Assembly (NCBI GenBank): GCA_902575095.1
Contig: CACGPY010000001.1
Location: 1-64,000, forward strand
Origin: an uncultured Pelagibacteraceae bacterium
GTDB taxonomy: Bacteria; Pseudomonadota; Alphaproteobacteria; Pelagibacterales; Pelagibacteraceae
Reading direction: 5' to 3'
Length of the DNA: 64,000 bases
How positions within the stretch are numbered: the stretch's first letter is position 1; each line of letters opens with the position of its first letter. This document shows positions 1 to 64,000 of the stretch, in pieces. The notes under the pieces are model-generated. The model was not told the origin of the DNA. It worked only from the letters and a program-made list of their open reading frames with translations, and made no database searches. Both the position numbers and the translations under genes were made by a program.

Positions 1-563
1 ATATTTTATTATTTTTATTACTAATTGGCTGCACCTCTGCCTCCCAATTTGGTGCTGGAGTGAATATTACATTTGATCCTCGAACAATAGGAATGCAAAT
101 TGATGATACCATAATGCAAAAAAATCTTTCAGCAAGATTAGCCCTTAAAGATAAAAAATATTTTTTATCGATACAGTCTGAAGTAATAGACGGAAGAATT
201 TTTTTATCAGGTAAAGTAGATGAACCTGAGGAAAAAATTAAGATTACTAAGATGGCTTGGGAAACGAAAGGAGTACGTGCCGTAAAAAATACAATTACAA
301 TTAAAGGTCAGAGTAATTTTAAAAGTACCGCAAAAGATATACTTATTACTAGCCAATTAAGAACAGCACTGATTTTTAATAAAAAAACGAAAGCTAGAAA
401 TTATACGTTAGAAACAGTAAACAAAAATATATATATTTTTGGTATTGCCATGGATGAGGAAGAAAAAAAAGAGGTAATAGACGAAGCTAATAAAATTTAC
501 GATGTTGAAGAAGTGATCCCTTCTATCTATCTCGCATCAGAACTAAGTAGAACTAAACTTTAA
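1..563 (+). CDS. BON-domain outer-membrane lipoprotein (DolP/YraP-like), 5' truncated
   Basis: The reading frame is open from base 3, so the start lies before the window. The first visible residues are a hydrophobic stretch ending in the lipobox LIGC (Cys at bases 30-32), so an internal GTG at base 60 is not the real start. The mature part holds two BON-like repeats (roughly residues 40-95 and 105-160 of the visible protein), the pattern of OsmY/DolP proteins that bind phospholipid at the outer membrane. The stop at 561-563 overlaps the stop of the convergent malic enzyme gene. Family assignment is good; the exact role (envelope integrity) is inferred from the family. Confidence 0.8.
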   Translation, partial: ILLFLLLIGCTSASQFGAGVNITFDPRTIGMQIDDTIMQKNLSARLALKDKKYFLSIQSEVIDGRIFLSGKVDEPEEKIKITKMAWETKGVRAVKNTITIKGQSNFKSTAKDILITSQLRTALIFNKKTKARNYTLETVNKNIYIFGIAMDEEEKKEVIDEANKIYDVEEVIPSIYLASELSRTKL

Positions 564-2842
564 TCAGAATAATCAATTACATCAGAGGAATATGCAGCAA
601 TTGATGCTAAGTTTAAAATTTCTGAAGTGCTAGCTCGTAAAGGAGCAACTTCAATAGGCTGACCTAATCCTATTAACAATGGACCAATATTTTTTCCTCC
701 ACCAAAAACTTTCATTAGCTTAGTGGATATTGCAGCGCTGTGTAAGGCAGGCATTATCAAAACATTTGCGTTACCAACTATTTTTGAAAAAGGATAAATC
801 TCTTGATAAATTGGATTTAAAGCTACATCTGGTTGCATTTCACCGTCAAAATCAAAATCAACTTTTTCTTTTTTTAGTTTTTCAATAGCATCTCTCACAT
901 GTCTTGTGTTTCTGGATAAGGGTTTCCCAAAAGTAGAGTGAGATAAGAATGCTACTTTTGGTTCAAAACCAAATAATCTTGCTATACGAACACAAGATTT
1001 AGAAATATTTATTAATCTATCTGCAGACGGAAGTTCTGTAACATTAGTATCAGCTACAAGTATTGTCTTTCCCTTAGAAATAATCATAGTCATACCAAAA
1101 ATTTCTTCACCTGGTCTGGCATCTACAACTTTTTTTAATTTTTCAATTGAAGCAGCGTAATGCCTTATATTACCAGTTACCATTGCGTCAGCATCTTTAC
1201 ATGCAATCATGGAAGAACCCCATGCTATTCTGTCGTTTCTTACTAAACGATCCACATCTCTTTCTAATTGGCCTTCTCTTTGAAGTTTTTTGTATAGATG
1301 TTTAACGTATCTTTCTCTTTTCTCTTTATTTGTAGAGTTAACTATTTCAATTTTGTAATTTTCATCTAATCCTATTTTTTTTAATTGTTCTTTAACTCTA
1401 TTTTCCGCACCAATTAAAATTGGTACACCTAATTTATTTCTTCCAAATTCAATAGCTGCTTTAAGCATATTCTCATCCTCACCTTCTGCAAAAATAACTC
1501 TTTTTGGATTTTTTCTAATTTTTGCATTTATACCCTGCATAATAGACATCGACGGGTCTAATCGATTTGATAACTGATCTTTATAAAGTTCTATGTCGTC
1601 TATTTTTTTTCTAGCAGCACCGCTCTTAATGGCTGCTTGAGCTACGGCAGCTGGTATTACACTAATCAGTCTTGGATCAAAAGTTGATGGAATAATATAA
1701 TTTTTCCCGTATCTTGGGCGATCTCCACCGTATGCTGCAACAACTTCATCTGGAACATTTTCTCTTGCTAAAAGTGCTATTGCATTAGCAGCTGCGACTT
1801 TCATTTCCTCATTAATCGCTTTAGCTCGAACATCTAGAGCCCCTCTAAAAATGTATGGAAACCCAATTAAATTATTTACTTGATTAGGATAGTCAGAACG
1901 ACCTGTAGCAATAATTGCATCGTCTCTGACCTCTTCAATTAATTCTGGTTTAATTTCAGGATCAGGATTAGCACACGCAAATATAATTGGGCTTTTAGCC
2001 ATCGATTTTACCATTTCTTTACTGACTACATCTTTAGCTGATAATCCTAAAAAAACATCCGCATGCTTCATAGCATCAGCAAGAGTTCTCAATTTTGTAT
2101 CAATAGCAAAAGCAGATTTAAATTGATCGATATTTTTTCTTCCTTTGAAGATCACACCTTTACTATCACACATTATAATATTTTCGTTTTTTACACCTGA
2201 ACTTTTGAATAAATTTGCACATGCTTGAGCTGAGGCACCGGCACCATTTACAACAATTTTGACCTCAGAGATTTTTTTTTTAGAAATATCTAATGCGTTA
2301 ATTAATGCAGCGGTAGTTATAATAGCTGTTCCGTGCTGGTCATCGTGAAAAACTGGAATGTCTAAAACTTCTTTTAGTTTTTGTTCGATTATAAAACAGT
2401 CTGGAGCTGCAATATCTTCAAGATTTATACCTCCGAAAGTTCCACTTATATTTTTTATCGTCTCAATTATCGCCTCAGTATTTTGATTATCAATCTCGAT
2501 ATCTATTGAGTCGATATCAGCAAAACGTTTGAATAAAACTGATTTACCTTCCATTACAGGTTTTGAAGCTAAAGAACCAAGATTTCCCAAACCCAAAATT
2601 GCAGATCCATTACTTATAACTGCAACTAAATTTCCTTTACTGGTGTAATCATATGCTAGTTCTGGATTTTTGGATATTTCTTTAACAGGGGCAGCTACGC
2701 CAGGAGAATAAGCGAGAGATAAATCTCTCTTAGTAGTAAGTGGTTTTGATGAACCTATCTCAATTTTGCCTGACTTACCTTTTATATGAAAATCAAGGGC
2801 CTCTTTATCTGAATAGTGATCTATTTCTGTTTTTTTTGGCAT
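560..2842 (-). CDS. maeB: NADP-dependent malic enzyme with C-terminal phosphotransacetylase-like domain
   Basis: This 760-residue protein decarboxylates malate to pyruvate, linking the TCA cycle to gluconeogenesis and NADPH supply. The N-terminal two thirds (about 1-430) is malic enzyme: SLAYSPGVAAP near residue 45, FHDDQHGTAI for metal and substrate binding, VVNGAGASAQA as the nucleotide-binding loop and FACANPDPEI. The C-terminal third (about 430-760) resembles phosphate acetyltransferase, the usual large proteobacterial MaeB fusion; in the family this domain is regulatory, binding acetyl-CoA, rather than clearly catalytic. It is divergent from murJ across 70 bases and convergent with the BON lipoprotein, overlapping it by 4 bases. 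Confidence 0.95.
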   Translation of the reverse strand: MPKKTEIDHYSDKEALDFHIKGKSGKIEIGSSKPLTTKRDLSLAYSPGVAAPVKEISKNPELAYDYTSKGNLVAVISNGSAILGLGNLGSLASKPVMEGKSVLFKRFADIDSIDIEIDNQNTEAIIETIKNISGTFGGINLEDIAAPDCFIIEQKLKEVLDIPVFHDDQHGTAIITTAALINALDISKKKISEVKIVVNGAGASAQACANLFKSSGVKNENIIMCDSKGVIFKGRKNIDQFKSAFAIDTKLRTLADAMKHADVFLGLSAKDVVSKEMVKSMAKSPIIFACANPDPEIKPELIEEVRDDAIIATGRSDYPNQVNNLIGFPYIFRGALDVRAKAINEEMKVAAANAIALLARENVPDEVVAAYGGDRPRYGKNYIIPSTFDPRLISVIPAAVAQAAIKSGAARKKIDDIELYKDQLSNRLDPSMSIMQGINAKIRKNPKRVIFAEGEDENMLKAAIEFGRNKLGVPILIGAENRVKEQLKKIGLDENYKIEIVNSTNKEKRERYVKHLYKKLQREGQLERDVDRLVRNDRIAWGSSMIACKDADAMVTGNIRHYAASIEKLKKVVDARPGEEIFGMTMIISKGKTILVADTNVTELPSADRLINISKSCVRIARLFGFEPKVAFLSHSTFGKPLSRNTRHVRDAIEKLKKEKVDFDFDGEMQPDVALNPIYQEIYPFSKIVGNANVLIMPALHSAAISTKLMKVFGGGKNIGPLLIGLGQPIEVAPLRASTSEILNLASIAAYSSDVIDYSD

Positions 2843-2912
2843 TTAGTTTAATGAGTATGTAATATAAACACGAATAATTCACTAAAAATTTATGGCTTAA
2901 TTAAGAATATTT

Positions 2913-4439
2913 ATGAATCTATTGTCTTCAACATCAGTATTTAGTTTTTACACCCTAATCAGTAGAATTCTAGGTTATCTAAGAGATATTTTAATAGCAA
3001 TATTTCTTGGAGCGTCAATTTATGCCGATGCTTTTTTTGTAGCATTTAGATTACCTAATACTTTTAGAAGATTATTTGCAGAGGGAACGTTTAATGCAGC
3101 GTTTATACCTAGTTACACTTCCGCTAAAATTGGAAATGCAAAAAAGGGAAAAAAGTTTGCTGACGATGTTTTAAGTTCTTTATTGTTAATTTTATTATTT
3201 ATTGTAACGATAGCTGAGATATTTACTCCATACTTAATTTACATCATAGCGCCAGGTTTTTTAGAGGATCAAATCAAATTCAATTTGGCTGTAGAGCTTA
3301 CAAGAATTACATTTCCATTTTTATTGTTCGTGAGCCTTTCATCTTTTTTTGCTGGGATACTTAATTCTAATAATAAGTTTGCCGCAGCTGCTGCTGCGCC
3401 AATTATTTTAAACGTAATTTTGATTTTAAGCTTAATTTATTCTTTCTGGCAAGGCTTAGATTATGCAAAACAACTTTCATACGGTGTTACTATAGCGGGC
3501 ATAATCCAATTATTTTTTTTAATTTATTTAACTAATAATTTTTATAAACCGTTTTTATATTTCAGTCTAAAGTTAAGTAATAAAGTAAGATTTTTTTTTA
3601 AAAAACTATTTCCAAGTATTTTATCTTCGGGAGTTACACAAATAAATATTTTAGTTGGAACAATTATTGCCTCTTTTCAATCAGGTGCGGTGTCCTATCT
3701 ATATTATGCAGATAGAGTTTATCAAATTAATCTTGCTATAGCAGGTATAGCCGTTGGAACTGTTTCTTTACCAGTTCTATCAAAGGCTTTTAAAATGAAA
3801 AATATTAAAAAAATTGCCGAAATACAAAATAGGTCTTTTGAGCTTTCACTTCTTTTTTCAATACCAGCAAGCTTTGGACTTATTTTTGCGTCAAATGAAA
3901 TAGTAAATGCATTATTTGGATACGGGTCTTTTTCTATAAATGATGTTGAAATGACAGCTGCTGCTTTAAAATATTTCGGATATGGAGTACCAGCTTTTGC
4001 ATTGATAAAAATCTTATCAAATTTCTTTTTTGCAAGAGATAATACTAAAACACCTTTTTACATTTCTGCATTTATTGTTTTTTTGAATATCTTTATTAGC
4101 TTAAGTTTCTTTAATAAAATTGGTTTTATAATTATTCCAGTTGCAACATCAATTTCAACTTGGGTTGGAGTTTTTATTTACATCTATTTATTAAATAGTA
4201 AAAAAATTTTATTGTTAAAAAATCAATTAATAAAAAATTTTATCAAGATATTGATTTCTACAATAATAATGACATCTATATTACTATTTTCTTTAAATAG
4301 GTTCGCAAATTATTTAGACTACGGTTATTATTATAAAGCTGTTTACTTAATATCAATTGTAAGTTTTGTGGGTATGTTTTATTTGTTATCATGTTATTTA
4401 TTAGGAATATTAAAACTTAAAAATTATAAAACAAATTAA
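2913..4439 (+). CDS. murJ: lipid II flippase MurJ (MviN)
   Basis: A 508-residue polytopic inner-membrane protein with about a dozen or more hydrophobic segments. It flips the peptidoglycan precursor lipid II to the periplasmic face. The N-terminal part carries the MurJ signatures SRILGYLRDILIA and FRLPNTFRRLFAEG, followed by FNAAFIPSY. Length matches the family (about 510-530). It starts with ATG at 2913 and its stop codon abuts the ATG of trpS, so the two are probably cotranscribed. In alphaproteobacteria murJ-trpS is a common pair. Confidence 0.96.
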   Translation: MNLLSSTSVFSFYTLISRILGYLRDILIAIFLGASIYADAFFVAFRLPNTFRRLFAEGTFNAAFIPSYTSAKIGNAKKGKKFADDVLSSLLLILLFIVTIAEIFTPYLIYIIAPGFLEDQIKFNLAVELTRITFPFLLFVSLSSFFAGILNSNNKFAAAAAAPIILNVILILSLIYSFWQGLDYAKQLSYGVTIAGIIQLFFLIYLTNNFYKPFLYFSLKLSNKVRFFFKKLFPSILSSGVTQINILVGTIIASFQSGAVSYLYYADRVYQINLAIAGIAVGTVSLPVLSKAFKMKNIKKIAEIQNRSFELSLLFSIPASFGLIFASNEIVNALFGYGSFSINDVEMTAAALKYFGYGVPAFALIKILSNFFFARDNTKTPFYISAFIVFLNIFISLSFFNKIGFIIIPVATSISTWVGVFIYIYLLNSKKILLLKNQLIKNFIKILISTIIMTSILLFSLNRFANYLDYGYYYKAVYLISIVSFVGMFYLLSCYLLGILKLKNYKTN

Positions 4440-5444
4440 ATGAGTAATAAAAAATTAGTTTTTTCAGGAGTTCAACCTACGGGAAATCTCCATTTAGGAA
4501 ATTATTTAGGCGCGCTTAAAAACTTTGTATCATTGCAAAAAGAGATGGAGTGTATTTATTGTGTTGTTGATCTACACGCAATTACCGTTTTTCAAAATCC
4601 CAAAAATTTATATGATAACGTATTAGAAACTACAGCCAGTTTTTTAGCGACTGGTTTAAATCCCGATAAAAGTATAATTTTTAATCAATCTTCCGTTTCA
4701 GGGCACGCAGAGCTTGCTTGGATTTTAAACTGTGTTTCAAGAATAGGTTGGTTAAATAGAATGACTCAATTTAAAGATAAAGCAGGATCTGATAAAGAAA
4801 AAGCTAGTGTTGGTCTTTATATCTATCCAAATCTTATGGCCGCAGATATTTTGCTTTATAAAGCTACACATGTTCCGGTTGGAGCAGATCAAAAACAACA
4901 CCTAGAATTATCTCGTGATATAGCCCAGAAATTCAATAAGGATTTTAATTGTAAAGATTTCTTTCCTATACCAGAACCATTAATACCTAAAAATATTTCA
5001 AGAATCATGAGTTTACGAGACGCAACTAAAAAAATGAGTAAATCTGAAGAGTCTGATTATTCAAGAATAAACTTAAAAGATACTGCTGATGATATTAATA
5101 AAAAAATAAAAAAAGCAAAATCAGACTCCAACTCAATTCCAGGAGAGATAAAGTCATTAGAAAACAAGCCAGAAGCATTGAATCTTTTAACCATTTATTC
5201 TGAATTAACTAATAAAAGTTTAGAAAAAATTGTCTCTGAAATGGCAGGAAAAGAATATTCTTTTTTAAAAGCAAAATTAGCTGAAGTTTTAATAAGTGAA
5301 ATAACACCAGTTGGAAAGGAAATCCAAAAATTACTTAAAGATAAATCATATTTAAAAAAAATTCTAAAAAAAGGTACTGAAAAAGCCAATATAATTGCTG
5401 AGGAAAACCTAAAGAATATACGTGAAAAAGTTGGCTTGATATAA
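4440..5444 (+). CDS. trpS: tryptophanyl-tRNA synthetase
   Basis: This 334-residue class I aminoacyl-tRNA synthetase charges tRNA-Trp. The HIGH-like motif is in GVQPTGNLHLGNYLGAL (residues about 7-23) and the KMSKS motif appears intact as KKMSKSEESD near residue 200. The ADILLYKATHVPVGADQKQH segment is characteristic of TrpRS. Length equals the usual bacterial enzyme. It follows murJ with no spacer and precedes nfu by 12 bases, so it looks like a member of the murJ-trpS-nfu operon. Confidence 0.97.
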   Translation: MSNKKLVFSGVQPTGNLHLGNYLGALKNFVSLQKEMECIYCVVDLHAITVFQNPKNLYDNVLETTASFLATGLNPDKSIIFNQSSVSGHAELAWILNCVSRIGWLNRMTQFKDKAGSDKEKASVGLYIYPNLMAADILLYKATHVPVGADQKQHLELSRDIAQKFNKDFNCKDFFPIPEPLIPKNISRIMSLRDATKKMSKSEESDYSRINLKDTADDINKKIKKAKSDSNSIPGEIKSLENKPEALNLLTIYSELTNKSLEKIVSEMAGKEYSFLKAKLAEVLISEITPVGKEIQKLLKDKSYLKKILKKGTEKANIIAEENLKNIREKVGLI

Positions 5445-5456
5445 TATAAATCCATA

Positions 5457-6008
5457 ATGATACAAATAGAAACAACTCCCAATCCGGACTCTCTAAAGTT
5501 CTTATCAGAAAAGACATTGTCAAATGTTGGAACCGAGGAATTTAAAAAAGAAAAAGTGGATGAAATAAAAATTCCTTTCATTAAAGATTTGTTAAACTTC
5601 AAAGGCGTAGAATTAATTTTGTTATCAGAGAAATTTCTATCAGTAAAAAAGACTAAAGACGTTTCTTGGGATCAGCTTAAACCTATGGTGATTTCTCATC
5701 TAAATGATTATTTTGAGAAAAATAATGCACCGATATTAATAGATGGTAAAAAAACTCAGCCAAATAGTAATAATGACAACGAGACTGTTAATAAAATTAT
5801 TGAAGTTTTAGATACCAAAATCCGTCCAGCTGTGGCAAGAGATGGGGGAGATATAAAATTTATATCCTTTGAAAATGGAGTTGTGAAAGTTCAATTACAA
5901 GGAAGCTGTTCTGGTTGTCCAAGTTCTTTAATGACTTTAAAACAAGGGGTGCAAAATCTTTTAAAACATTACGTTAAAGAGGTAAATTCAGTTGAGGCTA
6001 TAAAATGA
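5457..6008 (+). CDS. NFU1-type iron-sulfur cluster carrier
   Basis: A 183-residue Fe-S carrier. Residues about 1-85 match the Nfu N-terminal domain (IQIETTPNPDSLKFL at the start), and residues about 100-180 form the NifU C-terminal domain with the cluster-binding CxxC in GSCSGCPSSLMTLK. Proteins with this two-domain layout transfer 4Fe-4S clusters to client enzymes; MiaB, encoded 3.3 kb downstream in the same direction, is a typical client, although that link is inference. The stop overlaps the start of the next gene in ATGA fashion, suggesting translational coupling. Confidence 0.93.
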   Translation: MIQIETTPNPDSLKFLSEKTLSNVGTEEFKKEKVDEIKIPFIKDLLNFKGVELILLSEKFLSVKKTKDVSWDQLKPMVISHLNDYFEKNNAPILIDGKKTQPNSNNDNETVNKIIEVLDTKIRPAVARDGGDIKFISFENGVVKVQLQGSCSGCPSSLMTLKQGVQNLLKHYVKEVNSVEAIK

Positions 6009-7516
6009 AGAAAAAACTAAGTTATAGAGATAAATTAGTAGAACTCGCTTATATTTACGATGTTAAAGAAATTAAAGATTATGAAAAAAGTAGAAAAAAT
6101 TTAACATCTGGTCAATTAGAACTTATTTTAAAAAAAAATAAGATAACAATACCAAAAGATTTTAAAGCAAATTTTTTAAGGGATAATTTTGTAAAACCTA
6201 TTGGAAAAATTAAGTCTAACTTTTTAGATTTCAAAGAAAATAAAATTAAAGACAAAAATAAAGCTCTTAGAAAGCTAGAAAATTTTAAACTCGATACAAA
6301 CAGAAAAATTAGTCGAGCTTTCAAAGATTTGTGGACTCAACTTGGTAAAATTGGTTTAAATTTTTTAAATATAATCCCAAAATTAGGAAAAGTAATTTAT
6401 GAATTTTTTGGAAAATTGTTTACAGATTTGTTCCATGGAATCTACGAACAACAATTTGATCCACAAATATCAAAAAGAGTAATAGTTGTCATTACATCTG
6501 TAGTTGTAACTACTACAATCATATTTAGTAGCGTCAATTATTTTTCTGATGGGGAACTAGTCAAAAAATCAGAAATTAAAAAAGAATTAAAAAAACCTGA
6601 AATTAAAAAAGAATTAAAAAAACCTGAAACTAAAAAAGAGGTAAAAAAACCTGAAACTAAAAAAGACTTAAAAAAATCAAAAGAAAAACCAAAACTTGAA
6701 GTCAAAAGAAAAAATGTTGATGAGGTTATTTTACCAAATTTAAATTTAAAGACAGAGACAGTTTTAAATCTTTTCAAAGACGTGGAATATGATTTAGGAA
6801 AAGTAAGATCTCAGAAACTAGTTAAACCAATTTATTTTACACAGTTCCCAAGAGATTTGAATGATCTGCAAAGTACTAAACTTAAAAAAGAAACATTCAT
6901 CAAAATTGTCTTACCATTAATTGTGGCTGAAAATGAGAGAATTCTAGCCGATAGAGAAAAACTTATAGTTTTATCTGATAAAAAATTTACTACCGATTTA
7001 GAAAAACAATGGATACGTCAAAAATTATTAGAGTACAAAGTTAAAAAAGGAAATTTAAAAGAATTACTTACTAGAATGGATATCATACCAACTTCAATAG
7101 CTTTAGCTCAAGCAGCAAAAGAAAGTGGCTGGGGAACTTCAAGATTCGCATTAGAGGGAAACGCTATCTTTGGTCAATGGACTTGGAGTGGTCAAGGAAT
7201 AGCTCCATTAGATAGAGAGAGTAACAAAAATCACAAAATTCTGAAATTTCCAATTTTGAGAGCATCAGTAAAAGCTTATCAAAATAATCTTAATACACAC
7301 AAAAGCTACGCAAAATTCAGGCAAAAAAGATTAGCTTTAAGAAGTAAAAATAAAAAAATTAAAGGATTGGAATTAACAGAAACTCTAAATAATTACGCAC
7401 AAACTGGGACGGAATATACAAAAATCTTAAATCAGATTATTAAACAAAATAGACTAACAGATTTTGAACCGGTCAGATTAGTAAACTCTGTAAAAAAAAT
7501 TGAATTGAGTTCTTAA
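6005..7516 (+). CDS. membrane-anchored Bax-like glucosaminidase domain protein
   Basis: A 503-residue protein with a cytoplasmic-looking charged N-terminus, one strongly hydrophobic segment at about residues 158-180, a lysine-rich linker with four nine-residue repeats (about 188-223), and a C-terminal Bax/FlgJ-type glucosaminidase domain. The domain shows SIALAQAAKESGWGTSRFA with the expected catalytic Glu, then GNAIFGQWTW and a late NNYAQTGTEYTK block. The likely job is cleaving peptidoglycan glycan strands from an inner-membrane anchor. It overlaps nfu by 4 bases and its stop abuts the convergent deacetylase. The N-terminal 150 residues are not recognised; the long basic N-terminus is unusual for Bax. 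Confidence 0.82.
   Translation: MKKKLSYRDKLVELAYIYDVKEIKDYEKSRKNLTSGQLELILKKNKITIPKDFKANFLRDNFVKPIGKIKSNFLDFKENKIKDKNKALRKLENFKLDTNRKISRAFKDLWTQLGKIGLNFLNIIPKLGKVIYEFFGKLFTDLFHGIYEQQFDPQISKRVIVVITSVVVTTTIIFSSVNYFSDGELVKKSEIKKELKKPEIKKELKKPETKKEVKKPETKKDLKKSKEKPKLEVKRKNVDEVILPNLNLKTETVLNLFKDVEYDLGKVRSQKLVKPIYFTQFPRDLNDLQSTKLKKETFIKIVLPLIVAENERILADREKLIVLSDKKFTTDLEKQWIRQKLLEYKVKKGNLKELLTRMDIIPTSIALAQAAKESGWGTSRFALEGNAIFGQWTWSGQGIAPLDRESNKNHKILKFPILRASVKAYQNNLNTHKSYAKFRQKRLALRSKNKKIKGLELTETLNNYAQTGTEYTKILNQIIKQNRLTDFEPVRLVNSVKKIELSS
6566..6673 (+). repeat. four tandem 27-bp units encoding a Lys/Glu/Pro-rich linker
   Basis: Four in-frame 27-base units encode KSEIKKELK, KPEIKKELK, KPETKKEVK and KPETKKDLK, followed by a degenerate KSKEKPK. 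The units differ by only a few bases, so the array probably expands and contracts by slippage. It lies between the membrane segment and the glucosaminidase domain and probably serves as a spacer through the periplasm. Confidence 0.85.
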
Positions 7517-8572
7517 TTATTTATCACTAACAACAAATTGAATACCTAACCAACGCCAGTACCCACTTGGATCTCTAAGAGAGCAATTAATTCTTCCACG
7601 CTCTCCTACAAATTTTTCACTAATGTTAATTACTAATGTAAGATCGTTTTCAAATTTAGTTTCTGACTGCCTCCATTTATTTCCTTCATTTGAATAACAA
7701 TTTAAAGATTTTAGATTTTTAATATTTTCGTAAAAAGTTATCTTAACTTTTGGAGGATTTTTACTTTTTAATAAATACTTTTCATCTGGTGATATATTTT
7801 CATATTTAAATGGTAGTGTTTTAGTTAATGAATTAAATCTTTTGATTTCTCCATATTTTTCATTGATTGGAAATCTAGGTAATTCATAAAAATCTTTTGT
7901 TTCATCTATTACACCAGAGTGTTGTCCAAAAGCATATTTAAATTTGAGCGATTTAATAATATCTTTAAATTCTAAACTATATTCTCCAAAAGGATAAGAA
8001 AAAAAATCAGAATTCTTTCCTATTTCTTTTTTAAAAATTGACATTGATTTTTTTATATCGTTTATAATTGTATCTTTAGTTTCATCAACTAGATACTCGT
8101 GAGTGTGACTATGATTTCCTATCTCTACAAAATCTTCTTTTTCAATCTCTCTTATTTGATCCCAATTCATATAATTTAATGCACCTACCTCACGAGTACT
8201 AACGAAAAGAATAAAAGGAATTTTTTTCTTTTTGAGTATTGGCCATGCATTTTGGTAAAATGAATCAAAACCATCATCAATAGTCAGGAGAATTTTTCTT
8301 TGTGTTTTATTATTTTTTAATTCATCCTCAAAATTTTTTGGATTTACAAAGTGAAATTTATTATCTTCTAATATTTTGATATGATTAATAAATTCTTTTA
8401 TTTTAATGTTTGTTGATGGATATTTGTTCTCTTCAAACCTATGGTACATTAAAGATATTATCCCAAAATCATCTATATTTTGAGAATAAGAGCTAGAATA
8501 CAAATTGTTATGTGAGAGCAAAATAGTTATAAATATTTTAATGATTAAAAATTTTTTAATAATAAATTGCAT
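7517..8572 (-). CDS. exported polysaccharide deacetylase family protein
   Basis: A carbohydrate esterase family 4-like protein of about 351 residues. A hydrophobic N-terminal segment (FLIIKIFITILL) indicates export or membrane anchoring. The NodB-type motifs are visible: TIDDGFDSF (metal-binding Asp pair), GNHSHTHEYL (HxxxH) and SYPFGEYS. A C-terminal extension of about 90 residues after the barrel is not recognised. The ATG at 8572 is preferred; an in-frame GTG at 8578 is only two codons upstream. Its 5' end overlaps the divergent tsaB start by about 30 bases. The substrate, peptidoglycan or a surface glycan, cannot be told from sequence. Confidence 0.85.
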   Translation of the reverse strand: MQFIIKKFLIIKIFITILLSHNNLYSSSYSQNIDDFGIISLMYHRFEENKYPSTNIKIKEFINHIKILEDNKFHFVNPKNFEDELKNNKTQRKILLTIDDGFDSFYQNAWPILKKKKIPFILFVSTREVGALNYMNWDQIREIEKEDFVEIGNHSHTHEYLVDETKDTIINDIKKSMSIFKKEIGKNSDFFSYPFGEYSLEFKDIIKSLKFKYAFGQHSGVIDETKDFYELPRFPINEKYGEIKRFNSLTKTLPFKYENISPDEKYLLKSKNPPKVKITFYENIKNLKSLNCYSNEGNKWRQSETKFENDLTLVINISEKFVGERGRINCSLRDPSGYWRWLGIQFVVSDK

Positions 8573-8924
8573 AGGCACAGATAATAAAATTGGTTTAAAA
8601 CTTGATAATAATTTTTATATTCATGATTTAGATCAAAAAGTAAATAATAATGATCAGTTAGTTTCCAACATATTAAATCTAACCAAAAAACACAAAGTAA
8701 TCTTTAATAACGGTTTTTCAATACTCGTCAATAATGGGCCTGGTAGTTTTTCCTCAATAAGAACTTCACTCGCTATAGTAAAAGGAATTAAATTATCTAA
8801 AAAAGTAAATATATTTGGTTTTAATAATAACAATCTTGGCCAATTTTCCCTTGCAAATATTGAGCTTTTGATAAAAAATAATTTATTACAAAAAAATTTG
8901 ATTAAACCAATATATTTAAGTTAG
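8541..8924 (+). CDS. tsaB: short TsaB-like protein (t6A biosynthesis)
   Basis: Only 127 residues, against about 220-230 for typical TsaB. The conserved N-terminal half is present: FLIINCIGTDNKIGLKL at the start and NNGPGSFSSIRTSLAIVKGI, matching the family GPGSFTGLR motif. TsaB scaffolds TsaD in making N6-threonylcarbamoyladenosine on tRNA; its partner tsaE is at 54431. The ATG at 8541 is chosen over a TTG at 8505 because homology begins there. The usual C-terminal half is missing and the next gene starts 9 bases on, so this is a compact version or a decayed one. Identification rests mainly on the motif and on its position before fur-miaB. Confidence 0.72.
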   Translation: MIKNFLIINCIGTDNKIGLKLDNNFYIHDLDQKVNNNDQLVSNILNLTKKHKVIFNNGFSILVNNGPGSFSSIRTSLAIVKGIKLSKKVNIFGFNNNNLGQFSLANIELLIKNNLLQKNLIKPIYLS

Positions 8925-8933
8925 ATTGAAGGA

Positions 8934-9353
8934 ATGAATGCAATTGAGGAGAAATGCCAACAAAAGGGCGTAAGGCTTACTGATCAAAGAAAAACTATTG
9001 CTAAAGTCTTATCTGAATCCAAAGCAGTTTATGGTTCAAAAGATCACCCTGACGTAGATGAATTACACAAAAGAGTATCCTCTTTAGATGACAAAATTAG
9101 TATTGCAACTGTTTACAGAACAGTAAAACTCTTTGAAGAAGCGGGAATATTAATCAAACATGATTTTAAAGCAGGTAAAGCTCGATATGAAATTAATGAT
9201 GATCATAACCATCTTATAGACATCAATAGTGGGGAAATTGTAGAATTTGTTGACAAAGACATTGAGGAATTACAAAAAAAAATTGCAAAAAAATTAGGCT
9301 ACAATCTTGTAGATCATAAACTTGAATTATATGGGTCAAAAATAAAAAAATAA
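8934..9353 (+). CDS. fur: Fur-family metalloregulator
   Basis: A 139-residue Fur-superfamily repressor. The winged-helix part contains LTDQRKTIAKVL and KISIATVYRTVKLFEEAG, both typical. The metal region reads NDDHNHLIDINSGEIVEF: the His ligands are kept but the CxxC zinc motif of classical Fur is replaced by IDINSG. In alphaproteobacteria this position (before miaB) usually holds Fur/Mur, which often responds to manganese or acts with Irr, so the symbol is a family-level call. An SD-like GAAGGA precedes ATG 8934. A second Fur-superfamily protein, Irr, is at 25635. Confidence 0.9.
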   Translation: MNAIEEKCQQKGVRLTDQRKTIAKVLSESKAVYGSKDHPDVDELHKRVSSLDDKISIATVYRTVKLFEEAGILIKHDFKAGKARYEINDDHNHLIDINSGEIVEFVDKDIEELQKKIAKKLGYNLVDHKLELYGSKIKK

Positions 9354-9354
9354 T

Positions 9355-10689
9355 TTGCAAAAAAATATTTTCATTAAAACTATGGGATGTCAGATGAATG
9401 AATACGATAGTAATCGTATTTTAGATTTGACAAAAAAAATTAATTATTTTCCGACAAAAAATTTATCTGAAACAAACTGTTATATTTTAAATACTTGTCA
9501 TATAAGAGAAAAGGCAACAGATAAAGTTTATCATGATATTGGACGACTAAAAAAAGAGTTTAGAAATAAAAAAAAACCAATAGTATTGATAGCAGGGTGT
9601 GTTGCACAGGCTGAAGGTGATATTTTATTGCAAAAAGAGAAATATATAGATGCTGTTATAGGCCCACAATCTTATCATCAAATTAATAATATAATTAAAA
9701 AATTAGAAAAAAAAACTAACTCAATAAACTTTACTGAATTTGAAGTAGTAGAAAAATTTGACAGCTTAAATCTAATAAAAAATTCTGATAGTAAAATTTC
9801 GTCATTTTTAACAATTCAAGAGGGGTGTGATAAATTTTGTAAATTTTGTGTTGTTCCTTACACAAGAGGATCAGAGTACTCTAGATCAATGAAAGAATTA
9901 ATTTCAGAAGCAAATTATTTGGTTAATAATGGTGCAAGAGAGATATATCTGCTTGGACAAAACGTAAATGCATACAGCTATGAAGGTAAAAAACTCTCTG
10001 ATTTAATTTTAGAAATTTCAAAAATAAAAGATTTGAAAAGAATAAGGTATACAACATCGCATCCAAAGGATTTTACAGAAGATTTAATTAAAGTGCATAA
10101 AAACTGTAAAAAATTAATGCCTTTAATCCATCTACCAGTTCAAAGTGGATCTAATAAAATCTTAGAAGCTATGAATAGAAAACATAACATTGAGGAATAT
10201 TTAGAAATTATTAAAAAATTAGTTGAAGCTAAACCAGATATAAAGTTTTCAAGTGATTTTATTATTGGGTATCCAGGTGAAATGTATTATGATTTTAAAA
10301 AAACTATTAAATTGGTAAATACCGTTGAATATATTAATTCATTCTCGTTTATTTACAGCCCACGACCAGGAACACCAGCTTTTGATTTAAAAAAGATAGA
10401 TACTACTGACGCAAAAAAGAGGCTGATAGAGTTTCAGCAAGCAGCAGAAAGTATAAAGAAAAAATATAGAAAAAAATTAATAAGAAAAACAGTAAAAGTA
10501 TTATTTGAAAACAAGATGAAAAAAGAAGACAAATTTTTTGGAAGAGACGAACATTTTAACTCAGTAATCGTTGATAGCAAATACGATTTAACAGGAAAGA
10601 TTAAAAATGTAAAAATTTTAAAAGGAAATCAGAACACATTTTTTGGTGAAATAATTTCAAATCAAAAACAAACTGATTACGCAGCTTAA
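9355..10689 (+). CDS. miaB: tRNA-2-methylthio-N6-dimethylallyladenosine synthase
   Basis: A 444-residue radical-SAM methylthiotransferase that thiomethylates i6A37 in tRNA. The N-terminal UPF0004 domain has its three cluster cysteines in TMGCQMNEYDS, LNTCHIREKA and AGCVAQAEG. The radical-SAM motif is CDKFCKFCVVPYTRG, and a TRAM domain closes the protein. The start is TTG at 9355, one base after the fur stop; no in-frame ATG lies before the conserved MGCQMNEYDS, so a non-ATG start is needed. It is followed directly by phoH. Confidence 0.96.
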   Translation: MQKNIFIKTMGCQMNEYDSNRILDLTKKINYFPTKNLSETNCYILNTCHIREKATDKVYHDIGRLKKEFRNKKKPIVLIAGCVAQAEGDILLQKEKYIDAVIGPQSYHQINNIIKKLEKKTNSINFTEFEVVEKFDSLNLIKNSDSKISSFLTIQEGCDKFCKFCVVPYTRGSEYSRSMKELISEANYLVNNGAREIYLLGQNVNAYSYEGKKLSDLILEISKIKDLKRIRYTTSHPKDFTEDLIKVHKNCKKLMPLIHLPVQSGSNKILEAMNRKHNIEEYLEIIKKLVEAKPDIKFSSDFIIGYPGEMYYDFKKTIKLVNTVEYINSFSFIYSPRPGTPAFDLKKIDTTDAKKRLIEFQQAAESIKKKYRKKLIRKTVKVLFENKMKKEDKFFGRDEHFNSVIVDSKYDLTGKIKNVKILKGNQNTFFGEIISNQKQTDYAA

Positions 10690-11694
10690 ATGTCCGAAAT
10701 AAGTAAATTACAGCAAAACCTGATTATTAAAAAGATTGATAAGGAATCCGTTAATTTATCAATAAATGATAATGATATGTTAATGGCTGTAGTTGGTCAG
10801 TTTGACCAAAATCTCAAAAGCTTATCAAAGTTAACTAGCACAGACGTTTATTTCAGGGGAAACTCTATTACTTGTAAAGGAGAGAAGGAACAATTGACTA
10901 TATTTTGTGATGCTATCAAATTTTTAGTTAATAAATATTTTTTAACGAATATTATTGAAAAAGAAGATATAGTTTTATCAGTGAAAAAAAATTTAGAAAT
11001 TAAAGAGTCTAATGTAAAAAGTTTTAAGCAATTAATTAAAACACCAAAGAAATCAGTTATTGCAAGATCGGAAAAACAATCTGAGTATATAAAAGCTTTG
11101 AAAGAAAATGATATAGTTATTTCACTTGGTCCGGCAGGAACAGGTAAAAGTTTTTTAGCTGTTTCAGTTGCAATAACATTATTGATGGAAAAAAAGATTG
11201 ATAGAGTAATTTTATCAAGACCAGCAGTTGAGGCTGGAGAAAAGCTAGGCTTTTTGCCTGGTGACATGAAAGAAAAAGTCGATCCTTACTTGAGGCCGCT
11301 GTACGACGCTTTATACGAACTCTTTGGAGCAGAAAAAATAGAAAAAAAAATTGAAACTGGCGAAATAGAAATTGCCCCATTAGCGTTTATGAGAGGGAGG
11401 ACACTTAAAAACTGTTTTGCGATACTAGATGAGGCACAAAACGCTACAGAAACTCAAATTAAGATGTTTCTAACTAGAATTGGTGAGAACTCTAAATTAG
11501 TTGTTAATGGAGATCCAAGCCAAGTAGATTTAATTAACAAGCGAGAATCAGGTTTAATAAAATCAACAAACATTCTCAAGGATCTTGAGGAAATTAAGAT
11601 AATCCAATTTGACCACAATGATGTGGTAAGACATCCTTTAGTATCAAAAATCATTAGAGCTTATCAAAAAAAAAGCATTGATGATAAAAATTAA
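10690..11694 (+). CDS. PhoH/YbeZ-family ATPase
   Basis: A 334-residue PhoH-like ATPase. Walker A is GPAGTGKSFLA and Walker B is FAILDEAQNAT; PGDMKEKVDPYLRPLYDAL and GDPSQVDL are family hallmarks. The N-terminal 100 residues form the small KH-like region seen in YbeZ. YbeZ works with YbeY in ribosome and RNA metabolism, and here ybeY follows with overlapping reading frames. The ATG immediately follows the miaB stop codon. Confidence 0.93.
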   Translation: MSEISKLQQNLIIKKIDKESVNLSINDNDMLMAVVGQFDQNLKSLSKLTSTDVYFRGNSITCKGEKEQLTIFCDAIKFLVNKYFLTNIIEKEDIVLSVKKNLEIKESNVKSFKQLIKTPKKSVIARSEKQSEYIKALKENDIVISLGPAGTGKSFLAVSVAITLLMEKKIDRVILSRPAVEAGEKLGFLPGDMKEKVDPYLRPLYDALYELFGAEKIEKKIETGEIEIAPLAFMRGRTLKNCFAILDEAQNATETQIKMFLTRIGENSKLVVNGDPSQVDLINKRESGLIKSTNILKDLEEIKIIQFDHNDVVRHPLVSKIIRAYQKKSIDDKN

Positions 11695-12148
11695 TGTAAT
11701 TGTTAATAATAAAAATTGGTTTAATTTTATTAAAAAACCAAATGATTATTTAGATGATAAAATTAGAAGATTAAATTTAAAAGAAAAAAAATTTAAGAGA
11801 AATCAAATTTTTTGTACTCTATTACTTTCTGGAAATAAAGAAATTAGATACCTTAATAAAAAATTTAGAAAGAAAAATACAGCGACTGATATATTATCAT
11901 TTCCATTTCAGACAAAAAAAGATCTAAAAATAAAACTTAAAAGTGAGAGAGATATCTACCTTGGAGATATAATTATAAATTTAAACAAAATTAAATTTAA
12001 AAAAAAGCAAAAAGATTTTAAAAAAGGATTTGATAGATTATGGGTACATGGATTGGCCCATCTTTTTGGTTATGATCATAAAAAAGAAGCTGATTTTAAA
12101 AAAATGCAAATGATTGAAAAAAAATACTTAAATTCTTTAAATGTTTGA
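11681..12148 (+). CDS. ybeY: endoribonuclease YbeY
   Basis: A 155-residue metal-dependent RNase for 16S rRNA maturation and ribosome quality control. The zinc motif is HGLAHLFGYDH near residue 120; TATDILSFPF is the other signature. ATG 11681 is preferred over the adjacent in-frame TTG at 11678. It overlaps phoH by 14 bases and lnt by 8 bases, so translation is likely coupled through all three. corC, usually found between ybeY and lnt in related genomes, is not here. Confidence 0.95.
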   Translation: MIKINVIVNNKNWFNFIKKPNDYLDDKIRRLNLKEKKFKRNQIFCTLLLSGNKEIRYLNKKFRKKNTATDILSFPFQTKKDLKIKLKSERDIYLGDIIINLNKIKFKKKQKDFKKGFDRLWVHGLAHLFGYDHKKEADFKKMQMIEKKYLNSLNV

Positions 12149-13703
12149 TAAATATTTTAACAATCGTTTTTTTTTATTATTTATATTTCCATTTTTAATT
12201 GGTTTTTTAACAACATTATCTTTTGAACCTTTTAACTTTACAGCTATTAATTTAATAATTTTTCCATCTTTGTTTTATCTGATAGTTTATGTAAATAAAA
12301 AATCTAAATCTGTTTATAGAAAAAAACCATATAAAAAAAATTTTTTCTTAATAGGTCTAATGTTTGGTTTTGGAATTTATTTAAGTGGTATATCTTGGAT
12401 TTCTAATTCGTTAACTTTCGATCAAAACTTCAAAATTCTAATTCCATTTGCTTTAATATTACTGCCCTTATTTTTAAGCTTATTTAATGCAACTATAATT
12501 TTAATAATTGGAACTTATTTAAAACCAAATTTTTCATCGTTTTTTCTTTTTTCAGCAAGTTTATCTTTTATAGATTATTTAAGATCAAAAATATTAACGG
12601 GTTTTCCTTGGAACCTTTGGGCTTATAGTACGTCATGGGCAAATGAAATTTTACAAATTGTAAATCTAATAGGACTTTACTCTTATAATCTTTTAGTAAT
12701 AACTTTTTTTACTATGCCTATTGTTTTTTTTTTTCAAATAAGTTCTGTAAAAAAAATACTTGTTTTTCTTGCTACATTTGCGACTCTTTTGACTTTATTT
12801 ATTTATGGAAACTTTGAAATTAATAAAAATATTAAATTTCTTAATCAAAGTAATGAGAAGATTTATGTGAAAGTAATTTCACCAAATTTTGAACTAAAAT
12901 ATGGTCTAACCTTAAAAGAAATTGAGGGAAGATTTAAAAAACTAATAAGATATAGTGACCCGGACAAAAATAAAAAAACATTGTTTGTTTGGCCAGAGGG
13001 TGTTTTTAGTGGATATAATTTCGAAGAAGTAATGATGTTTAAAAATCTAATAAATAAAAGCTTCTCAAAAAACCATTTGATAATATTTGGTGTTAATAAA
13101 TTAGACTTAGTAACAGGAAAATATTTTAACACTATGTTAGCCGTAAATAATAAATTAGAGATAATTGATGATTATAATAAGATTAAACTTGTTCCATTTG
13201 GAGAATTTCTTCCTTTTGAGAAATTTCTAAACAAATTTGGCTTAAAAAAAATTACAGAAGGCTATGGTTCCTATTCGGAAGGTTATGAAAATGAGAATAT
13301 TATAATTGGTAAAGCAAACATACTACCGTTGATTTGTTATGAAATTATTTTTACGGATTTCATTCAAAAATCAGACAGCAACACAAACCTAATTATAAAT
13401 ATTTCTGAAGATGGATGGTTTGGAAAAACTATAGGACCAGACCAACATTTTGCTAAAGCTATTTTCCGATCAATAGAAAATAATACATTTGTCTTGAGAT
13501 CTGCAAATAAAGGAATTAGTGCAATAATTGACAATAAAGGCAATATAATTAAACAACTTGACAGATTCGAAGCTGGAAGCATTGAATTTGAAGTACCATT
13601 AATAAATTCAAATAAGAATAAAAATGATTTGATATTTTTTATAGTTTTAATTACATATCTTTTAATATTTCTTTACAACAAAAAAAAAAATGAAAAAAAG
13701 TAA
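12141..13703 (+). CDS. lnt: apolipoprotein N-acyltransferase
   Basis: A 520-residue inner-membrane protein with about six N-terminal hydrophobic segments, a periplasmic nitrilase domain (about 245-480) and a last membrane helix. It adds the third acyl chain to lipoproteins. The catalytic triad candidates are Glu in [10 protein letters not shown], Lys in [15 protein letters not shown] and Cys in PLICYEIIF. Clients encoded in this window include the BON lipoprotein and the SLT lipoprotein. The gene overlaps ybeY by 8 bases and metK by 14 bases. Confidence 0.94.
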
Positions 13704-14853
13704 ATATTTATTTACCAGTGAGTCAGTTTCAGAAGGTCATCCAGATAAAGTTTGTGATAGAATTTCAGATATGGTTGTTGATACCTACCTTGAAAAGGAT
13801 CCAGTGTCTAGAGTTGCTTGCGAAACATTGACTACAACAAATAAAGTTGTATTAGCTGGGGAAACACGCGGTCCTAAAATAGATAAGGAAGAATTAATCT
13901 TAAAAGTAAGAGAATGTATAAAAGATATAGGTTACGATCAAGATGGATTTAGTTGGAAGACAGCTAATATAGAGACATTCCTCCACGAGCAATCAACTGA
14001 TATTGCAATGGGCGTTGACTCCAAAGATAATAAAGATGAAGGGGCTGGTGATCAAGGTATTATGTTTGGTTACGCATGCAATGAAACTGATGAACTAATG
14101 CCTGCTCCAATTTATTACTCCCATAAAATTCTAAGATTAATGGCAGAGGATAGAAAAAGTGGAAAATTAAAGGGAATTGAACCGGATTCAAAAAGCCAGG
14201 TAACTATGCTTTATGAAAACGAAAAACCTATTAAAGTTTCATCAGTTGTTATTTCAACACAGCATTCAAAAAATCTTGATCAGGAAAAGGTAAGAGAATC
14301 TGTTTTACCATATATAGAAAAATCCATACCAAAAAAATTTTTAACGGAGTTAGATCCAAAAGAAATTTATATTAATCCAACAGGTCAATTCATTATAGGA
14401 GGCCCTGACGGTGACACAGGGTTAACAGGAAGAAAGATAATTGTTGATACCTATGGTGGTGCGGCACCACATGGTGGAGGAGCTTTTTCAGGAAAAGATC
14501 CAACAAAAGTTGATCGATCGGCAGCATATGCTTCAAGATATTTAGCAAAAAATATTGTTGCTGCGGGTGTCTCAGAAAAATGCTTAATTCAACTTGCTTA
14601 TGCTATAGGTGTTTCAAAACCATTATCAATTTTTATAAAGCTAGCTGAAGGAGATGAGTCAAAAATTGATAAGGTTGAAAAAATTATAAATGACAATTTT
14701 AACTTGTCACCAAGAGGCATTAGAGAAATGTTGAAATTAAATAACCCAATATATGAAACTACCTCTGCATACGGTCACTTTGGTAGAAAGCCTGGAAATA
14801 AAGGTGAATTTACATGGGAAAAAACAGATAAAACAAGTTTATTTAAACTGTAA
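13690..14853 (+). CDS. metK: S-adenosylmethionine synthetase
   Basis: A 387-residue enzyme making SAM from methionine and ATP. Signature segments are [14 protein letters not shown] near the N-terminus, [12 protein letters not shown] and [19 protein letters not shown]. Length and domains match the family. The start lies inside the end of lnt, which leaves no room for a SAM riboswitch directly upstream. A hairpin with a T-tract follows 53 bases downstream. AhcY, which removes the SAH produced by SAM use, is encoded at 53132. Confidence 0.97.
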
Positions 14854-14906
14854 TCTTGAAAAAACCATAATTTTCTTTTAAAAAACATATAAATTACTGA
14901 ATTTCT

Positions 14907-14932
14907 AAATGGGCATTAGCCCATTTTTTTTT
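14907..14932 (+). terminator. intrinsic terminator between metK and nusA
   Basis: The 8-bp stem AAATGGGC / GCCCATTT encloses the loop ATTA and is followed by a run of T ending at 14932. It sits 53 bases after metK and 12 bases before the nusA start. It would end the upstream operon, or it could attenuate readthrough into nusA. It is one of very few clear stem-plus-T signals in the window. Confidence 0.75.
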
Positions 14933-14944
14933 AGGGGAGATATA

Positions 14945-16495
14945 ATGTTAAATAGAGGATTAGATAAATTAGAACTTCTCAGAATAGTAGAGGCAGTTGC
15001 TAACGAAAAATCTATAGATAAAGAGCTGGTAATTGGCTCGATGGAGAGCGCTATTCAAAAAGCTGCGTTAACAAAATTTGGTAATGATAATAATATTGAA
15101 GTTATTATAGATAGAGAAAGTGGAGATATTAAGATTCAAAAAGTTTTGGATATAGTAGAAAAAGTTGAGGACAATTCAAGAGAAATTACGTTAAAAGACG
15201 CAAAAGCGGCTTATCCTAAAAGTAAAGATTTAAAAATAGGTGAAAAAATTTTTGAGGAATTGCCTCAAATAGATTTTGGGCGTATAGCAGCACAAAGCGC
15301 TAAACAAGTTATAAGTAGCAGAGTAAGGGAGGCTGAAAAAAATAGGCAATACGAAGACTTTATAGATAAACAAGGTGAGATTTTAAGCGGAATTATTAAA
15401 AGACTAGAGTATGGAAATGTGATAGTTGACCTTGGTAAAGCTGAGGGTGTAATAAAAAAAGATGAACTAATACCTAGAGAGATTTTAAAAACAGGAGATA
15501 GAGTTAAGGCGTATTGTTATGAAGTTAAAAAAGAGATTAAAGGTCATCAAATATTTTTATCTAGAGCACACCCACAATTTTTAGCAAAGTTATTTTTTCA
15601 AGAAGTCCCAGAAATCTACGAGGGTACAATTGAGATAAAATCAGTTGCAAGAGATCCAGGAAGTAGAGCAAAAATTTGCGTTCATTCCCAAGACTCATCA
15701 ATTGATCCCGTAGGAGCTTGTGTTGGTATGAGGGGAAGTAGAGTTCAAACAATAGTCAACGAGCTGCACGGTGAAAAAATTGACATTATAAAATGGACCG
15801 AGGATTTGCCTACTTTAATATCTGAGTCCTTGTCACCTGCAGAGATCCAGAGGGTCTTGATTGATCAGGATAATAAAAGAATAGACATAATTTTAAGTGA
15901 GGAAAACTTAAGTAAAGCAATTGGAAGAAGAGGGCAAAATGTAAGATTAGCATCTAAATTAACAAATTATGAGATAGACATTCTTACAGACAAAGAGGAC
16001 TCTGATAGAAGACAAACTGAATTTAAGGAGAGAACTGAAACATTAATTAAAAATTTAGAAGTTGACGAGACATTAGGTCAACTTTTAGTTTCAGAGGGTT
16101 TTGTTTCTATTGATGAAATAGCTCAATCAAATCCAGAAGATATTTCAAAAATAGATGCGATAGACGAGGAAACAGCGAAAGAATTAATTACCAGATCAAA
16201 GGAAACGCTTATTAAAGAAAAAGAGGCTGTAGCTTTGAAATTAAAAGAATTGGGAGTTGAAGATAAATTAATAAATCTGAAAGGAATGACACAGGGTATG
16301 CTTGTAATATTGGGTCAAAAAAACATAAAAAAACTAATTGATTTTGCTGATCTATCTTCTGACGAATTAATTGGTGGTTTTGATGAAATTAAAGGTAAAA
16401 AAATAAGAATAGACGGTTATCTCGAGGAGTTTTCTCTTTCTAGAAAAGAAGCTGATGACTTAATAATGTCAGCAAGAGAAATTGTGTATAAATAA
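14945..16495 (+). CDS. nusA: transcription termination/antitermination factor NusA
   Basis: About 516 residues. In order: N-terminal RNA-polymerase-binding domain, S1 domain (about 130-200), two KH domains with GACVGMRGSRVQTIVNELHG and KAIGRRGQNVRLASKL, and C-terminal acidic helix-hairpin-helix repeats. ATG 14945 is chosen over a GTG-type frame start at 14909 because that upstream stretch is the terminator hairpin, and because AGGGGAGA lies 5 bases before 14945, a strong Shine-Dalgarno by local standards. rimP, which usually precedes nusA, is absent. infB starts 4 bases after the stop. Confidence 0.95.
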   Translation: MLNRGLDKLELLRIVEAVANEKSIDKELVIGSMESAIQKAALTKFGNDNNIEVIIDRESGDIKIQKVLDIVEKVEDNSREITLKDAKAAYPKSKDLKIGEKIFEELPQIDFGRIAAQSAKQVISSRVREAEKNRQYEDFIDKQGEILSGIIKRLEYGNVIVDLGKAEGVIKKDELIPREILKTGDRVKAYCYEVKKEIKGHQIFLSRAHPQFLAKLFFQEVPEIYEGTIEIKSVARDPGSRAKICVHSQDSSIDPVGACVGMRGSRVQTIVNELHGEKIDIIKWTEDLPTLISESLSPAEIQRVLIDQDNKRIDIILSEENLSKAIGRRGQNVRLASKLTNYEIDILTDKEDSDRRQTEFKERTETLIKNLEVDETLGQLLVSEGFVSIDEIAQSNPEDISKIDAIDEETAKELITRSKETLIKEKEAVALKLKELGVEDKLINLKGMTQGMLVILGQKNIKKLIDFADLSSDELIGGFDEIKGKKIRIDGYLEEFSLSRKEADDLIMSAREIVYK

Positions 16496-16499
16496 TGTT

Positions 16500-18677
16500 A
16501 TGGGTAAAGATAAAAAAAAGACACTTACTATATCTTCTAATTTAAAAAAGAAAATTGACACATCTTCTATTGCAACATCTGGTAAAAAATCTTTCTCAGT
16601 AGAGAAAAAAAAACCTTTCAGATCAAACAAATCATTTAGCAAACCATTACCTGGATTAAACACAAGTATAAGTCCGGATAATAAGAAAAAAAATTTTGCA
16701 AGAAAATTTATTGAACAGCAAGCAACTAAAGATTTTATAAAAAAAGACAATAAACCAGCCGGTAAAAGTAAATTAAAACTTAAAGGTCCAATAGATAAAA
16801 GGGATTTTAAATTAACTGTATCCAGAGCTCTTAATGTTGAGGAAATTGAAATTAAACAAAGAAGTCTTGCTTCTGTTAAAAGGGCAAGGTTAAAGGAAAA
16901 GAAGAAACCTGGTGGAGATGAAAAAAAAGAATTTAAAAAAGTAATTAGAGAAGTAAAAATTCCTGAACAAATTACAATACAAGAACTATCAAATCGTATG
17001 GCTGAAAAATCAAATGATATTATAAAATTTTTATTTAATATGAAAGTTGTCGCTACAATAAATCACAATATTGATAAAGATACAGCGGAATATATAGTTA
17101 AAGAATTTGGCCATAAGCCAATCGTGGAAGATGCTCCTACAATAAATACAAATAAATCTAAAACAGAATTTATTGGTGAGGTAAGAAATAGACCACCCGT
17201 AGTAACAATTATGGGTCATGTAGATCATGGTAAAACTTCGCTCCTGGATTCTTTGAGAGACAGTAACATTGTATCTGGAGAACATGGTGGGATTACACAA
17301 CATATCGGCGCTTATCAAGTCAAGAGTAATAATAAATTGATTACATTTATTGACACTCCAGGTCATGCAGCTTTTACAGAAATGAGAGCTAGAGGTTCAA
17401 AAATTACAGACATTGTTGTATTAGTTGTGGCAGCAGATGATGGGATTAAACCTCAAACAGTAGAGGCAATTAAACATGCTAAGGCGGCTAAAGTTCCAAT
17501 TATTGTTGCAATTAATAAGTGCGACTTACCAGAAAAAAATATTAGCAAAATTAAAAATGAAATGATGCAATACGAGCTGATTGCTGAAGATTTAAGTGGA
17601 GATACATTGTTTGTCGAAGTGTCGGCTTTAAAAAAAATAAATTTAGATAAACTTAAAGAAAGCATACTTTTACAATCAGAAATTTTAGATTTAAAAGCAT
17701 CTTTTAGTGACAAAGCAAGGGGAGTAGTCATAGAGTCAAAAATTGATAAAGGTAAGGGACCTGTATCCACAATTTTAGTTAGTAACGGAAAACTAAAACG
17801 AGGTGATTTTTTTATTTGTGGTGATACCTGGGGAAAAATAAGAGCTATGATTAATTATGAGGGCAAAATGGTAAATGAGGCCTTACCATCAATGCCAGTA
17901 GAAATTCTTGGAATGAACAGTTCAGCATATGCCGGCGCAGAGTTTATGGTCACAGAGACTGAAGATGAGGCAAAAAAACTCGCAGAATTTAAAAGTAATA
18001 ATACTGCTAAGAATAAGACTCTTGCAAAAGATAAAACTACATTGTTTGAAAACACAAAAGATAAAGATGAACTGAATATTATAATTAAATCTGATGTTCA
18101 AGGATCAAGCGAGGCTTTAAAAATGGCAATAAATAAAATTGAGCATAAAGAAGTAGAAGCAAAGATTATCTTATCAGACATAGGTATGATTAATGAGTCA
18201 GATGTTTCTTTAGCAAAAGCTTCAAACGCTATATTAGTTGGATTCAATGTAAAGCCCAATAGAGAAGCCAAGAAGTTAGCTGAAGAACAAAAAATTGAAA
18301 TTAATTATTTTAATATTATTTATGAGGCTATTGATTATGTGGAAAAATTATTATCTGGCCTTCTTGAACCAGATATTAAGGAAACAGTTCTTGGAACTGC
18401 AGAAATTCAAAAAATTTTTAAGGTTTCAACTGTTGGAAAAATAGCAGGCTCAAAAGTTGTAAATGGAGAGATTAAAGCAAAATCAAAAGCAAGATTAATA
18501 AGAGATGGAGCCGTTGTATTTACAGGGGAAATTCAAACTTTATATAGAGAAAAAAACCAAGTAAAAGAAGTTGGTACCGGTCTTGAGTGTGGAATAGGTA
18601 TTAAAGATTTCATAGATTTTAAAGAGAAAGATTTAATAGAGTCATTTTTAGCAGAAGAAATTAAAAGATCGATTTAA
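16500..18677 (+). CDS. infB: translation initiation factor IF-2
   Basis: About 725 residues, on the short side for IF-2. A lysine-rich disordered N-terminus of about 130 residues is followed by the IF2-N domain, the GTPase domain with G1 MGHVDHGKTSLLD, G3 DTPGHAAF and G4 NKCD, and C-terminal domains ending with KVSTVGKIAGSKV and GLECGIGI. ATG 16500 is favoured over an in-frame start at 16482 inside nusA. YlxR, often encoded between nusA and infB, is missing here. Confidence 0.96.
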   Translation: MGKDKKKTLTISSNLKKKIDTSSIATSGKKSFSVEKKKPFRSNKSFSKPLPGLNTSISPDNKKKNFARKFIEQQATKDFIKKDNKPAGKSKLKLKGPIDKRDFKLTVSRALNVEEIEIKQRSLASVKRARLKEKKKPGGDEKKEFKKVIREVKIPEQITIQELSNRMAEKSNDIIKFLFNMKVVATINHNIDKDTAEYIVKEFGHKPIVEDAPTINTNKSKTEFIGEVRNRPPVVTIMGHVDHGKTSLLDSLRDSNIVSGEHGGITQHIGAYQVKSNNKLITFIDTPGHAAFTEMRARGSKITDIVVLVVAADDGIKPQTVEAIKHAKAAKVPIIVAINKCDLPEKNISKIKNEMMQYELIAEDLSGDTLFVEVSALKKINLDKLKESILLQSEILDLKASFSDKARGVVIESKIDKGKGPVSTILVSNGKLKRGDFFICGDTWGKIRAMINYEGKMVNEALPSMPVEILGMNSSAYAGAEFMVTETEDEAKKLAEFKSNNTAKNKTLAKDKTTLFENTKDKDELNIIIKSDVQGSSEALKMAINKIEHKEVEAKIILSDIGMINESDVSLAKASNAILVGFNVKPNREAKKLAEEQKIEINYFNIIYEAIDYVEKLLSGLLEPDIKETVLGTAEIQKIFKVSTVGKIAGSKVVNGEIKAKSKARLIRDGAVVFTGEIQTLYREKNQVKEVGTGLECGIGIKDFIDFKEKDLIESFLAEEIKRSI

Positions 18678-18680
18678 GTG

Positions 18681-19079
18681 ATGAGCAATCAATCAACACA
18701 AAGACCATATTCTCAAAGACAGCTAAGAGTTGGTGAGCTAGTTAAACAAAATTTAGGAGAATTGCTTATAAGAAACGAGGCCAAAATTCCTTCAATCAAC
18801 TCCAAATTAATTACAGTTACTGAGGTACGCATGACACCAGATTTAAAAACAGCTAGGGTTTATGTTATTCCTTTAGGTGGCATAGATACTAAAGAAACAG
18901 TTAGGATCTTGACGGAGTACTCACATCTTGTTAGAAAAGCTTTGTCTAAAAGGCTTGATATTAAGTTTCTTCCTAAACTTACTTTTGTTGAAGATAACTC
19001 ATTTGAATATGCTGAAAAGATTGAAAAGATTATAAAAAAAAATAAAGAAAATGACAAAGATAAAAAAAGATATAATTAA
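18681..19079 (+). CDS. rbfA: 30S ribosome-binding factor RbfA
   Basis: About 132 residues. RbfA assists late 30S maturation and 16S 5'-end processing. The N-terminal QRQLRVGELVKQNLGELL and the RMTPDLKTARVYV segment are diagnostic, as is the C-terminal LPKLTFVEDNSFEYAEKI. A GTG at 18678 directly precedes ATG 18681; the ATG is taken. The 3' end overlaps rpsO by 29 bases. truB, which normally lies between rbfA and rpsO, is absent. Confidence 0.95.
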   Translation: MSNQSTQRPYSQRQLRVGELVKQNLGELLIRNEAKIPSINSKLITVTEVRMTPDLKTARVYVIPLGGIDTKETVRILTEYSHLVRKALSKRLDIKFLPKLTFVEDNSFEYAEKIEKIIKKNKENDKDKKRYN

Positions 19080-19311
19080 ATCGTTAGCAATACATGGTAA
19101 AGACGTAGGATCTACAGAAGTTCAAATAGGACTACTTACAGACAAAATAACAAAATTATCAGTACATTTTAAAAAATTCAAAAAGGATAAACATTCAACT
19201 TTAGGTTTGACTAAATCGGTTAACAAAAGAAAGAAACTACTTACTTACCTTAAAAAGAAAAATGTTGAGTCCTATCAAAAGGTCATCAAACAATTAAATT
19301 TAAGGAAATAA
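19051..19311 (+). CDS. rpsO: ribosomal protein S15
   Basis: An 86-residue 30S protein, three residues shorter than most S15 proteins. [18 protein letters not shown] and [15 protein letters not shown] correspond to the conserved S15 blocks. It starts inside the end of rbfA and ends in TAATG shared with pnp, the classical rpsO-pnp pair, here with translational coupling in place of a spacer. Confidence 0.96.
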
Positions 19312-21377
19312 TGTTTAAAATACATAAAGAAGAATTAGAAGTTAATGGAAAGAAGTTAACTTTAGAAACTGGTAAAGTAGCTCGTCAAGCCGACGGAGCA
19401 ATAATAGCTTCACTTGGTGAAACTGTTGTAATAGCTACGGCTGTTGGAGCGAAAAAATTAAATGAGGGACAAGATTATTTTCCGTTATCGGTGAATTATC
19501 AAGAAAAATATTATGCGGCTGGTAAAATTCCTGGTGGATATTTCAAAAGAGAGGCTAGGCCTACTGAGGCAGAAACTTTAATTTCAAGATTAATAGACAG
19601 ACCTATAAGACCTTTGTTTCCCTCAAGTTTTCTTAATGAAGTTCAACTACTACCAACAGTTCTATCTTATGATGGAGAAAATCAACCTGATATACTATCG
19701 ATTATCGCTTCCTCCGCCGCATTAGCGATTTCTGGTTTACCGTTCCAAGGACCTATAGCTGCTAGTAGAGTTGGCTATAAAGATGGAAAATATTTATTAA
19801 ATCCCTCAATAGAAGAGACAAAAGAATCTGAGTTAGATCTTGTTGTAGCTGGGACCAAAGATGCAGTTTTAATGGTTGAGTCTGAAACATCGGGATTATC
19901 TGAAAATATTATGTTAGATGCCGTAAAATTTGGACACGAAAAATTTGTTCCAATAATTGAAGCAATAGAAAAGTTAGCAAAAAAAGCTGGAAAGCCTAAA
20001 TGGGAAGTTGAAGAAATAGATCACTCAGATGTTAAAAAGAAAATTGCTGGGAAATTTGAAGAAGGTTTGAGAAGTGCATTTAAAGAGATAGATAAAAAGA
20101 AGAGATCAACAGCTATTTCTGAAATTGAAATGCAGTGTAAGGAAATGTTTGCTGAAGATGAGTCACTAACTGAAAATCAAGTAATGGCTCAGTTAAAATC
20201 TTTAGAAAAAGATATTGTTAGAACTGCAATTTTAAAAGATAAAAAAAGAATTGACGGAAGAGGTTTAGCAGATGTTAGACAAATTAAATGCGAAGTTGGT
20301 GTTTTACCAAGAACCCATGGATCTGCATTATTTACTAGAGGAGAAACCCAAGCACTTGTAGTAACTACCTTAGGTATGTCAGATGATGAACAAAGACTAG
20401 AAAGCTTAGAAGGTATGCAAAGATCAAACTTTATGTTGCATTATAATTTCCCCCCTTTCTCTGTAGGAGAATGTGGGAGAATCGGAACAGGAAGAAGAGA
20501 AATAGGACACGGGAAATTAGCATGGAGAGCAATCAATTCATCACTACCTAAAAAAGAGAACTTTCCCTATACGTTAAGAGTTGTTTCTGAAATTACGGAG
20601 TCTAACGGATCTTCATCTATGGCAACAGTTTGTGGAACTTCTTTATCTCTTATGGATGCGGGGGTTCCTATTAAGGAGCCAGTTGCGGGAATAGCTATGG
20701 GATTGATTAAAGAAGGAGAAGACTTTTCAGTGCTATCAGATATTTTAGGAGATGAAGACCACTTAGGAGATATGGATTTTAAAGTTGCAGGCACAAAAAA
20801 TGGAATAACATCATTACAAATGGATATTAAAATTACAGGAATTACATTTGAAATTATGGAAAAAGCTTTAGATCAAGCAAAAGCTGGCAGAGAACACATT
20901 CTTGGTGAGATGAATAAAGCTATCAAAACTTCAAGAAAAGAATTTTCAAAACATACCCCAAAAATAGAGACAATAAAGGTGGATAAAAAAGACATTGCTG
21001 CAGTAATTGGAAAAGGTGGAGCGACAATAAGAGAGATCGTAGAAACCTCAGGCGCAAAGGTCGATGTAAATGATACAGGAGAGGTAACAGTTGCAGCTCC
21101 AGATGAAAATTCAAGAAATAAAGCAATCGAATTTATAAAAAACTTAATAGCAAAACCTGAAATGGGAAAAGTTTATAAAGGTAAAGTTGTAAAAATTATG
21201 GAGTTTGGAGCTTTTGTAAATTTTCTAGGAAAGCAAGACGGACTCGTCCACATATCTGAACTTGCTGATAAACGTGTAGCTAAAGTTGAAGACGTAGTAA
21301 AACAAGGCGAAGAGGTGTCTGTAAAAGTAGTTGGCTTTGATAGAGGTAAGGTTAAATTATCAATGAAACAAGTATAA
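19311..21377 (+). CDS. pnp: polynucleotide phosphorylase
   Basis: A 688-residue 3'-5' phosphorolytic exoribonuclease. It has two RNase PH domains (about 1-215 and 305-540) joined by a helical linker, then a KH domain ([14 protein letters not shown]) and an S1 domain ([16 protein letters not shown]). [11 protein letters not shown] and [16 protein letters not shown] are recognisable. The ATG overlaps the rpsO stop by one base. This is the last gene of the nusA-infB-rbfA-rpsO-pnp block. Confidence 0.97.
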
Positions 21378-21401
21378 TACTTAGATTAGATTGAATTTAA
21401 A

Positions 21402-22259
21402 TTGAGAGAAAAAAAAGACGAATATAAAATTCAAAACCTAGAACATCGAGCATTAAAATCATACAAAATAATTAAAATATTTGAGAGTGAAATTTATTCT
21501 GAAAAAGTAAGTAATTACCTAAAGAAACAAAAGTATATTCCTTTTGATACTATAAAAAAAATTTTAAAGTCTTCAAAAGAAAAAAAATTACCTGTAGCTA
21601 ATATAATGTTACATAAAAATTCAAACCAGATAGTTGGTTTTGTCGGTACTCTTTTCTCTGTTAAAAAAATAAATAATACAAATTATTATTACTGCAATAT
21701 TCATAGTTGGATTGTTAGTAAAAATCATAGATTGTTTTCATTTTTTCTTATTTCAGATGTATTGAAAAAAGAAATTAATTTAACAGCTTTTACACCAGTT
21801 TACACTTTAAAAGGATTATTAAATAAACTTGGTTTTGAAAAAAAAATAATTAATGAAAAGTTTTATTTAAATTTATTACCATTTAGCTTTAAAAAGAAAA
21901 GTCTTTTAATCTTAAAAGATAGAAATGAAAATAATTTAATAAATATAATTTTCAAACATGACCAAAAAATCGACAAAGTTTCAATAATTGGGAATATTGT
22001 CAAAAAAAAAGGATTTAAAGTTTTTAAACTTTTGTTCTCAGATAATCAAAATTTTTTTAAAGAAAATTATATTGAAATTTTAAATTATATTTCAAAAAAG
22101 TATAAAATTTATCTATTTTGTGAATATTTTAATGATCAAAAAGATGCAATTTTGCCACAAGTAAATTTATTACAAATTATAAAAAAAAGAGATATTTTCC
22201 TAAAAAGTACAATTGAAATTGATAAATTTGCAATTTTAAATTCTGATCTAGCATTTTAA
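21402..22259 (+). CDS. GNAT-like acyltransferase, hypothetical
   Basis: A 285-residue, very Lys/Asn/Ile-rich protein starting at TTG 21402. The pattern QIVGFVGTLFSVK, NIHSWIVSKNHR and LFSFFLISDVL resembles the beta4-beta5 and CoA-loop region of GNAT-fold acyltransferases, and ALNKLGFEK-like wording (LLNKLGFEKKI) resembles the late GNAT helix. No closer family is recognised. It sits between pnp and a DUF2334 deacetylase in the same direction, 26 bases apart. The pair may modify a surface or storage glycan; that is a guess from context. Confidence 0.45.
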   Translation: MREKKDEYKIQNLEHRALKSYKIIKIFESEIYSEKVSNYLKKQKYIPFDTIKKILKSSKEKKLPVANIMLHKNSNQIVGFVGTLFSVKKINNTNYYYCNIHSWIVSKNHRLFSFFLISDVLKKEINLTAFTPVYTLKGLLNKLGFEKKIINEKFYLNLLPFSFKKKSLLILKDRNENNLINIIFKHDQKIDKVSIIGNIVKKKGFKVFKLLFSDNQNFFKENYIEILNYISKKYKIYLFCEYFNDQKDAILPQVNLLQIIKKRDIFLKSTIEIDKFAILNSDLAF

Positions 22260-22285
22260 GTTTATTTAAAATATTAATTTTTCAT

Positions 22286-23050
22286 ATGTTAAATTATATA
22301 AAAGAAAAAATTGGAAAATACACAAAACTTCTAATTCGTATAGATGATGTCGCTGAAAATATGAATTGGAAACATATGGATAAATGTGAGAAGTTATTTG
22401 ATAAGAAAAATATAAAACCTCTGTTGGGAGTTATTCCACTTAATAAAGACCCAGAACTTAATAGTTTCCCTAGAAACCCAAATTTTTGGGATCGAGTAAA
22501 AAAATGGCAAGACAAAGGATGGGAAATAACCATGCACGGTTACAATCATTTGTATACGCAAACTTCCGATAAAAATGATATATTTAATTACGGAGGCAAA
22601 TCAGAATTTTATGGTCTAGATTATTCTCAACAACTTCAAAAGATTAAACTTGGATTGAATGAGTTTAAAAAAAAAAATTTAGAAGTTAGAAGTTTTTTTG
22701 CGCCAAACCACATTTATGATCATAATACACTTAAAGCTCTTAAGGAGGAAAATATTAAGATAATAATCGATGGTTATGGGTTGTTCCCTTTTTACAAAGA
22801 TGAAATATTATTTATTCCACAATTATTTTACAAAGAAATCTTTCTACCTTTTGGTATTCAATCTACACAAATTCATTTAAATAATTGGAATGATAATTAT
22901 TTTGACAAGTTCGAAAATTTTATAAATGAAAATCAAGAAAAGATTTCCAATTTTAATGATATAATTGAACTCAAAAATCAAAATAGTTTTAAGCTTATTA
23001 CAAATTATTTAGTAGAAAAAATAGTAAAATGTGTAAGATTTATTAGGTGA
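22286..23050 (+). CDS. DUF2334-like polysaccharide deacetylase family protein
   Basis: A 254-residue protein with a deacetylase-barrel layout: LLIRIDDVAENMNW with the Asp pair at about residues 20-21, EITMHGYNHLYTQ carrying the HxxxH metal motif, and RSFFAPNHIYDHNTL. There is no signal peptide, so it probably acts in the cytoplasm, unlike the deacetylase at 7517. It follows the GNAT-like gene and overlaps the convergent fabI end by 8 bases. The substrate is unknown; a sugar intermediate acted on by both neighbours is possible. Confidence 0.7.
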   Translation: MLNYIKEKIGKYTKLLIRIDDVAENMNWKHMDKCEKLFDKKNIKPLLGVIPLNKDPELNSFPRNPNFWDRVKKWQDKGWEITMHGYNHLYTQTSDKNDIFNYGGKSEFYGLDYSQQLQKIKLGLNEFKKKNLEVRSFFAPNHIYDHNTLKALKEENIKIIIDGYGLFPFYKDEILFIPQLFYKEIFLPFGIQSTQIHLNNWNDNYFDKFENFINENQEKISNFNDIIELKNQNSFKLITNYLVEKIVKCVRFIR

Positions 23051-23828
23051 TATTTTTTGGATCAGGCATTCCAACTTTATTATATCCAGAATCTACATAG
23101 TGAATTTCACCAGTAACTCCAGCTGCAAGATTGCTAAGTAAGTATAAAGCGGAATTGCCTACATCGTGAATATCTACATTTCTTTTTAAAAAGGAGTGAT
23201 CCTCATTCCATTTGTACAAAAATTTAGCATCCCCAATAGCTGATGCAGCTAGAGTTTTGATTGGACCCGCGCTTATGGCATTAACTCTAATTTTTTTTGG
23301 ACCAAGATCTCTTGCTAAATATTTTACGCTAGCTTCTAAAGCAGATTTACATACTCCCATTACATTATAATTAGGAATAGCTTTATTTGATTCATACGTA
23401 AGAGTTAATAAACTCCCACCTTCTCTCATAATTTTATACGCTTCTTTAGAAACTTCTGTAAAAGAAAAGCAAGATATGAGCATACTCCTTAGAAAATTTT
23501 CTCTAGTCGTGTTTAAGTATTCCCCGGATAATTCTGACTTATCAGAGAAAGCTACTGCATGAACGACAAAATCAATTTCACCCCATTCGTCTTTAATATC
23601 CTCAAATAGTTTCACAATTTCATCTTTCTTTTCCACGTCACAACTAAAAGTAACCTTTGAATTCAATTTTTCTGCTAAAGGTATTACTCTTTTTTTTAAA
23701 GCGTCACCAAGATAAGTAAAAGCTAGCTCTGCTCCAGCTTCAGCAAGTTTTTGAGAAATTCCCCAGGCAATAGACCTTTCATTTGCTACTCCCATAATTA
23801 ATCCTTTTTTCCCTTTCATCAAACTCAT
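23043..23828 (-). CDS. fabI: enoyl-ACP reductase (NADH)
   Basis: About 261 residues, a short-chain dehydrogenase that performs the last reduction in each cycle of fatty acid elongation. GVANERSIAWGIS is the FabI nucleotide-binding signature and YNVMGVCK supplies the Tyr-x6-Lys catalytic pair. ATG 23828 is preferred over TTG 23834, which would overlap fabB. It is the third gene of fabA-fabB-fabI, so this operon supports both unsaturated and saturated chain synthesis. Its end overlaps the convergent DUF2334 gene. Confidence 0.95.
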   Translation of the reverse strand: MSLMKGKKGLIMGVANERSIAWGISQKLAEAGAELAFTYLGDALKKRVIPLAEKLNSKVTFSCDVEKKDEIVKLFEDIKDEWGEIDFVVHAVAFSDKSELSGEYLNTTRENFLRSMLISCFSFTEVSKEAYKIMREGGSLLTLTYESNKAIPNYNVMGVCKSALEASVKYLARDLGPKKIRVNAISAGPIKTLAASAIGDAKFLYKWNEDHSFLKRNVDIHDVGNSALYLLSNLAAGVTGEIHYVDSGYNKVGMPDPKNIT

Positions 23829-23830
23829 GA

Positions 23831-25042
23831 TCAAACCTTTTCAAAAATCAAAGCAGCATTAGTTCCACCAAAACCAAAACTATTAGACATAACAGTATTT
23901 AGAGAGGCTCCTATTTCAGTTTTAGTTATTATAGGAAATTTTTTGGCTTCATCATCAATCTCATTAATATTAGCTGAGCCAGCAATGAAATTATTTTTCA
24001 TCATAATCAAGCAGTATATAGCTTCATGTACAGATGCCGCACCTAATGGATGCCCAGATAAAGATTTTGTTGAACTGATTTTTGGAATATTTTCACCAAA
24101 AGTATTTTTAACTGCATTTAATTCTGTAATATCACCTACTGGAGTTGATGTACCGTGAGTATTAATATAATCAATTTTATTTTTAGAAGTAGCCATAGCC
24201 ATTTGCATGCATCTTACTGCCCCTTCACCTGATGGCGCGACCATATCATAACCATCAGATGTTGCCCCGTAGCCAGTTAGTTCAGCATAAATTTTTGCTC
24301 CTCTTGCTTTTGCATGTTCATATTCCTCAAGAACTAAAACTCCTGCGCCACCAGCAATAACAAAACCATCTCTTGTTTTATCATATGCTCGTGATGCAGT
24401 TTCAGGCTTATCATTGTATTTTGATGATAATGCTGTCATCGCGTCAAACATCGCAGTCATAGCCCAATGAACTTCTTCGCTGCCCCCTGCAAATACAATA
24501 TCTTGTTTACCAATTTGTATTAGTTCCATTGAGTTTCCTATACAGTGGCCGCTTGTTGCACAAGCAGAACTCATTGTATAGTTAGTGCCCTTTATTTTAA
24601 ATGGTACGGCTAGTGTGGCTGAAGCGGTACTTCCCATTGTTCGTGGAACAATAAATGGTCCCATTAATTTTGGAGTTTTTGCCCTTGTTTTATCAGCTGC
24701 AAGAATAACATTTTCGATTGATGGTCCACCGGAACCCATTATAATTCCAGTCTTAAAGTTACTCACTTCTTTATCTTCTAAACCAGAGTCTTTAATAGCT
24801 TCTTTCATAGCGATATAATTATAAGCAGACCCAGATCCCATAAATCTAATGGTCTTTCTATCTACAAAATCTGAAAGTTTAATATTAGGTTTACCATGTA
24901 CATGACTTTTGAGATTGTGTTCTTTATATTCTTCTGCATACGAAATTCCAGATTTTGAATTTAGTAACGATTGGTGTACCTCTTCTTGATTATTTCCAAG
25001 ACACGAAATTATACCCAGACCTGTGACTACTACTCTTCTCAT
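23831..25042 (-). CDS. fabB: 3-oxoacyl-ACP synthase I
   Basis: A 403-residue condensing enzyme needed to elongate the cis-3 intermediate made by FabA. The catalytic Cys lies in [12 protein letters not shown] and the two His in [11 protein letters not shown] and [14 protein letters not shown]; the end has [10 protein letters not shown]. Pairing with fabA, plus this motif set, favours FabB over FabF. It overlaps fabA by 4 bases (ATGA). Confidence 0.94.
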
Positions 25043-25542
25043 GATTTAAATAATCCAACTTTTAAATTTTCAGCTCGGTATATTACTTCACCATCAGCAC
25101 TAAGAATCCCATTTGCTAAACCAACCGCAGTCCCCTCTTTTTTAAGAATTCTTTTCATATTTATCTCGTATGTTGCCATTTTAACTTTTTTAAGTACTTC
25201 ACCTGTAAATTTCACGGAGTTTACACCTAATGCTCTTCCTTTTCCAGGTTCACCCGTCCATCCAAGAAAAAAACCAACAAGTTGCCACATCGCATCTAGT
25301 CCTAGACAGCCCGGCATAACAGGATCACTCTTAAAATGACAGCTAAAAAACCATAAATTATCTTTGATATCAAGTTCGGCTTTAATAAATCCTTTTTTAA
25401 ATTCTCCAGCATCCTTTTTAATTTCTGTAATTCTGTCAAACATTAACATTGGAGGTAATGGAAGTTTAGCATTTCCTTCACCGAATAATTTTCCCTCTCC
25501 ACACGAAATTAATTCATCATAGCTGTAGCTGTTTTTTTGCAT
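25039..25542 (-). CDS. fabA: 3-hydroxydecanoyl-ACP dehydratase/isomerase
   Basis: A 167-residue hot-dog-fold enzyme that dehydrates and isomerises the C10 intermediate, the entry to anaerobic-type unsaturated fatty acids. [19 protein letters not shown] holds the catalytic His, and the Asp follows in the same stretch; [18 protein letters not shown] is diagnostic of FabA. First gene of fabA-fabB-fabI. It is divergent from irr across 92 bases that include an Irr-box-like dyad, an arrangement known in several alphaproteobacteria. Confidence 0.96.
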
Positions 25543-25593
25543 GATTTAAAAACTGTTTTACTTGATTTGACAAAAGTTTTATATAGATTTGTG

Positions 25594-25610
25594 TTTAGAA
25601 TCATTATAAA
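25594..25610 (+). promoter_or_regulatory. Irr-box (ICE)-like operator before irr
   Basis: TTTAGAATCATTATAAA is an imperfect inverted repeat with 7-bp arms. It matches the rhizobial iron-control-element consensus TTTAGAA-NN-RTTCTAAA at all but one defined position. It lies 24 bases before the irr ATG and 51 bases from the fabA start. The same 17-mer, with one change, precedes katG. Autoregulation by Irr is inferred. Confidence 0.65.
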
Positions 25611-25634
25611 GTAGTTAAAATATTAAAAAAAAAC

Positions 25635-26042
25635 ATGAAAAAAGAAGATATTTTAAAGAAATTAAGATCATCAGGCTTAAGACCAACTAAACAAAGAGTT
25701 GAAATCGCTAAATTCTTGTTCGAAAGAGATAAAACGTTTCATTTTACAGTTGAGAGCCTGGAAAATCATTTAGCTAAAAAAACAACTTGTAAATTTGCAT
25801 TAGCAACAATTTATAATACAGTTCATGCTTTCAAGAAAGCAGGGCATTTAAGTGAAGTAGATGTTAGAGGAAAAAAAACTTATTTTGATACTAATATCAC
25901 CGATCACCACCATTTTTATGATAACGAAACTTCCGAGTTAATTGACATTGATGCAAGCGAGGTAGTTATCCAAAAAATTCCAAAAGCGCCAAATGGAAAG
26001 AAAATCAAAAACGTAGAGGTATTTATAAATTTAAAAAATTGA
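25635..26042 (+). CDS. irr: iron response regulator Irr (Fur superfamily)
   Basis: A 135-residue Fur-superfamily protein with the Irr pattern: LRSSGLRPTKQRVEIAKFLF, FALATIYNTVHAFKKAGHL, GKKTYFDTNITDHHHFYDN and SELIDI. The HHH motif is the haem-responsive feature conserved in Irr and absent from Fur. In related bacteria Irr represses or activates haem and iron genes under iron limitation. The N-terminal GCPWHD haem motif of Bradyrhizobium Irr is missing. It is divergent from fabA and followed by katG, each junction carrying an ICE-like box. Confidence 0.9.
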   Translation: MKKEDILKKLRSSGLRPTKQRVEIAKFLFERDKTFHFTVESLENHLAKKTTCKFALATIYNTVHAFKKAGHLSEVDVRGKKTYFDTNITDHHHFYDNETSELIDIDASEVVIQKIPKAPNGKKIKNVEVFINLKN

Positions 26043-26053
26043 CAGTTTGTCGC

Positions 26054-26081
26054 TTGATTTTTACTTTAGAATTATTATAAA
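26054..26081 (+). promoter_or_regulatory. predicted katG promoter with Irr-box overlapping the -10
   Basis: TTGATT (26054-26059) and TATAAA (26076-26081) form a 16-bp-spaced -35/-10 pair. The dyad TTTAGAATTATTATAAA (26065-26081) covers the spacer and the -10, differing by one base from the box before irr. The katG ATG is 13 bases downstream. A protein bound here would block RNA polymerase, so repression by Irr is the natural reading. Confidence 0.62.
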
Positions 26082-26085
26082 CTAG

Positions 26086-28268
<2,183 letters not shown>

Positions 28269-28269
<1 letters not shown>

Positions 28270-28871
28270 TGAATGAGCAAATTGGTTCAGACTTTTATAA
28301 AGTTCCAAACATTACTTTTGATATCAAAAAATTAAGAGCAGACCTTGATATAGTTCTTAAAAATAAAAAATTTAATACATTAGGAATTACAAATTTTGCT
28401 GCCATCCCAATCAATAGAGTCCCAGGAGATGCAGACTCTATCAAAGGGCACAATGTGAGAGGTGAGTATTGGACATTTCCTGATGAGTCTGGAAAAGAGG
28501 TCAAAAGAGATAAGTCAATAGATGAGTCAAAATATACAGAGATTGTACCTGAATTTAAAAACACATATTTTGAGGAAGTCTATAATTTATTAAGAAAAAA
28601 ATTTAAACTTGGTAGAGTAAGAATTTTATTAAAAGAGCCTAGATCGACACTAAGTTGGCATAGAGACCCAGAACCAAGACTTCATATTCCAATAATAACA
28701 AATCCTGGATGCAAAATGGTCATAGAAGATGTTGCAAAACATATGCCGGCAGATGGATCTGTAACTATTACAAACAACACAAAATATCATAATTTTTTTA
28801 ATGGTGGTGAGCAAGATAGAATTCATTTAGTGGCTTGTGTTTTAGAAAATCCCTTTAATAAAACTAATTAG
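28269..28871 (+). CDS. 2OG-Fe(II) oxygenase, aspartyl/asparaginyl beta-hydroxylase-like
   Basis: A 200-residue cupin-fold protein. The iron-binding facial triad is visible as His131-x-Asp133 (SWHRDPEPRLHIPI) and His174 (NTKYHNFFNGG); Arg184 in DRIHL would bind 2-oxoglutarate. There is no signal peptide. The start overlaps the katG stop in TAATG, indicating translational coupling to katG and thus likely control by Irr. The substrate is unknown. An Fe(II) enzyme sensitive to peroxide beside a haem peroxidase suggests a shared oxidative or iron context; that is inference. Confidence 0.78.
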
Positions 28872-28882
28872 ACTGAAAAAAT

Positions 28883-29104
28883 ATGACAGAGTTTAGTAGA
28901 GGAATTTTTAAAGTTATTGCCAGCACTAGTGCTGGGAGAGCATTAGTCTATACAATTGGGCACGTCTGTATAGCAATGACAGTTGTTTCAGTTCTAACAG
29001 GTGCAAGTCTGTGGGAGGCAGGACTAGTAGCTCTAGTAGAACCTACAATTAATGGAGTATGGTATTATTTATTGGATAAAATATGGTCCAAGTATATAAA
29101 ATAA
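28883..29104 (+). CDS. DUF2061-like small membrane protein
   Basis: A 73-residue protein with two hydrophobic stretches (about 20-40 and 43-60). The pattern ALVEPTINGVWYYLLDKIW resembles the end of DUF2061 proteins. It starts 11 bases after the oxygenase and is third in the probable katG unit. Its function is unknown. It ends 5 bases from the convergent SH3 gene. Confidence 0.68.
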   Translation: MTEFSRGIFKVIASTSAGRALVYTIGHVCIAMTVVSVLTGASLWEAGLVALVEPTINGVWYYLLDKIWSKYIK

Positions 29105-29109
29105 AATTT

Positions 29110-29553
29110 TTATAATAATCCCCACAGACTTTCTTTTTTAACCCAACCTTTAAATTTATCTACAGTTATACTACACCAATCATTTTTACATTTTTTAATT
29201 TTACACAAACGGCCTTTTTTAAGAATTACTTTTGGAGATGAATAAATAGAAGGCTTATTAAAGACTAAGACATTATCATCAATTGTTATAGCTGCTTTTT
29301 TTTTGGATAACTGCGAAATATGAATCCAACCAGTATTATTTTCATGATCTCTTATCTTTCTAAAATTATCTGAACTATCCTGAATTAGAACAGGAAGAAA
29401 TTTTTTTTTGTAGAAACTTTTAACAGGATAATCAAATGATGGTCCTTGACGCAAATTTACTTTTTCATTTCTTAGGGTAAGAAAGTATTCTTCTTTTGCA
29501 TGTAAATCATTAAATATAAAAAAAATTATAAATAAAAAACTTAATTTTTGCAT
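29110..29553 (-). CDS. secreted SH3-domain protein (DUF1058-like)
   Basis: A 147-residue protein with a signal peptide (MQKLSFLFIIFFIFNDLHAK) followed by two SH3-like segments: NLRQGPSFDYPVKSFYKK...GWIHISQL and IYSSPKVILKKG...GWVKKESLWG. This is the alphaproteobacterial SH3_4/DUF1058 form, thought to bind cell-wall components in the periplasm. It overlaps the end of the upstream ThiF-like gene by 13 bases and ends the leftward ubiE-ubiB-coaBC-dut-thiF run. Confidence 0.82.
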   Translation of the reverse strand: MQKLSFLFIIFFIFNDLHAKEEYFLTLRNEKVNLRQGPSFDYPVKSFYKKKFLPVLIQDSSDNFRKIRDHENNTGWIHISQLSKKKAAITIDDNVLVFNKPSIYSSPKVILKKGRLCKIKKCKNDWCSITVDKFKGWVKKESLWGLL

Positions 29554-30290
29554 TTATTAATACAATCCTTATCTATACTAATTTTTACATTTCTTAAGCT
29601 CATTTTCAGTGAATTGAAGATCAACATATTGGAACTTAAGTCTTTCTTTAAATTTAAGATTGTTTTTAAAACTTCATTTGCTTGAATAGACCCCATAATA
29701 CCTGCAACTGGTGAAAAAATACCATCAGTTTCACAATTATTTCCCTCAATTGGCTGTTCAGGCATAAAGCACCTATAACATGGTCCTTTCTTTTTAAAAT
29801 TGAATTTAAAAAGATGTCCATCAAAACGACTAATTGCAGCGGATACTAAGATTTTTTTATTTTGCTTACAAAAATCATTTATTAAATATCTTGTCTCATA
29901 GTTATCTGTGCCATCACAGATGATTTCAAAATCTTTGAATATAGATCTAATATTTCTGGAATTAACTTTTGATTTGAGAGTTTTAATTTTTATATTTTTA
30001 TAAATTTGAGCCACTTTTTTTTTAGCTTGCAAAACTTTGTATTTATTTAAATCACCATTATTAAATAGTATTTGTCTATTTAAATTACCTAACTCAACTT
30101 TATCATGATCTACTATACATATGTTCCCAATGCCTGATGCTGCTAGATAAGAAACTAATGGGCAGCCCAAGCCACCTAATCCTACAATTAGAATTTTTGC
30201 CTTTTTTATTTTTTTTTGACCGGAAATTCCAATTTTTTTTAAAATAATTTGTTTCTCAAATCTCTTGAATTCTTTAAAATTTAAATTCAT
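29541..30290 (-). CDS. ThiF/MoeB-family adenylyltransferase
   Basis: A 249-residue E1-like enzyme that adenylates the C-terminus of a ubiquitin-like sulfur carrier. The nucleotide loop is VGLGGLGCPLVSYLAASGIG, the acidic motif is VDHDKVELGNLNRQIL, and ICDGTDNYETRYLIND is conserved. Cysteines in CYRCFMP and near the C-terminus (CINKC) probably bind zinc. Whether the partner is ThiS or MoaD cannot be decided from this window; neither gene is here. It starts 3 bases after dut. Confidence 0.88.
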   Translation of the reverse strand: MNLNFKEFKRFEKQIILKKIGISGQKKIKKAKILIVGLGGLGCPLVSYLAASGIGNICIVDHDKVELGNLNRQILFNNGDLNKYKVLQAKKKVAQIYKNIKIKTLKSKVNSRNIRSIFKDFEIICDGTDNYETRYLINDFCKQNKKILVSAAISRFDGHLFKFNFKKKGPCYRCFMPEQPIEGNNCETDGIFSPVAGIMGSIQANEVLKTILNLKKDLSSNMLIFNSLKMSLRNVKISIDKDCINKCKN

Positions 30291-30293
30291 CTA

Positions 30294-30734
30294 TTATTTA
30301 GTTCCAGTCGAACCGAAACCACCAGAACCACGTTTTGTGCCTTCAAGTATTTTTACTTCTTTTAACTTCGCTTTAACAATAGGACACAAAACCATTTGAG
30401 CTATGCGCGCCTCGTTCTCTATTAAAAAACTTTTATTTCCTAAATTTATCAATATTACTTTCAATTCTCCCCTAAAGTCTGAGTCTATTGTTCCAGGAGT
30501 GTTTAATACACTAATGTTGTTCTTTGCTGCTAAACCAGATCTAGGCCTGATTTGAATTTCAAAATTTTTAGGAATACATACTGATATTCCCGTTGGTACT
30601 ATAACTGTAGCACCTGGTTTTAATTCAATGTTTTCATTAATATTTGCAGCAAGGTCCATACCCGACGATCCTTCTGTTTCATACTTAGGTAACGAGACAT
30701 TATCAGACAATCGCTTAATTAAAATTTCTGTCAT
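30294..30734 (-). CDS. dut: dUTP diphosphatase
   Basis: About 146 residues, a trimeric dUTPase that keeps uracil out of DNA and supplies dUMP. All five motifs are present: GSSGMDLAAN, RSGLAAKN, GTIDSDFRGELKVIL, RIAQMVLCPI and RGSGGFGSTG. ATG 30734 is chosen over TTG 30737. It overlaps coaBC by about 20 bases. The coaBC-dut pair is widely conserved. Confidence 0.97.
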   Translation of the reverse strand: MTEILIKRLSDNVSLPKYETEGSSGMDLAANINENIELKPGATVIVPTGISVCIPKNFEIQIRPRSGLAAKNNISVLNTPGTIDSDFRGELKVILINLGNKSFLIENEARIAQMVLCPIVKAKLKEVKILEGTKRGSGGFGSTGTK

Positions 30735-31941
30735 CAAGTAACTTATCTAATAAAATTTGAACAATTTTATTAGCAATAAAACTTTTTTTATTTTTTTGTA
30801 TAGTGTTTATACTTCCTCTTTGATCTATTATAGAGACTTTATTAAAGTCAGAATTAAAGCCAATGTCTTTTTTAGAAACGTCATTAGCAAATATTAGATC
30901 ACAATTTTTATTTTTCATTTTTTCTTTAGAATTTTTAATTACGTTTTTTGTTTCGGCAGAAAATCCAGCAACAATTTGTGGTCTATTTCTGTTATTTTTT
31001 GATAAAAAATTTAGAATGTCAATATTTTTAACAAAATTAATTGATTGAAAATTTAATTCATCTTTTTTAATTTTATCTTTATTTTTTTCGGCAGGTTTAA
31101 AATCGGTTACTGCAGCGGTGCACACAGCTAAGTTTACAGGCAAAGTTTTTTTTACTTCATTTAACATTTCATCTGCTGTTATTATTTTTTTAACTTTAAT
31201 ACCTTTTGGAGAGGCTAGCTTAGAGGGTCCAGTTATTAGTGTTGTCTTTATACCTAGTTTATTTAGCGCAATAGCGATTTCATAACCTTGTTTACCGCTT
31301 GATTCATTTGATATATATCTTATTGGATCTATATACTCTCTGGTAGGCCCTGCTGTTACTAAAGCTTTTAGTTTTTTCTTTTTAACAATATCTCTTTTGT
31401 CAAAATAATTTTTTAAATATGAAAGAATTTGCCTTGGGCTTGACATTTTACCCTCACCGTACTCTCCACATGCCATCTCTCCTTTCTCAGGTCCTACAAA
31501 TAGATAACCAAAGTCCTGCAGAATTTTAAGATTCGACTGAGTGGCTTTATGCAACCACATTCTTACATTCATTGCTGGCACTAAAAGAATATCTTTGTCT
31601 GCAGCCAATAAAACTGTAGTAGCTAAATCTTCGGCTCTTCCAATTGACAGTTTACTCATGAAGTTTGCAGTAGTTGGCATTACTACAATAATGTCTGCCC
31701 ATCTAGAGAGAGCTATGTGATCTATTTCTACTTCTGATTGGCTGTCGAATAAATTTTCAAATGTTTTTGACTTAGTTAACGTTGATATAGACAAAGGTGT
31801 AACAAATTCTTTTCCACTTTTGGTAAGAATAGTTTTCACCTCCATATCATTTTTTTTAAGTAATCTGATTAAATCAAGCGATTTGTAAGCGGATATGCCA
31901 CCTCCTACTATTATTAAGATCTTTTTATTTTTTAAAGTCAT
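30715..31941 (-). CDS. coaBC: phosphopantothenoylcysteine decarboxylase / phosphopantothenate-cysteine ligase
   Basis: A 408-residue fusion for two steps of coenzyme A synthesis. The CoaC half (about 1-180) has the flavin-binding GGGISAYKSLDLIRLL, PAMNVRMW and the catalytic Cys in MACGEYGEGKM. The CoaB half (about 190-400) begins ALVTAGPTREYIDPIRYISN and contains AAVTDFKPAEK and DLIFANDVS. Typical length. It lies between ubiB and dut in a leftward operon. Confidence 0.96.
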   Translation of the reverse strand: MTLKNKKILIIVGGGISAYKSLDLIRLLKKNDMEVKTILTKSGKEFVTPLSISTLTKSKTFENLFDSQSEVEIDHIALSRWADIIVVMPTTANFMSKLSIGRAEDLATTVLLAADKDILLVPAMNVRMWLHKATQSNLKILQDFGYLFVGPEKGEMACGEYGEGKMSSPRQILSYLKNYFDKRDIVKKKKLKALVTAGPTREYIDPIRYISNESSGKQGYEIAIALNKLGIKTTLITGPSKLASPKGIKVKKIITADEMLNEVKKTLPVNLAVCTAAVTDFKPAEKNKDKIKKDELNFQSINFVKNIDILNFLSKNNRNRPQIVAGFSAETKNVIKNSKEKMKNKNCDLIFANDVSKKDIGFNSDFNKVSIIDQRGSINTIQKNKKSFIANKIVQILLDKLLDDRNFN

Positions 31942-31950
31942 AATTCTAGA

Positions 31951-33510
31951 TTAAAATACTAACAAGAAGACAATTACAATACCAAAAAAACTTATTACAA
32001 CATTATTTCTAAAATTTTTCAATTTCATCTGTTCCATTTCTAAGTTTTTGTTGTTTATACCTAAATTTAACTTTCCTTCAGCCATAAGTTTTAGCGCATA
32101 TCCCGCCTTGTCCATCAAACCAGGAAAGTCGGGTATCCGTTTAATTATTTCTGCGGATGTATTTAAAGCTGTATCAATTGTTGATTTAGGACTTTTTACG
32201 TTTTTTAACCAATCTTCCAAAACTGGTTTTGACACGTCCCAAATATTTGTCTCTGGGTATAATTTTCTTGCTACTCCTTCCACAACTACCATTGTCTTTT
32301 GAAGTAATAATAATGGAGGTTGTGTAGCCATATTGAATTTCTCTGTGATTTCAAATAATTGAGCTAGTAAATTTCCACCAGAAATATCTTTTATAGACTG
32401 GCCAAAAATTGGCTCACCTACAGAGCGCAATGCTTGAGCAAATTCATCCTTCGAAGCATTTTGAGGAACTAATCCAGCTTGAAAATGAACTTCTGCAACT
32501 TTAACATAATCCCGTTGTATAAACCCATATAAAATTTCAGCTAAAAACTTTCTATTATTTTTATCTAGTCTACCCATAATTCCAAAATCTACAGGTACAA
32601 TATTACCTTCTGGGTCAACAAATAAATTACCTTGGTGCATGTCGCCATGGAAAAAACCATCTCTAACAGCCTGTTTTAAAAAATGTTGAATTAGATTTTC
32701 TGCTAAAAGTTTTAAATTTACACCCTGCTCTTCTAGTTTTTTTTGTTCTCTAATTGAAACACCGTTTACTTTATCTAAAGTGAGTAATTTTTTTGTTGTA
32801 TAATTCCAGTAAATTTTTGGAACATTAAATCCCTTATCCAGTTTAGTATTTTCATATAATTCGTTAGCTGCAGCAGCCTCAAATCTTAAATCCATTTCAA
32901 TATTTGTTATTTCTCTTAAAAGATGTACAACTTCTACTAACTTCAATCTCTTAGCTTTTGAAATTGTATTTTCAACTATATATGCAAACAGCATTAGAGC
33001 ATCTAACTCTTCATTAAATAATTGCTCTATATCTGGTCTTAAAATCTTTATTGCTACCTGTTTTTCTTGATTTTCATTTTTAATTTTAGCAAAGTGAACT
33101 TGTGCAATAGATGCCGCTGCAATAGGTTCTCCAATTTCAATTATATTTTGGTATTGTTTTTCACCAATTTCTTTTTTAATGACTTTTTTTGCTTCATAAA
33201 GCTCAAATGCAGGAACTTTATCTTGAAGTTTTTCTAAATCTTTAGCCATCTCTTCACCGATTATGTCTGGTCGTGTAGCTAAAAACTGCCCAAGCTTTAT
33301 AAATGTAGTACCCATACCCTGAAGCGCTTCACAGAGTTTTTGACCAGGATTATTATTTTGTAAACGATTATTTTTTGAACCAATTGAAATCAAACTAAAA
33401 AATAAATTTATTGATATTGGTATTTGGTGAACTTGATTTATTGTATCAATTGCACCTGAGGTGGACAATTTCCTTGCAATTTGAAACAACTTAAAAACTC
33501 TTTTTATCAT
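31951..33510 (-). CDS. ubiB: ABC1/ADCK-family kinase-like protein UbiB
   Basis: A 519-residue member of the atypical kinase family needed for ubiquinone synthesis. The KxGQ motif is seen in TFIKLGQFLATRPD, the Ala-rich loop in PIAAASIAQVHFA, the catalytic-loop region in DGFFHGDMHQGNLFVD and metal binding in PVDFGIMGRLD. The extreme C-terminus is a hydrophobic tail (NVVISFFGIVIVFLLVF), consistent with membrane anchoring. It directly follows ubiE. Confidence 0.95.
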   Translation of the reverse strand: MIKRVFKLFQIARKLSTSGAIDTINQVHQIPISINLFFSLISIGSKNNRLQNNNPGQKLCEALQGMGTTFIKLGQFLATRPDIIGEEMAKDLEKLQDKVPAFELYEAKKVIKKEIGEKQYQNIIEIGEPIAAASIAQVHFAKIKNENQEKQVAIKILRPDIEQLFNEELDALMLFAYIVENTISKAKRLKLVEVVHLLREITNIEMDLRFEAAAANELYENTKLDKGFNVPKIYWNYTTKKLLTLDKVNGVSIREQKKLEEQGVNLKLLAENLIQHFLKQAVRDGFFHGDMHQGNLFVDPEGNIVPVDFGIMGRLDKNNRKFLAEILYGFIQRDYVKVAEVHFQAGLVPQNASKDEFAQALRSVGEPIFGQSIKDISGGNLLAQLFEITEKFNMATQPPLLLLQKTMVVVEGVARKLYPETNIWDVSKPVLEDWLKNVKSPKSTIDTALNTSAEIIKRIPDFPGLMDKAGYALKLMAEGKLNLGINNKNLEMEQMKLKNFRNNVVISFFGIVIVFLLVF

Positions 33511-34215
33511 TTAAATTTTCCACCCTGAATGTATAGCTGAGATACCATTTGAAAGATTTCTGTATTCTAAATTCTCAAAACCATTTTTAGCTATTAGTTT
33601 TAATAGCTGTTCTTGATTATAAAAAGAGTCTATGCTGTTAATTAAATAATCGTAAGGTTTTGTTGATCCTACAACATATTTTCCTAAAATTGGAATAGCT
33701 TTTGAATAATTTTTATATATAAAATTTAATAACTCATTATTTATCCTCGAAAATTCTAAACACATGAAACGACCACCTGGCTTTAAAACTCTGTAAGCTT
33801 CTTTAAGGGTTTTGTTAATATCAGAAACATTTCTAATTCCGTAACTAATTGAGTAAAAGTCATACATATTATCTTCAACAGGTAGAGTTTCAGCATTAGC
33901 CTTTATCCATTTAATATTCTTAAAATTTATTAGATTACTCTTTCCTTTTTTATACATGCCTTCGTTTGGTTCTACGCAAGTGATTTCCGATAAGTTTTTA
34001 TTTCGTAAAGAAAATATTTTAGCTATATCTCCAGTTCCAGATGCAACATCAATTAATGAGGAATTATGTGAGGGATTCATCCAATCAATAAACTTACTCT
34101 TCCAAATACGGTGAACTCCGAAAGACATAATATCATTCATTAAGTCGTATTTATTGTAAACTTCCGAAAATACAGAATTGACTAATTTTGCTTTATCTTG
34201 AATAGTACTTTTCAT
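33511..34215 (-). CDS. ubiE: ubiquinone biosynthesis C-methyltransferase
   Basis: A 234-residue SAM-dependent methyltransferase acting on the benzoquinol ring. VFSEVYNKYDLMNDIMSFG, the SAM loop DVASGTGDIA and FYSISYGIRNV are UbiE signatures, and VLKPGGRFMCLEFS is motif III. First gene of a long leftward run. Only 11 bases separate it from the divergent mutM, so the two promoters must overlap each other or the coding regions. Confidence 0.96.
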   Translation of the reverse strand: MKSTIQDKAKLVNSVFSEVYNKYDLMNDIMSFGVHRIWKSKFIDWMNPSHNSSLIDVASGTGDIAKIFSLRNKNLSEITCVEPNEGMYKKGKSNLINFKNIKWIKANAETLPVEDNMYDFYSISYGIRNVSDINKTLKEAYRVLKPGGRFMCLEFSRINNELLNFIYKNYSKAIPILGKYVVGSTKPYDYLINSIDSFYNQEQLLKLIAKNGFENLEYRNLSNGISAIHSGWKI

Positions 34216-34226
34216 AAATTAATTAT

Positions 34227-35096
34227 ATGCCAGAATTACCAGAAGTTGAAGTTGTTAAAAGGTCCTTAATTAACAAAACCCAAAATTTAATTGTAAAAGC
34301 AGTCAAAATAAATGATGGAAGATTAAGATATAAAATTGATAGAAACAAAATAAAAAAAATTATTGGGCTTAAGTTTAAAAAAATTTCTAGGAGATCTAAA
34401 TATCTTTTATTTTTCTTCAATGAAGATATTGTAATGTTAGTACATTTTGGTATGACCGGAAAATTTTTTTTCATTAATCAAAAAAAAACAAAATATAAAA
34501 CAAGCTTTTACTACGATATAAATGAGGAGAAGGATAAAAAACACGATAGAATAATTTTTGACTTATCAAACGATCAAAAATTAATTTATAATGACATAAG
34601 AAAATTTGGTTTTATAAAGTTTATTCAAAAAGTCAACTTGGATAAAAATTCTCATCTTAAACATCTAGGACCAGAACCACTAAGTAGTAAATTTAATATC
34701 AGATATTTTAAAAATTATATAGCGGGTAGGGAAAGAAATATTAAAAACATTTTGATGGATCAAAAATTTATATCCGGACTTGGAAATATTTATGTAAACG
34801 AAATTCTTTTTTCTAGCGGAATAAGACCTGTAAAAAAAATTAATGAACTTACTAATGTTGAAATAAAAAAAATTATAAAATATTCAAAAAAAGTAATTTC
34901 TAAAGCTATTATACTTGGAGGTTCATCCATAAAAAATTTTTCTAGCAGCAGTGGAAAAAAAGGTTCATTTCAGCAACATTTCAGCGTTTATGGAAAAAAA
35001 GGTGAAAATTGCCCAAAGGTTAAGTGCAGTGGTAGGATAAAAAAAATTGTTGTAGCTAATCGAGCGTCTTTTTTTTGTAATAAATGCCAAAAATAA
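34227..35096 (+). CDS. mutM: formamidopyrimidine-DNA glycosylase
   Basis: A 289-residue base-excision enzyme removing 8-oxoguanine. The catalytic N-terminal Pro-Glu is present (MPELPEVEVVKRSL), with the helix-two-turn-helix DQKFISGLGNIYVNEILF. The C-terminal zinc finger has its Cys pairs in ENCPKVKCSG and FFCNKCQK. Length is slightly above average because of an insert at about residues 85-105. It is followed by rpsT, a common alphaproteobacterial order near dnaA. Confidence 0.96.
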   Translation: MPELPEVEVVKRSLINKTQNLIVKAVKINDGRLRYKIDRNKIKKIIGLKFKKISRRSKYLLFFFNEDIVMLVHFGMTGKFFFINQKKTKYKTSFYYDINEEKDKKHDRIIFDLSNDQKLIYNDIRKFGFIKFIQKVNLDKNSHLKHLGPEPLSSKFNIRYFKNYIAGRERNIKNILMDQKFISGLGNIYVNEILFSSGIRPVKKINELTNVEIKKIIKYSKKVISKAIILGGSSIKNFSSSSGKKGSFQQHFSVYGKKGENCPKVKCSGRIKKIVVANRASFFCNKCQK

Positions 35097-35141
35097 TAAA
35101 GTTGACCGTATTTAAATGCACATATATACAATCTTAAAAAA

Positions 35142-35402
35142 ATGCCTAATACCAAATCAGCAATTAGAAGAGTAAGAAGGGTAAAAAAACAAACCCAAGT
35201 TAATAGAATAAGAAAAAGCAAGTATAAGTCAGCTATAAAACAAATGGAAATTCATTTAAAAGCTAAAGAAAAAGAAAAAGCGAAAAAATATTTTTCAAAA
35301 TTTCAATCGATTCTAATGCAGGTTGCTAAGTCAGGTATTATTAGTAGAAATACTGCTTCAAGAAAAATTTCAAGAGTCTCAAAAAGAATTTCATCAAAAT
35401 AA
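35142..35402 (+). CDS. rpsT: ribosomal protein S20
   Basis: An 86-residue basic 30S protein. MPNTKSAIRRVRRVKKQTQ and the late SGIISRNTASRKISRVSKRI are the conserved S20 blocks. It lies between mutM and the dnaA leader. A weak dyad (ATCAA...TTGAT) follows the stop without a clear T-tract. Confidence 0.95.
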   Translation: MPNTKSAIRRVRRVKKQTQVNRIRKSKYKSAIKQMEIHLKAKEKEKAKKYFSKFQSILMQVAKSGIISRNTASRKISRVSKRISSK

Positions 35403-35619
35403 TCAATTTCAAGTTGATATAAATAAAAAATATATTCTACATTTAGAATCAAGTAACAAAATATTGAAACTTCAATCGATGAGTTGAATTTATTTTTTAA
35501 TTTCTATCTGCACGATTATCGTACAACCAATTTTAATTTTTTTTTTTGATTACAACCTCTACATAGTTGCAAATAAATTGCAAAAAGCGTTTAAAGGAAT
35601 TTCTTTAAGAAAATTCTAC
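35403..35619 (+). other. non-coding region upstream of dnaA
   Basis: This is the longest gene-free stretch in the window. It contains an A/T-rich core with a ten-base T run near 35540 and a direct repeat TTGCAAA at 35567-35573 and 35578-35584, spaced 11 bases, or one helical turn. I see no convincing TTATCCACA-type DnaA boxes. It may hold the dnaA promoter and an autoregulatory site; origin function is not supported by what is visible. Confidence 0.4.
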
Positions 35620-37011
35620 ATGGAAAACAATTTTACAAAAAAACAAAACGCTTTTATTTCAGAAGAGGAAAAAACATTAAACTGGGAAGAGGTTCAGATC
35701 TCTTTTAAAAAAACTTTTGGAAATGAGATTTTTAATAGTTGGTTGCAAAAAATTTCTTTGATTAAAGAATACAACGACTACTTAGTTCTTGGGGTGCCTA
35801 CAAGATTCTTCAGGGATTGGATAGTTTCAAGATACTTAGATAAAATTCTTGAGCAAGTAAAAAGCTTTAAATTAAGTCTTAACAGAATAGAATTTAAGAT
35901 AATAGAGGAAAACAAGCAAAATCAAGAATTTATTAAGATTGATGAATTAAATAAAGTTACAGAAATCAAAGACTCCATATTAAATTATAATCGACTAAAT
36001 CCTAATTTGAACTTTGATAGCTTCATTCAAGGCAAGAGCAATGATATTGCTCTTTCATATTCAAAAAAAGTTTGTGAACATATTTCAAGATACAATCCTT
36101 TGTACCTATGTGGAGGAGTAGGACTTGGAAAAACCCACTTATTGAACGCTATAGGCTTAAAACTTCAAAATAATAATAATGTAATGTTTATTTCAGCAGA
36201 AAGATTTATGTACCATTTTATTAAATCTATAAAAAAAAATGACATGGTAAATTTTAAAGATTTTTTCAGGAAATCCTCTGTATTTATAATTGATGATATT
36301 CAATTTATAAGTGGTAAAGAAAGTCTACAGGAGGAATTTTTTCATACATTTAACAGTCTTATAGACAAAGGCTCACAAATCATAATTTCTGCTGATAGAC
36401 CACCTATGAAATTAGATAGAGTCCAAGATAGAATAAAATCGAGATTAGCAGGCGGTCTCGTGGTTGATATAGAAACTCCTGATTTAGTACTTAAAGTTAA
36501 AATTATTAAAAAAAAAATAGAGGAGATACAAACTCAGTTTAAAGAAAATATTAGTTTGAGTGAAGAGGTAATAACTTATATAGCCAGTGAAAGCAAAACA
36601 AACATAAGAGAGCTAATAGGTGTACTTAACAGGGTGATAGCTTTCAGTAGAGTTCATAACAAAAGTTTGACAATTAACGATTGTAAAAATATTTTAAAAG
36701 ATGTTTTTAATCAAATTAGGATTGTAACAGTTGATAAAATACAGAACGTTGTTTCAAATTATTTCAATATTGCTCTTAGTGAAATGCTTTCTCAAAGAAG
36801 ATCTAGGCCTTTAGCTAGACCAAGACAGATAGCAATGTACTTAGCAAAAAAAATGACCTCAAGATCACTTCCAGAAATAGGCAGAAGATTTGCAAATCGT
36901 GATCATACTACAGTAATACATGCAGTTAAAACTATCACAAGATTATCAGAGCAAGACGATGAAATGAAAAAAAATATAAACCAGATTAAAAGTTTATTAA
37001 TAGAACAATAA
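35620..37011 (+). CDS. dnaA: chromosomal replication initiator DnaA
   Basis: About 463 residues. Domain I (about 10-85) is followed by a short linker, the AAA+ domain with Walker A GGVGLGKTHLL and Walker B VFIIDDIQF, and DNA-binding domain IV ending in NRDHTTVIHAVKTI. ATG 35620 is preferred over TTG 35578 because DnaA homology starts only at about residue 20 of the shorter form and the 14 extra codons overlap the TTGCAAA repeats. dnaN follows after 4 bases. Confidence 0.94.
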   Translation: MENNFTKKQNAFISEEEKTLNWEEVQISFKKTFGNEIFNSWLQKISLIKEYNDYLVLGVPTRFFRDWIVSRYLDKILEQVKSFKLSLNRIEFKIIEENKQNQEFIKIDELNKVTEIKDSILNYNRLNPNLNFDSFIQGKSNDIALSYSKKVCEHISRYNPLYLCGGVGLGKTHLLNAIGLKLQNNNNVMFISAERFMYHFIKSIKKNDMVNFKDFFRKSSVFIIDDIQFISGKESLQEEFFHTFNSLIDKGSQIIISADRPPMKLDRVQDRIKSRLAGGLVVDIETPDLVLKVKIIKKKIEEIQTQFKENISLSEEVITYIASESKTNIRELIGVLNRVIAFSRVHNKSLTINDCKNILKDVFNQIRIVTVDKIQNVVSNYFNIALSEMLSQRRSRPLARPRQIAMYLAKKMTSRSLPEIGRRFANRDHTTVIHAVKTITRLSEQDDEMKKNINQIKSLLIEQ

Positions 37012-37015
37012 CTAA

Positions 37016-38131
37016 ATGCAATTTGTTGTTAAAAGGGACATCTTACTAAAATCTCTGAACTTTGTACAAGGTATCGTAGAAAAAAAAAATACACTACCAA
37101 TATTATCAAATGTACTTTTACAACTTAAAGATAAAAAACTATCTATTGTTGCAACAGATTTAGATATTATTTTTTATGATGAAATTAAAGATGTACAAAT
37201 AATAGACGAAGGTAGTACTACAACTTCAGCTGCAATTTTATATGACATTTTAAGAAAAATTCCCTCTAATGCTGAGCTTAAGTTTGATTTAAAATCTGAA
37301 AATAGACTTAGTTTAAAAAGTGAAAGAGCAGATTTTAATCTTTTGTGCATTCCGACTGATAATTTTCCTACTTTTACAGATGAATTCGAAGGTCAGGAAA
37401 TGACAATAAACAATAATAGATTTTTAAAACTTCTAAATAAAACAAAAATATCAATATCAAATGATGACACAAGACATTACTTAAATGGTGTGTTTCTTCA
37501 TATAACAGAGGCTCACAACCGAAGCTTTTTAACCGGTGTTGCAACAGATAGCCACAGACTTTCCTCTAGCAGTTTAGAAATTGAAAATGCTAAAGACCTA
37601 AATCCGTTGATACTCCCTAGAAAAACAGTATTTCAACTTTGTTCTCTTTTAGTTGAGTCAAAGGAACAGTTAACTATGCAAACAAGCGATAATAAAATAA
37701 AATTCAGACTAGGTGATATGAAGCTAATATCCAAAGTAATAGATGGAAAATTTCCTGATTACAGAAAAGTAGTACCAACCGCTAACGATAAAAAATTAGT
37801 TGTGTCTTCAAAGGATTTTATAAATTCAATCGAGAGAGTTGCAAGCGTTTCACTTGATAGGAAAGAAGGAGTAAAGTTGGCAATTAATAAAGATAATGTG
37901 CAACTTTCTGTCAACAGCGCAAACTCTGGAGAAGGAAATGAAAATATTAAAGCTGATTTTAACTCTGATAATTTAAACATTAGTTTTAACTCAAAATATT
38001 TGATTGATATTGCATCAGAAGTAGAAGATAAAAATCTAAAAATTAATTTAAAAGACTCGGTCTCACCTGTTTTAATAGAAGACGGTTCAGATAAAAATAG
38101 TTACTATGTCATAATGCCAATGAAAATATAG
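37016..38131 (+). CDS. dnaN: DNA polymerase III beta clamp
   Basis: A 371-residue sliding clamp with three repeated domains. LPILSNVLLQLKDKKLSIVATDLD near the start, RHYLNGVFLHI and FLTGVATDSHRLS in the middle, and the C-terminal SYYVIMPMKI (usual PMRL-like end) are recognisable. It is cotranscribed with dnaA. recF, the usual next gene, is absent; gyrB follows after 130 bases. Confidence 0.96.
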   Translation: MQFVVKRDILLKSLNFVQGIVEKKNTLPILSNVLLQLKDKKLSIVATDLDIIFYDEIKDVQIIDEGSTTTSAAILYDILRKIPSNAELKFDLKSENRLSLKSERADFNLLCIPTDNFPTFTDEFEGQEMTINNNRFLKLLNKTKISISNDDTRHYLNGVFLHITEAHNRSFLTGVATDSHRLSSSSLEIENAKDLNPLILPRKTVFQLCSLLVESKEQLTMQTSDNKIKFRLGDMKLISKVIDGKFPDYRKVVPTANDKKLVVSSKDFINSIERVASVSLDRKEGVKLAINKDNVQLSVNSANSGEGNENIKADFNSDNLNISFNSKYLIDIASEVEDKNLKINLKDSVSPVLIEDGSDKNSYYVIMPMKI

Positions 38132-38261
38132 GTTTTATCAAATTTAAATTATTTAAAATTTTAAGCTCTATTATTGTTGGTAATGAATAGTTTTAGGTCA
38201 CTTTGGTCAGTCGCGATTTTATATTCGATAAAAAAAATGATAAGGTTATTTATTCAAAAAA
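38132..38261 (+). other. dnaN-gyrB intergenic region
   Basis: 130 bases where recF often lies in related genomes. No recF remnant, hairpin terminator or tRNA is visible. A short direct repeat GGTCA occurs at 38196-38200 and 38205-38209, nine bases apart. It probably holds a gyrB promoter, but no convincing -35/-10 pair stands out. Confidence 0.35.
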
Positions 38262-40320
<2,059 letters not shown>

Positions 40321-40327
40321 TTGGACT

Positions 40328-41611
40328 ATGGATTTTTCAACTCTCTTTAGGACAAAAGAGAACTTAAGCTTAGATAAAAATACATTAACAATCTTGAGGT
40401 ATATTGCCATTATTGGTCAAATGTTGGCAATTAGTATTGTTTTTTATTACTTAAATTTGCCGTTTCCAATTATAGAGAGTTATTTGATCATTTCATTGGG
40501 TTTAGCCACAAACTTGTATCTTCAATTTGCGATTAAAATTAATCAACTAAAAGATTTTTATGCAGCCCCTTTCCTCCTTATCGATTTGTTACAACTTAGC
40601 GCGCTTCTTTATTTAACAGGAGGAATTTTTAATCCTTTTTCTTTTTTGTTAGTGATCCCAGCCATCGTTTCCTCAACATTTCTAAGTATGGGTACAACAA
40701 TTATTTTAGGCTTAATAACATCATTACTTTTATTAATCATATCTTTTTTTCATTTACCTTTGCCCGGCGAGAATATGAATTTGTTACATTTTCCAAATTT
40801 CTATAAAATTGGAATTATCATTTCTATATTAATTGGCTTAATATTTTTGAGTTATTTCGGTATTCGTTTCTCTGGTGAAAAAAAGAAAACAGAGGAAGCT
40901 TTTAAAAAACTTCAAGAGGTTATTTACAAAGAGTACGAATTAGAGTCCTTAGGGGGACAAGCAGCAGCAGCAGCACATTCTTTAGGAACGCCTCTAGCTA
41001 CAATCAGTGTGGTTGCCAAAGAATTGAAAAAAGAAATCGGGGATAACAATGAGCTATCTAAAGATATTGATTTATTAATAAGTCAATCTAAAAGATGTAG
41101 TGAAATTCTAAAAAGGATCTCAAAAAAACAAATAGAGGAAGACAAATTTTTTAGCTCGACAAAACTAGAAAATTTACTTGAGGAAATCATAAATTCTTTT
41201 AAAGAAACTTCCTCTAAAGAGATTAGTCTAGTATCTGACAACGATAAAAATAAAATTGATATCCAAAGGTCGGCAGAAATGATCTACGGTTTGAGAAATT
41301 TCATTGGCAATGCGATTAAATTTTCAAAAAGTAAAGTTAATATTTTTTTGATGAGCGATGATAAAGAAATCAAAATTATTATAAATGATGATGGACCAGG
41401 ATTCCCTAGAGATATTATTACCAAATTGGGAGAACCATATATTAAATCAAGATCATTAGAATTAAATTCAAACTCTGGCTTAGGCCTTGGAACTTTCTTA
41501 GGAAAAACTTTATTAGAGAGAAAAAACGCTAAACTGTTATTTAAAGATGATAAAAATTTAGGTGGTGCTTCAGTAGTAATTGGCTGGTCTCCTAAAAATA
41601 TTATACTTTAA
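40328..41611 (+). CDS. regB: redox sensor histidine kinase RegB/PrrB/ActS
   Basis: A 427-residue membrane kinase. About six hydrophobic segments occupy residues 20-180 and include GGIFNPF, the quinone-binding GGxxNPF motif of RegB. The H-box is AAAAHSLGTPLATISV, with Ser where Glu usually follows the phospho-His (normally HELGTPL). RCSEIL contains the redox-active cysteine region. The ATP-binding part has NFIGNAIKFS, DDGPGFP and GLGLGTFLGKTLLE. Its regulator RegA is encoded 4.3 kb away, beyond an opposing polyamine cassette. Confidence 0.92.
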   Translation: MDFSTLFRTKENLSLDKNTLTILRYIAIIGQMLAISIVFYYLNLPFPIIESYLIISLGLATNLYLQFAIKINQLKDFYAAPFLLIDLLQLSALLYLTGGIFNPFSFLLVIPAIVSSTFLSMGTTIILGLITSLLLLIISFFHLPLPGENMNLLHFPNFYKIGIIISILIGLIFLSYFGIRFSGEKKKTEEAFKKLQEVIYKEYELESLGGQAAAAAHSLGTPLATISVVAKELKKEIGDNNELSKDIDLLISQSKRCSEILKRISKKQIEEDKFFSSTKLENLLEEIINSFKETSSKEISLVSDNDKNKIDIQRSAEMIYGLRNFIGNAIKFSKSKVNIFLMSDDKEIKIIINDDGPGFPRDIITKLGEPYIKSRSLELNSNSGLGLGTFLGKTLLERKNAKLLFKDDKNLGGASVVIGWSPKNIIL

Positions 41612-41619
41612 GTAAAAAC

Positions 41620-42666
41620 TTATTTTGGCTCTTGTTGTGTTAAACAGTGAATTGCTCCAAACCCCCAAATTAATTCTGAACAATCTATAGGAATAATTTT
41701 CCTATTATTAAATTCTTTTTTAAAAATTTTAATCACTATTTTGTCTTTTGGATCATTGAAAGTAGGCAATAAAACAAATTTATTAAAAATATAAAAGTTT
41801 AAATACGATGCTGGAACTCTTATTTTATTTATATAAATAGGTCTAGGCATAGGAATTTTTTTAATTTTAATTTGTGAAGAATTAATTCTGATTTTTTTTA
41901 AAATTTTAAAGTTTTCATCAAGATTTTTGAAATTTTTATCTTTTTTATTATTTTCGTAAGCAAGAAAAACTTTATTATGTTTTACAAATCTAGCAATATC
42001 ATCAACGTGACCATGCGTATCATCTCCCTCAATTCCTTTATTTAGCCAAATAACTTTTTTTGCTCCTAAAAATTTTTTAAATATGCGATTATAATTTTTT
42101 ATTTTTAAGAAAGAATTTCTTTGTTGAATTTTACTCAATAAGCATTCTTTAGTTGTGAGTAGTAAACCTTTTCCATTAACATCGATCGCGCCCCCCTCGA
42201 GAACTATTGGCTTTTTATTAAACTTTGGGGTGATGAAATTTCCTTTGTAATGACTTTTTATTCTTAAATTGACTTTATTATCAGCCCTATAATTTTTATA
42301 TTTAGCCCAACCATTAAACTTCCAATTCAATAAAATATTTTGATTTTTTTTATCCTTAATAAATATCGGCCCTGTATCTCTCATCCATACCCTATCTGTT
42401 TTACAAATAATAAATTTTACATTATGTACTTTTGCATTATTTTTCGTAAGCAATCTTTTAATTGCATTCTTAGAATTGTAGCTTTTAACTAATAGATTTA
42501 CTTCCTGAGACTTAGTAATTTTAGAGATTATTTTAGCAAATATCTTGGGGATATTTTTAAATTTGCCTGGCCAATCATTTTTATTATAAGGCCATCCTAT
42601 TAATGTAGATTGTTGTCTTTCCCATTCAGCTGGCATCCTGAAAAGAGATTTTGTTATTCTAGGCAT
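41620..42666 (-). CDS. aguA: agmatine deiminase
   Basis: A 348-residue guanidino-group hydrolase of the PPAD family, converting agmatine to N-carbamoylputrescine. Visible motifs are MPAEWERQQSTLIGWP, VWMRDTGPIF, VLEGGAIDVNGKG, GIEGDDTHGHVDDIARF and the catalytic Cys341 in WGFGAIHCLTQQEP. It is last in a leftward cassette and overlaps aguB by 8 bases, so it should feed that enzyme directly. Confidence 0.94.
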   Translation of the reverse strand: MPRITKSLFRMPAEWERQQSTLIGWPYNKNDWPGKFKNIPKIFAKIISKITKSQEVNLLVKSYNSKNAIKRLLTKNNAKVHNVKFIICKTDRVWMRDTGPIFIKDKKNQNILLNWKFNGWAKYKNYRADNKVNLRIKSHYKGNFITPKFNKKPIVLEGGAIDVNGKGLLLTTKECLLSKIQQRNSFLKIKNYNRIFKKFLGAKKVIWLNKGIEGDDTHGHVDDIARFVKHNKVFLAYENNKKDKNFKNLDENFKILKKIRINSSQIKIKKIPMPRPIYINKIRVPASYLNFYIFNKFVLLPTFNDPKDKIVIKIFKKEFNNRKIIPIDCSELIWGFGAIHCLTQQEPK

Positions 42667-43534
42667 CTCTTGGATTTTTAAGTAGTCCTTTATAATAGTC
42701 TATTCTTCTATCTCTAAAAAAAGGCCAATGTTGTCTAGAGGTTTCTACTTTTTTGAAATCAATTTCACAAATTAAAATGTTTTCTTTTAAACTGGCTTTT
42801 TTAACAACGTTACCACTTGGATCAAATATTACACTATTCCCCCAGAACTCTATTTTTTTATTACTTTGTTTTTCAATTCCTACTCTATTTACTGCAGCAA
42901 CATATATACCATTAGCTATTGCGTGAGACCTTTGAATTGAAAGCCAGGACTCGAGTTGCGGCTTACCAAATTTCCTTTTTTCTTTTGGATGCCATCCAAT
43001 AGCGGTTGGATAAAAAATAATTTCTGCTCCTTTAAGAGCTGTTAATCTTGCTGCTTCAGGAAACCACTGATCCCAACATATTAAAGTTCCTAAATTACCT
43101 TTTGAAGTTTTAAAAGATTTGAAACCTAAATCTCCAGGAGCAAAATAAAACTTCTCGTAAAATTGTGGATCATCAGGGATATGCATTTTTCTGTATTTTC
43201 CTAAAAGTTTACCTTTTTCATTAATTACAATACTACTATTGTGATAAAGCCCGGAGGTCTTCTTCTCAAATAATGAAATTATTAAAATAATTTTCAGTTC
43301 TCTAGCAAGTGCAGAAAATAAGTTACTGCTAGGCCCCGGTATTTTTTCAGCAAAATTAAAGTTTTTATGACTTTCAACCTGACAAAAATATTTTGTCATG
43401 AATAATTCTGGTAAGCAAATTATTTTTGCACCCTTTTTTGCTGCAGAATTAATTTTATCGACAGCATTTTGAATATTTTTTTTTGGGTCAGAAGACATTT
43501 TCATCTGCACTAATGCTATCTTCGTTTTACTCAT
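42659..43534 (-). CDS. aguB: N-carbamoylputrescine amidase
   Basis: A 291-residue nitrilase-superfamily enzyme that releases ammonia and CO2 from N-carbamoylputrescine to give putrescine. The catalytic triad is Glu43 (CLPELF), Lys (LGKYRKMHIPDD) and Cys (TLICWDQWFPEAARL). FYEKFYFAPGD and RIDYYKGL are typical of AguB. It lies between the DHS-like gene and aguA. Confidence 0.94.
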   Translation of the reverse strand: MSKTKIALVQMKMSSDPKKNIQNAVDKINSAAKKGAKIICLPELFMTKYFCQVESHKNFNFAEKIPGPSSNLFSALARELKIILIISLFEKKTSGLYHNSSIVINEKGKLLGKYRKMHIPDDPQFYEKFYFAPGDLGFKSFKTSKGNLGTLICWDQWFPEAARLTALKGAEIIFYPTAIGWHPKEKRKFGKPQLESWLSIQRSHAIANGIYVAAVNRVGIEKQSNKKIEFWGNSVIFDPSGNVVKKASLKENILICEIDFKKVETSRQHWPFFRDRRIDYYKGLLKNPRDA

Positions 43535-43540
43535 TATTTT

Positions 43541-44587
43541 TTAATTAAATAAATTTTGAAAATTTCTTTTTTGTCTTGCTTTCCAATGTTTACGATGAAA
43601 CGCATCGCTTGCTATTAGAGGTAGTACACTTGTAGCTTCAGCAAACACCATTTGTTCCTTCGTCACATCCACTTTGCCCCACGAACTTGCTTCTTTTAAG
43701 GTAGAACTACTACAAGCACCATCTCTCGTATCTGCTACAGTTATTTGAATTGCGTATTTATGCATATCTACTTTTTTACCTAATAACTCCGCACAAACCA
43801 CTGTATCCTGAATAAAATTTTTGGGTACCCCGCCGCCAACCATTAATAATCCCGATTGTTTTGATTTGAGTTTAATTTCAGTTATTTCTCTGAACTCTCT
43901 TATTGAATCTATAGTGATGTGATTTTCTGGATTTTGTTCCTGATGCATTACAAGCCCAAATCCTGCTGAACTATCCGTGAAAGCAGGACAAAATATCGGA
44001 ACATTACTATCATAAGCTGTTTCTATTAATGAGTTTTTTTTCTTAGAATTTGTTTTTAAATATTTTCCAAGTTCTTTAATAAATTCCCTAGAGGTATATG
44101 TTTTAGGTTTTAAAGAATTAGCAATATCACATATAGTTTTGTCACACGCTTGAAGTTCCTCTTCATCAATATAAGTGTCATATATCCTGTCAATATAGTT
44201 GTTTCTTAGCTCAGTATCATCTTGAAACTGGGATCCTTGATAATGCTTGAAACCTAGAGCTTCAAAAAAATCCATATCTATAATCGAGGCCCCAGTAGCC
44301 ACAATAGCATCAACCATGTTATGTTTTACTAAATCAGTGTATAAATCCATGCATCCACCTGCTGAAGTTGAGCCTGCTAAAGTTAAAAAAATCGAACAAT
44401 CTTTATCTGCAAGCATTTCATTATATATAGCTGCCGCTCTGGCTGTATCTCTAGATGTGAAAGACATTTTACTCATACCATCAATAATCTTACGAGCATC
44501 AAAAGACTTTATATCGATGTGCTCAACTGGGGAATTAAGTAAAGATTTTTTATTGTGTCCGATATTCGGACTATTTTTTTTATTCAT
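43541..44587 (-). CDS. deoxyhypusine-synthase-family protein, probable homospermidine-type synthase
   Basis: A 348-residue NAD-dependent aminobutyl-transfer enzyme. LTLAGSTSAGG, DAIVATGASIIDMDFFEALG and VGGGVPKNFIQ are family motifs, and the Lys in SSWGKVDV aligns with the catalytic Lys of eukaryotic DHS. Bacteria lack the eIF5A substrate; characterised bacterial relatives use putrescine and form homospermidine or a similar polyamine. Here it lies between a decarboxylase and an agmatine-to-putrescine pair, consistent with that. The exact substrate is open. Confidence 0.88.
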   Translation of the reverse strand: MNKKNSPNIGHNKKSLLNSPVEHIDIKSFDARKIIDGMSKMSFTSRDTARAAAIYNEMLADKDCSIFLTLAGSTSAGGCMDLYTDLVKHNMVDAIVATGASIIDMDFFEALGFKHYQGSQFQDDTELRNNYIDRIYDTYIDEEELQACDKTICDIANSLKPKTYTSREFIKELGKYLKTNSKKKNSLIETAYDSNVPIFCPAFTDSSAGFGLVMHQEQNPENHITIDSIREFREITEIKLKSKQSGLLMVGGGVPKNFIQDTVVCAELLGKKVDMHKYAIQITVADTRDGACSSSTLKEASSWGKVDVTKEQMVFAEATSVLPLIASDAFHRKHWKARQKRNFQNLFN

Positions 44588-45768
44588 TAAGCTACTAAAG
44601 AACCAACTTTATCATTAACATTATCGTACATAGATAAAATTGGTTTGTCACTTAATTCGTGAATGTCATTTGAATAAAAACCATTGAAGTTTGTTCTGAA
44701 AGTAAGACTGTAAGCCCCTAACTGACCTAACTCTATATAATCACCTTCTTTAATATTATTTGGTAACAAAAAAGGTCCTTTCATATAATCTAATCCATCA
44801 CAAGTTGGTCCAAAAAAACTAAAAGCAGTCAGTTTTTTAGACTGAATTCTTCCGCTTGTTATCATCCTTGAAGGTAAAACAAAGTTTGGTGCCCCAGCGT
44901 CAAATAAAGATCCATATGTTCCGTCATTAATGTACAAGCTATTTTTTTTTCTTAAAATAACTTTAACAATTGTAGATCCACTTTCTGCCACAAGAGCTCT
45001 TCCTGGCTCACATATAATTTCTGGTAATTTATTTAACTTTAAATTATTAATCTCTTTTTTAATTTCTTCCATATAATTAATTAATGGTTCAGGATTAAGA
45101 TCTGGATATATAGACGGAAATCCTCCACCAACATTAATTATATTTGGTATTATTTTTGTTTTTTTTATTATATTTCCTATTTCACGAATTCCTTTTGAGT
45201 AAGAAATTTTGTGCATACATTGAGAGCCAACGTGAAAACTGATGCCAAGTTTTTTTGAATGTTCCTTACATAATCTTACTAATCCTAAAGCTTCAGAGGG
45301 AAGTGCGCCAAATTTTCTAGATAGGTCTATTTCAGCGTGTTCATTCGAAATTGCAATTCTTACAAATAATTCTAAATCTTTTGCTTGATTAGTGGCCTCT
45401 AGAATTTTCCTCAACTCATCTTTACTATCAAGAGAAAAACTTTTAACGCCATAATCGAAGTAAGCTGATGATATACTTTCTTTACTTTTAATAGTATGCA
45501 TAAAATGTAACTTCGCATCCGACTTAATTTTATTTAGAAGCTTAATTTCATTTAGGGAAGCAACATCGAATTCATTTATACCATTAGCAATAATCTGTTT
45601 AATAATTTTTTCGTTTGGATTTGTTTTGACAGCGTAGAGTATTTTTCCAGGAAAATTATTTTTAAAAAATTTTACGGATTTTTTAATCTCGTTTAACCGC
45701 ATACAATATACGGGGTGATCTGGTTGTAATGAGTTAACTAACTCGTTAACTGTTTTAAATTTTCCCAT
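44587..45768 (-). CDS. PLP-dependent ornithine/lysine/arginine-type decarboxylase (alanine-racemase fold)
   Basis: A 393-residue group IV decarboxylase. The PLP lysine is Lys48 in LYAVKTNPNEK; FHVGSQCM, GGGFPSIYPD, ICEPGRALVAESG and the late CDGLDYM (with the dimer-active-site Cys) match eukaryotic-type ornithine decarboxylase. Ornithine to putrescine is the default call. Because agmatine-using enzymes follow, lysine or arginine specificity should be kept open. AAGGA lies about 9 bases before the ATG. First gene of the cassette. Confidence 0.88.
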   Translation of the reverse strand: MGKFKTVNELVNSLQPDHPVYCMRLNEIKKSVKFFKNNFPGKILYAVKTNPNEKIIKQIIANGINEFDVASLNEIKLLNKIKSDAKLHFMHTIKSKESISSAYFDYGVKSFSLDSKDELRKILEATNQAKDLELFVRIAISNEHAEIDLSRKFGALPSEALGLVRLCKEHSKKLGISFHVGSQCMHKISYSKGIREIGNIIKKTKIIPNIINVGGGFPSIYPDLNPEPLINYMEEIKKEINNLKLNKLPEIICEPGRALVAESGSTIVKVILRKKNSLYINDGTYGSLFDAGAPNFVLPSRMITSGRIQSKKLTAFSFFGPTCDGLDYMKGPFLLPNNIKEGDYIELGQLGAYSLTFRTNFNGFYSNDIHELSDKPILSMYDNVNDKVGSLVA

Positions 45769-45820
45769 TTCATGTGTTCCTTACGTTAAATTACACAAAG
45801 ATTTTTTAAAAAATTTAATA

Positions 45821-45857
45821 AAAAAAACCTTATTTATTTCGCGTTTAAGGTTTTTTT
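45821..45857. terminator. bidirectional terminator-like hairpin between the decarboxylase gene and regA
   Basis: AAAAAAACCTTA and TAAGGTTTTTTT-type arms pair around a loop containing TTTCGCG, with T runs on both strands. It lies between two divergent genes, where a terminator is not needed at gene ends. It may insulate the two promoters or act as an attenuator in the leader of the polyamine cassette. Confidence 0.5.
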
Positions 45858-45894
45858 GACACTATGTAAAGAAAAAAAGGACATTTTTGTCGTG

Positions 45895-45924
45895 TTGAAA
45901 TTTTGTCAACAGTACCTATATAGT
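45895..45924 (+). promoter_or_regulatory. predicted regA promoter
   Basis: TTGAAA (45895-45900) and TATAGT (45919-45924) with an 18-bp spacer. GTTGA and TCAAC form a small inverted repeat (45894-45910) over the -35. The start codon is only 6 bases past the -10, so the transcript would have little or no leader. Confidence 0.42.
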
Positions 45925-45929
45925 TCTTA

Positions 45930-46502
45930 ATGAGGTCGCAGAAAAACATTCCAGAGCAGCTAAAATTAGCAAACTTTGCTGATAAATCGCTATTAATCCT
46001 TGATGATGATGATCCCTTAAGGGGTAGGCTCGCAAGAGCCATGGAGAAGAAAGGATTTCAAGTTAAAGAGGCTAAATCAGTAGCTGAGGGTCTTAATATT
46101 GCTAAAACAGCTCCTACAGCCTTTGCTGTAATTGATCTTAGGCTTGAAGATGGCAATGGATTGGATGTTGTTAAAGAACTCTCAAAAAATAAAAAAGATA
46201 GCAGAATTGTAATGTTAACGGGATACGGGAATCTACCTACGGCTGTGGCCGCAGTGAAAGAAGGTGCAATAGATTATATAGCCAAACCAGTTGATGCGGA
46301 TGATGTTGAGGCTGCTTTGTTAGCTTCACCAGAGTCAAAGGCAAAACCACCCGAAAATCCTATGTCAGCTGATAGAGTAAAATGGGAACACATTCATCGT
46401 GTATTTGAATTATGCAATAGAAACGTTTCTGAAACAGCTAGAAGACTTAAAATGCACAGAAGAACTCTTCAAAGAATTCTTTCAAAAAGATCTCCAAGAT
46501 AA
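45930..46502 (+). CDS. regA: redox response regulator RegA/PrrA/ActR
   Basis: A 190-residue regulator. The receiver domain starts LLILDDDDPLRGRLARAMEK, with phospho-Asp in AVIDLRLEDGNGLD and the late KPVDADDVEAALL. A Fis-type helix-turn-helix ends the protein: NVSETARRLKMHRRTLQRIL, nearly invariant in this family. An in-frame stop at 45921-45923 and the absence of other start codons fix the start at ATG 45930. There is no Shine-Dalgarno, so leaderless translation is possible. Confidence 0.95.
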   Translation: MRSQKNIPEQLKLANFADKSLLILDDDDPLRGRLARAMEKKGFQVKEAKSVAEGLNIAKTAPTAFAVIDLRLEDGNGLDVVKELSKNKKDSRIVMLTGYGNLPTAVAAVKEGAIDYIAKPVDADDVEAALLASPESKAKPPENPMSADRVKWEHIHRVFELCNRNVSETARRLKMHRRTLQRILSKRSPR

Positions 46503-46504
46503 AT

Positions 46505-47056
46505 TTATACTAATTTCTTAATTTTTTTGATTTGATTAATTGCAACGGTTGCAATAAGAATTTTAAAAACTTCTGCAAGCAAAAAAGGTTGAGCGCCTAA
46601 CTGAAAAATTGGTTTGTCCCAACCAATTAAATTTCCTAACCAAGTCATTCCCAAAATATAAATAAAACTTGTTGCTAGCAAAAGTTTCAAAAAGTTTTTT
46701 AATATATTATTGTCATAAATAAACTTTCCAGAAATATAGACTGCTACTAAGAAACCAAGAAGATAACCCATTGTAGGACCAGTAAAGTAAATTAATCCTA
46801 TACCTTTTTCTGGAGTTCCTGCAAAAACAGGTAATCCGACTATCCCTTCAAATAAATACAAAGAAATAGTAGCTAAACCTAACTTCCAACCAAAACCTAT
46901 ACCTATTATTAAAACAACTAAAGTTTGCATTGTCATCGGAACAGGATAAAAAGGAATTTTAATTTTTGAAGAAATAGCTAAGATTAAGCTACCAATTAAT
47001 GCCAAGAAAACATATTTTAGCACTTTAAATTGTTTTAAATTTTTTACTAATTCCAT
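46505..47056 (-). CDS. bioY: biotin transporter S-component BioY
   Basis: A 183-residue membrane protein with about six hydrophobic helices. FYPVPMTMQTLVVLIIG, LYLFEGIVGLPVFAG and GPTMGYLLGFL are BioY signatures. It binds biotin for uptake by an ECF-type transporter; solitary BioY proteins are known to function. No EcfA/EcfT or BioM/BioN genes are nearby. It ends 2 bases from regA and lies 31 bases downstream of an ABC ATPase of a different class. Confidence 0.93.
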   Translation of the reverse strand: MELVKNLKQFKVLKYVFLALIGSLILAISSKIKIPFYPVPMTMQTLVVLIIGIGFGWKLGLATISLYLFEGIVGLPVFAGTPEKGIGLIYFTGPTMGYLLGFLVAVYISGKFIYDNNILKNFLKLLLATSFIYILGMTWLGNLIGWDKPIFQLGAQPFLLAEVFKILIATVAINQIKKIKKLV

Positions 47057-47087
47057 ATAATTAAATAAACATTTTTTTCATTAAAAT

Positions 47088-48017
47088 CTAGTGCTTTGTT
47101 AATTGAACAAATACATCTTCTAAGTCACCATCATCAGTAGAAATATCCTCAATTTTTAAGTTGTTTTGATTAAAATAATTAATTATTTCCCCAAAATTTA
47201 ATAAATTTTTTTCATATGTTGCCGTAATAAGGTTTTGTGAAATAATTTTAAATTTAATTCCCTTCATAAGCAATTGGAGATTTAAATCTACTTTTTTTAC
47301 TTTAAAATTGATTTTTTTAGTTTTAATTCTTTCTAAAAGTTTTTCGGTTGTATCTAAAGCAACCAAACGACCCTTATTAATTATTGCTATACGATCACAC
47401 ATTTCTTGCGCCTCAAGGAGATAGTGGGTAGTTAAAATTATTGTTACACCTTCTTTGTTAAGTTTTTTTACATTATTCCAAAGATTATTTCTAAGTTCCA
47501 CATCAACTCCTGCTGTTGGTTCATCTAAAATTAATATTGGAGGTTGATGAACCATTGCTTTGGCAATCAAAAGTCTTCTTTTCATACCACCAGACAAACT
47601 TCTTGAATAAGCATTAGCCTTTCCCTCCAAAGAAACCATTTTCAGTATCAAGTCTGTGATTCTCTCTGTTTTGGATATTCCGTACATCCCAGCTTGTAGT
47701 TCTAATAATTGTTTTGGACTGAAAAAAGCGTCTAGGTTTACTTCTTGAGGAACTATTCCTATCGAGGCTTTTACCTGCCTTGGATTTTTATCTAGATCGA
47801 AACCCCAAACATTAACCTGCCCAGACGTTTTCGTTACTGTACCTCCTAAAATACTTAAAAAAGTTGTTTTGCCAGCGCCATTTGGTCCAAGTAGTCCGAA
47901 CACTTCTCCCTCTTTAACGTCAAAAGTTAAATTCGTAATGGCTTTAGTTTCCTTTTTTGTTTTGGAGTTAGAATAGGTTTTATTAAGATTTTCAACAGTT
48001 AAAGCATTATTAGTCAT
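47088..48017 (-). CDS. ABC-2-type transporter ATP-binding protein (YadG-like)
   Basis: A 309-residue ATPase: Walker A GLLGPNGAGKTTFLS, signature SLSGGMKRRLLIAKAM, Walker B ILILDEPTAGVD and the switch His in LTTHYLLEAQEM. A C-terminal extension of about 80 residues follows, as in exporters of the YadG/CcmA/DrrA type. No ABC-2 permease is adjacent; the next gene downstream is bioY. The permease is probably elsewhere. Biotin coupling is unlikely because this is not the EcfA class. Confidence 0.88.
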   Translation of the reverse strand: MTNNALTVENLNKTYSNSKTKKETKAITNLTFDVKEGEVFGLLGPNGAGKTTFLSILGGTVTKTSGQVNVWGFDLDKNPRQVKASIGIVPQEVNLDAFFSPKQLLELQAGMYGISKTERITDLILKMVSLEGKANAYSRSLSGGMKRRLLIAKAMVHQPPILILDEPTAGVDVELRNNLWNNVKKLNKEGVTIILTTHYLLEAQEMCDRIAIINKGRLVALDTTEKLLERIKTKKINFKVKKVDLNLQLLMKGIKFKIISQNLITATYEKNLLNFGEIINYFNQNNLKIEDISTDDGDLEDVFVQLTKH

Positions 48018-48059
48018 AATTATTTAATCTTAGTTAAGAATTCAATGTAATATGTATAT

Positions 48060-50825
48060 ATGAGTTCAATAAAAAAAACAGATCATTTTTATCTTATAGA
48101 TGGATCAGGCTATATCTTTAGAGCTTATTACGCCTTACCACCTTTATCTAGAAAAAGTGATGGACTACCAACAGGAGCTGTTAGTGGATTTTGCTCAATG
48201 CTTTTTAAACTTTTAGAGGATGCTAGATCTGATGACTCAAAAAATAAACCAACACATTTTGCTGTTATATTTGATTCAGCAAGAAAAAATTTTAGAAATG
48301 AAATTTACAGTGATTATAAAGCAAACAGGGCAGAGGCACCTGATGATTTAGCTCCTCAGTTTGAATATATAAGAAAATCTGTTGAAGCTTTTAATTTACC
48401 ATCAATTGAGCTTTTAAATTATGAAGCAGATGACCTTATAGCAAGTTATGCAAAAAAAATTACAGAAGCAGGTGCAAAGGTAACCGTAATTTCATCAGAT
48501 AAAGATTTGATGCAGTTAGTATCAAATAAAGTCAGACTATTTGATCCTATGAAAAGTAAAGTAATAGGTGAGAAAGAGGTAATTGAAAAATTTGGAGTTA
48601 AACCAGAGCAAGTAATTGACGTGCAATCGCTTGCTGGAGACAGTTCAGATAATGTACCGGGAGTACCAGGCATTGGTATTAAGACAGCGGCAGAACTTAT
48701 TAATAAATACAAAACTTTAGAAAATTTATTAAAGAAGGCATCAGAAATACCTCAGAATAAAAGAAGAGAAACATTATTGTCTAACAAAGATAAAGCTATG
48801 ATTAGCAAGCAATTAGTTACTTTGAAAGATGATGTCCCACTCAAGAATAATGCTGCCGATTTTATCATTAAAGAAATAAATAAAGATAAATTGTATGATT
48901 TTTTAAGAGACATGGAATTTAATAGACTGTTAAGCCAAGCAATTAGTTTTTATGGTGAATCAACAAAAAAAGATTTTAAAGATAAAACTTTAGTAAAAAA
49001 AAATAGTAAGATAAATACTAAGAACTACAAAACTATTTCAAAAAAAAAACAACTTGACGAATTAATAAAAAAATTAGATGAAAAGTCAGTTATAGCGGTT
49101 GATACTGAAACTTCTTCTCTAAATCCACAAGAAGCGGATCTTGTGGGTATATCAGTATGTTATGAGGCCAACGAGGCTTTCTATATTCCAGTGGGTCATA
49201 AAGAGAGAACAGAATTAAAAAAGGATATAGTTTTAAAAAAGCTTAAACCAATTTTAGAAGATCCAAGTATAAAAAAAGTCGGCCAAAATATAAAATACGA
49301 TTTTATTATATTCAAAAATAACGGTATCGAATTATGCTCGATAGAAGATACGATGTTACTTTCGTATACATTAGATGCTGGAAATAATAGACACAACATG
49401 GATATTCTATCTGAATTGCACCTTGGCCATAAAACTATTTCTTATAAAGATTTGGTAGGATCTGGAAAAAAACAATTAAATTTTGCAGACGTAGATATTA
49501 AACCTGCTACTGAATATGCTGCTGAAGATGCAGATATAACTCTAAGATTATATGAAGCTTTATCTGAAAGAGTATCTGAGGAAAAATTAGAAAGAGTTTA
49601 TGAGGAATTTGAAAAACCAATGATCAAAATCCTTTCAAGGCTTGAGATGAACGGCATAAAAGTTGATGACGCTTATCTTAAAAAACTTTCTAAGAAATTT
49701 GAGGAAAGATTAATAACTATTGAAAAAGAAATTTACGAAATATCAGGTAAAAAATTCAATATCGGTTCACCAAAACAACTGGGAGAAATTATTTATAATG
49801 ATCTAAAAATAGCTAAGTTAAAAAAAACAAAAAAAGGTAGTTTAGCTACGAGTGCTAAAATCTTAGAAGATTTAGCTTCAACAGGACATAAATTTCCTAA
49901 TCTAGTTTTAGAATGGCGGCAGGTTTCAAAACTAAAAAGCACTTACACAGATGCTTTACAAGATCATATAAATAAAAAAACAAAAAGAGTTCACACTTCC
50001 TTCTTACTCGCAGCAACTAATACTGGTAGGCTAGCCTCGAGTGATCCAAATTTACAAAATATTCCTATAAAAACTTCAGATGGAAAAGAAATAAGAAAAG
50101 CATTTGTAGCGGATAAAAATAATTTACTTATTTCAGCGGACTACAACCAAATAGAAATGAGAATTCTTGCTGATATGGCTGATGTCAAGGAATTAAAGAA
50201 AGCTTTTAAAAACAATCAGGATATTCATTCTTTAACAGCGAGCCAAGTCTTTGATGTTCCGATTACTAAAGTGACAGATGATTTTAGACGAAAAGCAAAG
50301 GCTATTAATTTTGGAATTATTTATGGAATAACACAATATGGATTAGCAAAACAAATATCGGTGTCAAACGAAGAAGCTTTAAGTTTCATTAATTCGTATT
50401 TTAATAAATTTCCTGAGATTAAAGATTATATGAATACAACAATTAAAACTTGTAGGAAGCAGGGTTTTGTAACAAATATTTTTGGAAGAAGAATTCATTT
50501 AAGAGGAATTAATGATAAAAATTTTAGCGTTCGAGCATTTCAGGAAAGAGCAGCAATTAATGCTCCAATACAAGGATCTGCTGCAGATATTATTAGATTG
50601 GCAATGATTAAAATTGATAAGGTTCTTGAAGAAAAAAAGAAAGCAAAAATGCTTTTACAAATACACGATGAACTTATTTTTGAGTGTTTAAAAAAAGATG
50701 AGAGTGAAGTAAAAAAAATTGTAAAAGAATCAATGATGTCAGTTTCAAGTTCTGATCATCATATGTTTTCTATACCTTTAGAAGTCAGTATTAACTCTGG
50801 AAACAATTGGGGAGAGGCCCATTAA
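48060..50825 (+). CDS. polA: DNA polymerase I
   Basis: A 921-residue enzyme with all three domains: 5'-3' exonuclease (about 1-300, HFYLIDGSGYIFRAYYAL, GDSSDNVPGVPGIG), 3'-5' exonuclease (about 330-510, with AVDTETSSLNPQ and KVGQNIKYDFII suggesting an active proofreading site) and polymerase (about 530-921, SADYNQIEMRILA, RRKAKAINFGIIYG, LLQIHDELIFE). Full length, with the expected catalytic acids. It is divergent from the ABC ATPase gene across 42 bases. Confidence 0.97.
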   Translation: MSSIKKTDHFYLIDGSGYIFRAYYALPPLSRKSDGLPTGAVSGFCSMLFKLLEDARSDDSKNKPTHFAVIFDSARKNFRNEIYSDYKANRAEAPDDLAPQFEYIRKSVEAFNLPSIELLNYEADDLIASYAKKITEAGAKVTVISSDKDLMQLVSNKVRLFDPMKSKVIGEKEVIEKFGVKPEQVIDVQSLAGDSSDNVPGVPGIGIKTAAELINKYKTLENLLKKASEIPQNKRRETLLSNKDKAMISKQLVTLKDDVPLKNNAADFIIKEINKDKLYDFLRDMEFNRLLSQAISFYGESTKKDFKDKTLVKKNSKINTKNYKTISKKKQLDELIKKLDEKSVIAVDTETSSLNPQEADLVGISVCYEANEAFYIPVGHKERTELKKDIVLKKLKPILEDPSIKKVGQNIKYDFIIFKNNGIELCSIEDTMLLSYTLDAGNNRHNMDILSELHLGHKTISYKDLVGSGKKQLNFADVDIKPATEYAAEDADITLRLYEALSERVSEEKLERVYEEFEKPMIKILSRLEMNGIKVDDAYLKKLSKKFEERLITIEKEIYEISGKKFNIGSPKQLGEIIYNDLKIAKLKKTKKGSLATSAKILEDLASTGHKFPNLVLEWRQVSKLKSTYTDALQDHINKKTKRVHTSFLLAATNTGRLASSDPNLQNIPIKTSDGKEIRKAFVADKNNLLISADYNQIEMRILADMADVKELKKAFKNNQDIHSLTASQVFDVPITKVTDDFRRKAKAINFGIIYGITQYGLAKQISVSNEEALSFINSYFNKFPEIKDYMNTTIKTCRKQGFVTNIFGRRIHLRGINDKNFSVRAFQERAAINAPIQGSAADIIRLAMIKIDKVLEEKKKAKMLLQIHDELIFECLKKDESEVKKIVKESMMSVSSSDHHMFSIPLEVSINSGNNWGEAH

Positions 50826-50864
50826 ACGCCTAAATTTTGACAACATAATTAAGAAAATAAAAAT

Positions 50865-51563
50865 ATGACTCAAACAATTGCTTTAGTAGATGATGATAGA
50901 AATATACTAACAAGTATAAGTATGGCTTTGGAAAGAGAAGGTTTCAAAGTTCAAACTTATATCGATGGAGAGTCTGCTTTAATTGGATTAACTAGAAACC
51001 CGCCTGACCTAGCAATTCTAGATATCAAAATGCCAAGGATGGATGGTGAAGAGTTGTTAAAAAAACTTAAAAAAAAAATGTCAATCCCAATAATCTTTTT
51101 AACATCAAAAGATGATGAAGTTGATGAACTGCTTGGTTTGAAATTAGGTGCTGATGACTTTGTCAAAAAATCTGGAGGTTTTTCTACTAAAGTTTTAATA
51201 GAAAGAATTAGAGTTCAATTAAGAAAAAAAACTAATACTGTTGATGATACAAAAAATATAATTAGTCATGGTAAATTAAAATTAGACCCTGCCCAGCTAG
51301 AATGTGAATGGAATGGAAAAGCTCTGCCAGATAAGCTGACCACTACAGAATTTTTAATTGTCAAAGAATTAGCTAAAAGACCAGGAGTTATAAAGGAAAG
51401 AGCTCACTTAATGGATATAGCTTATAAGGAAAATACAGAAATTGAAGACAGAACAATTGATAGTCATGTAAAAAGAATAAGAAAAAAGTTTAAGAGGGTA
51501 GACGAAAAATTTTCTGCAATTGAAACTAGATATGGAAGTGGGTATAGATGGAATGTTAGCTAA
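50865..51563 (+). CDS. chvI: OmpR-family response regulator ChvI
   Basis: A 232-residue regulator with a receiver domain (IALVDDDRNILTSISMALER, phospho-Asp in LAILDIKMPRMDGEEL) and a winged-helix domain ending in DRTIDSHVKRIRKKF and YGSGYRWN. The ALEREGF and LGADDFVKKSGGFS patterns fit alphaproteobacterial ChvI. The family responds to envelope or acid stress. The stop overlaps the kinase start by one base. Confidence 0.88.
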   Translation: MTQTIALVDDDRNILTSISMALEREGFKVQTYIDGESALIGLTRNPPDLAILDIKMPRMDGEELLKKLKKKMSIPIIFLTSKDDEVDELLGLKLGADDFVKKSGGFSTKVLIERIRVQLRKKTNTVDDTKNIISHGKLKLDPAQLECEWNGKALPDKLTTTEFLIVKELAKRPGVIKERAHLMDIAYKENTEIEDRTIDSHVKRIRKKFKRVDEKFSAIETRYGSGYRWNVS

Positions 51564-53083
51564 TGAAACAAAAAAAATCAGCTTCTATTTTAAAGAAGTT
51601 TTTAATAATTAACCTTACAGTTTTTTCCGTTTTAGGACTTTTTACAATTATATACCTAGAAGCAATCCTGCCAACCTTAGTAAAAGAAAGATCAGATAAT
51701 CATAAAATAGTCATTAATAATACTAAGGATAATCTCGAACGACTTAATATAGAATACACTAAAGAGGGAATTAGAGATTTTTTGCTCTCTACAAGATTTT
51801 TATTTCAAAGTTTAGACCGTGTTCAATTTTATGATTTATCTGGAAATCTTATAGGTGACACAAATATTTTAGATTTGGATCAAAGTGTTTTTACAGGCTC
51901 AGATATAATTTTTGAGGAAGCTTTGGGCAGTGAAACAATAACACCAGAAATTGAAGAGAGACTAGAGGAAGAGGAGATAGACGAAATTAAAGATATCATC
52001 ACAAATAAATATAATGATGAAGTAATGACATTAACTAACGATGAAAAAAATAATTTTTTTGTAAGCACATTAAGTAAAATTAAATTTTTAAATAATGATA
52101 TTGGATATATTGTAGTATCAGAACAAGCGAATGATATCTCTAATGCTGTAAGAGAGAGAAAAGCATTCATAATTAGAACAATGATTGCTGTTGCAATTGT
52201 GATTTTAATTTTTTCTTTATTTTTAAATAAATATATTCTTAAACCAATTGGACTTCTTGTAAAATTTAGTGATGGGATTAAAAAAAAATCTAATCAAACA
52301 ATTGATATTAATAAAGTTTTTGTAAGAGATGATGAAATTGGAAAATTAACACAATCAATTGACGAAATGACTAAGGAGTTACAACAACGAACTAATAGAG
52401 CAGAAACATTCTCAAATGATTTAGCTCACGAGATAAGAAATCCACTTGCATCTTTAAAAAGTGCTTCAGAACTTTTAGACAAAACTACTGAAAAGAATGA
52501 AGGCGATAAACTTTTAAAAATAATAAATCATGATGTTGAACGGATAGAAAGATTAATAACGGATTACACTCAAATGCTAAAAGATGAAGCGTCCTTATCT
52601 CGAGAGAAAATGAGTAAAATTAACTTAATTGAAATTATTAATGGTGTAGTGGAAGATTTTAATCAAGATCTAATTAACCAAAATAAAAAAATTGAGATAA
52701 GAGTTTTGAATAAAATTAAAAGTAAAAATGGATATTTTATCTTTGGTATTAGTAATAGAATAGAACAGGTTATCGCGAACTTGTTAGATAACTCTATTTC
52801 CTTCAGTAAAGATAATCAAAAAATTGAAATCAGTCTTGAAGAAACCTCAAGTAATCTATTACTATCCGTTAAAGATGAGGGCCCCGGTTTTGCTGAAACA
52901 TCACCTCAGAAAATCTTTAAACGTTTTTACAGCAACAGGCCCACAAGATTTGGAAAACATTCTGGCCTAGGCTTGAATATTGTAAAAAATATTGTCCAAT
53001 TACATAAAGGCACAATAGCAGCTTCAAATAGGTTGAATGCAAAAGGAGCACAGGTTGAGGTTTTACTTCCTAAATTGAGCTAA
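51563..53083 (+). CDS. chvG: sensor histidine kinase ChvG
   Basis: A 506-residue kinase with two membrane segments (about 12-35 and 205-225) enclosing a periplasmic sensor region, then HAMP (about 225-280), an H-box SNDLAHEIRNPLASLKSASE and ATPase motifs NLLDNSISFS, DEGPGFAE and HSGLGLNIVKNI. Pairing with ChvI by TAATG overlap supports the call. The hprK and PTS genes that often follow in relatives are replaced here by ahcY. Confidence 0.88.
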   Translation: MKQKKSASILKKFLIINLTVFSVLGLFTIIYLEAILPTLVKERSDNHKIVINNTKDNLERLNIEYTKEGIRDFLLSTRFLFQSLDRVQFYDLSGNLIGDTNILDLDQSVFTGSDIIFEEALGSETITPEIEERLEEEEIDEIKDIITNKYNDEVMTLTNDEKNNFFVSTLSKIKFLNNDIGYIVVSEQANDISNAVRERKAFIIRTMIAVAIVILIFSLFLNKYILKPIGLLVKFSDGIKKKSNQTIDINKVFVRDDEIGKLTQSIDEMTKELQQRTNRAETFSNDLAHEIRNPLASLKSASELLDKTTEKNEGDKLLKIINHDVERIERLITDYTQMLKDEASLSREKMSKINLIEIINGVVEDFNQDLINQNKKIEIRVLNKIKSKNGYFIFGISNRIEQVIANLLDNSISFSKDNQKIEISLEETSSNLLLSVKDEGPGFAETSPQKIFKRFYSNRPTRFGKHSGLGLNIVKNIVQLHKGTIAASNRLNAKGAQVEVLLPKLS

Positions 53084-53131
53084 CATTATTTCTTGCTATG
53101 GTTTATTTATGTTGATAATAACTCCTTCATT

Positions 53132-54421
53132 ATGGCTCAAGATTATAAAGTAAAAGACATCAGTCAGGCAAATTTCGGTAGAAAAGAAATTTCTCTGGCA
53201 GAAACTGAAATGCCAGGACTTATGGCTTTGAGGAAAGAGTATAAAGGTAAAAAACCTTTAAAGGGTGCAAGAATTCTAGGCTGTCTTCACATGACAATAC
53301 AAACCGCAGTTTTAATTGAAACTTTAGTTGAATTAGGAGCAGAAGTTAGATGGTCTTCATGCAATATTTTTTCAACGCAAGATCACGCTGCAGCAGCAAT
53401 AGCTAAAGCGGGTATTCCAGTATTTGCTTGGAAAGGTGAAACCGAAGAAGAGTACTGGTGGTGTGTTAAGCAAACTATTGAAGGAAAGAAAGATTGGAAA
53501 CCAAATATGATTTTAGACGATGGTGGTGATCTTACTGCCTTAATGCACAAGGAATATAAAAATTTATTAAAAGATGTTAAAGGAGTTTCAGAAGAAACTA
53601 CGACAGGAGTCTTAGCACTTAAAAAAATGGAGTCTAATAAAGAATTATTAATACCTGCTATAAATGTAAATGACTCAGTTACGAAATCTAAATTCGACAA
53701 CCTTTATGGTTGTAGAGAAAGTTTAGTAGACGGTATAAAAAGAGCTACTGATGTTATGATGTCAGGTAAAGTAGCCATTGTAGCTGGATTTGGGGATGTT
53801 GGTAAAGGAAGTGCAGCTTCATTACGTCAAGCAGGTGCAAGAGTTATGGTAACCGAGACAGACCCTATATGCGCGTTACAAGCTGCTATGGAAGGCTACG
53901 AAGTTGTTGTTATGGATGAAGCTATTAAAGACGCTGATATAGTTGTAACCGCTACAGGAAATAAAGATATAGTCACAGCAGATCATATGAGAAACATGAA
54001 AGACAGAGCAATACTTTGTAACATTGGTCACTTTGACAATGAAATTCAAGTTGAAGCATTGAAAAATTATAAGTGGGATGAGATAAAACCCCAAGTTCAT
54101 GAAATTGAACTGCCTAGTAAAAAAAGAATTATACTCTTAGCTGAAGGAAGATTAGTAAATTTAGGATGTGCTACAGGGCATCCTAGTTTTGTGATGAGTG
54201 CTTCATTCACAAATCAAGTTATTGCACAAATTGAATTATGGAATAATTCAGATAAATATGAGAAGAAAGTTTATGTACTTCCTAAACATCTTGATGAAAA
54301 AGTTGCAATGCTTCATTTAGAAAAAGTGGGAGCTAAATTGACAAAAATGTCAAAAGAGCAAGCCGATTATATTAGCGTTAAACCATCAGGACCATTTAAA
54401 CCAGATACTTATCGCTACTAA
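53132..54421 (+). CDS. ahcY: adenosylhomocysteinase
   Basis: About 429 residues. It cleaves S-adenosylhomocysteine to adenosine and homocysteine, relieving product inhibition of methyltransferases. [36 protein letters not shown], the NAD loop [20 protein letters not shown] and the final [13 protein letters not shown] are diagnostic. ATG 53132 ([10 protein letters not shown]) is chosen over a start at 53093 because homology begins there. The 48-base leader shows no recognisable SAH riboswitch. Confidence 0.97.
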
Positions 54422-54430
54422 CAGTAGCTA

Positions 54431-54883
54431 ATGATTGTTAAATCTTTAGACCATTTAAATCTAATATCTAAATCAATTTCGAAAAAGTTAGAAAATGGAG
54501 ATTGTATTTTCTTAATTGGTGAAATCGGTGTAGGGAAGACTACATTCACAAGATTTTTAATTAACAACTTACAAAATCAAAAAGGACTTAAAGAAACAGA
54601 AGTTTTGAGTCCTACATTTAACTTACTTTATGAATATGAAATTAAAGATCTTAAGATTATGCATTATGATCTTTATCGAATTAAAAAAGCCAATGAATTA
54701 GATCATCTTGGCATTTTTTCAGAAAATGAAAAAACAATTAAAATTATAGAATGGCCAGACTTAATTAAAACACCATTGACTAATAAATTAGAAATTCATT
54801 TAGAGTACGGAGAAAATGATAAGGAAAGAAAAATAAAAATAAATGGGGTAAACAAATGGAAAGATTTTAAAAATGAAATATAA
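54431..54883 (+). CDS. tsaE: tRNA threonylcarbamoyladenosine ATPase TsaE
   Basis: A 150-residue P-loop protein: Walker A GEIGVGKTTFTRFL, SPTFNLLYEYE and MHYDLYRIKKANELDHLGI, then IIEWPDL. It works with TsaB and TsaD in t6A synthesis; the short tsaB lies at 8541. The gene overlaps amgK by 11 bases, an order (tsaE-amgK-murU) common in Gram-negatives. Confidence 0.95.
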   Translation: MIVKSLDHLNLISKSISKKLENGDCIFLIGEIGVGKTTFTRFLINNLQNQKGLKETEVLSPTFNLLYEYEIKDLKIMHYDLYRIKKANELDHLGIFSENEKTIKIIEWPDLIKTPLTNKLEIHLEYGENDKERKIKINGVNKWKDFKNEI

Positions 54884-55835
54884 ATTGAAAAAAATTTCAG
54901 GAGATGCTTCATTTAGAGAATTTTATAGATTAAAAAAAAACAACAAAACCTCAATCATTGTCTCTGCTAAAAAAGAAAAATTTAAAAATCTTGCGGTATA
55001 TGTAGTGATAAATAATATTCTTAATCACAACAGGATTAATGCTCCAAAATTACTAAGCAATCATTATAAAGACGATATGATTGAAATATCTGATTTAGGC
55101 GAGAAATCTTTCTACGATCACATACTTTCAAAAAAAAATAAACTTAATAACTATAAATCATTAATAAAATTATTAATTAAGATACAAAAAATAAAAGTAA
55201 AAAAACTTTATAAATTTGAAAAGCTAAAAATTAAAATACCAAATTATACATTATCACATCTTCACAAAGAATCTGATTTGTTTTTTGATTGGTATTTAAA
55301 TTATGCTCTCAAAAAAAAAAAAATTAGTAAGATTAAAAAAATTCTTAAATCTGAATTAAATAAAATATATAAAAAATTAATTTTCAAAAATAATACATTC
55401 GTACATAGAGATTTTCATATTTCAAATATAATGATTAATAAAAACAAATTAGGAATAATTGATAGCCAAGATGCAATTATTGGAAATCCTTTGTACGATA
55501 TTGTATCCTTAATTGATGACGTAAGAATAAAATTACCGAGTCAATTACAAAATAAACTATTAGACTTTTACCATAAGAATTCAAAACTTAAAAACGATCA
55601 TATACAAAAATTAAAAAATGATTTTGATATTTTGTCAGTGCAAAGAAATCTAAAAATATTAGGAATATTCGTGCGTTTATACAAAAGAGATAATAAAAAT
55701 CATTATCTTAAATTTTTACCTTACACATGGGCGCTTATAGAAAAAAGATTGCAAAATCCAGCACTCAAAAATTTAAAATTATTATTTTATAAACACTTGT
55801 CTATTAAAAAACTTAAGAAATTAAATAAAATATGA
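54873..55835 (+). CDS. amgK: N-acetylmuramate/N-acetylglucosamine kinase AmgK
   Basis: A 320-residue aminoglycoside-phosphotransferase-fold kinase. GDASFREFYRL is the nucleotide loop, FVHRDFHISNIMI the catalytic loop and GIIDSQDAIIGNPLYDIVSL the metal-binding block. AmgK phosphorylates the anomeric position of MurNAc in the cell-wall recycling shunt to UDP-MurNAc. Assignment depends on coupling with murU, which starts 4 bases before its stop. The protein is extremely lysine-rich, as expected from AT bias. Confidence 0.85.
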   Translation: MKYKLKKISGDASFREFYRLKKNNKTSIIVSAKKEKFKNLAVYVVINNILNHNRINAPKLLSNHYKDDMIEISDLGEKSFYDHILSKKNKLNNYKSLIKLLIKIQKIKVKKLYKFEKLKIKIPNYTLSHLHKESDLFFDWYLNYALKKKKISKIKKILKSELNKIYKKLIFKNNTFVHRDFHISNIMINKNKLGIIDSQDAIIGNPLYDIVSLIDDVRIKLPSQLQNKLLDFYHKNSKLKNDHIQKLKNDFDILSVQRNLKILGIFVRLYKRDNKNHYLKFLPYTWALIEKRLQNPALKNLKLLFYKHLSIKKLKKLNKI

Positions 55836-56530
55836 ATATTAAATATGGAATGATTTTAGCAGCAGGCTTAGGAAAAAGAATGCAGCCTTTGACATTAAAA
55901 ACTCCTAAACCATTATTAGAAATAAATAATTATACATTATTAGAAAGAGCGATAAATTTATTGATCAGTCATGGTGTGCAAGAAATAAGTATTAATGTTC
56001 ATTATCTTCCTGATCAGATTAAATCATTTATTAATAGAAAGAAATTTAAAGTTAAGATCACAATTTCTAATGAAGAAAGTTTATTATTAGACACAGGCGG
56101 AGGTGTACTTAAAGGTACACAAAATTTTGGTGACAATCCTTTTTTTGTAATTAATCCAGATACTGTTTGGAGTAAGCATTATCTAGCAGAATTAAAGAGT
56201 CTAGAGGTTATTTATTTAAAGAATAATAAACCGACATTACTTTTAGTTAATAAGAAATTATCCATTGATCCTTCCTTTAAAGGAGATTTTAATTTAAATA
56301 ATGAAAAAATTTCTAAGGATAGCGAGAATCAATTTATTTTTACTGGATTACAAATTATTAACAGAAGTGTTTTCACGAATGAAAAATCAGAAGTTTTTTC
56401 ACTGAATAAAGTATGGAATAGATTGATAAAAGATAAAAACTTACTGGGCTTAGAAAGTAATCAAAAATTTTACCACTTAAACACTTCTCATATGTATAGG
56501 AAAATTAAAAGTCTTAATATTATTGATTAA
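55832..56530 (+). CDS. murU: MurNAc-1-phosphate uridylyltransferase MurU
   Basis: A 232-residue nucleotidyltransferase: MILAAGLGKRMQPLTLKTPKPLL is the UTP-binding signature, followed by LLDTGGGVLKG and VINPDTVW. With AmgK it converts recycled MurNAc to UDP-MurNAc, bypassing de novo MurA/MurB. It overlaps the convergent gpmA by 11 bases. Confidence 0.88.
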   Translation: MNIKYGMILAAGLGKRMQPLTLKTPKPLLEINNYTLLERAINLLISHGVQEISINVHYLPDQIKSFINRKKFKVKITISNEESLLLDTGGGVLKGTQNFGDNPFFVINPDTVWSKHYLAELKSLEVIYLKNNKPTLLLVNKKLSIDPSFKGDFNLNNEKISKDSENQFIFTGLQIINRSVFTNEKSEVFSLNKVWNRLIKDKNLLGLESNQKFYHLNTSHMYRKIKSLNIID

Positions 56531-57239
56531 AAATTATATCTCTAGCTCTGGACTTGTCTAAATAATAATATTTTTCAATTTTTAAATTATTTACAAATTT
56601 AATTAACAGCGGATTACCTGTTGGTATTTCTAATTCATTTATTTTTGTATCTGAAATATTAAATAAATATTTACATAAAGCTCTTAGAGAGTTTCCATGA
56701 GCTGAAATTAAAATATTCTTATTTTCTAAAAGATTTTTCTTAATTTCATCTTCATAAAAAGGTACTACCCTGTCATATGTGCTTTTTAAAGACTCAGTAA
56801 ATGGGATCATTCCCACAGGTATACTAGCATTCAGTGGACTGAATAGATTTAGGTATTCACTTTTTTCCTCCATTGGAGGAGGAGCTACATCCCAGGATCT
56901 CCTGTACTTTTTGAATTGCTCTTCACCAATTTTATTCTTTGTTTCTTCTTTGTTTAAACCCGTCAAAGATCCATAATGCCTTTCATTAAGTTGCCAAGCA
57001 GTATTGAATTTAAGTTCTAGGTTATTTTTTTTAAGAATAGTTGTTAGAGTTTTAATCGCCCTTTTTAAATACGACGTATAAGATATATCTATGTTAATGT
57101 TTAAATCTTTTATAATTTGACCTGATTTTTCTGCTTCCAAGACCCCTTTATCTGAAAGATCTACATCTACCCAACCTGTAAACCTATTTTCTGCATTCCA
57201 AACACTTTGTCCATGTCTTGTGAGAATTAATTTAGTCAT
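56520..57239 (-). CDS. gpmA: 2,3-bisphosphoglycerate-dependent phosphoglycerate mutase
   Basis: A 239-residue glycolytic/gluconeogenic enzyme interconverting 3- and 2-phosphoglycerate. The phospho-His is in LILTRHGQSVWNAENRF, NERHYGSLTGLNKEET is the second signature and ISAHGNSLRALCKYL carries the other catalytic His. Length matches the dPGM family. The start codon lies inside a 25-base inverted repeat shared with the leader of the divergent VanZ-like gene. Confidence 0.95.
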   Translation of the reverse strand: MTKLILTRHGQSVWNAENRFTGWVDVDLSDKGVLEAEKSGQIIKDLNINIDISYTSYLKRAIKTLTTILKKNNLELKFNTAWQLNERHYGSLTGLNKEETKNKIGEEQFKKYRRSWDVAPPPMEEKSEYLNLFSPLNASIPVGMIPFTESLKSTYDRVVPFYEDEIKKNLLENKNILISAHGNSLRALCKYLFNISDTKINELEIPTGNPLLIKFVNNLKIEKYYYLDKSRARDIIFNQ

Positions 57240-57261
57240 AATAGTTAAAATAGCTATTATG
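57237..57261. repeat. inverted repeat at the gpmA start
   Basis: CATAATAG and CTATTATG, 8-bp perfect arms separated by 9 bases, in the 40-base divergent region between gpmA and the VanZ-like gene. The left arm includes the gpmA ATG. It could be an operator or a pair of -10-like elements; there is no T-tract. Confidence 0.5.
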
Positions 57262-57279
57262 TACTATATTTAATCATTA

Positions 57280-57675
57280 ATGAAAAATACTATATTTAAA
57301 TTAACAGAGTATGTTTACTATTTTTCATTATTAGCTTTACTTATTCTATATTTATTTCCTGGAAGTTTAATAGGATATTTTTTATATGGCAACTTAGGCC
57401 AACAACCAAATTTAATAACCAATCCAATTGGAGCATCTATAAACCATTTAATTTTTTTTTCTTATATTACTGTATTAGCAATAATAGTCAGATTAAGAAT
57501 TAAAAATATTTTTACTAATTATCTATTTATTCTATTTATTTCCTTTATATTAGAAATTTTTCACTTAATAGTTCCTAACAGGGCTTTTGAATTGTACGAT
57601 TTAATAGCTAATTTTACTGGAGTAGTTATAATTTTATTAATTAATAGTTTTATAAAATGGCTAAATTATCTTTAA
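57280..57675 (+). CDS. VanZ-like small membrane protein
   Basis: A 131-residue protein with four hydrophobic segments, the VanZ-like layout. SINHLIFFSYITVLAI and the late LIVPNRAFELYDLIANFTG are typical of this family (Asn-x-x-Gly near the last helix). Family members have been linked to glycopeptide resistance, but most, including this one, have no assigned function. It overlaps the next gene by 19 bases. Confidence 0.72.
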   Translation: MKNTIFKLTEYVYYFSLLALLILYLFPGSLIGYFLYGNLGQQPNLITNPIGASINHLIFFSYITVLAIIVRLRIKNIFTNYLFILFISFILEIFHLIVPNRAFELYDLIANFTGVVIILLINSFIKWLNYL

Positions 57676-58160
57676 TATTAATTATAACGTTTTTCTTAGC
57701 TCAAACATTAAACAGTACAGAAATTTATGGGGTACCAAAAATAATTGATGGCGACACTCTGCATATTAATAATAAAAAAATAAGGCTAGAAGGGATTGAT
57801 GCCCCAGAAATTAAACAACAATGTAAAAAACCATTTTTAAAAATTTCTGCGATAATTGGTTTTGAATTTAATAAAAATTATTCATGTGGCGTCGTAGCAA
57901 AAAAAAAATTAATAGATAAAATCAATTTTTCAAAAATAAAATGCATAACTTCATCAAAGGACAGGTACAAAAGATTTTTAGCCACTTGTTACAAGGATAA
58001 AATTAATCTTAACAAATGGATGGTAAGGAACGGTAATGCAGTAGCGTATAAAAGATATTCAAAGGATTATGTGAGAGATGAGGCTTACGCAAAAGAAAAT
58101 AAGCTCGGCGTATGGGAAGGATCTTTTATGATGCCAGAAAAGTGGAGAAAGCTTAATTAA
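57657..58160 (+). CDS. secreted thermonuclease-family (SNase) protein
   Basis: A 167-residue protein with an N-terminal signal segment (MAKLSLILIITFFLAQTLNS) and an SNase-like domain: PKIIDGDTLHINNKKIRLEGIDAPE, then KDRYKRFLATCY and NGNAVAYKRYS, ending EAYAKENKLGVWEGSF. The Asp, Arg and Glu positions of the staphylococcal nuclease site appear conserved. It may degrade extracytoplasmic nucleic acid for nutrients. It overlaps the VanZ-like gene. Confidence 0.9.
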   Translation: MAKLSLILIITFFLAQTLNSTEIYGVPKIIDGDTLHINNKKIRLEGIDAPEIKQQCKKPFLKISAIIGFEFNKNYSCGVVAKKKLIDKINFSKIKCITSSKDRYKRFLATCYKDKINLNKWMVRNGNAVAYKRYSKDYVRDEAYAKENKLGVWEGSFMMPEKWRKLN

Positions 58161-58180
58161 TTTCTAGTATAAATTAGTAA

Positions 58181-58780
58181 GTGATTCATTTTAAAAAAAT
58201 TATATTAATTTTAATTTTATTTATTCTTAGCGCATGCTCTTCGATCCCAAAAAATACACAAAATAGTTGTGCAATTTTTGAGGAAAGATATCTTTGGTAT
58301 AAACATGCAAAAGCATCGTACGAAAGATGGGGAGCACCTATTCATTTACAATTAGCCTTTGTCAAAAAAGAAAGTGATTTTAATTGGTTAGCTAAGCCAC
58401 CACGAAAAAAATTATTTAAAGTTATTCCTTTCAAGAGACCTTCAAGTTCATTTGGATATTCTCAAGCAGTTAAAGGAACATGGGAACAATATAAAACAGA
58501 AACTAATAGTCCTTTAGCTACAAGAGCTAGATTTAAAGACTCAGTTGATTTTATAGGTTGGTACATTCATAAGACTAATAAGATTTTAAAAATTTCTAAG
58601 AAGGATCCATATAAGCAGTATTTAGCTTATTATAAAGGATGGGGTGATTATAAAAATTATTCAAAAGATAAGAAAGCTATTATCTTTGCAAAATCAGTTA
58701 AGGATATGGCAAACAAATATAGAAAACAACTAACACTCTGTAAGAAAAATTTAGATAAAAATAAATATATTATTTTTTAA
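58181..58780 (+). CDS. SLT-like (lytic transglycosylase family) lipoprotein
   Basis: A 199-residue protein starting at GTG 58181. The N-terminus is a lipoprotein signal with lipobox LSAC. The body has an SLT/lysozyme-like pattern: LQLAFVKKESDFNW with the candidate catalytic Glu, SSFGYSQAVKGTWEQYK and YLAYYKGWGDYKN. It probably cuts or binds peptidoglycan at the envelope. It overlaps the convergent RND gene by 11 bases. Confidence 0.82.
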   Translation: MIHFKKIILILILFILSACSSIPKNTQNSCAIFEERYLWYKHAKASYERWGAPIHLQLAFVKKESDFNWLAKPPRKKLFKVIPFKRPSSSFGYSQAVKGTWEQYKTETNSPLATRARFKDSVDFIGWYIHKTNKILKISKKDPYKQYLAYYKGWGDYKNYSKDKKAIIFAKSVKDMANKYRKQLTLCKKNLDKNKYIIF

Positions 58781-61700
58781 GTTGCCTATTTAGATCAATT
58801 TCTACCGCATCAATTCTCTTGGTATTTTTTCCTACAATTGTATAGATCGTGGGAATTACATAAAGTGTAAAGAAAGTAGAAAAAAGCATTCCACCAAATA
58901 TAGTTATCCCTACCGTAAGTCTGCTTGCTGCACCTGGGCCAGTTCCAAGAATTAAAGGCAAGACACCTATGATTGTAGATAAACTTGTCATAAGTATGGG
59001 TCTTAATCTTATTGCCGCTGATTCAAATACAGCAACTTCTAAATTCTTACCTTCTTTTCTCAATTGATTAGCAAATTCGACAATTAGAATTCCATTTTTT
59101 GCGGACAATCCTATTAGAATTATGAGAGCTATTTGGCTGTAAACGTTTAGAGATGAACCGACCACTAGTAAACCCAATAAACCACCAAGTATAGCCATTG
59201 GAACAGTTAGCATAATTGTAAATGGATGTTTCCAACTTTCAAACTGTGCGCTCATAGCTAGATAAGCAGTTATCAAAGCAAGTGCAAAAATTACATACAA
59301 TTCAGTGTTAGTTTTTTTATATTCCTCGCTTTCACCCTTGTAAGCTATTTTGGCTTGAGGAGTATTTTGTTCAACTACTCCAACTAAAAATTTAAGCGCT
59401 TCATCCAGTGAATAGTCACCAACTAATCTTGCTGAAATAGTTACAGCCTTTTGCCTATTATATCTTGCAAGGAAAGGTGATTGACCTTCCTCATCATATG
59501 CTACTAGATTAGAGATTGATACAAGTTTATTATTGTTCTTTGATCTAACAAAAACTTTACTTATGCTATCAGGCTCCTGTCTATCTTTAATATCTCCTTG
59601 TAGAATAATAGAATATTCTTTACCGTCTCTAGTAAAATTTGTTACCCTTCTTGATCCGAAAATTGTTTCAATAGTTTTGCCTATATCCTCCGTTGAAACT
59701 CCAAGGTCAGCAGCTTTCTTTTGATCAATTTTAACATTTAATTGAGGCTTGTTTAGATCGAAGTCATCTTCTATCGAAGTGAGTCCTGGATTTTTTCTTG
59801 CCTCTTTTTTAATGATTTCTTTCCATTCAATAAGTTGATCATATGTATTTCCTAAAATAACAAATTGCACAGGGCTCTCAATTCCTCCTGTTCTTATTCC
59901 TTGAGGCATAATTGGAAAAGCTAATACACCCGGTACTTTTGAAATTTCCCCAAAAGATTCTCTCATTATTTCAACACCGTGACGATCTCTTTTTTTCCAA
60001 GGCTCAAGCAGTACAATAATAAAACCGCTATTAACTTGTTTTGCAGATTTACCAAACCCCGGCACTCTCATAATCAATTTTCTGTACTCACCTTTACCTA
60101 CATTAGGTAATAAAAGACCTTCAATTTCCTCAGCTCTGTCTTTCGTAAAATTAAAGCCGGAACCTTGAGGCGCTTTTACGATTATAAAGAACGCCCCTCT
60201 ATCTTCAGGAGCAATTAATTCTTTTTTTGTAAAATTGAAAAAAAATAGAGTTAAAGCTAATGTAGCTAAGAGAAAGATTGTTATCGTTGTCCTTTTTTTG
60301 ATCCAACCTAGCAAAGATATCTTATATAGATAAGTTAAATTTTTTAAAAATTTCTCAAATTTTAAAACTATTTTTGACTTATTCATATTTTGCTTAAGAA
60401 ATTTACTTGCCAACATCGGGCTCAGAGATAAAGCCACAAAACTTGATATAATGACAGCGGCTGCAAGTGTGATTGCAGTTTGTGTAAATAGTACACCTGT
60501 AATACCTTTAATAAAAATTAAGGGAACAAAGACAGCAACTAAAACAACTGTTGTAGCGATAATTGCGAATGAAACTTGCTTGGCTCCTTTAAATGCTGCA
60601 ACAAGAGGTGTATCCCCTAACTCTATTCTTCTTACAATATTTTCTAACATTACAATCGCATCATCTACAACAATTCCAATGGCCAACACTAAAGCCATAA
60701 GAGTAAAGAGATTGATTGAAAAATCAAAAATATAAATTGCTAAAAAAGTTGAAATTAATGAAACAGGTAAAGCTACCAAAGGAACCACTAGGGCTCTTAT
60801 ATTTCCCAAAAAAAGGTAAATAATTGTAGTTACTAAAATTAAAGCAATAAAAAGAGTTTTATAAACTTCTTTAATGGCAGCTTTAATATAATTACTTCTA
60901 TCAAATGAAACTTCTAAAGTTGTATTCGGGGGCAAGCTAGGTTTGAGCTCTTTAATTTTCTTTTTAATTCCATCAGCAACAGCAATAGTGTTAGCATCTG
61001 ATTGCTGGTAAATTCCTATTCCCACTACTTGCTTTCCGTTTCCTTTAAATAAAGTACGTGTGGACTCTGCACCAAGCTCAACTCTTGCTACATCAGAAAG
61101 TGCAATAATTGATCCGTCAGTTGCTCTTTTAAGTGGTAAGTTTTTATAATTTTCTAAATTACTGTAGGCTTTATTTAACTTAATAGTTAGATCAATATCT
61201 TTTGATTCTATTCTCCCTGCTGGAAATTCTACATTTTCTTTTCTTAGTACATTTTCAACTTCTTCAGTTGTTAAATCTCTTGCAGCAAGTGCAATAGGGT
61301 CCAACCAAATCCTCAGTGATAATTCTCTTTGACCACCAAGTCTAACTCGACCTACTCCATCAACTGTAGAAAATGTATCCGTTAAATATCTATCTGCGTA
61401 GTCAGTTAGTTCCAAGTCAGACATAGTTTCAGAATTAAAAGATAACCACATTGTTGTACGCATACCTGCACTTTGTTTAAATATTTCTGGTTGTTCAGCT
61501 CCTTCTGGTAAGTTATCTAAAACTCGAGACACAGAACTTCTAACATCATTAGCAACATCATCTAAATCTAAATCAGTTTCAAAAGTTAGAGTAATTCTTG
61601 AACTTTCATCTTCGCTGAAAGAGTCAATAGTCTCTAATCCTGGAGTTCCTCCAACAAAATCTTCAATTTTTTGTGTAATTTGTGTGTCAACTATTTCAGC

Positions 61701-61865
61701 AGAAGCTCCTCTATATTCAGTTTGAATTGTAACAACTGGTGGCTGCACATCAGGCAATTCATCTGTTGGTATTTCTTGAAAAGTGACTAAACCAAATATA
61801 ACTAAAACCAAACTCATTACTGAGGCTACAACAGGTCTTTTGATTGAAAGGTCAGTTAAAAACAT
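58770..61865 (-). CDS. RND efflux transporter, inner-membrane pump
   Basis: A 1031-residue proton-driven pump of the HAE1/AcrB-MexF type. Twelve membrane segments are expected; SIKRPVVASVMSLVLVIFG is the first, GIVVDDAIVMLENIVRR holds the proton-relay Asp pair in TM4 and LIGLSAKNGILIVEFA the TM10 Lys. Full length and intact. It follows the adaptor gene directly, one base after its stop. No outer-membrane factor gene is present, so a TolC-like partner must be encoded elsewhere. The substrate is not predictable. Confidence 0.95.
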   Translation of the reverse strand: MFLTDLSIKRPVVASVMSLVLVIFGLVTFQEIPTDELPDVQPPVVTIQTEYRGASAEIVDTQITQKIEDFVGGTPGLETIDSFSEDESSRITLTFETDLDLDDVANDVRSSVSRVLDNLPEGAEQPEIFKQSAGMRTTMWLSFNSETMSDLELTDYADRYLTDTFSTVDGVGRVRLGGQRELSLRIWLDPIALAARDLTTEEVENVLRKENVEFPAGRIESKDIDLTIKLNKAYSNLENYKNLPLKRATDGSIIALSDVARVELGAESTRTLFKGNGKQVVGIGIYQQSDANTIAVADGIKKKIKELKPSLPPNTTLEVSFDRSNYIKAAIKEVYKTLFIALILVTTIIYLFLGNIRALVVPLVALPVSLISTFLAIYIFDFSINLFTLMALVLAIGIVVDDAIVMLENIVRRIELGDTPLVAAFKGAKQVSFAIIATTVVLVAVFVPLIFIKGITGVLFTQTAITLAAAVIISSFVALSLSPMLASKFLKQNMNKSKIVLKFEKFLKNLTYLYKISLLGWIKKRTTITIFLLATLALTLFFFNFTKKELIAPEDRGAFFIIVKAPQGSGFNFTKDRAEEIEGLLLPNVGKGEYRKLIMRVPGFGKSAKQVNSGFIIVLLEPWKKRDRHGVEIMRESFGEISKVPGVLAFPIMPQGIRTGGIESPVQFVILGNTYDQLIEWKEIIKKEARKNPGLTSIEDDFDLNKPQLNVKIDQKKAADLGVSTEDIGKTIETIFGSRRVTNFTRDGKEYSIILQGDIKDRQEPDSISKVFVRSKNNNKLVSISNLVAYDEEGQSPFLARYNRQKAVTISARLVGDYSLDEALKFLVGVVEQNTPQAKIAYKGESEEYKKTNTELYVIFALALITAYLAMSAQFESWKHPFTIMLTVPMAILGGLLGLLVVGSSLNVYSQIALIILIGLSAKNGILIVEFANQLRKEGKNLEVAVFESAAIRLRPILMTSLSTIIGVLPLILGTGPGAASRLTVGITIFGGMLFSTFFTLYVIPTIYTIVGKNTKRIDAVEIDLNRQLKK

Positions 61866-62738
61866 TTATTTGGTTGAAGTAATAATTTTTATTTTACCTT
61901 TATCTCTTACTTTAGAAACACCCTCACTGATCACAAGATCACCCTCATTTAATCCAGATATAACAGAAACTTTACCAAAATTTCTTTTACCAATTTCAAT
62001 ATTCTTTTTTTCAGCGGTATCTTCATTTACAGTATAAACGAATGCTGTATTTCCTTGAATTGTTACAGCACTTTCCGGTACACCAATTTGATTTTTTTCA
62101 TCATAAATAATCTTTACAGTCATTAGTTGACCTGGAATAATTTCAAAATTTGAATTATCGACTATTATTCTTGAAAGAATCGATCTAGTAGAAGGGTCAA
62201 TACGAGAACTAATTGTTTCTATTTTACCCTTAAAAATTTTTTTGTAGGCAGAACTAGTAACCTCAGCTTTTAGTCCTGTCTTAAGAACACTTACATAATT
62301 TTCAGGAACCTTAATATCAATTACAATTTTTTTAAGATCATCAAGTGTAATAATTAAACTTTCTGAACCTAAGACACCTTGAGCTATTTCCCTTTTCCCT
62401 ACCTTGCCAGCAAAATCTGCTATTAAGCTTCCCCCATCTTTTAATAAAAGTATTTTTTCTCCTTTTTTTACGAATCTATTTTCAAGATTAAGCTTTCCAT
62501 TAATATTACTTGCTTGAACCCTATAGGCTTTTGAATTCTGAGCAATTGCAGTACCAAAAGTTTCAATACTTTTATAAAAAAGTGATTTTTCAACTGTAGA
62601 AACGATTACGCCTGGAGCTGGTCTCACGCTAAATTTTTTTTTAAAATGAAGACCTATAAAGTGCCTCGCTGTTATGATTGCAAAAATAGCTATAAAAAAA
62701 ATTATTAGAAAAGTTTTAATTTTTGATGAAGTTTTCAT
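61866..62738 (-). CDS. RND periplasmic adaptor (membrane fusion protein)
   Basis: A 290-residue adaptor with an N-terminal membrane anchor (FLIIFFIAIFAIITARHFIG). The beta-barrel part includes KKIFKGKIETISSRIDPSTRSI, typical of MexH/VexE-type adaptors, and the end has VISGLNEGDLVISEGVSKVRD. It is shorter than AcrA (about 400) because the coiled-coil hairpin is almost missing: residues about 80-100 go straight between lipoyl halves. It pairs with the RND pump gene. Confidence 0.9.
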   Translation of the reverse strand: MKTSSKIKTFLIIFFIAIFAIITARHFIGLHFKKKFSVRPAPGVIVSTVEKSLFYKSIETFGTAIAQNSKAYRVQASNINGKLNLENRFVKKGEKILLLKDGGSLIADFAGKVGKREIAQGVLGSESLIITLDDLKKIVIDIKVPENYVSVLKTGLKAEVTSSAYKKIFKGKIETISSRIDPSTRSILSRIIVDNSNFEIIPGQLMTVKIIYDEKNQIGVPESAVTIQGNTAFVYTVNEDTAEKKNIEIGKRNFGKVSVISGLNEGDLVISEGVSKVRDKGKIKIITSTK

Positions 62739-62742
62739 ATAT

Positions 62743-63555
62743 TTAATCTAATCCGTACTCTGCCCATGAACCGTCGTAGATAATAGGTTTTTTACCACTT
62801 ATAATAGAATTAGCTAGACCTAAAATACATGCTGTAATTCCAGAACCACATGTAAAAGCCATTTCTTTTTCAATTGATACTTTTTTTGATTTGAAAATCT
62901 CAATTAAGTCCTCTTTTTTTTTAAAAGTTCTATCATCTCTTAAAAGTTTTTGGAAAGGCAGGTTAATTGATCCTTTGACGTTTCCACTTTTAAGTTCTTT
63001 TCGAGGTTCAGGCTGTAAGCCTAAAAATCTTTGCTCTCCTCTGGCGTCTAGCAATTGGAATTTATTATTAATAATATTATCATTTACTTCATCTTTATTT
63101 ATTACAAGAGATGTATTTTCAACTGCAATGTATTTAGATCTGTCAAAGCTAACTATTTTTTTAGTAGTTGAACGTTTTTCATTTGTCCATTTTTTAAATC
63201 CTCCATCTAATACTGAGATAAGTTTTGGATCATGGCCAAAATACAAAAAAGAGTACCAAACTCTACAAGAACTAAAAACATCTGAGTTGTCATAGACAAT
63301 TATGTGATCTGAATTAGATATTCCTAAACTAGATACAATTATTTCCCAATCTTCTCTAGACGGAAGCATATGCGGAAGATTAGTTTTTTGATTTGAATTT
63401 TTATCTATATCAAAGAATATAGAGTTAATGATATGCTCTGTTTTGTACTCTTCAAATGAATTTCTATTAGCATTTGGAAGATGCCAGCTAGCATCTAAAA
63501 TTTTTACTTTTTCAATATTCTTATCTAACCAGTTTGTAGTTACTAATTGATTCAT
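62743..63555 (-). CDS. sseA: thiosulfate/3-mercaptopyruvate sulfurtransferase
   Basis: A 270-residue protein with two rhodanese domains. The first is inactive-type (KILDASWHLPNANR, FFDIDKNSNQ). The second has the catalytic Cys in FTCGSGITACILGLA; the CGSG(I/V)TA loop favours 3-mercaptopyruvate over thiosulfate. YDGSWAEYG ends the protein. It overlaps the msrA stop by one base (TAATG), suggesting a shared sulfur/oxidation theme. Confidence 0.94.
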   Translation of the reverse strand: MNQLVTTNWLDKNIEKVKILDASWHLPNANRNSFEEYKTEHIINSIFFDIDKNSNQKTNLPHMLPSREDWEIIVSSLGISNSDHIIVYDNSDVFSSCRVWYSFLYFGHDPKLISVLDGGFKKWTNEKRSTTKKIVSFDRSKYIAVENTSLVINKDEVNDNIINNKFQLLDARGEQRFLGLQPEPRKELKSGNVKGSINLPFQKLLRDDRTFKKKEDLIEIFKSKKVSIEKEMAFTCGSGITACILGLANSIISGKKPIIYDGSWAEYGLD

Positions 63556-64000
63556 TAACTGTTTTTTTCAATATATTTTTGATGATATTCTTCAGCTTTA
63601 TTGTAGTTTTTAATTTTTGAGATATTTGTCTGAATTTTACCATCTAATTTTTCGTTAAATTCTTTTAAAACTTCCAAAGCGTCTTGTTTCTGCTTCTCAT
63701 CTTCATAGAAAATCTCACTTCTATATTGAGTTCCAACATCTGGAAATTGCATATCTTTTTGTGTTGGATCATGCATTTTGAAAAATAAATCTAATATTTT
63801 TTTAAACGAAATTTTATTTTCGTCAAAGGTAAGTCTTACAACTTCAGCATGTCCAGTGTTTCCTGTGCATACTTCTTCATAGGTTGTTTTCGCGCTACTT
63901 CCTCCTGCGTAACCTACTTCTGTCTTTATTATACCTGGTTTGCTTTTAAAGTTTTCCTCAGGTTTCCAAAAACATCCAAGTGCAAGTGTACATTTCTGCA
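63555..64000 (-). CDS. msrA: peptide methionine sulfoxide reductase MsrA, 5' truncated by the window
   Basis: The frame stays open from 63555 to the right edge, so the start lies beyond the window. The visible 148 residues include the active-site GCFWKPEENF (Cys near the edge), VGYAGGSSAKTTYEEVC, GNTGHAEVVRLTFD and MHDPTQKDMQFPDVGTQYRS. An internal ATG at 63776 is not the start. The enzyme repairs oxidised methionine. First visible gene of the msrA-sseA-MFP-RND run. Confidence 0.95.
   Translation of the reverse strand, partial: QKCTLALGCFWKPEENFKSKPGIIKTEVGYAGGSSAKTTYEEVCTGNTGHAEVVRLTFDENKISFKKILDLFFKMHDPTQKDMQFPDVGTQYRSEIFYEDEKQKQDALEVLKEFNEKLDGKIQTNISKIKNYNKAEEYHQKYIEKNS

Follow-up and report, generated by a model that had tools for sequence, protein, structure and literature searches.

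The closest described counterparts of the locus analyzed here are the Irr/ICE systems of Rhizobiales and Rhodobacter. As our standard of comparison for the ICE, or Irr box, we used the 17-bp consensus dyad TTTAGAA-N3-TTCTAAA (TTTAGAANNNTTCTAAA). The regulator family, the 17-bp layout and the left half TTTAGAA appear to be common to these systems and to the SAR11 boxes described below, whereas the right half reads TTATAAA in SAR11 and TTCTAAA in the ICE. For R. sphaeroides, the available text of two reports (PMC3413700, PMC7762939) places the mbfA box over the transcription start, as is predicted for SAR11. Rubrerythrin-type targets are known. In the available part of PMC3413700, Irr of R. sphaeroides showed no binding to katE, a result that we count against the interpretation offered here; in the source SAR11 genome, in contrast, exact boxes occur at the irr locus only, and the adjacent target, katG, is a true catalase gene. 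The IrrB protein of Magnetospirillum gryphiswaldense ties Irr to iron/oxygen balance (available portions of PMC5459824 and PMC12912731), and reduced IrrB is stated in a passage of PMC5459824 to lead to the synthesis of catalases and peroxidases; the link between Irr and catalase is thus not new as such. Unlike the arrangement at the SAR11 locus, Magnetospirillum katG is reported in these portions to be directly under Fur, and OxyR is also present. The PerR regulators of Bacillus and Leptospira (5nl9; PMC8638967, in excerpt) share with SAR11 Irr a site of five His/Asp ligands that includes the PerR-type Asp, as well as peroxide-scavenger targets, and the autoregulatory sequences of Leptospira PerRA are said in the same excerpt to resemble Irr boxes. 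A passage of PMC3033426 describes P. ubique as lacking catalase, yet 134 of the 197 family genomes gave a katG match, in some cases a fragmentary one. No report of a connection between Irr and katG in SAR11 came to light in a partial search of the literature, and priority is uncertain.

The window, that is, the whole stretch of 64,000 nucleotides that was analyzed, derives from a SAR11 genome; the 80 loci listed as matches to its Irr all belong to records of Pelagibacteraceae or Pelagibacterales. The genes fabI, fabB and fabA lie in this order on the minus strand and are followed by irr and katG on the plus strand. The divergent neighbour of irr, fabA (25039..25542, minus strand; NCBIfam FabA), is not counted in the regulon. 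The irr gene (25635..26042, plus strand) encodes a Fur-family regulator of 135 aa, IrrA (NCBIfam NF045678, Pfam FUR), and katG (26095..28269, plus strand) encodes a catalase-peroxidase of 724 aa that scores 1015 and 1019 bits with the NCBIfam catalase/peroxidase models, exceeding both cut-offs. Box 1 (TTTAGAATCATTATAAA; 25594..25610, plus strand) is located 24 bp upstream of the irr ATG at 25635, and box 2 (TTTAGAATTATTATAAA; 26065..26081, plus strand) 13 bp upstream of the katG ATG at 26095; both are exact matches. The first-pass annotation had described two near-identical 17-mers, differing at one base and each one position away from the ICE consensus. This description was accurate: the two boxes lie where it had placed them, their single difference is at position 9, and a comparison with the consensus dyad gives one mismatch for each of them. 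What the sequences show is the identity of the boxes, their position and conservation, their dependence on the presence of irr, and the exchange of the gene behind them; binding by Irr, repression and the signal are inferred. We regard it as probable that the two 17-mers are Irr operators in a feedback circuit for peroxide defence that occupies a single locus.

The window has no third site closer than two mismatches, and across all contigs of the source genome (942,715 bases in 34 contigs, 86% complete) boxes 1 and 2 are the only exact matches. The earlier statement that there is no third complete copy therefore holds for the window and, as to exact copies, for the remainder of this 86%-complete genome. 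Relaxed scans gave no excess over controls: with up to two mismatches the genome contains 22 forward and 16 reverse sites, compared to 19 and 21 for the reversed pattern, and with up to three mismatches the window contains 18 sites, compared to a shuffle mean of 15.9. It is thus the exact matches, along with where they lie and how well they are conserved, that carry the signal. A wider regulon in the source genome was considered and set aside, since the relaxed scans stay at the control level and weak sites are indistinguishable from noise. The single one-mismatch site in the genome, at C7:28910, is a box on the opposite strand (TTTAGAATTATTTTAAA; G000:C7:28910-28926, L128:2511-2527), located 66 bp upstream of a gene for a DctP-type TRAP solute-binding protein (PF03480). 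This box is kept upstream of the same gene in five relatives (L248, L249 and L251-L253), once with A at position 9; the flanking sequence is largely conserved as well.

Conservation of the box was surveyed in 197 genomes of the family, in which a match with E below 1e-30 was scored as irr-positive. The exact box, TTTAGAAYNRTTATAAA, was found in 118 of the 131 irr-positive genomes, being absent from 13, and in 6 of the 66 irr-negative genomes (124 of 197 overall; these are genome-wide counts, with places given for the matches listed). Fisher's test for box against irr presence gave 1.8e-30, a p-value that is too small because the genomes are related. The reversed pattern occurred in 29 of the 197 genomes, with 36 matches by hand tally. 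From the irr loci collected (178, of which 161 are distinct), the gene downstream of irr was identified as katG in 134 distinct loci and as rubrerythrin in 25; a split katG and a contig end account for the remaining two. The katG-side box has no mismatch in 121 of the 134 loci, one in 8 (129 within one mismatch) and more in 5, and a box with two mismatches or fewer precedes rubrerythrin in 25 of 25 loci. When the katG and rubrerythrin gaps were shuffled, a site within one mismatch appeared in 3 of 7950 cases. On the irr side, the box is exact in 74 of 161 loci, has one mismatch in 37 and two in 14 (125 within two), and is more divergent in 36. Columns of the box have an identity of 0.92-0.95, and those of the 20-base flanks on each side 0.50-0.71; as these loci were picked because they contain the box, the comparison is biased towards its columns. 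Conservation across genomes and the shuffle controls together rule out a chance origin of the boxes. The scan of related SAR11 genomes that had been proposed as a check thus finds the box kept, in most loci, upstream of both irr and katG.

The small Irr regulon of irr and katG that had been proposed at first pass stands in its core, in that these genes have the sole exact copies in the source genome and the boxes track irr; its extension to the fab genes is not supported. The suggestion had been that fabA-fabB-fabI might share box 1 and be co-regulated through it, and box 1 does sit in the 92-bp gap between the divergent genes. However, the fabA-irr gap has no box within two mismatches in 36 of the 161 loci, while fabA stays in place, divergent from irr, in 160 of 161. 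Sharing by the fab genes is therefore not supported, and we consider it unlikely. The 36 loci also suggest that autoregulation of irr through box 1 would not be universal; they count against the operator interpretation, as do the 13 irr-positive genomes without an exact box and the 5 irr-katG loci with none within one mismatch.

Of the 123 katG-side boxes compared across the clade, 119 are preceded by a TTG that begins 10-12 bp upstream; TATAAA occupies box positions 12-17, with a spacer of 15-17 bp, and the box fills this spacer and the putative -10. The earlier claim that box 2 overlaps a -10 is borne out by this arrangement in part, but a generic promoter scan of the window did not list the katG-box promoter (4 matches in total, compared to a shuffled mean of 4.3). 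The same scan gave a 9-of-12 match beginning in box 1 (TTTAGA, 16, TAAAAT). On the irr side, an alignment of 29 close relatives puts the box at the expected start, right after a conserved TATATA-like element that reads TATAGA in the window. Either location would suit a repressor. The boxes thus appear to overlap the promoters of their targets, as predicted from sequence, and since box 2 covers the putative katG -10, it most likely serves in repression of katG. A second dyad is found 31-32 bp upstream in 17 loci (10 katG, 7 rubrerythrin), a distance equal to three helical turns, as if two dimers bind.

Could the conserved 17-mer instead be a core promoter only, consisting of a -10 and spacer, and not an operator? 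The position of TATAAA within the katG-side box and of TTG before it would be expected of a promoter. The half that contributes no promoter element, TTTAGAA, is nevertheless near-invariant (among sites already within two mismatches), the irr-side box follows the TATATA element rather than lying on it, and ten katG genes that are located elsewhere, in genomes without irr, have no box. We regard the core promoter as a very improbable explanation. At position 13, where the search pattern itself expects A, this base is found in 129 of 131 katG-side sites; on the irr side 105 of 125 sites have A and 20 have T. That the half-sites differ merely so that a -10 is supplied was not retained as a complete explanation, since the irr-side sites, which follow the TATATA element in the 29 aligned loci, mostly have this A.

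In the operator interpretation, an Irr dimer on box 1, at the expected irr start, would repress its own gene, and Irr on box 2, over the putative katG -10, would keep RNA polymerase off katG. Inactivation of Irr, either by haem binding or by peroxide chemistry at an iron site formed by H36/D85/H91/H93/D104, would then allow catalase and Irr to be made. In related genomes the same box would act before a rubrerythrin-RFO-DUF3501 operon in katG's place.

Loci from which irr is missing were examined for the fate of the box. In nine genomes katG lies directly beside fabA with no irr between them; the box is exact in one of these (L118) and within one mismatch in two (L263 being the second), and the other seven have 2, 2, 3, 3, 5, 5 and 5 mismatches. 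L271 has a short irr remnant that is broken by a stop. The nine loci are not independent, as L265-L267 are mutually very similar, and likewise L268 and L270; L262 and L264, in which katG is cut at the 5' end, were left out of the count of irr-less katG genes. For the ten usable katG genes located elsewhere in irr-less genomes, the best site in the 200 bp upstream has 4-6 mismatches. The decay of the box at irr-less katG loci, together with its absence at these ten genes, indicates that the box follows irr, not katG, and is mostly lost with irr; the exact box retained in the irr-less slot of L118 is counted against our interpretation. A second, weak Fur-type match is present in 38 of the 66 irr-negative genomes, and thus Fur alone does not explain the distribution of the box.

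Stray exact boxes outside the irr locus, picked by eye among the matches listed, lie inside open reading frames in G062, G005, G028, G102 and G003, touch the end of the same gene in G052 and G120, and lie at a contig end beside fabA in G170. In G006 the stray box is upstream of katG, irr being gone. An exact box in G014 (L126:3007-3023, G014:C42) is located 26 bp upstream of a divergent gene for a 1-Cys peroxiredoxin (AhpC-TSA, 1-cysPrx_C). The irr and katG genes of G014 have boxes as well, and the peroxiredoxin is a possible third peroxide-defence target.

In loci without katG, the slot downstream of irr contains a rubrerythrin of 137-138 aa, a CCG-domain Fe-S oxidoreductase (RFO) and DUF3501. 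RFO is present in 25 of 25 rubrerythrin loci and DUF3501 in 23, the other two being cut short. An aerobic-type rubrerythrin cluster, RBR-RFO-DUF3501, is described in the available text of PMC5114695, and the same genes fill katG's place in SAR11, behind the same box. The word Irr is absent from that paper; the association of the cluster with irr and an ICE-like site, like its exchange with katG, was found in the present analysis. Trees were built with FastTree from 156 of the 161 loci (five were left out). The katG/rubrerythrin label changes 13 times on the tree of the neighbouring fab DNA (at least 9 times for the rubrerythrin group when only well-supported branches are used) and 7 times on the Irr tree. 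In their history, Irr and its target thus seem more tightly linked to each other than either is to fab. In a separate comparison of L058-L074 with L028-L056 (L057 aside) over the same region, irr is of two types, 79-100% versus 53-60% identical to that of the window, while fabA stays at 79-100%; this pattern suggests exchange of irr by recombination.

A match was obtained in 195 of 241 genomes of the class, and the 28 best-scoring irr loci outside the family were analyzed. Rubrerythrin is downstream of irr in 25 of these best 28. The gap between the two genes contains a site within two mismatches of TTTAGAANNNTTCTAAA in 20 of the 25 (4 of them exact), compared to 0.0008 of shuffles, and the remaining five gaps have 3 to 6 mismatches at best. 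Position 13 is C in 18 of the 20 sites, as the search pattern itself expects. These data are most simply read as irr-ICE-rubrerythrin being the older arrangement; katG would then have been set behind the operator in SAR11, with the right half-site becoming TTATAAA.

By NCBIfam family model the regulator is narrowly assigned to Irr: it scores 150.8 bits with the IrrA model NF045678, for which the cut-off is 150, and 136.7 bits with the other Irr model, NF045677, thereby failing the cut-off of 170. The PerRA and PerRB models gave 61-66 bits, far under their cut-offs and compared to 151 for IrrA, so the protein is not filed as a PerR. It is unlike PerR in scoring far higher with the Irr models, in its HHH motif, and in lacking the structural-zinc CxxC, which is absent from the set of 161 SAR11 Irr proteins. 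An AlphaFold2 model has the Fur-family fold (pLDDT 91.3), and the best PDB match, both by sequence and by fold, is the Leptospira peroxide regulator 5nl9, with Fur and Mur structures close behind. The residues H36, D85, H91, H93 and D104 are invariant in all 161 proteins and the HHH motif is found in 160 (H91 and H93 in 161, H92 in 160). No CP dipeptide, and hence no Cys-Pro haem regulatory motif of the B. japonicum type, occurs among the 161. According to the available text of PMC7762939, the second haem site varies between Irrs, and the missing Cys-Pro motif therefore does not exclude membership of this family.

What signal the switch would respond to can be read in two ways. In the classical haem/iron read-out, the input suggested at first pass, Irr represses the haem enzyme KatG and releases it when haem is plentiful, peroxide not being the direct signal. 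The protein belongs to the Irr family and KatG is a haem protein, and the HHH of 160 of the 161 sequences is the conserved haem site of reviewed Irrs in the available part of PMC7762939. However, 25 of 161 loci have a rubrerythrin, a non-haem protein, as the controlled gene, one genome has a box at a 1-Cys peroxiredoxin, and the Cys-Pro motif is uniformly missing. In addition, the available text of PMC2864753 reports that in HTCC1062 the irr transcript tracked stationary phase, not iron, and that Irr protein was not significantly altered by iron limitation, which we count against the proposed switch as well as this read-out. We give the haem/iron read-out slightly less than an even chance.

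In the alternative, PerR-like reading, the locus is a peroxide regulon and Fe-loaded SAR11 Irr senses H2O2 through oxidation of ligand histidines. The targets, peroxide scavengers with differing cofactors, would be expected for such a regulator, as would the peroxide regulator 5nl9 as the nearest structure. An OxyR-type gene with E <= 1e-30 was found in 1 of 197 family genomes (G167; 222.5 bits, below the model cut-off), whose katG is one of the ten located elsewhere, and another in G436, from the other draw of 54. In both genomes, which are of the same genus, this LysR gene is divergent from katG (L257, C42 in G167; C13:25488-28599 in G436), and irr was found in neither (G436 is 57% complete). 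No Irr box with fewer than five mismatches is present upstream of katG in L257. The SAR11 box is one change away from the Bacillus PerR box. The five invariant residues are the counterparts of the PerR iron ligands H37/D85/H91/H93/D104 (PMC4700492, in excerpt), but the same excerpt gives these residues for the haem-controlled B. japonicum Irr, so they cannot decide between haem and peroxide; moreover, the structural-zinc CxxC of many PerRs is missing, as it is in Irrs. The chances of the PerR-like reading, too, fall a little short of even.

For haem KatG, di-iron rubrerythrin and, in one genome, 1-Cys peroxiredoxin, we favour peroxide as the common theme. The targets and the invariant PerR-type ligand set make peroxide a plausible signal, and SAR11 Irr may work like a PerR. 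In its fullest form, which we put forward tentatively and think has about one chance in three of being right, SAR11 Irr would have become a PerR-like switch reduced to a single locus, where the operator stays fixed while the peroxide-defence module after it (haem catalase-peroxidase, or di-iron rubrerythrin-RFO-DUF3501) has been exchanged repeatedly, and would stand in for OxyR in a group of marine bacteria that ranks among the most abundant. The locus offers a small, testable circuit of one regulator, two operators and one target gene, and the exchange of katG and rubrerythrin helps to tell haem, iron and peroxide apart as possible signals.

Two further features of the region were noted. The sequence TTGACAGTTTGTC at 26039-26051 contains the dyad GACA-gtt-TGTC and overlaps the irr stop; in 29 close relatives it is almost invariant at this place upstream of the katG box. 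Downstream, positions 28269-28871 encode an aspartyl/asparaginyl hydroxylase-like protein of 200 aa (PF05118) whose gene shares its first base with the end of katG; in 14 other loci that were compared, a relative is found downstream of katG, even where katG is just 52-54% identical.
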